From contig JAIVHD010000301.1 in assembly GCA_020201235.1 (NCBI GenBank), positions 1 through 13,189 on the forward strand: a stretch of 13,189 nt of DNA, given 5' to 3'. A model generated the notes under the pieces. It saw only the letters and a list, made by a program, of their open reading frames with translations, made no database searches and was not told where the DNA came from. Below, in pieces: positions 1 to 13,189 of the stretch; the stretch's first letter is position 1; each line of letters begins with the position of its first letter. The stretch is from Lysobacteraceae bacterium (GTDB taxonomy: Bacteria; Pseudomonadota; Gammaproteobacteria; Xanthomonadales; Wenzhouxiangellaceae). The translations under genes were made by a program, and so were the position numbers.

Positions 1-635
1 GCCTGCGCCATCCGATCCTGGCCGCTCGCGCCGTGCTCGAAAAGTCGACGCACGTCATGTTGAGCGGGCGCGGAGCCGAACAGTTCGCACGTGCGCAGGG
101 TCTGGAGTTCATGCCGGAAGACTGGTTTATCACCGAGTTCCGGCGTGAGCAACTGAAAATGATGCAGGCGTCAGAGAAGCGCCAGGCCCTGCGCCTTTCA
201 GATAGCAGTCAGCGCTGGTTTTCGACTGTCGGCGCAGTTGCACTGGATCGGTACGGCAACTTGTCTGCGGCGACCTCGACCGGCGGCATGGCAAACAAAC
301 GCTTCGGGCGCGTTGGCGATTCGCCGATCATCGGGGCCGGCACGTACGCCGACAACCGCGCCTGCGCGGTCTCGGCGACCGGCCACGGCGAATACTTCAT
401 ACGCCATGCCGTGGCGTATGCCATTTGTGCGCGCATGCGTTTTGGCGGCGAATCGCTTGCCGAGGCCGCCGAAACCGTGGTCAACCAGGTCTTGCCCGAG
501 GCCGGTGGCGACGGCGGCGTCATTGCAATCGATGCGAGTGGCAACCTGGCCTTGCCGTTCAACACCAGCGGAATGTATCGGGCATCGATCGATCGCAACG
601 GCAAGCTCAAGGTCGCGATCTACGACGATGAATGA
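1..635 (+). CDS. iaaA: Isoaspartyl peptidase / L-asparaginase (Ntn hydrolase), 5'-truncated by window edge
   Basis: Plant-type asparaginase of the N-terminal nucleophile hydrolase family. It hydrolyses isoaspartyl dipeptides and L-asparagine after self-cleavage into two subunits. The frame is open from base 3, reading LRHPILAARAVLEKSTHVML, which matches the end of the family's alpha subunit, so the real start lies upstream of the window; the GTG at 33 is internal. The beta subunit should begin at the Thr encoded at 225-227 in STVGAVALD, followed by the family signature TSTGGMANKRFGRVGDSPIIGAGTYADN and by ATGHGE. Known homologues usually have Gly just before the nucleophilic Thr; here it is Ser (222-224). 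The stop TGA (633-635) overlaps a possible ATG at 632 of the next gene. A perfect 9-bp inverted repeat (398-406/412-420) lies in the coding sequence and is probably incidental. Family call is firm; peptidase versus asparaginase preference cannot be read from sequence. Confidence 0.93.
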   Translation, partial: LRHPILAARAVLEKSTHVMLSGRGAEQFARAQGLEFMPEDWFITEFRREQLKMMQASEKRQALRLSDSSQRWFSTVGAVALDRYGNLSAATSTGGMANKRFGRVGDSPIIGAGTYADNRACAVSATGHGEYFIRHAVAYAICARMRFGGESLAEAAETVVNQVLPEAGGDGGVIAIDASGNLALPFNTSGMYRASIDRNGKLKVAIYDDE

Positions 636-685
636 CAGTACCCGCGGCGGTTTCGACAATTGCCTTAACAACCGTTTCTGCAACC

Positions 686-868
686 ATGCTCACCGATTCA
701 CTTGAGTTCGACTGCCCTTGGTGCGGCGAGGCCAACCAGGTCGAGGCCGAGCCCGACGACGCCGGCCAGTGGCTGGTCCAGGACTGCCAAGTCTGCTGTC
801 GCCCGATCGAAATTCGGTTGCCCGGCCCAGGCCTACCCGACTTCCTTGTTCGCCAGGAAGAAGGTTAA
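686..868 (+). CDS. CPxCG-motif cysteine-rich small protein
   Basis: A 60-residue protein of the CPXCG cysteine-rich family (Cys_rich_CPXG). It has two cysteine pairs, FDCPWCGE near residue 8 and DCQVCC near residue 35, as expected for a small zinc-ribbon-like metal site. Its cellular role is not known to me. I chose ATG 686 because MLTDSLEFDCPWCGE matches the usual short N-terminus of the family. An in-frame ATG at 632, overlapping the iaaA stop as ATGA, would add 18 residues of no recognisable pattern. Neither start has a strong Shine-Dalgarno. The gene lies directly downstream of iaaA on the same strand and may be co-transcribed. It is followed by a large palindromic repeat. Confidence 0.75.
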   Translation: MLTDSLEFDCPWCGEANQVEAEPDDAGQWLVQDCQVCCRPIEIRLPGPGLPDFLVRQEEG

Positions 869-889
869 GCCCGCCTTACTCATCAGTCA

Positions 890-1081
890 ACCCATCAGTT
901 GCATAAATTTACGAGTGCGAGAGCCCGGAGAGTCGTGTTTCCGGGGCGTGCGCGGAGATTTTTCAGCCGCAGCATCGTTCACACGATGTGAGGACCTGAA
1001 AAATCGAGCACGCGCCCCGAAAACGCTGCTATACCGGGCAGCGTAGCGGTCTCACGCCGGAAATTTATGCAACAGATGGGT
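890..1081. repeat. Palindromic intergenic element, copy 1 (192 bp)
   Basis: Terminal arms 890-910 and 1061-1081 are inverted repeats pairing at 20 of 21 positions; both contain GTTGCATAAATTT or its complement. Nested inside are a CGGGGCG/CGCCCCG pair (942-948/1013-1019), a perfect 10-bp pair GATTTTTCAG/CTGAAAAATC (957-966/996-1005) and a 6-bp hairpin (973-978/983-988). The unit could fold into one long cruciform in DNA or RNA. It fills the gap between the converging CPxCG gene and metF, so it may act as a bidirectional terminator, although no U-tract is present. It shares 20 identical bases (1029-1048) with the inverted copy at 6982-7077. No transposase is nearby. Family name not recognised. 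Confidence 0.8.
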
Positions 1082-1084
1082 CAA

Positions 1085-1948
1085 TCACGCGGCCTGACTT
1101 CCCCCGACCTTGTCCAAGCCAAGATTTCGACAAAGTGTAAGCGTTGCTGCGGACCGATTGAGCGTATAGAAATGAATTCCCGGCACCCCGGCTTCGAGCA
1201 GCTGCTGACAAAGACCGGTCACGACGTCTTCGCCAAAGGCCCGAATCGAGCGCTCGTCGCCTGCTTCTTCCCAGGCATGCAGCCGCTTTCCAATCCATTT
1301 GGGGATGTCCGCGCCGCACATGCTTGAAAAACGAGCCAGACGCGAATAGTTGGTGATCGGCATAATACCCGGGGTCACCGGAATATCCATCCCGAGCCGC
1401 GCACAGTCTTCCATGAAGCTTGCATAGCACTCGAAATTGAAGAAGTACTGCGTGATGGCACCGTCGGCGCCAGCATCGACCTTTTCCTTGAAGTGCAGCA
1501 GGTCGGATTCGGGTTTCTTCGCTTCCGGATGAAACTCTGGATAACATGCGACCTCGATGTGAAAACGGCGACCATAATGCTCGCGGATAAAGCGCACCAG
1601 GTCCACGGCATAGTCGAATACGCCGCTGCCGCCGCCTGACGGCCGATCACCGCGCAGAACGACCAATCGATCGACACCGGCTTCCAGGTAGGCATCCAGG
1701 AGTTCGCGGATGCCATCGGTATCTTCGGACATGCAGGAGATGTGAGGCGCCGCCGAAATGCCGGTTTCTCGCTGAATATTGAGTACCGTTGCCTTGGTTC
1801 GAGCTCGGGTAGATCCTCCGGCCCCGAAGGTGACCGACATGTAGGCCGGTTTTAATTCGGCAAGCTTGTCGCGCGTTCGTGTGAACGACTCGATCTGCTC
1901 GTCATTTTTAGGCGGAAAGAATTCAAAGCTGACTTGTGGATGGGTCAT
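1085..1948 (-). CDS. metF: 5,10-methylenetetrahydrofolate reductase
   Basis: Flavoprotein reducing 5,10-methylene-THF to 5-methyl-THF, the methyl donor for methionine synthase; cytosolic TIM-barrel enzyme. The 287-residue length fits bacterial MetF (E. coli 296). Visible signatures: VSFEFFPPK with the catalytic Glu at residue 9 (E. coli Glu28), FGAGGSTR at 41-48, LRGD with Asp101 (Asp120), AITQYFF with Gln167 (Gln183), and HFYTLNRS near the C-terminus. The ATG at 1946-1948 gives the usual short N-terminus; no strong Shine-Dalgarno precedes it. It is last of the minus-strand cluster metK-ahcY-metF. A gap of 200 nt after ahcY holds two strong hairpins, so it may have its own promoter or depend on read-through. 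Its 3' end abuts the palindromic element at 890-1081. No defects seen. Confidence 0.96.
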   Translation of the reverse strand: MTHPQVSFEFFPPKNDEQIESFTRTRDKLAELKPAYMSVTFGAGGSTRARTKATVLNIQRETGISAAPHISCMSEDTDGIRELLDAYLEAGVDRLVVLRGDRPSGGGSGVFDYAVDLVRFIREHYGRRFHIEVACYPEFHPEAKKPESDLLHFKEKVDAGADGAITQYFFNFECYASFMEDCARLGMDIPVTPGIMPITNYSRLARFSSMCGADIPKWIGKRLHAWEEAGDERSIRAFGEDVVTGLCQQLLEAGVPGIHFYTLNRSAATLTLCRNLGLDKVGGSQAA

Positions 1949-2047
1949 GACAATACTTCACGATTCGGGTTTGGGGGTGAACTCGTGCACGCCTCGACGG
2001 CGTCGGCCAAACAGCCGTAATGGACGAACGGATGGTTCAATGGACCT

Positions 2048-2072
2048 ACCGGAGTCGGTGACCGACTCCGGT
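2048..2072. repeat. Perfect short inverted repeat between ahcY and metF
   Basis: An 11-bp perfect stem, ACCGGAGTCGG with CCGACTCCGGT, separated by three bases (TGA). It lies about 100 nt upstream of the metF start. No U-tract follows on either strand, so a classical intrinsic terminator is not supported. It could be an operator, an mRNA processing or stabilising structure, or a dispersed repeat. Function unknown. Confidence 0.5.
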
Positions 2073-2100
2073 GGGATTCGACCGATATCGCCTAAGCAAG

Positions 2101-2140
2101 GATGATTTTGGACCGGCCAGTGGGCCCGGTCCAAATCATC
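2101..2140 (-). terminator. Stem-loop just downstream of ahcY
   Basis: GATGATTTTGGACCGG (2101-2116) pairs with CCGGTCCAAATCATC (2126-2140), 15 bp with a single bulged base and a 9-nt loop. On the minus strand it starts 8 nt after the ahcY stop (2149-2151) and is followed by CTTGCTT, which is only weakly U-rich. Position and strength suggest a terminator or a partial terminator reducing read-through into metF. This function is inferred. Confidence 0.5.
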
Positions 2141-2148
2141 GCATTGGC

Positions 2149-3609
<1,461 letters not shown>

Positions 3610-3623
3610 AAGTACACCTTAAA

Positions 3624-3642
3624 ATTTAGGATTTAGGATTTA
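3624..3642. repeat. Short tandem heptamer repeat in the ahcY leader
   Basis: The plus strand carries about two and a half copies of the heptamer ATTTAGG. On the minus strand this reads TAAATCC repeated, 15-20 nt ahead of the ahcY Shine-Dalgarno. The tract is AT-rich in a GC-rich region. It could be an upstream promoter element or operator, or a simple slippage repeat. No terminator with a U-tract was seen in the 132-nt gap between metK and ahcY, so co-transcription is possible. Confidence 0.5.
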
Positions 3643-3741
3643 GCAATTAAGCCTTGATGTTCAGATTGCAGGAAGCAAGGTGCAGTTTTCTGCGGACTGA
3701 TTCGTGACCCGCGCAACAGCACTCCTGCGTCCTGCACTTTG

Positions 3742-4461
3742 TTACAGTCCGGCTGCCTGGCGAAGCGCATCAGCACGATCAGTCTTTTCCCAGCTGAAGG
3801 TCGTGAAGTGCTCCTCACGCTTCTTGCCATCGCGAACCACCTCTGCGGAAGTCTGTTCCGGATGCCGGCCAAAGTGGCCGTGGGTCGCGGTCTGGCGATA
3901 CATCGGATGCAGCAGGTCAAGCATTTTCAGAATGCCAAAGGGACGCAGGTCGAAATGCTCACGCACCAGCTGCTCGATCTTTTCCTCGGGTATGCGACCG
4001 GTGCCGAAGGTCGTGACCGATACTGAAGTCGGCTCGGCAACCCCGATCGCATAACTGACCTGAATTTCGCATTTCTCGGCCAACCCGGCGGCAACGATAT
4101 TCTTGGCCACGTAGCGCCCGGCGTAGGTCGCCGAACGGTCGACCTTCGACGGATCTTTCCCCGAGAACGCGCCGCCACCGTGCCGGGCCATGCCGCCGTA
4201 GGTATCCACGATGATCTTGCGCCCGGTCAGGCCAGCGTCGCCAACCGGACCGCCAATGACGAATTTACCGGTCGGATTGATATGGAACAGCGTGTCTTTG
4301 TGCAGCCATTCCTTGGGCAGCACCGGCTCAATAATGTGCTCGCGCACACCCTCGCGAATCTCGTCGAGCTCGACCCCTTCATCGTGCTGCGTGGACAACA
4401 CGACCGCATCGATCGCGACCGGTTTGCCCTCGGAGTAACGCAATGTGACCTGGCTTTTGGC
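3742..4461 (-). pseudogene. metK: S-adenosylmethionine synthetase, C-terminal part (displaced frame after internal deletion)
   Basis: This frame carries the central and C-terminal domains of MetK, beginning [14 protein letters not shown], equivalent to about E. coli residue 165 (counting Met). It continues with [47 protein letters not shown] and [15 protein letters not shown], and ends [15 protein letters not shown]. These form the substrate- and ATP/phosphate-binding core. A roughly 20-residue insert after GHFGR, absent from E. coli, looks like a lineage variant and not damage. The open frame extends back to 4527, but residues upstream of 4461 are out-of-frame reading of the N-terminal part. 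Relative to E. coli, about residues 96-164 are missing, including the mobile active-site loop and the GAGDQG signature with its catalytic Asp. As written the product cannot be a working synthetase. Either a true pseudogene or an assembly error. Confidence 0.9.
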
Positions 4462-4744
4462 TGTTAATGACCGAGCACGTGCGCCCATCGAAACCGACCC
4501 GGGACGAGTCATAGCCGACATCCACAACCACCTGACGAATCAAATCTTCGAGATCGACCCAGGCGGTGGTCGAAATCTCGCCGCCGACGATGACGGCACC
4601 AGTCTTGATAAAGGTTTCGCAAGCAACCCTGGCGTATGGATCCTGGGTCAGAATTGCATCCAGCACGGCGTCGGAAATCTGGTCGGCCATTTTGTCGGGG
4701 TGGCCTTCTGAAACGGATTCCGATGTGAACAGATAGTCTCTCAT
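4379..4744 (-). pseudogene. metK: S-adenosylmethionine synthetase, N-terminal part, truncated by frameshifting deletion
   Basis: MetK makes S-adenosylmethionine from methionine and ATP. Residues 1-95 align to E. coli MetK without gaps: [49 protein letters not shown] and [12 protein letters not shown]. The next bases (about 4459-4462, AGCC on the coding strand) join directly to AKSQVT of the C-terminal half in another frame. The protein therefore runs into 26 out-of-frame residues and stops at 4379. If the missing part had E. coli length, 209 nt are gone. ATG at 4742-4744 is the correct start; an AAGAG lies about 13 nt upstream, somewhat far for a Shine-Dalgarno. First gene of the metK-ahcY-metF cluster. 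MetK is normally essential, so this is either a misassembly or a second copy exists elsewhere. Confidence 0.92.
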
Positions 4745-4782
4745 GGGCTTATTTATCTCTTGATTCGGATAGAAAGATAAGC

Positions 4783-4811
4783 ATTGTACAGCATCGATTC
4801 GAAAATTTCAC
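4783..4811 (-). promoter_or_regulatory. Candidate sigma70 promoter for metK
   Basis: On the minus strand, -35 GTGAAA (complement of 4806-4811) and -10 TACAAT (complement of 4783-4788) are separated by exactly 17 bp. Agreement with TTGACA/TATAAT is 4/6 and 5/6. It sits about 40 nt upstream of the metK ATG. The leader contains an imperfect inverted repeat (4752-4779), TTATCTTT against AAGAGATAA on the coding strand, which includes the only Shine-Dalgarno-like AAGAG. That could be an operator or a translational control hairpin. Assigned by eye. Confidence 0.45.
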
Positions 4812-4910
4812 CCCGGCTTGGCCTTATCCGGCATTAATCACCACTCCAGCGACTGCGGCACCGCCATGCCCCGCGCGCTATGATGCAGCCTTTAACCGCG
4901 AGCGAGCGCA

Positions 4911-6353
4911 ATGTTGGAGCTCGGCATTTTCCAGCACGGCAGCGTCATCCTGGTCATTTTCCACCTGTTACTGGCACCTGCTGCGGCGCTGCATGCGATG
5001 CTGTTCAAGCGCGATTCACGCGCCGCGTTCGGCTGGATTGCCTTGTGCATCCTGTTGCCGCTCGGTGGCCCGGTGCTGTACGCCCTGGCCGGCATCAACC
5101 GAATCCAGAAGCGCGCGAAACGGCTGTCGCTGCCGGGCTTGCGTATCGGCTTCGAGCGCGGCAAGGCCCGAAACGCGAAAAACCAGAATGTCGTGGATCT
5201 GCCCCCGGAGTTTCGCAACCTGGCCCGGGCCGGCCAGCAACTCGCCAGCCACGAACTGTCGGTGGGCAATTCGGTCGAGTCTCTGGTCGATGGCAACGAG
5301 GCCTATCCTGCGATGCTCGAAGCGATCGAGCATTCGTGCCGATCGGTGTTTCTGATCAGCTATATTTTTGACGCCGACCCGATTGGCCGGCGATTCGTCG
5401 ATGCACTGGAGCGCGCCCGGCGGCGCGGGGTCGATGTCCGGGTCGTGGTCGACGGCATCGGCCAGTATTACAGTTTTCCGTCGATCCGGCGCTGGCTGCG
5501 CCGGGCCGGCATCGCGACCGGTCTGTTCCTGCCACCCCGCCTGTTGCCGCCAAAGCTCTCGATCAATCTTCGCAATCACCACAAGATTCTTGTCGTCGAT
5601 GGCCACACCGCGTTTACCGGCGGAATCAACATCGGCGAGCGGCACTGGATAGACAGCCCGCCGGCCAAACATGCAGTCGCCGATCTGCATTTCAGAATGC
5701 GCGGTCCGGTGACCTCGCAGCTCGAGGCCGAGTTTCTCGATACCTGGGAATTCATCACCGGCCAACGCGACCAGCCAGCCGCTGTGAGTGCGCTTGCGCG
5801 CGGAAGTTGCCTTTGCCGCACGCTGACCGACGGACCCGACGAAAATCTCGATCAAATCACGATGCTGCTTAGCGCTGCGATTGCCGAGGCGCGTCAATCG
5901 GTGCTGATCATGACGCCGTACTTTTTACCCCCGCGCGAACTCATCGGCGCGCTTCAGGCCGCCAGTCTGCGAGGCCTTGAAATCAAGCTGGTGTTACCGC
6001 AGAAAAGCAACCTTCCCTACGTGCACTGGGCAATGCGCAATATGCTCTGGGAGGTCATTTATCAAGGCATCGACGTCTATTATCAGCCACCGCCGTTTTC
6101 GCACTGCAAGTTGCTGGTCATCGACGATCGCTACACCTTGGTGGGCTCGGCAAACTGGGATTCGCGCTCGCTGCGGCTTAATTTCGAACTTCAGGTCGAG
6201 ATTTTCAATCGCCGGTTTGCGGCTAAGATGGCTGAGCGCATTCGACATGCAGCCTCGCACGGTTGCCGTGTCACCCTCGAGGATGTCGACGGTCGGTCGT
6301 TGCCGACACGCTTGCGCGATTCATTTTTCTGGTTATTTTCACCTTATCTATAG
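4911..6353 (+). CDS. Cardiolipin synthase-type phospholipase D family protein
   Basis: Membrane-bound phosphatidyltransferase of the HKD superfamily, most likely a cardiolipin synthase joining two phosphatidylglycerols. 480 residues, close to ClsA (486). Two N-terminal membrane segments (about 5-30 and 37-62) precede a basic stretch. Two catalytic HxKx4D motifs follow: HHKILVVD (His223, Lys225, Asp230) with GGINIGERHW, and HCKLLVID (His398, Lys400, Asp405) with VGSANWDSRS. ATG 4911 puts the first membrane helix at the N-terminus, and GAGCGAG lies just upstream as a possible Shine-Dalgarno. A TATGAT at 4879-4884 could be a -10 box, but no good -35 accompanies it. Divergent from metK; followed 9 nt downstream by the NnrU-family gene. 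The layout is ClsA-like, but substrate is inferred. Confidence 0.9.
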   Translation: MLELGIFQHGSVILVIFHLLLAPAAALHAMLFKRDSRAAFGWIALCILLPLGGPVLYALAGINRIQKRAKRLSLPGLRIGFERGKARNAKNQNVVDLPPEFRNLARAGQQLASHELSVGNSVESLVDGNEAYPAMLEAIEHSCRSVFLISYIFDADPIGRRFVDALERARRRGVDVRVVVDGIGQYYSFPSIRRWLRRAGIATGLFLPPRLLPPKLSINLRNHHKILVVDGHTAFTGGINIGERHWIDSPPAKHAVADLHFRMRGPVTSQLEAEFLDTWEFITGQRDQPAAVSALARGSCLCRTLTDGPDENLDQITMLLSAAIAEARQSVLIMTPYFLPPRELIGALQAASLRGLEIKLVLPQKSNLPYVHWAMRNMLWEVIYQGIDVYYQPPPFSHCKLLVIDDRYTLVGSANWDSRSLRLNFELQVEIFNRRFAAKMAERIRHAASHGCRVTLEDVDGRSLPTRLRDSFFWLFSPYL

Positions 6354-6362
6354 GACACGCAC

Positions 6363-6935
6363 ATGTTGCAACTGATCGTCGGCCTGATTCTATTCCTGGG
6401 AATTCACTCGATTTCTATCGTCGCGCTGCCGTTGCGCGAACGCCTGGCGGCGGGTTTTGGCGAATGGCCCTACAAAGGCCTCTACTCGCTATTTGCCGTT
6501 GTCGGCCTGGTTTTGATTGTGTTCGGTTACGGCCAGGCCAGGCTCGACCCGACTGTTGTGTACACCCCGCCGACCTGGACTGCACACATCACAATGCTGC
6601 TGATGCTGCCGGTCTTTACGGCGCTGCTAGCCACCTACCTGCCCGGTCGAATCAGCCGTGCGCTGAAGCACCCGATGCTGTTCGCGGTCAAACTCTGGGC
6701 GCTGGCCCACCTGCTTTCGAACGGTGCACTTGCCGACCTGCTGTTATTCGGAGGCTTTCTGGCCTGGGCGGTGGTCGACCGAATCTCGATGAAAAGCCGG
6801 CAACAACGCCCGATCCCGAGGGCCCCTGATCGTGCGTTCAACGACGTGATTGCGGTGATCGGCGGTCTTGGCCTCTATGTCGCATTCGCGTTCTGGCTGC
6901 ACCCGGCCTGGATCGGCGTGCCGGTCATGGGCTGA
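6363..6935 (+). CDS. NnrU-family integral membrane protein
   Basis: 190-residue multi-pass membrane protein of the NnrU family, related to the membrane domain of isoprenoid desaturase-like proteins and first described near denitrification genes. Visible features: an N-terminal helix with LFLGIHS, helices near residues 38-56, 73-92, 105-135 and 162-185, and the characteristic block LPGRISRALKHPMLFAVKLWALAHLLSNG followed by FLAWAVVDRIS. ATG 6363 starts 9 nt after the cls stop, suggesting one transcription unit. No nitrite or nitric oxide reductase genes lie nearby, so a link to denitrification has no local support and the function is unknown. Palindromic element copy 2 follows 46 nt after the stop and may end transcription. 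Confidence 0.88.
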   Translation: MLQLIVGLILFLGIHSISIVALPLRERLAAGFGEWPYKGLYSLFAVVGLVLIVFGYGQARLDPTVVYTPPTWTAHITMLLMLPVFTALLATYLPGRISRALKHPMLFAVKLWALAHLLSNGALADLLLFGGFLAWAVVDRISMKSRQQRPIPRAPDRAFNDVIAVIGGLGLYVAFAFWLHPAWIGVPVMG

Positions 6936-6981
6936 CCGGGCGGGCCATCTGGGTCGCCGACGCGCGCCACCTGGTGTTTAA

Positions 6982-7077
6982 CCCAACGTTGCATAAATTT
7001 TCGAGCCGGAATCGCTACGCTGCCCGGTATAGGGGCATTTCCGAGCTTTCATTTTCAAAAATTTATGCGACGTTGGG
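6982..7077. repeat. Palindromic intergenic element, copy 2 (96 bp)
   Basis: Arms 6982-7001 and 7058-7077 pair over 20 contiguous positions (19 Watson-Crick, one G-T). The inner arm GTTGCATAAATTT is identical to copy 1. The inside carries CGCTACGCTGCCCGGTATAG (7013-7032), whose reverse complement is found in copy 1 at 1029-1048, so this is a shorter copy in opposite orientation. The outer arm differs from copy 1 but still pairs. It separates the NnrU gene from a converging minus-strand gene, again between gene 3' ends. No U-tract seen. Confidence 0.8.
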
Positions 7078-7093
7078 GTTTAATCCTGACTTA

Positions 7094-7474
7094 TTAGTAC
7101 CAGCCTAGCAATCGTCGCCACAACGGCGGCCGTCTCGCTGGCTCGGCGATCTGCTGTTCGGCGTCGGGCACTGAGTCAGGCCCCGCAATGCACGAAATCA
7201 CCAGATCGTCGATCAAGGCCGGTGTAAATCGGTACGGGTCGAACGCCTCGAGATCGTGCCGCCTGAGGACCTGGCTCACGAGCCGTTCGATCGCGACGAA
7301 TTTCATCGACCAGTCGGTGAAACGGCGGTTGCGAATGGTGCGGCGCGTGAGCCGCTGTACATCATGGTGCCTCGGATCCCGGCGAACAAACCAGAATTCG
7401 CGAAACTTCAGGATCGACTCCGTAGCCCTGGTGGGCGGCCGGGAACGAGGCACGAGAACAATACGACAGCGCAA
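7094..7474 (-). CDS. Unrecognised protein, possibly frameshifted at its 5' end
   Basis: I do not recognise this protein. The frame runs to 7474 (a TTG directly after a TGA). The part from about FTDWSMKFVAIERLVSQVL onward has codon use typical of the region (mostly G/C at third positions) and looks truly coding; it is soluble, basic, and ends PPLWRRLLGWY. There are no clear motifs, signal peptide or membrane segments. The first 25 or so residues read poorly (MRCRIVLVPRSRPPTRATES), while another frame (7362-7550) reads more naturally upstream. The simplest model is one gene from 7550 with a frameshift near 7410, giving a protein of roughly 150 residues with CSCCG near its N-terminus. An unshifted alternative start is ATG 7306. 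The gene is flanked by palindromic elements on both sides. Confidence 0.45.
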   Translation of the reverse strand: MRCRIVLVPRSRPPTRATESILKFREFWFVRRDPRHHDVQRLTRRTIRNRRFTDWSMKFVAIERLVSQVLRRHDLEAFDPYRFTPALIDDLVISCIAGPDSVPDAEQQIAEPARRPPLWRRLLGWY

Positions 7475-7550
7475 TCAAGTGATCTTCAGACAGCATGTAC
7501 TTTCCGCAACAGGAGCAACGCCGAGAGGATAAGGGATCGTGCCTGATCAT
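7362..7550 (-). pseudogene. Probable 5' portion of the frameshifted unrecognised gene (CSCCG-containing)
   Basis: A 62-residue frame starting at ATG 7550: MIRHDPLSSRRCSCCGKYML, then SEDHLIALSYCSRASF, PAAHQGYGVDPE. A cluster of cysteines (CSCCG plus a later SYCS) suggests a small metal-binding head. It overlaps the gene at 7094-7474 in another frame and stops at 7362. Splicing the two frames near YGVDPE/SILKFREFWFVRR gives a continuous plausible protein, so I read this as the N-terminal part of one broken gene. It could instead be a separate small protein. Confidence 0.3.
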
Positions 7551-7569
7551 ACTGTCAACCCCGGATGAC

Positions 7570-7744
7570 CCGGCTTATTCACCCCAACGTTGAGAGGGGT
7601 CGACAGGCCCAGGGGCCGGGGCGTTTCGCGGCCCAGTGCACCCGAAGCGCACTGGCCCGCACGGTGACGATGCTCGAGCGAGCGAAACGCCGCAGACCCG
7701 GGGCATTGCGGTGCCTCAAGTCGATGGGGTGGTGAATAAGGCGG
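7570..7744. repeat. Long hairpin element (175 bp), different family
   Basis: Outer arms CCGGCTTATTCACC (7570-7583) and GGTGAATAAGGCGG (7731-7744) pair at 13 of 14 positions. Inside, GCGTTTCGC (7621-7629) pairs with GCGAAACGC (7682-7690). A central stem of 12 positions with one mismatch joins 7628-7639 to 7649-7660, and overlaps the end of the previous arm by two bases. The left arm region contains ACCCCAACGTTG, resembling the arm of copy 2 (6982-7001), but the rest differs, so I treat it as a separate class. It holds no convincing coding region and lies between the unrecognised minus-strand gene and the mrp operon. Confidence 0.65.
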
Positions 7745-7951
7745 TTTTAAGAAGCCGAAACCGCCAGACCGCCCGATCCGAACCAGGGCGGGCCTGGTCC
7801 GGATTCGCCGCACGGCGAACGCCGCCAGCAACAGCGCGCCTGACCATCCAGCGGTGCGTGCAGAATCGATACCCCCGCTGACAAATAGCTTGGCTGGAAA
7901 CGCGCATTCCGCACCCGGCGCGAATGCCCTTTTGGTAAGATTCGATCCATC
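7745..7951 (+). promoter_or_regulatory. Gene-free leader of the mrp operon
   Basis: No convincing gene here. It holds a hairpin 7776-7787/7793-7804 (11 of 12 paired, loop GCGGG) and a second one directly after it, TTCGCCG/CGGCGAA (7804-7810/7813-7819). A CTGACA at 7878-7883 is a fair -35 box, but no good -10 follows at the usual spacing. The mrp promoter must lie in this interval or within the preceding element; I cannot place it. The hairpins could shape the 5' untranslated region. Confidence 0.35.
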
Positions 7952-8314
7952 ATGCGATATTTGCTTTCTCTGACGATCGTGCTCAGCCTTTTATGGCTGG
8001 CCATTTCAGGCGTGTATAAACCGCTGCTGTTTATGCTGGGTGCCGGGTCAGTTTTGTTTGTCATCTGGATTTCAAGGCGCATGGATGTGGTCGGCGTCGA
8101 GCACAACCCGGTTTTGTACTCCTGGCGACTTGTGGTTTACTGGCTCTGGCTGATCTGGGCCATCATCAAGGCGAACATCGAAGTCAGCCAAGCCGCACTT
8201 TCGAAAAGCGGACGGATCACGCCGCGCATCGTCACTGTACCGCTGCACCTGAAATCGGCGGTCGCCAAGGTGACTTTTGCCAATTCGGTCACACCACCAT
8301 GGCGCTGGCGCTGA
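7952..8314 (+). pseudogene. mrpE: Na+/H+ antiporter subunit E (MrpE/MnhE), C-terminus lost
   Basis: Small membrane subunit of the Mrp antiporter. Helices at about residues 3-20, 24-42 and 58-78, then the family's amphipathic segment ending KSAVAKVTFANSVT. Homologues continue here with LTPGT and about 45 further residues (usual length near 160). Instead the frame reads PPWRWR and stops at 8314, while the sequence from 8299 is already the interior of mrpF. The real tail of mrpE and the beginning of mrpF are therefore missing at a junction near 8290-8298. ATG 7952 has only a weak Shine-Dalgarno. First gene of the operon. Assembly error and true deletion both fit. Confidence 0.85.
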
Positions 8315-8547
8315 TTCGGGCACTCAAGGGGCCCACCGTTTTCGACCGCATCGTTGCAGTCAACGTCTTCGGCACCAAGACCGTGTTGATTGTTGCTCTG
8401 ATTACGGCCATCAGCGGCAACGACGACCTGATCGACGTTGCCCTGGTCTACGCCCTGATTAACTTCATTGCCATCGTCGCGGTGCTCAAACTCAGCCGCA
8501 TGCGCGACCTGGCCGCGGCCGGCGAAGGGGATATCACTGATGGCTGA
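8299..8547 (+). pseudogene. mrpF: Na+/H+ antiporter subunit F (MrpF/MnhF), N-terminus lost
   Basis: Recognisable MrpF: MALALIRALKGPTVFDRIVAVN, GTKTVLIVALITAI, then DLIDVALVYALINFIAIVAVLK. The family normally has some 12-18 residues of first membrane helix before MALALIRAL; here the ATG at 8299 is that internal methionine, and upstream sequence belongs to mrpE. With 82 residues it retains two of three helices. Its stop (8545-8547) overlaps the mrpG start by 8 nt, normal for the operon. The junction with mrpE shows a deletion that I estimate at 170-200 nt from typical family lengths. Confidence 0.85.
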
Positions 8548-8896
8548 CACCCTTTTGACGGTGCTTTCCAGCGCCTGCCTGCTGCTGGGCGGGCTGTTTG
8601 GCATCTTCGGCGGGATCGGGCTTTTGCGCTTTCCCGACTTCTACTCACGACTGCACGCAGCCGGCGTAACCGATACCCTGTGCGCGCTATTAATCATCAC
8701 CGGTCTGATCATCCAGGCCGGCTTGGCGCTGGTCAGCATCAAGCTGGCGCTGATCCTGCTGTTCATGCTGTTTACCGCGCCAACCGCAAGCCACGCTCTG
8801 GCGCGCGCTGCCCTGGCCGATGGAATCGAGCCTGAATCCGTCGAAAACAGCCCTCAGGCACGCGCCGTCAACGGAGCACCGACATCGAATCCCTAA
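8540..8896 (+). CDS. mrpG: Na+/H+ antiporter subunit G (MrpG/MnhG)
   Basis: Small three-helix subunit of the Mrp cation/proton antiporter, 118 residues, the normal length. Diagnostic block: GIFGGIGLLRFPDFYSRLHA, then GVTDTLCALLIITGLIIQAG, then KLALILLFMLFTAPTASHAL. The start at ATG 8540 overlaps mrpF by 8 nt and has GAAGGGG about 7 nt upstream; the frame stays open further back, but those residues are out-of-frame mrpF. The C-terminal 30 residues are hydrophilic and unremarkable. The stop (8894-8896) overlaps the likely start of mrpB at 8884 by 13 nt. Intact. Confidence 0.93.
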   Translation: MADTLLTVLSSACLLLGGLFGIFGGIGLLRFPDFYSRLHAAGVTDTLCALLIITGLIIQAGLALVSIKLALILLFMLFTAPTASHALARAALADGIEPESVENSPQARAVNGAPTSNP

Positions 8897-9375
8897 TCGA
8901 CATCGCGCTGCTTTCCTTTCTGGTCGTGGTGGCAATCGCCGTGGTCGTGATTCGCGACCTGTTCTCAGCCGCCATGTTGTTCGCGATTTATTCGCTGCTG
9001 TCTGCCGCGCTGTTCGCCGTGCTCGACGCCGGTGACGTCGCATTGACCGAAGCCGCAGTCGGTGCCGGCATTTCTACGATTTTAATCCTGGCTGTACTCA
9101 CGCTCGCACCGCGCTACGAGACCGGCCACAAGGGCTTGGACTGGCCCGCTTTAAGCGTCGTGTTCATCACCGGTGGTTGCCTGCTGTGGGCGGTTTCGGC
9201 TCTCCCGATCTTCGGCTACGCCGACAACCCGATCCATGCGCACGTTGCACCTTATTACATCGAAAACGCCTACAAGGAACTCGGTGTGCCAAACATGGTT
9301 GCCGCGGTACTGGCCAGTTACCGGGGTTCCAGGCGGGCGTCCTGTTTGCCGCAGCCTGGATCCTGTTCGTGCTGA
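8884..9375 (+). pseudogene. mrpB: Na+/H+ antiporter subunit B, DUF4040 type; non-ATG start and lost C-terminus
   Basis: DUF4040/MrpB-type membrane subunit. Good matches: RDLFSAAMLFAIYSLLSAAL, DVALTEAAVGAGISTILIL, and HVAPYYIENAYKELGVPNMV ending AAVLASYRG. Homologues begin MExLIDIALL; here that Met is ATC (8884-8886), reading IESLIDIALLSF, with GGAG 7 nt upstream. A GTG at 8926 would cut into the first helix. So either AUC is used as a start or one base is wrong. After SYRG (to about 9327) homologues continue FDTLGE plus roughly 20 residues; here the frame passes into the interior of mnhB and ends at 9375 with out-of-frame residues. C-terminal loss is clear; whether the gene works is doubtful. 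Confidence 0.82.
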
Positions 9376-9671
9376 TCTACGGCCTCGAATCCGGCCTGGT
9401 GGTTATTCCGCAACGCGCCATGTTCGTGCTTTCGGCCGCCGGCGCACTGTTATACGCGCTCATCGGACTGCTGGGCGTATTCCTCGGCGGCCGCTTTCTC
9501 GACTTTTACCCTTTGCTGGAAAATCCGCAAGCCGCCCAGCAAGCCGGCATCATCCTGGTCGAGTTCGGCGTGGGCGTAACCGTTGCCTGCGTGGTGATGC
9601 TAATCTTTACCATGTTCGCCAGACGCCGCAGCGATCTCGGTCAATCATGGCATCCCGAGAAACAGGACTGA
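9324..9671 (+). pseudogene. mnhB: Na+/H+ antiporter MnhB subunit, N-terminus lost
   Basis: From 9324 the frame reads GFQAGVLFAAAWILFVLIYG, the conserved centre of MnhB, then further helices with LGGRFLDFYPLLENP and the conserved GIILVEFGVGVTVACVVMLI. The family's first 35 or so residues (first helix and the GPGG just before GFQAG) are absent; upstream sequence is mrpB in another frame. The open frame extends back to 9177 but those residues are mrpB shadow. The junction GGGGTTCC (9323-9330) fits both genes, so the break probably used microhomology. The C-terminus is normal and its stop overlaps mrpC as TGATG. Confidence 0.85.
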
Positions 9672-10036
9672 TGGAACTGCTTGGCCACTATAATTACTAT
9701 GTTGTCGTCATCCTGATGATGATTGGGCTTTATACAATCATCGCGCGCGGCAACCTTGTCAAAAAGGTCATCGGTCTGAACATATTTCAGACTTCGGTGT
9801 TCATCCTGTTTATCTCACTCGGCAAGATTTCCGGTGCTTCTACACCGGTCTGGCGCGATGGTGTCGAGGTGTATTCTAATCCATTACCGCATGTACTGAT
9901 ACTCACCGCGATCGTGGTCGGCGTGGCGACGACGTCCGTCGCGCTGGCGCTTGCGGTAAGAATCCACGAAGCCTACGGCTCCCTTGACGATGACGAACTT
10001 CGCGGGTCACACGGGCCGGACGATTCGATCACATGA
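9671..10036 (+). CDS. mrpC: Na+/H+ antiporter subunit C (MrpC/MnhC, NuoK-like)
   Basis: 121-residue NuoK-like subunit with three helices: YYVVVILMMIGLYTIIARG, VIGLNIFQTSVFILFISLGK, and LPHVLILTAIVVGVATTSVA with the conserved LPHVLILTAIVVG signature. It resembles complex I NuoK and is needed for Mrp assembly. Start ATG 9671 overlaps the mnhB stop as TGATG, with AGGA nearby; an in-frame ATG at 9647 would add 8 residues. The stop (10034-10036) overlaps the ATG of mrpD at 10033. The tail is acidic and hydrophilic (DDDELRGSHGPDD). Intact. Confidence 0.93.
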   Translation: MELLGHYNYYVVVILMMIGLYTIIARGNLVKKVIGLNIFQTSVFILFISLGKISGASTPVWRDGVEVYSNPLPHVLILTAIVVGVATTSVALALAVRIHEAYGSLDDDELRGSHGPDDSIT

Positions 10037-11479
10037 ACTGCCCCGCTGATCATCGCCCCGCTGTGCGCCCTGCTCCCGGGGCGAAATCTTCCATGGCTGA
10101 CCGCATTCGTCAGCGTCGCGATTTCGGCCGTTATCTCAGCCTGGCTGCTTACGGCGGCTTGGTCCGGCCCATTGTCGTATCACTTCGGCAATTGGCCGCC
10201 GCCGTTCGGCATCGAGTACCGGGTCGACGCAGTCAACGCACTACTGGCCCTGCTGATCTCGGGCGTCGCGCTGTTCCTGCTGCCGTGGGCGAAGACCAGC
10301 GTCAACCTCGAAATCCCGGAACGCCAGGGTCCGTTCTACGCTCTGTTTCTGCTGGCGCTTTCCGGCCTGATGGGCATCACGCTGACCGGCGACGCGTTCA
10401 ACGTGTTCGTATTCCTCGAAATCTCGTCGCTGTCGACCTATGCTCTAATCGCCCACGGCCAGGATCGGCGTGCGCTGAAAGCGGCATTCCGTTATCTGAT
10501 CATGGGCACGATCGGCGCGACATTCTTCCTGATCGGAATCGGGTTCCTCTACGCGATGACCGGCACGCTGAATATGGCCGACCTGGCCGAGCGACTGCCC
10601 GAGGTCCGCGACAGCAACGTGGTACACGCAGCCCTGGCGTTCATTGTCGTCGGGCTGGGGTTGAAGCTGGCGCTGTTCCCGTTGCACCTGTGGCTGCCCA
10701 ACGCCTACGCGTTCGCGCCCAACTTCATCACCGCTTTCCTGGCGGCGACCGCAACCAAGGTCGCGCTTTATGTGATGTTGCGCTTCATCTTCACAGTGTT
10801 CTCGCCCGAATTCAGTTTTACGGCGATGCCGCTTGCCGCTGTGCTGATGACGCTGGCAATCGCCGGCATGGTCGCCGGATCGTGGGTCGCAATGTTCGAG
10901 GTCAATCTCAAACGCTTGCTGGCCTATTCCTCGGTTGCCCAGGTCGGCTACATGGTGCTCGGCGTATCGCTGGTCACCGCAGCCGGGGTCGCGGCCGGCA
11001 TCCTGCATCTGTTCAATCATGCGTTGATGAAGGCGGCGCTGTTCGCCGCGCTGGGCACAATCTACTACCAGATCGGCAGCGTGCGCCTCACCGAAATCGC
11101 CGGCATGGGACGCCACATGCCCTGGACGTTCACGGCCTTCGCGCTGGCAGGCCTGAGCCTGATCGGCGTGCCGCTGACCGCCGGCTTCACCAGCAAGTGG
11201 TACTTGGTCATCGCAGCGCTCGATGCCGGCCAGCCCTGGCTAATCGTCATCATCATGGCCACTTCGCTGTTGGCCATCTACTACATCTGGCGCGTGGTCG
11301 AGGCCGCCTGGTTCCACGACACGCCGGAAGGCGCGGCACTGCCCAACGAGGCACCCCTGTCGCTGCTAGTGCCACTTTGGGTACTGGTAGCGCTGAATTT
11401 CTACTTCGGCCTCGACACCCGGCTGAACGTCGGCGGCGCTGAAGCCGCCGCTCGGACACTGATCGGGGGCGCGCCATGA
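10033..11479 (+). CDS. mrpD: Na+/H+ antiporter subunit D (MrpD), needs a one-base frameshift near the start
   Basis: Large multi-helix ion-translocating subunit homologous to complex I NuoL/M/N. In numbering from the in-frame TTG at 10172: VFLEISSLSTYALIAHG with the key membrane Glu83, GLKLALFPLHLWLPNAY with Lys165, TATKVALY with Lys196, and FNHALMKAALFAALG. The coding frame is open from 10037 and reads APLIIAPLCALLPGRNLPWL, a normal MrpD N-terminus, but has no ATG. The expected start is ATG 10033, in ATGA overlap with mrpC, which is one frame off. Removing one C from CCCC (10041-10044) restores MNCPLIIAPLCALLPG. Translation from 10172 would lose the first helix. The stop overlaps the next ATG (11476). 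Otherwise full length (about 481 residues). Confidence 0.88.
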
Positions 11480-12942
11480 GCCCGTTCAGCGTCGTCCTGA
11501 TTCCGTTTGTCGGCGCGATACTGATTGCGCTGGCCGGCAAGCGCGACCGGCTGCGCGACGGCATCGGCTGGGCCACGGCGATTGCCTTTTTTCTGGCCGT
11601 GCTCGGCCAGTTGGGCCCGGTGCTTGACGGCGCGGGCCGGGAGCAGCTGCTGCTGGAAATACTTCCCGGACTGGAAATCGCTTTTGCCGTCGAACCGCTG
11701 GGCATGATCTTCGCGCTGGTCGCCTCATCGCTGTGGCTGGTGGCCACGCTTTACGCGCAAAGCTACATGAAGGCCGGCGGCTATAGCCACCTGGGACGCT
11801 TCTTCGCCAGCTACGCGATTGCGCTCGGCGCGGCGGCCGGGGTCGCGTTCTCGGCCAATCTGTTGACCATGTTCATTTTCTACGAGGTGCTGAGCCTGTC
11901 GACCTATCCGCTGGTGGCCCACAGCGGCACTGAGAACGCGCGGCGCGGTGCCCGGGTATATCTCGGCTATCTCCTGGCGACTTCGATCGGGCTGTTCCTG
12001 GTCGCGATCATCTGGACCTGGCACGCGGCCGGAACGCTCGATTTCCGCCCCGGCGGCATCATCGAAGGCAACATTGACCCGACCTGGGTGCCGCTGCTGG
12101 TCGCATTGTTCATGTTCGGCATCGGCAAGGCCGCGCTGATGCCGGTACACCGCTGGCTGCCTTCGGCCATGGTCGCGCCGGCCCCGGTCAGCGCCCTGCT
12201 GCACGCGGTGGCCGTAGTCAAAGCCGGCGTGTTCTGCGTCGTCAAGGTCGCGGTATTCGTTTTTGGTACTGATTTTCTAGTCAGCACCGGCAGCGGCATC
12301 TGGGTGTCCTGGGTGGCCGCGTTCACGATTGTCGCTGCCTCGCTGATTGCGCTGACGCTGGACGACCTCAAGGCGCGGTTGGCCTATTCGACGATCGCCC
12401 AGTTGAGCTACGTCGTGCTCGGCGCGCTGGTGGCTACGCCACTGGCGATCGCAGGTGCCACGCTGCAGATCGTGATGCACGCGTTCGCCAAGATCACGCT
12501 GTTTTTCGGTGCCGGCGCAATCCAGACCGCGCACGACAAGAAGAAAATCAGCCAGCTCGACGGCCTGGGCCGCGCGATGCCGCTGACCTTCGGTGCCTTT
12601 ACCATTGCGACCCTGAGCATCATCGGGCTGCCGCTATTCGGCGGCATGTGGGCCAAGTGGTACCTGCTTTCGGGCAGCATTGACGCTGGCCAGTGGGTAC
12701 TGGTCGGCGCGCTGCTGACCAGTTCCGTGCTCAACATCGTCTACCTGCTGGTGATCCCGGCGCGCGCCTTCTTCCTGCCCTCGCGCGATGAAACCGCGCC
12801 GGCGGGCATCCGGGAAGCACCCTGGCCGATGGTGGCGGCCATGCTGATCACGGCGACCTGCTGCGTGGTGCTGTTCTTCCGGCCCGAGCCGATATTCACG
12901 CTGGTCGAAATGCTATTGCCAGCATCCGAAGGATTCCAATGA
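11476..12942 (+). CDS. Second MrpD-like proton-translocating subunit (NuoN/MrpD family)
   Basis: 488-residue paralogue of MrpD/NuoN with about 14 membrane helices. Conserved features: FIFYEVLSLSTYPLVAHSG with Glu137, FGIGKAALMPVHRWLPSAM with Lys218, APVSALLHAVAVVKAGVF with His243 and Lys249, LKARLAYSTIAQLSYVVLG, and MHAFAKITLFFGAGAI. These are the charged residues used for proton transfer in this superfamily. ATG 11476 overlaps the mrpD stop (ATGA), and its stop overlaps the next ATG (12939) the same way, so translation is probably coupled. No MrpA with a long C-terminal extension is present in the window; the B-type domains are separate genes, and this subunit may take an MrpA-like place. 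Intact, GC-rich, no anomalies. Confidence 0.93.
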   Translation: MSPFSVVLIPFVGAILIALAGKRDRLRDGIGWATAIAFFLAVLGQLGPVLDGAGREQLLLEILPGLEIAFAVEPLGMIFALVASSLWLVATLYAQSYMKAGGYSHLGRFFASYAIALGAAAGVAFSANLLTMFIFYEVLSLSTYPLVAHSGTENARRGARVYLGYLLATSIGLFLVAIIWTWHAAGTLDFRPGGIIEGNIDPTWVPLLVALFMFGIGKAALMPVHRWLPSAMVAPAPVSALLHAVAVVKAGVFCVVKVAVFVFGTDFLVSTGSGIWVSWVAAFTIVAASLIALTLDDLKARLAYSTIAQLSYVVLGALVATPLAIAGATLQIVMHAFAKITLFFGAGAIQTAHDKKKISQLDGLGRAMPLTFGAFTIATLSIIGLPLFGGMWAKWYLLSGSIDAGQWVLVGALLTSSVLNIVYLLVIPARAFFLPSRDETAPAGIREAPWPMVAAMLITATCCVVLFFRPEPIFTLVEMLLPASEGFQ

Positions 12943-13189
12943 ACACGCCTTCTCACGAATCGAAACACTGGCTGGACCGGCCCGGCAACGTCAACAAGAT
13001 CGTGCACACGCTTTACGCGCTTTGCGGCATCAGCGTGCTGCTCGAGTTCGTCGTCGAGCGCCACGAAAAGCTGGCCTTTGCCGATTGGTTTGCATTCTAT
13101 GCCTGGTACGGCTTCATCGCCTGCGTCGGCCTGGTGCTGGCCGCCAAGGCACTGCGCCTGATCCTGATCCGGTCCGAGGATTATTACAC
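12939..13189 (+). CDS. Small two-helix membrane protein at the end of the mrp operon, cut by the window edge
   Basis: Starts in ATGA overlap with the preceding subunit and stays open to the window end (83 complete codons). It begins with a hydrophilic stretch MNTPSHESKHWLDRPGNVNK, then a helix IVHTLYALCGISVLLEFVV, a polar loop with ERHEKLAFADW, a second helix FAFYAWYGFIACVGLVLAAK, and ends RLILIRSEDYY at the edge. I recall similar short proteins next to MrpD-type genes in other Proteobacteria, but I know no assigned function. Operon position and strict overlap suggest an accessory or assembly subunit of the antiporter. Close to complete, probably lacking only a few residues. Confidence 0.75.
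   Translation, partial: MNTPSHESKHWLDRPGNVNKIVHTLYALCGISVLLEFVVERHEKLAFADWFAFYAWYGFIACVGLVLAAKALRLILIRSEDYY

Follow-up and report, generated by a model that had tools for sequence, protein, structure and literature searches.

A blunt join inside metK of a Wenzhouxiangellaceae draft genome is most probably an assembly artefact

Collapsed or mis-sized scaffold gaps occur in short-read draft genomes; a literature search on such gaps found no paper. The GAGDQG signature has a catalytic role in the S-adenosylmethionine (SAM) synthetase MetK. Escherichia coli has no SAM transport, and its metK was deleted only in the presence of a plasmid-borne copy that compensated for the loss (PMC4404868). In most Rickettsia, metK is pseudogenised and SAM is imported (PMC5615194); a real loss of the gene is therefore possible in principle.

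Here we analysed a stretch of 13,189 nucleotides (the window), which is the whole of contig C13 from a Wenzhouxiangellaceae draft genome with 439 contigs and 83% completeness. Its metK gene is interrupted within the neighbourhood listed below.

1085..1948, minus strand: metF, one open frame (PF02219, 4.8e-85), collinear in relatives
2149..3609, minus strand: ahcY, intact (PF05221 and PF00670)
3742..4461, minus strand: C-terminal part of metK (TIGR01034 positions 161-360, 325.5 bits; PF02772 positions 52-120 of 120; PF02773)
4461..4462, minus strand: metK junction, blunt, with 215 nt of the relatives absent and a change of frame (BLAST)
4462..4744, minus strand: N-terminal part of metK (S-AdoMet_synt_N; TIGR01034 positions 1-91; PF00438, 4e-41)
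4744, minus strand: ATG of the open reading frame holding the N-terminal part (ORF list)

The metK junction and its relatives

The two metK pieces abut directly and in different frames, the joint falling precisely at 4461/4462 of the window. The original prediction had placed a direct join with a frame change at 4455..4470, with about 209 nt lost; the join and the frame change stand, while BLAST and the TIGR01034 profile refine the location, and the missing length is instead 215 nt. This is the distance between the two BLAST pieces in 6/6 relatives (Wenzhouxiangella limi and five same-genus genomes), against all of which the pieces adjoin with zero leftover bases. In the same six, the absent segment codes for 71-72 residues that include the GAGDQG signature of bacterial MetK, and this agrees with the earlier statement that the signature is gone here. 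By Pfam, the N domain is represented by profile positions 2-93 of 99; the central domain lacks its first half, and its second half lies in the C-terminal part alongside the C domain. Consequently the N, M and C domains of bacterial MetK (TIGR01034; Pfam S-AdoMet_synt) do not lie in one open frame.

Both pieces look well kept and without other damage. Compared with the relative G002, differences at the first, second and third codon positions number 21/5/103 over 234 codons for one piece and 11/6/44 over 91 codons for the other, and thus fall mainly at third positions. Repeat-mediated deletion was considered and rejected: the only direct repeat found in 4200-4760, imperfect, 16 nt long and with a spacing of 184, lies away from the joint. 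No clear microhomology was seen by eye at the joints inspected, and the window contains no tRNA, nor does any Rfam family reach its gathering score there.

Among named relatives, W. limi was the nearest found, with 86% amino-acid identity over the C part of metK. The gene order metF-ahcY-metK is kept in 3/3 relatives compared by protein (G002, G004 and G005), to which ahcY is 89-91% identical along its whole length. When 61 genomes including this one were searched with the MetK model, all 61 gave a match, 59 of them above the cut-off. Each of the five same-genus genomes holds one continuous metK match (model positions 1-359 or 1-360 of 377). The joint was found in none of these five; matches to a query spanning it end at the joint, covering one half or both halves separately. 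Two search rows from further genomes were also recorded. In a two-contig genome from the same taxonomic order, metK appears as three matches (G054:C1:980063-981272), perhaps through frame errors, and a member of the same family carries a second long metK match (G023:C193:400-1524; 519 bits, model positions 1-367) besides the usual one.

The original prediction had also raised the prospect of a second metK elsewhere in the genome. A TIGR01034 profile search of the 83%-complete assembly returned only the two window pieces, at 4460-4732 (model positions 1-91) and 3862-4461 (model positions 161-360), and the archaeal-type synthetase (PF01941) gave no match in the same assembly. At 83% completeness, the lack of either enzyme is no proof of its absence.

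Losses on the same contig and elsewhere in the draft

The metK loss is not isolated. Three other losses lie on the same 13-kb contig, near 7382, 8293 and 9323.

7381..7383, minus strand: junction in a BLUF-domain gene, about 116 nt missing relative to G005, with a frame change (pieces 7103-7381 and 7383-7499)
8293..8295, plus strand: junction across mrpE/mnhE and mrpF/mnhF, 171 nt missing, by which the former loses its end and the latter its start (PF01899, PF04066)
9323..9324, plus strand: junction between an MbhD-like part and mrpB/mnhB, 219-249 nt missing (PF13244, PF04039)

The sharpness of these joints varies. The loss near 7382 was measured at DNA level against G005 only and is less sharp, with 21 bases unaligned; the G005 relative of the gene at 7103-7499 contains a BLUF (blue-light sensor) domain (PF04940). 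At mrpE/mrpF, 171 nt are missing relative to 4/4 relatives in that comparison, the joint being sharp (2 leftover bases) only against G005; comparison with the remaining three leaves 94-110 bases unaligned. The loss before and within mrpB amounts to 219, 219, 231, 246 and 249 nt in 5/5 relatives, with zero leftover bases. The latter two seams lie in a Mrp/Mnh-type cation/proton antiporter operon (7949-12942, plus strand), in which E, F, MbhD-like and B genes were assigned by Pfam and others are presumably G, C and D/A-like; the D-like gene has an ambiguous start codon near 10033-10045.

From the 439 contigs, a wider sample took in 37 (297,009 bases) which, with five partial loci, came to 312,756 bases; the control comprised 21 stretches (309,018 bases) of the sister genome G005. 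Over the 85,308 bases of our assembly that aligned with relatives, we counted 9 deletion junctions, 8 of them at least 150 nt, against 2 in 73,196 aligned bases of the control, 1 of them at least 150 nt. Eight of the nine sizes fall within 163-298 nt, and the ninth is 65 nt; the 116-nt loss near 7382 falls outside the limits of this count. Five losses of 163-298 nt affect genes on other contigs and are listed here with the 65-nt case.

Outside the window: methylmalonyl-CoA-mutase-type protein, 276-294 nt missing, in frame (Pfam on the relatives' gene)
Outside the window: HlyD-type adaptor, 298 nt missing, frame change (Pfam on the relatives' gene)
Outside the window: amidohydrolase, 163 nt missing, frame change (Pfam on the relatives' gene)
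Outside the window: AcrB-family pump, 215 nt missing, frame change (Pfam on the relatives' gene)
Outside the window: DUF3141 protein, 190 nt missing, frame change (Pfam on the relatives' gene)
Outside the window: L147 position 6652, 65 nt missing, seen against one relative only

The excess of junctions was assessed with one-sided conditional binomial tests. The full comparison (9 vs 2), in which our contigs were set against a larger reference set (G005 included) than the control, gave p = 0.056, and restriction to junctions of at least 150 nt, a limit chosen after the events were seen, gave 8 vs 1 and p = 0.033. With the window excluded, the counts were 6 vs 2 (p = 0.147) and, at 150 nt or more, 5 vs 1 (p = 0.111). 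When one and the same reference set served for both genomes, the test gave p = 0.123 for 6 vs 2 and, at 150 nt or more, p = 0.052 for 6 vs 1. The excess is thus modest and window-dependent; outside the window it is not significant and suggestive only.

Other scans were made with different samples and limits. A first scan of 17 contigs found 3 deletions in 15,884 aligned bases, compared with 1 in 51,258 for the control. At protein level, the 37 contigs gave 4 events and the control none; one of the four is an N-run (L218), and another, a 107-nt event in L219, did not recur in the scan against G003 or in the nine-junction count. metK escaped the protein-level scan: an overlapping frame of 819 aa exists at this locus, and the scan, which selects the longest frame, probably chose it instead. 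Against 1.22 Mb of the relative G003, 53,702 bases of the 37 contigs aligned and held 7 deletions together with 2 insertions; the control, with 65,138 aligned bases, held no insertion and 2 deletions, one of 61 and one of 596 nt. The nine-junction count used more references than the G003 scan and a tighter limit on leftover bases, which dropped both insertions in our contigs, the 596-nt control deletion and a deletion at L147 9027-9065. This last deletion, just before the conserved part of infB, is probably natural. L147 (G000:C7) also holds an element of about 100 nt (1818-1918). It matches G004 at no fewer than ten places, with 82-90% identity, G003 at two and G002 at one, and L151 carries a 70-nt partial copy; neither an Rfam match nor an inverted repeat was found there.

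Assembly gaps and the weighing of explanations

Seven N-runs of 24-225 nt occur in the 37 contigs. For three of the seven, the matching interval of a relative was located, and each run is 22-40 nt shorter than that interval (39 vs about 79, 65 vs about 103 and 38 vs about 60), in keeping with scaffold gaps whose size was poorly estimated. The sister genome G005 contains three N-runs of 369-517 nt, so N-runs as such do not set our assembly apart, and Ns might in principle also stand for stretches masked on purpose. At the deletion junctions themselves, Ns are absent. We also inspected four long essential genes of the assembly (secA, rpoB, rpoC and dnaE) and found an internal deletion in none. 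While secA is whole, the other three, on G000:C144, C62, C420 and C346, are fragmentary: rpoB runs into the end of a contig, dnaE falls into two parts at contig ends, and of rpoC just a C-terminal piece turned up, showing how incomplete the assembly is; this outcome neither helps nor strongly refutes an artefact.

We consider the metK break to be an assembly artefact rather than a biological loss of MetK, with a probability of about 90%. This verdict is inferred from the observed junction, its size relative to the relatives, the other junctions and the short N-runs in the assembly. Four losses in unrelated genes of one 13-kb contig, together with scaffold-like gaps, have the look of collapsed gaps; had a single real deletion struck an essential gene, the other losses would not have come with it. 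The two flanks of about 215 nt of DNA that was not sequenced or not assembled would have been written side by side without placeholder Ns, and similar N-free joining seems to have happened at other places of the same draft. The responsible step may have been the joining of read pairs, a blunt scaffold join or the removal of Ns. The missing bases would then be present in the organism, whose metF-ahcY-metK neighbourhood most likely contains a single metK that is ordinary and intact. Where the original prediction had called the event recent or artificial, the artificial branch is better supported by the four losses on one contig, the others elsewhere and the lack of a second assembled MetK; its reading as a biological loss of the catalytic centre is not supported.

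A real and recent 215-nt deletion could instead have inactivated metK in a Wenzhouxiangella-like cell that imports SAM or carries an unassembled MetK or substitute. The clean junction, the well-conserved flanks and the 83% completeness are compatible with this, as is the case of most Rickettsia, with their pseudogenised metK and import of SAM (PMC5615194). We nevertheless regard such a deletion as very improbable, given that the assembly contains neither a second metK nor a PF01941 protein, that 5/5 same-genus genomes have a single continuous metK, and that unrelated genes on this and other contigs have losses too. Drafts built from mixed samples can collapse strain variants, and an assembler might thus have picked a deletion carried by one strain or subpopulation; however, separate deletions would be needed in many genes, four of them on the window contig, making this slightly less probable still. 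Genome-wide decay, with many real pseudogenes arising by deletion, would account for several broken genes across contigs and has just as slim a chance: eight of the nine counted sizes lie within 163-298 nt, the metK pieces are free of other damage, and ahcY, metF and secA are whole.

If the break is an artefact, as we think most probable, nothing changes in the biology, and the metK loss most likely does not exist in the organism. The assembly itself seems to have lost pieces of about 100-300 nt at places not marked by Ns, and any pseudogene or missing gene that it appears to show should therefore not be believed without reads. The genes affected include metK, mrpE, mrpF, mrpB, the BLUF gene, the HlyD-type adaptor, the AcrB-type pump and the mutase.

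Comparison with known systems

EamA-type transporters form a broad family. The metK pseudogenes of Rickettsia, described alongside SAM import by EamA (PMC5615194), share an interrupted metK open frame with the present locus. The loss is reported there as biological and paired with a transporter (PMC5615194), whereas here unrelated genes of the same contig are also cut. As with collapsed scaffold gaps, unrelated genes have here lost about as much as the gap of a read pair, and N-runs occur elsewhere in the assembly; the present case differs in that its junctions are free of Ns. The closest counterparts are the metK genes of W. limi and the five same-genus genomes, which are the same gene but run continuously through the 215 nt absent here.
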